Below, piece by piece: positions 1-6,435 of a stretch of DNA of 6,435 nt. The position numbers and the translations under genes are program-made. The first letter of the stretch is position 1. Each line of letters opens with the position of its first letter. The notes under the pieces are model-generated. The model saw only the letters and a program-made list of their open reading frames with translations, did no database searches and had not been told where the DNA came from. Source of the DNA: Dehalococcoidia bacterium (lineage in GTDB: Bacteria > Chloroflexota > Dehalococcoidia > Plut-88900); NCBI GenBank assembly GCA_012270635.1, contig JAAXHX010000501.1, forward strand, positions 452 to 6,886, written 5' to 3'.

Positions 1-2087
1 CCCACGCGGCCTCGAAACTGGTGCAGTTGAGACAGGCCGAAGCGCTCCGCTCCCTCTATCATCATCACCGTGGCATTGGGCACGTCGATCCCGACCTCCA
101 CCACGGCAGTCGAGACCAGGATGTCCCGCTCTCCTCGTCGGAAGGAGTCCATCACTTCATCTTTTTCCGCAGGCGGCAAACGTCCGTGGAGCAACCCGAG
201 CCGTAGGTCAGGGAACACGTCCTCGGACAGCCATTCGTACTCCTTGGTCGCGGCACGGGTCTGCAGGGCTTCCGACTCCTCGACCAGGGGACAGATGACG
301 AACGCCTGCCTTCCGTCTTGCACTTGCTGTCTCACGAAGTCGTAGGCCAACTGCCTCTGGTGGGGCTTGACCCACTTGGTCTCTATCGGGAGCCTGCCGG
401 GCGGCATCTCGTCCAATACCGAGACGTCTAGGTCGCCGTACATGGTCAGGGCGAGGGTGCGGGGGATGGGGGTTGCCGTCATCACCAGCAGGTGGGGGCT
501 GGCGCCCTTCTGCCTGAGGGCGGCCCGCTGCATCACGCCGAACCGGTGCTGCTCGTCGACCACGATTAGAGCCAGGTCCCGAAATTCGACCTCCTTCTGG
601 ATGAGGGCCTGGGTTCCGACCACTATGTCTATGTGGCCCTCCTCTATCATCCTGTGCATCTCCCGCTTGGCCCCCTGCCTGATGTCCCCGATGAGCAGAC
701 CAACCCTGACCGGCCTATCGAGAAACGAGTCGAAGGACTGGACCACCTCGTTCCCCCACCCGAGGCCCGGTTCCTTGCCCAGCAGCCCGCAGATGGTGCC
801 GAAGTGCTGCTCGGCGAGGATTTCCGTGGGTACCATGATCGCACCCTGGGCCCCGTTGGCCACCGCCTGGAGCAACGCCCCGGTCGCCACGACCGTCTTG
901 CCGCTCCCGACGTCCCCTTGGAGAAGGCGGGCCATGGGTCGGCGGCCCTGCATGTCGCCCGTGACCTGTTCCAGGGCGCGGGACTGGGCCCCGGTGAGGG
1001 GAAAGGGCAAGGCGCCGACGAAATTGCCGCTAAGAGAACCGTCGATGGCTATGGGTCGGGCCTCCTGGCCGTGCTGCCAGTCCCTCTTCCTTTCCAGGAC
1101 GCGGAGCTGCATTAGAAACAGTTCGTCGAAAGCGAGGCGCACCCGGGCGCGCTCCTTGGACTCCTCGTCGTCGGGGTAATGCGCCTGGATGATGGCCTCC
1201 CGGATGCCGATCAAGTCTCGCCGGCGAAGGAGGTCCTCATGCAGGACTTCGGACACCCTGCTCAGGCAGAGGTCGAGGGCCCGGCGCACCAGGTTTCGGA
1301 CGGACCTCTGGTAAAGGCCCTCGGTCAGCGGGTATATGGGCACCATGCGGCCCGTGTGCGTGCGGTCCTTCTCGGAAAGCACCTCGTATTCCGGGTTTTC
1401 AAAGACCTTCCGACCCCGGAATATCCTCACCCTCCCCCCGACCCCTACGCGTTGGTTGGGCTTCAGCGTGGAGGCCAGCCAGGTGTTGTTGAACCAGACG
1501 ATTTCAACGTTGCCGGTGTCGTCGCCGATGATCACCTTGGAGCCCTGCCGCCGGGGCCCGAGCCTCACCACCGATGCCTCCCACACGAACCCAGAGGCGG
1601 TCTGGTCCTCGCCCGGCACGAGATTGGCTATGGGGTTGGTAGTGCGGAAGTCCAGGTGCCGGTTGGGGAAGAGATAGATCAGTTCTCTGAGGGTATGTAC
1701 GCCCAACTTCGCGAACTTCTTGGCCGTCGCGTCCTGGACGCCTCTGAGGGCGGTGGGCGGCGAATCAAGCTTTGGGGCATCTTCCTTGGGTGCGGGCTTC
1801 GGCTTTGCGGCCTTGGACGCCGATCCTTTGGGGGCCGGCTTGGTCGAGGCGCGCTTAGAAGCGGGTGCAGGGCCTTGTGTAAGGTCGGCCAGGGTTCCCT
1901 CGACCCACCGCTTCCGCTCCGGAAGCGCCAGGTTCTTATAGTTGCTTGGGAAAGAGATGCCTTTCGGGCCGTCCTGCTGCCACCGGTCCAGGAAGGAGTC
2001 CAGCCCGCCGACCACGGCCTCGTCCGTGAAGCCGCGTTGACGCTCCAACGCGAGGACTTTCTTCAGGGTCTCGAGTCCCTGCTCCAT
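1..2087 (-). CDS. recG: ATP-dependent DNA helicase RecG (C-terminus cut by window edge)
   Basis: RecG is a monomeric superfamily 2 helicase that remodels stalled replication forks and branch-migrates Holliday junctions. About 695 codons are present with no stop. Residues 1-70 (starting MEQGLETLKKVLALERQRGF) form an N-terminal extension, followed by a Lys/Ala/Pro-rich linker at about 71-108. A helix-hairpin-helix-like segment (LRGVQDATAKKFAKLGVHTL) and the wedge/OB-fold domain (about 114-330) come next. The helicase core shows Walker A GDVGSGKT (391-398), the DEQH box (511-514), and TATPIPRT (from 537). Near the left edge are STAVVEVGIDVPNAT and QLHQFRGRV of motif VI, where the window ends, so the C-terminal end of the protein (my estimate is about 130 residues) is missing. 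The ATG at 2085-2087 is chosen because the extension begins there. It has no close Shine-Dalgarno; a GGAGGG lies about 24 bases upstream, just after the degV stop. The 29-base gap to degV suggests co-transcription. Confidence 0.96.
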   Translation of the reverse strand, partial: MEQGLETLKKVLALERQRGFTDEAVVGGLDSFLDRWQQDGPKGISFPSNYKNLALPERKRWVEGTLADLTQGPAPASKRASTKPAPKGSASKAAKPKPAPKEDAPKLDSPPTALRGVQDATAKKFAKLGVHTLRELIYLFPNRHLDFRTTNPIANLVPGEDQTASGFVWEASVVRLGPRRQGSKVIIGDDTGNVEIVWFNNTWLASTLKPNQRVGVGGRVRIFRGRKVFENPEYEVLSEKDRTHTGRMVPIYPLTEGLYQRSVRNLVRRALDLCLSRVSEVLHEDLLRRRDLIGIREAIIQAHYPDDEESKERARVRLAFDELFLMQLRVLERKRDWQHGQEARPIAIDGSLSGNFVGALPFPLTGAQSRALEQVTGDMQGRRPMARLLQGDVGSGKTVVATGALLQAVANGAQGAIMVPTEILAEQHFGTICGLLGKEPGLGWGNEVVQSFDSFLDRPVRVGLLIGDIRQGAKREMHRMIEEGHIDIVVGTQALIQKEVEFRDLALIVVDEQHRFGVMQRAALRQKGASPHLLVMTATPIPRTLALTMYGDLDVSVLDEMPPGRLPIETKWVKPHQRQLAYDFVRQQVQDGRQAFVICPLVEESEALQTRAATKEYEWLSEDVFPDLRLGLLHGRLPPAEKDEVMDSFRRGERDILVSTAVVEVGIDVPNATVMMIEGAERFGLSQLHQFRGRV

Positions 2088-2116
2088 GGCCCGGCTACCG
2101 TGCCGCGAGGCCCTCC

Positions 2117-2971
2117 CTAGCCTGTTGCGAATCCGAGCCCCAGGGCCCCGGGGCCCAGGTGGGTCCCGAGCACCGGCCCGAAGCGGGATAGCACCAGGTT
2201 GTCGGGGCTGACGAGGGGCCGCAGGCTATCCAGCACCGATTCCGCTTCCTCGCGATTCGTGCTATAGGCAACGCCGGCCATGGCGATGCCCGACGCGCCG
2301 CCAACTTCCAATAGGAGCCGGTCCAAGCCCTTGCCACGGCTGCGGACTCGGGCGAGGGGGTGGGCCTCCCCGTCCCTGACCTCTACGATCGGGATGACCT
2401 TGAATATGGAGAGGGGCCGAAGGGAGTTGCCCAAGTAGGCCTGCACCTTGCCGATCCTGCCCCCTTTGGCCAGGTACTCCAAAGTCTCGAGGAGGGCCAG
2501 GGTGCGGGTCTCCGGCATCATCTTGGCAACTAATTGCTCTAGGTCGGCCATGGAAGCGCCGTCCCTCGCGGCCCGGGCTGCCGAAATCACAATGCACCCG
2601 AGGCCCAGGGACACCTGCAGCGAGTCCATCACCTGTACGTTGCATCCCCCATCCATCTCCGAGGCCGCTAGCCGCGCCGAGTTCTGGGTCTGGCTCAGCT
2701 TGCCCGAGATATGGATGGAGAGTATCTGGTCCGTCTCCTTCGCCACCTCCTTGTATGCCTCAGCAAAAGCCCCCGCGGAGGGCTGGGAGGTGGTTGGAAG
2801 CTTGTCGGAGGTTGCCAACTTCCTGTAGAACTCGTCGGCGGTCAGGTCCACGCCGTCCCGGTACCCCGTGTCCCCAAAGCTCACGGTTAGAGGAACAACG
2901 GTGATGTCCAACTCCCGGCATATCTCCGGGGGAAGGTCGGACGTACTGTCGGTCACGATTCTTACGGTCAT
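2117..2971 (-). CDS. DegV family fatty-acid-binding protein (FakB-like)
   Basis: This 284-residue protein has the usual DegV length. DegV/FakB proteins bind one fatty acid in the cytoplasm and present its carboxylate to the kinase FakA. The sequence opens with the family signature VRIVTDSTSDLP. The expected ligand-contact residues are present: Thr61 in PTTSQPS, Ser93 in SGKLSQTQNSA, Arg172 in AKGGRIGK and His271 in GTHLGPGALG. The Ser93 loop is unusual: many members read SSKLSGTYQSA, and here the Gly-Thr-Tyr part is Gln-Thr-Gln. The ATG at 2969-2971 is preceded by a good ribosome site, AGGGTGG at 2975-2981. The stop is TAG. The gene sits 35 bases downstream of the FakA-like kinase and 29 bases upstream of recG on the same strand, which supports a kinase/binding-protein partnership. 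The exact lipid ligand cannot be told from sequence. Confidence 0.93.
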   Translation of the reverse strand: MTVRIVTDSTSDLPPEICRELDITVVPLTVSFGDTGYRDGVDLTADEFYRKLATSDKLPTTSQPSAGAFAEAYKEVAKETDQILSIHISGKLSQTQNSARLAASEMDGGCNVQVMDSLQVSLGLGCIVISAARAARDGASMADLEQLVAKMMPETRTLALLETLEYLAKGGRIGKVQAYLGNSLRPLSIFKVIPIVEVRDGEAHPLARVRSRGKGLDRLLLEVGGASGIAMAGVAYSTNREEAESVLDSLRPLVSPDNLVLSRFGPVLGTHLGPGALGLGFATG

Positions 2972-2974
2972 ATT

Positions 2975-2981
2975 CCACCCT
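2975..2981 (-). promoter_or_regulatory. Shine-Dalgarno site of degV
   Basis: The minus strand reads AGGGTGG just ahead of the ATG at 2969-2971, with the AGGG core about six bases from it. It fixes the degV start and is the clearest ribosome-binding site on this strand. Confidence 0.6.
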
Positions 2982-3006
2982 GCCCTTGTATGGCTGTCGC
3001 GGCCTG

Positions 3007-4650
3007 CTACTCCAGCGAGATTATGAACTGGTAGTGGGGCTGTCCCCCGTGGATCAGGTCGACTTCGAGGAAGGGCGCCACCTCCTCCAGGGCGCTGGTC
3101 AGCTGCTCCTGCTCCTCTCCCGTGACGCCTTCTCCGCAGTAGACGGTGGCCAGGGAAATCTCCATGGACTCCAACCGACCCCGCAGCTTTCGGACCACGT
3201 ACCCGGGCCCCGGGCCCGCGGCGGCCAACTGCCCGTCCAGAATCCCTATCGCGTCTCCCTCTCGTACGGCAACGCCGTCCACCGAAGTCGACCGAACGGC
3301 GCGGGTGATCTCCAACGAGTATACACTGCCCAGGGCCGCGTGCATGGACTCCAGGTTCTCCTCCATGGCAGCGGTAACGTTGAACGCCAACACTCCGGCG
3401 ACTCCCTGGGGGACGTTGGTGGTGGGAACTATGTCCACCCGCTTGGACGATACGTCCGCGGCCTTGCGCGCGGTAAGCACCACGTTCTTGTTGTTGGGCA
3501 GCACGACGACCGATTCCGCGGACAGGGACTCGATGGCCTCCAGGACCCGGGCCACGCTGGGGTTCATCGACTGGCCGCCCTGCACAAGGGCATCGACCCC
3601 CAGGCTGGAGAATACTTCTTCAATCCCGGGTCCCGGGGCCACGGCCACAATGCCAATCTTCGGGGCTTCGCCTCCGGACGGCGCCCTCAGCCAGGCCCCG
3701 TGCTGCGCGTCCATGTCCTGAACGCTGACCTGCGACACTTCCCCGAAGGCCCTGCACAGCTCCACCACCTCGTCGGGGGCGAAGCTGTGGGTGTGCACGC
3801 GCACCAGCTCCCGGTCTCCCACCACCACCGTGGACTCCCCGATCCTCCCCACTACACCCCTGATCTGCGCCGAGTCCAGCCCCTCGCCCCGGATTACGAA
3901 CTGAGTGCAGTTGCCGTAGACCTGCTCTGCCGACTCCCCCACCGCCGAGACCCTGGCAATGGCATCCGCATTCACAGCCGGAGGCGCTTCTCCCAAGGGT
4001 TCGTTGGTGAGACCTTTCAGCGCCCCCTCCAGGACCAGGAAGACCCCGTGCCCGCCCGCATCGACGACACCCGCCTCTGCCAGGATGGGCAGCAGGTCGG
4101 GGGTGCGTTGGACCGACGCCTCGGCTTCCCGCACTGCGTCGGCCAGCGCCTCTTCCAGGTCGTTGCCGGTCGTGGCGGCGCGCTCGGCGGCCCGGGCCGC
4201 GTCCTTTATCACCGTCAACATCGTCCCCTCCACCGGGTTCTCGACTCCCTTGTAGGCCGACTCCGTAGCCAAGGCCAGGCTGCGGGCCAGCGTTAGCCCG
4301 TCCAGTTCGTCGGCTCCGTCGGTCCCGTCGGCGAATCCCCGGAGGATCTGGGAAAGGATGACCCCGCTGTTGCCCCTGGCCCCCATCAAGGCGCCCCAGG
4401 CCAGGGCCCGGGCCTGGGCCCCGAGGGCCGGATCGGGGCATTCCGCGATGGCCTTGACGGCTGCGCGGAGAGTGAAGAGCATGTTGGTCCCCGTGTCGCC
4501 GTCGGGGACGGGGAAGACGTTTAGCGAGTCGACGTAGGGAGCGTTCGCCTCAAGCCACCTGGTGGCGGCTTCGAACATCCTTAGAAGGGGGCTGGCGTCG
4601 CCGATGCGGGAGACGCCTTGGGCGTTGTCGGTCGGGTTGGAGGGCGTCAT
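3007..4650 (-). CDS. fakA: DAK/DhaL-domain fatty acid kinase FakA-like (YloV family)
   Basis: This cytoplasmic kinase is predicted to phosphorylate FakB-bound fatty acid to acyl-phosphate with ATP. With the ATG at 4648-4650 it has 547 residues, the usual family length. The N-terminal DhaL-type domain carries the metal/nucleotide loop NVFPVPDGDTGTNM at about 44-57, with Asp50 and Asp52 as metal ligands, and GARGNSGVILSQILRGF from about 90. A DAGGHGVFLVLEGALKGL segment follows near residue 200. The C-terminal half has the YloV signatures QGGQSMNPSV, VVVLPNNKNV and TTNVPQGVAGVLAFN. The frame is also open to a GTG at 4690-4692 (561 residues), but that codon falls on the predicted transcription start, so the ATG is preferred; neither start has a good Shine-Dalgarno. 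The stop is TAG. It is the first gene of the minus-strand unit and is followed by its likely partner degV. Function as a fatty acid kinase rather than another DAK activity is inferred from family and neighbour. Confidence 0.9.
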   Translation of the reverse strand: MTPSNPTDNAQGVSRIGDASPLLRMFEAATRWLEANAPYVDSLNVFPVPDGDTGTNMLFTLRAAVKAIAECPDPALGAQARALAWGALMGARGNSGVILSQILRGFADGTDGADELDGLTLARSLALATESAYKGVENPVEGTMLTVIKDAARAAERAATTGNDLEEALADAVREAEASVQRTPDLLPILAEAGVVDAGGHGVFLVLEGALKGLTNEPLGEAPPAVNADAIARVSAVGESAEQVYGNCTQFVIRGEGLDSAQIRGVVGRIGESTVVVGDRELVRVHTHSFAPDEVVELCRAFGEVSQVSVQDMDAQHGAWLRAPSGGEAPKIGIVAVAPGPGIEEVFSSLGVDALVQGGQSMNPSVARVLEAIESLSAESVVVLPNNKNVVLTARKAADVSSKRVDIVPTTNVPQGVAGVLAFNVTAAMEENLESMHAALGSVYSLEITRAVRSTSVDGVAVREGDAIGILDGQLAAAGPGPGYVVRKLRGRLESMEISLATVYCGEGVTGEEQEQLTSALEEVAPFLEVDLIHGGQPHYQFIISLE

Positions 4651-4689
4651 TTTATGCCGGGATGGGGAGGGCTCGGGTTGTAACTCAGG

Positions 4690-4707
4690 CACGTTTATGT
4701 TAACGTG
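4690..4707. repeat. 18-bp near-palindrome in the divergent promoter region
   Basis: CACGTT (4690-4695) and AACGTG (4702-4707) are perfect inverted arms around a 6-base spacer. Counted as two 8-base halves around a 2-base centre there is a single mismatched pair. It overlaps the predicted -10 box and start point of the minus-strand promoter and lies about 30 bases ahead of rpmB, so a dimeric regulator could sit here. No known operator is recognised. Confidence 0.4.
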
Positions 4708-4725
4708 AAGTCACTGATTCTTCAA
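4697..4725 (-). promoter_or_regulatory. Candidate promoter of the fakA-degV-recG unit
   Basis: On the minus strand TTGAAG (4720-4725) and TAACAT (4697-4702) are separated by exactly 17 bases, matching the -35 and -10 consensus at 4 of 6 positions each. Transcription would start near 4690, about 40 bases ahead of the ATG at 4650. This is pattern matching only. Confidence 0.35.
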
Positions 4726-4726
4726 T

Positions 4727-4731
4727 AAAGG
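4727..4731 (+). promoter_or_regulatory. Shine-Dalgarno site of rpmB
   Basis: AAAGG lies 8 bases before the TTG at 4740. It decides the start of rpmB, since no ATG is available in this frame at the right place. Confidence 0.5.
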
Positions 4732-4739
4732 CAACGAAA

Positions 4740-4925
4740 TTGGCCAAGTGCGAGATATGCAACAAGGTGCCCCGCTTCGGCAGGAACGTGAGCCACTCCA
4801 AGAGGCACACGCCCCGGATGTACAGGCCTAACGTCCATCCCGTGCGGCTTATGGTGAACGGCAAGCGACAGCGGATGAACGTCTGCACCCGATGCCTCAG
4901 GACCCAGTACAAGCAAGCGTCTTGA
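4740..4925 (+). CDS. rpmB: 50S ribosomal protein L28
   Basis: This 61-residue basic protein is a component of the large ribosomal subunit. It begins MAKCEICNKVPRFGRNVSHS, the standard L28 opening, and contains the family core RPNVHPVRLMVNGKRQRMNV followed by CTRC. Four cysteines (4, 7, 49 and 52) form two CxxC pairs, so this is the zinc-binding version. The start is TTG at 4740-4742, supported by AAAGG 8 bases upstream and by the fixed N-terminus of the family. The stop is TGA at 4923-4925, where L28 normally ends. This shows that TGA still ends translation in this genome. The gene is divergent from fakA and runs directly into the next gene, whose frame overlaps its 3' end. Confidence 0.97.
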   Translation: MAKCEICNKVPRFGRNVSHSKRHTPRMYRPNVHPVRLMVNGKRQRMNVCTRCLRTQYKQAS

Positions 4926-5731
4926 GCCTGTCTGTCCTCAAGCGCAGACGCTTGACCGTGCCCCTTGCAGCATTGCTTCTGTGCTTCTTTGTAATTGGCG
5001 TCGGGTGGGCCTGTGGAGGGGCCACGGAGTCCCCCGACCCCACCTCCACCCCAGCCCCGTCCGGGACAATAACGTCCCATGACGCTGCCCCCGAACCCAC
5101 GCTCCCTGCCTCCGACTACGATGCTGGGGAAGGCTCCGCCTACGAGCCCGACCCCGGCGACCCCGCCACCCCAACTGCCGCCGCACCCGTACCGGGGTCC
5201 ACCGGTCGAGACTGGAATATCCTCGGCTCTCCCGATGCCACGGTCACCGTCCTGGACTACAGCGACTTCCAATGACCTAGCTGTAGGCGCTGGGCCCTTG
5301 ACATGGCCCAGGAGATCAAGACGGTCTACGTGGATACAGGCCGGGTCAAGATGGAGTACCGGCACTATGCGGTCCTGGGCCCCGAGTCCCGTCTGATGGC
5401 CCTCGGCGCAGAGTGCGCGGGAGAGCAGGGCGCATTCTGGGAGTACCACGACCGGATTTACCAGGAGCGGAGCCGGGAGCGGGGTGTGCAAGGACAGATA
5501 GCCCGGGCCGAGACCCTGGGGCTGGACGTTCCGAAATTCTCCGTCTGCATGCAGGACGAGGCTTACCAGCATTTCATCGACGGTGACCTGGTCAAGGCCC
5601 GTGAGGACGGCGTGACCACCCAGCCGACCATCTTCATCCTCAGTGGCGACAAGACGACCAAGTTCGTCGGGGCCCGGGCCTTCGACGTGGTGTCCGCCGT
5701 GATAGACGAGTATCTCGGGTCTTTGTACTAA
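4892..5731 (+). CDS. Selenocysteine-containing DsbA-family thiol oxidoreductase, secreted/anchored (TGA at 5273 read as Sec)
   Basis: This gene predicts a 279-residue extracytoplasmic thioredoxin-fold protein if the in-frame TGA at 5273-5275 is read as selenocysteine (residue 128). A signal segment (KRRR at 17-20, then a hydrophobic core to Trp39-Ala40-Cys41) is followed by a Pro/Thr/Ser/Asp-rich linker to about residue 105. The DsbA-like domain opens RDWNILGSPDATVTVLDYSDFQ, then U-P-S-C with Cys131 as resolving cysteine, then RRWALDMAQE. Later come ECAGEQGAFWEYHD (Cys175), Cys219 in SVCMQDE, and the cis-proline loop TTQPTIF (Pro245). These are hallmarks of the DsbA/thioredoxin_4 family, in which the TGA position is normally Cys. 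The frame then runs to TAA at 5729. Without recoding only a 127-residue stub ending before the active site would form. The ATG start overlaps rpmB by 34 bases; a TTG at 4922, overlapping the rpmB TGA, is a good alternative and gives a more typical signal peptide. A disulfide oxidase, reductase or isomerase role cannot be separated from sequence. Confidence 0.85.
5273..5275 (+). other. In-frame TGA, predicted selenocysteine codon (Sec128)
   Basis: The TGA falls between DYSDFQ and PSCRRW, exactly where this family has the nucleophilic cysteine of its CxxC motif. The same frame is open for 152 further codons and stays homologous throughout. The next gene has TGA at the equivalent codon, which argues against a sequencing error. 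Confidence 0.85.
5290..5311 (+). promoter_or_regulatory. Candidate bacterial SECIS hairpin of the first selenoprotein gene
   Basis: CTGGGCC (5290-5296) pairs perfectly with GGCCCAG (5305-5311) around the 8-base loop CTTGACAT. The loop begins 22 bases after the TGA, which suits SelB-dependent elements, which lie inside the coding region just 3' of the UGA. The loop lacks the GGUC of the E. coli fdhF element, and part of the stem encodes the conserved Trp-Ala, so the assignment is provisional. Confidence 0.5.
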
Positions 5732-5778
5732 TGGCCATATCGTCTGCCCCGGAACGCAACTCTCTATAGCATGGCCAT
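5731..5778 (+). repeat. ATGGCCAT palindrome repeated at both edges of the inter-paralogue gap
   Basis: The 8-base self-complementary word ATGGCCAT occurs at 5731-5738, overlapping the stop of the first selenoprotein gene, and at 5771-5778, at the start codon of the second. The copies are direct repeats and could also pair across a 32-base loop. It may be chance or a trace of the duplication. Confidence 0.25.
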
Positions 5779-6435
5779 TATTCCCCGACCCCTTCCATTG
5801 CTCATCCTGCTCTTCTGCGTGGCCTCCCTGGCCTTGGCCTCGTGGGCCTGTTCCTCCGACCCCGACCCCGTTGACCCGACCGCCACCGCAGCGCCCGTGC
5901 CCACGAACACCCTCGTCCCTCCATCGACTTCCGCTCCCGCTGATACCCCTTCCCCTGACTCTACGCCGGACACACCTCCCATCGCCAGGGACTGGAATGT
6001 TCTCGGCTCGCCGGACGCCGCCGTTACCATCGCTGACTTCGGCGACTTCATGTGACCAGGCTGCAGGCATTGGGCCCGTGGAGCGGCCCTGGAAGTGAAG
6101 GAAGCCTACGTCGACACGGGGCTGGTGAACTTGGCCTATTTCCATTTCCCCCACATCAACGACGATTCCCACCTGGCGGCCCTGGCCACCGAGTGCGCGG
6201 GGGAGCAGGGCGCATTCTGGGCCTACCACGACACCCTGTACGTAAACCAGGGCTCCGGCGGCAGGGGAGTGGAGAGACTCGAGGGTTTCGCCGAGGACCT
6301 TGGGCTGGACATGGACGGATTCACCGGTTGCATGGAAGCCAGGACCTATGACGGCGTAATTCAAAGAGACATAAACCTGGCCCGGCAAAACGAGGTTTCC
6401 GTCACGCCCACCATCTTCGTCCTGTCCGCCGATCC
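5771..6435 (+). CDS. Second selenocysteine-containing DsbA-family thiol oxidoreductase (TGA at 6053 read as Sec; 3' end cut by window)
   Basis: This is a paralogue of the preceding gene; 221 codons are present up to the window edge with no stop other than the recoded TGA. A hydrophobic signal segment (residues 8-26) ends in Trp25-Ala26-Cys27, like the W-A-C of its neighbour, and may be a lipoprotein site although the -3 residue is not the usual Leu. A Pro/Thr/Ser-rich linker runs to about residue 70. The DsbA-like domain opens RDWNVLGSPDAAVTIADFGDFM, followed by TGA (Sec95) and Pro-Gly-Cys98, giving UPGC. Later motifs match the first copy: ECAGEQGAFWAYHD (Cys142), Cys187 in TGCMEA, and cis-Pro213 in VTPTIF. 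From the TGA to ECAGEQ the two genes have no length difference. The ATG at 5771 is 39 bases after the previous stop and has no strong Shine-Dalgarno (GGAA lies 16 bases off). Partner and redox direction are unknown. The last helices are missing. Confidence 0.83.
6053..6055 (+). other. In-frame TGA, predicted selenocysteine codon (Sec95)
   Basis: The TGA directly follows ATG and precedes CCA-GGC-TGC, so it replaces the first cysteine of a CPGC active site. The frame stays open for 126 codons to the window edge and matches the paralogue upstream. Confidence 0.84.
6072..6089 (+). promoter_or_regulatory. Candidate bacterial SECIS hairpin of the second selenoprotein gene
   Basis: GGGCC (6072-6076) pairs with GGCCC (6085-6089) around the 8-base loop CGTGGAGC. 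The loop starts 22 bases after the TGA, the same offset and loop size as in the first gene. Loop bases differ between the copies while the stem is kept. G is shared at loop position 4, and this copy also has G at position 2. Confidence 0.48.

Follow-up and report, generated by a model that had tools for sequence, protein, structure and literature searches.

The window, as the whole analysed stretch of 6,435 nucleotides is called here, very probably carries two adjacent genes for lipid-anchored, extracytoplasmic oxidoreductases of the DsbA/Thioredoxin_4 type, in which the catalytic UGA would be decoded as selenocysteine (Sec). Both lie on the plus strand. The first (copy 1, 4922..5731), a predicted DsbA-like/Thioredoxin_4 selenolipoprotein, comprises a signal, a lipobox (GWAC), a P/T-rich spacer and a catalytic domain ending at TAA; its in-frame TGA (5273..5275, U-PSC), read here as Sec, stands in the column of the N-terminal catalytic Cys. 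The second (copy 2, 5771..6435), also a predicted DsbA-like selenolipoprotein, begins at ATG 5771, is cut by the window end and shows TGA in frame at the catalytic column as well (6053..6055, U-PGC, between DFGDFM and PGCRHWAR). Judged by eye, both signals are of the lipoprotein type (GWAC-GG in copy 1, SWAC-SS in copy 2), consistent with the proposed lipid anchoring. The start of copy 1 is uncertain, being either TTG 4922, which overlaps the rpmB stop, or ATG 4892 (chosen by eye). The upstream gene, rpmB (4740..4925, plus strand), has a normal stop, TGA 4923-4925, and on the minus strand of the window lie recG (cut), a gene of the DegV type and one of the fakA/DAK type. The names recG, DegV and rpmB are putative; FakA/DAK2 comes from Pfam and source names. 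A tRNA scan of the window found none. Rfam, searched up to E 5, gave a single match, to a miRNA family, whose 19.9 bits lie far below the gathering score of 100. Right after the rpmB stop TGA there is a perfect 7-bp stem (4938-4955, TCAAGCG-CAGA-CGCTTGA, -8.3 kcal/mol), possibly a regulatory element, possibly chance.

According to the sequence-only reading, DYSDFQ and PSCRRW are separated by a TGA in frame, where a CxxC motif would have its N-terminal catalytic Cys, and the TGA is indeed found there, at 5273-5275. The frame of copy 1 is open upstream from ATG 4892 or TTG 4922 and continues after the TGA for 151 sense codons to TAA 5729-5731; the open frame thus stands as described, but the 152 codons given for it include the stop. 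Alignment with homologues, which had been proposed as a check, places Cys at the TGA column: the closest orthologue of copy 1 (P0001, about 65% identical) reads CPSC, and the column, C118, is one of four that are invariant (with G102, C121 and P235) in an alignment of 50 rows, consisting of the two window copies with TGA entered as C and 48 of 113 distinct homologous proteins. Because the neighbouring paralogue, copy 2, also has a TGA in frame at this column, chance is an unlikely origin for that of copy 1. Over 173 distinct homologous sites (from 182 in total, some of the added loci having been chosen for their TGA), the catalytic codon is TGA in 79, including the two of the window, TGC in 54, TGT in 36, TAT in 3 and TAC in 1, and none has TAA or TAG. 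The first scan of genome contigs, made with two general patterns, yielded, among the matches listed, 402 relatives, from which 80 loci were kept, with homologues of up to 44% identity; the 93 sites in these loci were 42 TGC, 31 TGT, 16 TGA, 3 TAT and 1 TAC. A scan of viral contigs found no relative. When the Sec/Cys label is mapped on a tree of the 173 rows (78 Sec, 95 Cys), at least 14 changes are needed, 5 of them forced by well-supported branches. The window genes show one mark of bacterial selenoproteins, a TGA in frame at a redox Cys column that has Cys homologues. The earlier proposal of Sec in place of the catalytic Cys is supported by the Cys orthologue, the TGA of the paralogue and 77 further TGA sites in relatives, as well as by tRNA-Sec and SelB in most relatives tested.

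Decoding of UGA as another amino acid, whether Trp (code 4), Gly (code 25) or a product of near-cognate readthrough, has to be weighed against Sec. Some UGA readthrough occurs in bacteria, and beyond this generality nothing was found that favours such decoding. Each of the 20 Trp codons counted in the window reads TGG, and rpmB uses TGA as its stop; the general code thus seems to be unaltered, as the proposal of a site-specific recoding had it; a changed genetic code was rejected on these two observations. Furthermore, the coding segments counted have in-frame TGA solely at the two catalytic-Cys columns, and neither a Trp nor a Gly codon occurs at the catalytic column in the fetched sites. Decoding as another amino acid is therefore scarcely credible. 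The same low credence goes to a split of copy 1 into two genes, with both halves made separately and the downstream one starting at ATG 5303. A mechanical call does give an open reading frame at 5303-5731 (142 aa), which on its own matches Thioredoxin_4 (E 1.2e-11), but its product would have neither signal nor UxxC motif and would miss the first strand, and the 50-row alignment, with the window TGAs entered as C, shows no variation at either catalytic position. One continuous product with Sec at the TGA remains by far the preferred reading.

With the TGA read as Cys, both copies pass the Thioredoxin_4 (PF13462) cut-off of 23.2 bits, copy 1 with 87.1 bits (E 2e-24) and copy 2 with 89.6 bits (E 3.3e-25). 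For DSBA (PF01323), whose gathering cut-off is 25.6 bits, copy 1 passes (32.1 bits, E 1.3e-07) and copy 2, cut by the window end, scores 23.4 bits. The best NCBIfam match of both is NF041057 (E 2.1e-44 and 3.5e-34 for copies 1 and 2), but at 151.9 bits for copy 1 and 118.4 bits for the cut copy 2 neither reaches its curated cut-off of 190 bits, so they are relatives rather than formal members of this family. Nine of ten TGA-bearing relatives tested also fall below the cut-off, and the two-domain L057 alone passes. The fold is of the DsbA type, with a thioredoxin fold, a helical insertion, the catalytic residue at a helix start and a conserved Pro before a strand; in copy 1, C118 immediately precedes helix 119-137 and the invariant P235 immediately precedes strand 236-241. 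One DsbA-like relative, on the minus strand of L150 (site 2660), reads UPVU, with two TGAs in a single UxxU active site.

Copy 2 probably consists of two joined domains with two Sec residues, as suggested by the protein ends and codon logic at the second site. With copy 2 as the query, 37 proteins were found at E ≤ 1e-10. Among them, P0201, which the search marks as a protein of the window and which matches half of the query at 96% identity, extends past the window end and via a P/T-rich linker to WNVLGSPDAPVTLEDFTDFQ, where it stops exactly short of the catalytic position in a second Thioredoxin_4 domain. Among 23 proteins inspected, 19 are closely related to what follows the TGA in copy 2; each of these begins beyond the first motif, and 11 (P0007, P0009, P0011, P0201, P0202, P0203, P0205, P0206, P0209, P0218 and P0219) have E[DE]F[ST]DFQ as their last residues, so that the next position would be the catalytic column of domain 2. 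Every TGA makes gene callers cut such genes, and these 11 are the fragments between the catalytic sites. The remaining eight do not end at the second catalytic column: P0204 stops inside domain 1, and in seven (P0207, P0208, P0210, P0211, P0221, P0225 and P0226) the frame is lost within the linker or close to it. Four of the seven (P0211, P0221, P0225 and P0226) contain an out-of-frame FNEA, for which TT(T/C) AA(T/C) GA(A/G) GC is the only source, so that the second-site codon in the DFQ frame must be TGA or CGA; TGA is the likelier since eleven proteins end there. In P0211, a second Thioredoxin_4 stretch (158-235) spans the second site, in a frame that needs further indels. Another protein, P0212, covers an N-terminal part and goes out of frame at the first motif. 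Among database relatives of copy 2, early ends and loss of frame, be it in the repetitive P/T-rich linker or at a motif, are frequent, and these breaks may be assembly errors or real variation. The double-domain open reading frames found by motif in all fetched loci number nine, with U/C in three, Y/C in four and C/C in two; no U/U pair occurs among them. Cys is kept in the second domain of those with a first-domain residue of Sec (L044, L057 and L080) or Tyr (L017, L028, L036 and L053).

The frameshifts in the linker or near the motif (P0207, P0208, P0210, P0211, P0212, P0221, P0225 and P0226) and the early end of P0204 indicate that some sequences of the group are error-prone or broken. They lend a little weight to the idea that both window copies are pseudogenes, with nonsense mutations or sequencing errors at the TGAs and lipoprotein stubs as the only products. 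That idea would have the same codon struck in two neighbouring copies and 11 of 19 close relatives of copy 2 ending one residue before the same column of domain 2. In addition, the frames downstream of the TGA retain coding composition, and at the catalytic column TAA and TAG are found at 0 of 173 distinct sites. Paired copies, shared protein ends, coding composition and the absence of TAA and TAG led to its rejection, and a pseudogene or read error is now very improbable. Functional genes with recoded UGA are the reading retained.

The bSECIS model calls for a G in the first two loop positions and a loop 16-37 nt after the UGA (PMC13188914). Both window copies have a candidate hairpin on the plus strand. 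That of copy 1 (5290..5311) has a 7-bp stem and an 8-nt loop beginning 21 nt past the TGA; the distance fits the model, and the minimum-energy loop is without G in its first two positions, a suboptimal fold (-12.2 vs -14.2) having the loop UGAC with G second. The hairpin of copy 2 (6072..6089; 6 pairs with a bulge, loop GUGGA) fits the model. Neither is significant: 28 of 400 synonymous recodings fold as well as the copy 1 hairpin (-12.8 kcal/mol), and 238 of 400 are as good as that of copy 2 (-9.4 kcal/mol). None of the post-TGA folds of the window is notable against dinucleotide shuffles (z -1.31, 0.39, -1.36 and 0.19). Because synonymous recodings fold as well and even the rpmB stop has a hairpin of -8.3, the window hairpins prove nothing; they are compatible with bSECIS.

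In relatives, a hairpin with covariation accompanies the TGA sites. Within positions 13-48, one of -9 kcal/mol or lower follows 60 of 79 TGA sites and 13 of 90 Cys sites, and G stands in the first two loop positions at 73 of 79 TGA sites vs 36 of 81 Cys sites (9 hairpin-less Cys sites dropped). After the terminating UGAs of TGA-bearing genes, the same hairpin measure gives 5 of 40, with L150 and genes too near an end excluded. RNAalifold produced no useful consensus from 20 mixed TGA sites because the hairpins sit in two registers. In two sets picked by eye from the 79 TGA sites, 40 array-type sites and 9 further ones, pairing holds across 95 and 100% of stem cells, both partners having changed in 11 and 6 cells, respectively; sliding the stems by 1-3 columns lowers pairing to 28.8-38.4% in the former and 24.1-46.3% in the latter. 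Further pair types in the 40-site set are not above shuffles (376/500), nor are, in the 9-site set, pairs changed on both sides (122/500) or pair types (128/500). As the hairpin sites are related, the shuffles overstate significance.

The machinery for Sec insertion, tRNA-Sec and SelB, is widespread among these lineages and has no discriminating power. At a loose threshold all 24 genomes and all 14 controls match tRNA-Sec; hence scores of at least 67 bits were counted. By this measure tRNA-Sec occurs in 10 of the 14 genomes holding the 16 TGA loci and in 7 of 10 with Cys at the fetched locus. At E 1e-11, among the matches listed, it is found in 29 of 32 genomes with TGA copies and in 38 of 48 without; 2 of 14 controls match. 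These 80 genomes were drawn from 105 listed, the further 25 being without TGA. One genome, G008, is counted in both TGA sets. The link between tRNA-Sec and TGA copies is weak, and tRNA-Sec is a weak test because many genomes with no TGA in their listed copies have it too. For SelB, 42 of the 45 genomes that have TGA copies score above the curated cut-off, vs 2 of 14 controls. As to the host, the window FakA shares 99% identity with P0081 and 70-79% with P0082-P0109. It matched no genome at E 1e-143 among 400 sampled from the phylum of G017, whose order comprises one genome, and its best identity was 48% among 393 genomes sampled from the class of G015. By FakA, the clade of the window looks like an unsampled branch of Chloroflexota, although both draws are samples and the clade could be present among the genomes outside them.

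UGA at the first residue of UxxC would be decoded as Sec by the usual bacterial route, with tRNA-Sec, SelB and a hairpin just past the UGA. The selenol would act as the attacking nucleophile and join the resolving Cys (in copy 1, C121) in a selenenyl-sulfide, which would then be exchanged with dithiols or disulfides of exported substrates. Copy 2 would have two such domains and two Sec residues. We infer both Sec insertion in this organism and the direction of the exchange. VKOR (PF07884, E of 1e-8 or better) is present in 21 of 45 genomes with TGA copies, and in 10 of these 21 the match lies 109-167 bases from a TGA-bearing DsbA match, which supports a role in oxidative folding for those Sec-DsbAs. 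Clusters are seen in 15 stretches from one genome each (L133-L147, taken from 20 stretches chosen for clustered matches or odd frames), with four TGA sites of the DsbA-like family in L133, L134, L137, L139 and L143 and three in the other ten. The sites are mostly 0.7 to 1.0 kb apart, with one gap of 3.4 kb (L136). No VKOR (PF07884) was found in the 15 cluster genomes, whose completeness is unstated; the Sec-DsbAs of the clusters probably use another partner. In three genes of L133, UGA is both Sec codon and stop within the same gene. VKOR-family genes with an in-frame TGA were seen in L159 (925, reverse complement), L160 (1118, reverse complement) and G031:C216:25624-26001. In L159 and L160 the TGA opens a U-IWC motif at the place expected for the C-terminal CxxC, and the product is a possible Sec-VKOR; the text of the 2026 review (PMC13188914) contains neither "VKOR" nor "vitamin K."

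On balance, and with moderate confidence, we favour the view that a seemingly unsampled Chloroflexota clade has a double-Sec, double-domain DsbA beside a single-Sec paralogue, and that the clusters of three to four genes in related genomes, where no VKOR was found, would form a selenium-dependent extracytoplasmic redox relay of which the literature searched gave no description. A selenium-dependent disulfide system of this kind is easily missed in public annotation because gene callers cut at TGA. Outside the cytoplasm, oxidation is a risk for Sec, and the Sec/Cys pair of copy 1 and P0001, together with the probable double-Sec protein, provides material for asking why DsbA uses Sec there.

BdbD (Bacillus subtilis, 3eu3) and DsbA/TsdA of Corynebacterium diphtheriae (4pwo, 7unn) show 22-24% identity in structural alignment; both BdbD and the C. 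diphtheriae protein have Cys at the active site. Copy 1 belongs to the already known UxxC DsbA-like/DsbG-like selenoproteins. Nine DsbA-like sequences and one DsbG-like sequence with UxxC were reported from the Sargasso Sea (Zhang et al., 2005, PMC1088965), with Sec, by their description, at the N-terminal CxxC position as in the window. Another paper lists DsbA 1 to 3, DsbA 3 being UxxV, and DsbG-like (PMC2398784), and in the available part of PMC9402790 DsbA-like is named once, in a figure abbreviation. The sequence-only reading was right about the TGA of copy 1 and, as far as the present data reach, about its meaning, but missed the second gene, its probable second Sec and the fact that such selenoproteins have been known since 2005. 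Of the 119 families counted in the 2026 review, most have one Sec and some 2-3, and selenoprotein operons are described there too; its Table 1 lists DsbA-like protein form 1 (PF01323, UxxC, 1 Sec) and DsbG-like protein (NF041057, UxxC, 1 Sec) (PMC13188914). NF041057, the Rcas_1661 family of thioredoxin-like (seleno)lipoproteins (pfam13462 in PMC9312934), has the UxxC motif and Thioredoxin_4 domain common to both window copies; its entry in the review has one Sec per protein, and copy 2 probably has two. Unlike the window, the available parts of PMC1088965 and PMC2398784 mention neither tandem genes nor a double-domain form for DsbA-like proteins, and within the available parts of the open-licence PMC literature no description of a double-Sec DsbA or of Sec-DsbA gene clusters was found. 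The closest likeness to the architecture proposed for copy 2, two thioredoxin-like domains and two catalytic motifs per chain, is seen in the two-domain DsbA-like proteins P0002-P0005 and in open reading frames of L017, L028, L036, L044, L048, L053, L057, L067 and L080; the nine found by motif differ from the proposed copy 2 in that none is U/U. Possibly new additions to a known group of selenoproteins are the form with two domains and two Sec and, in 15 related genomes, the clustering of 3-4 genes for Sec-DsbAs.
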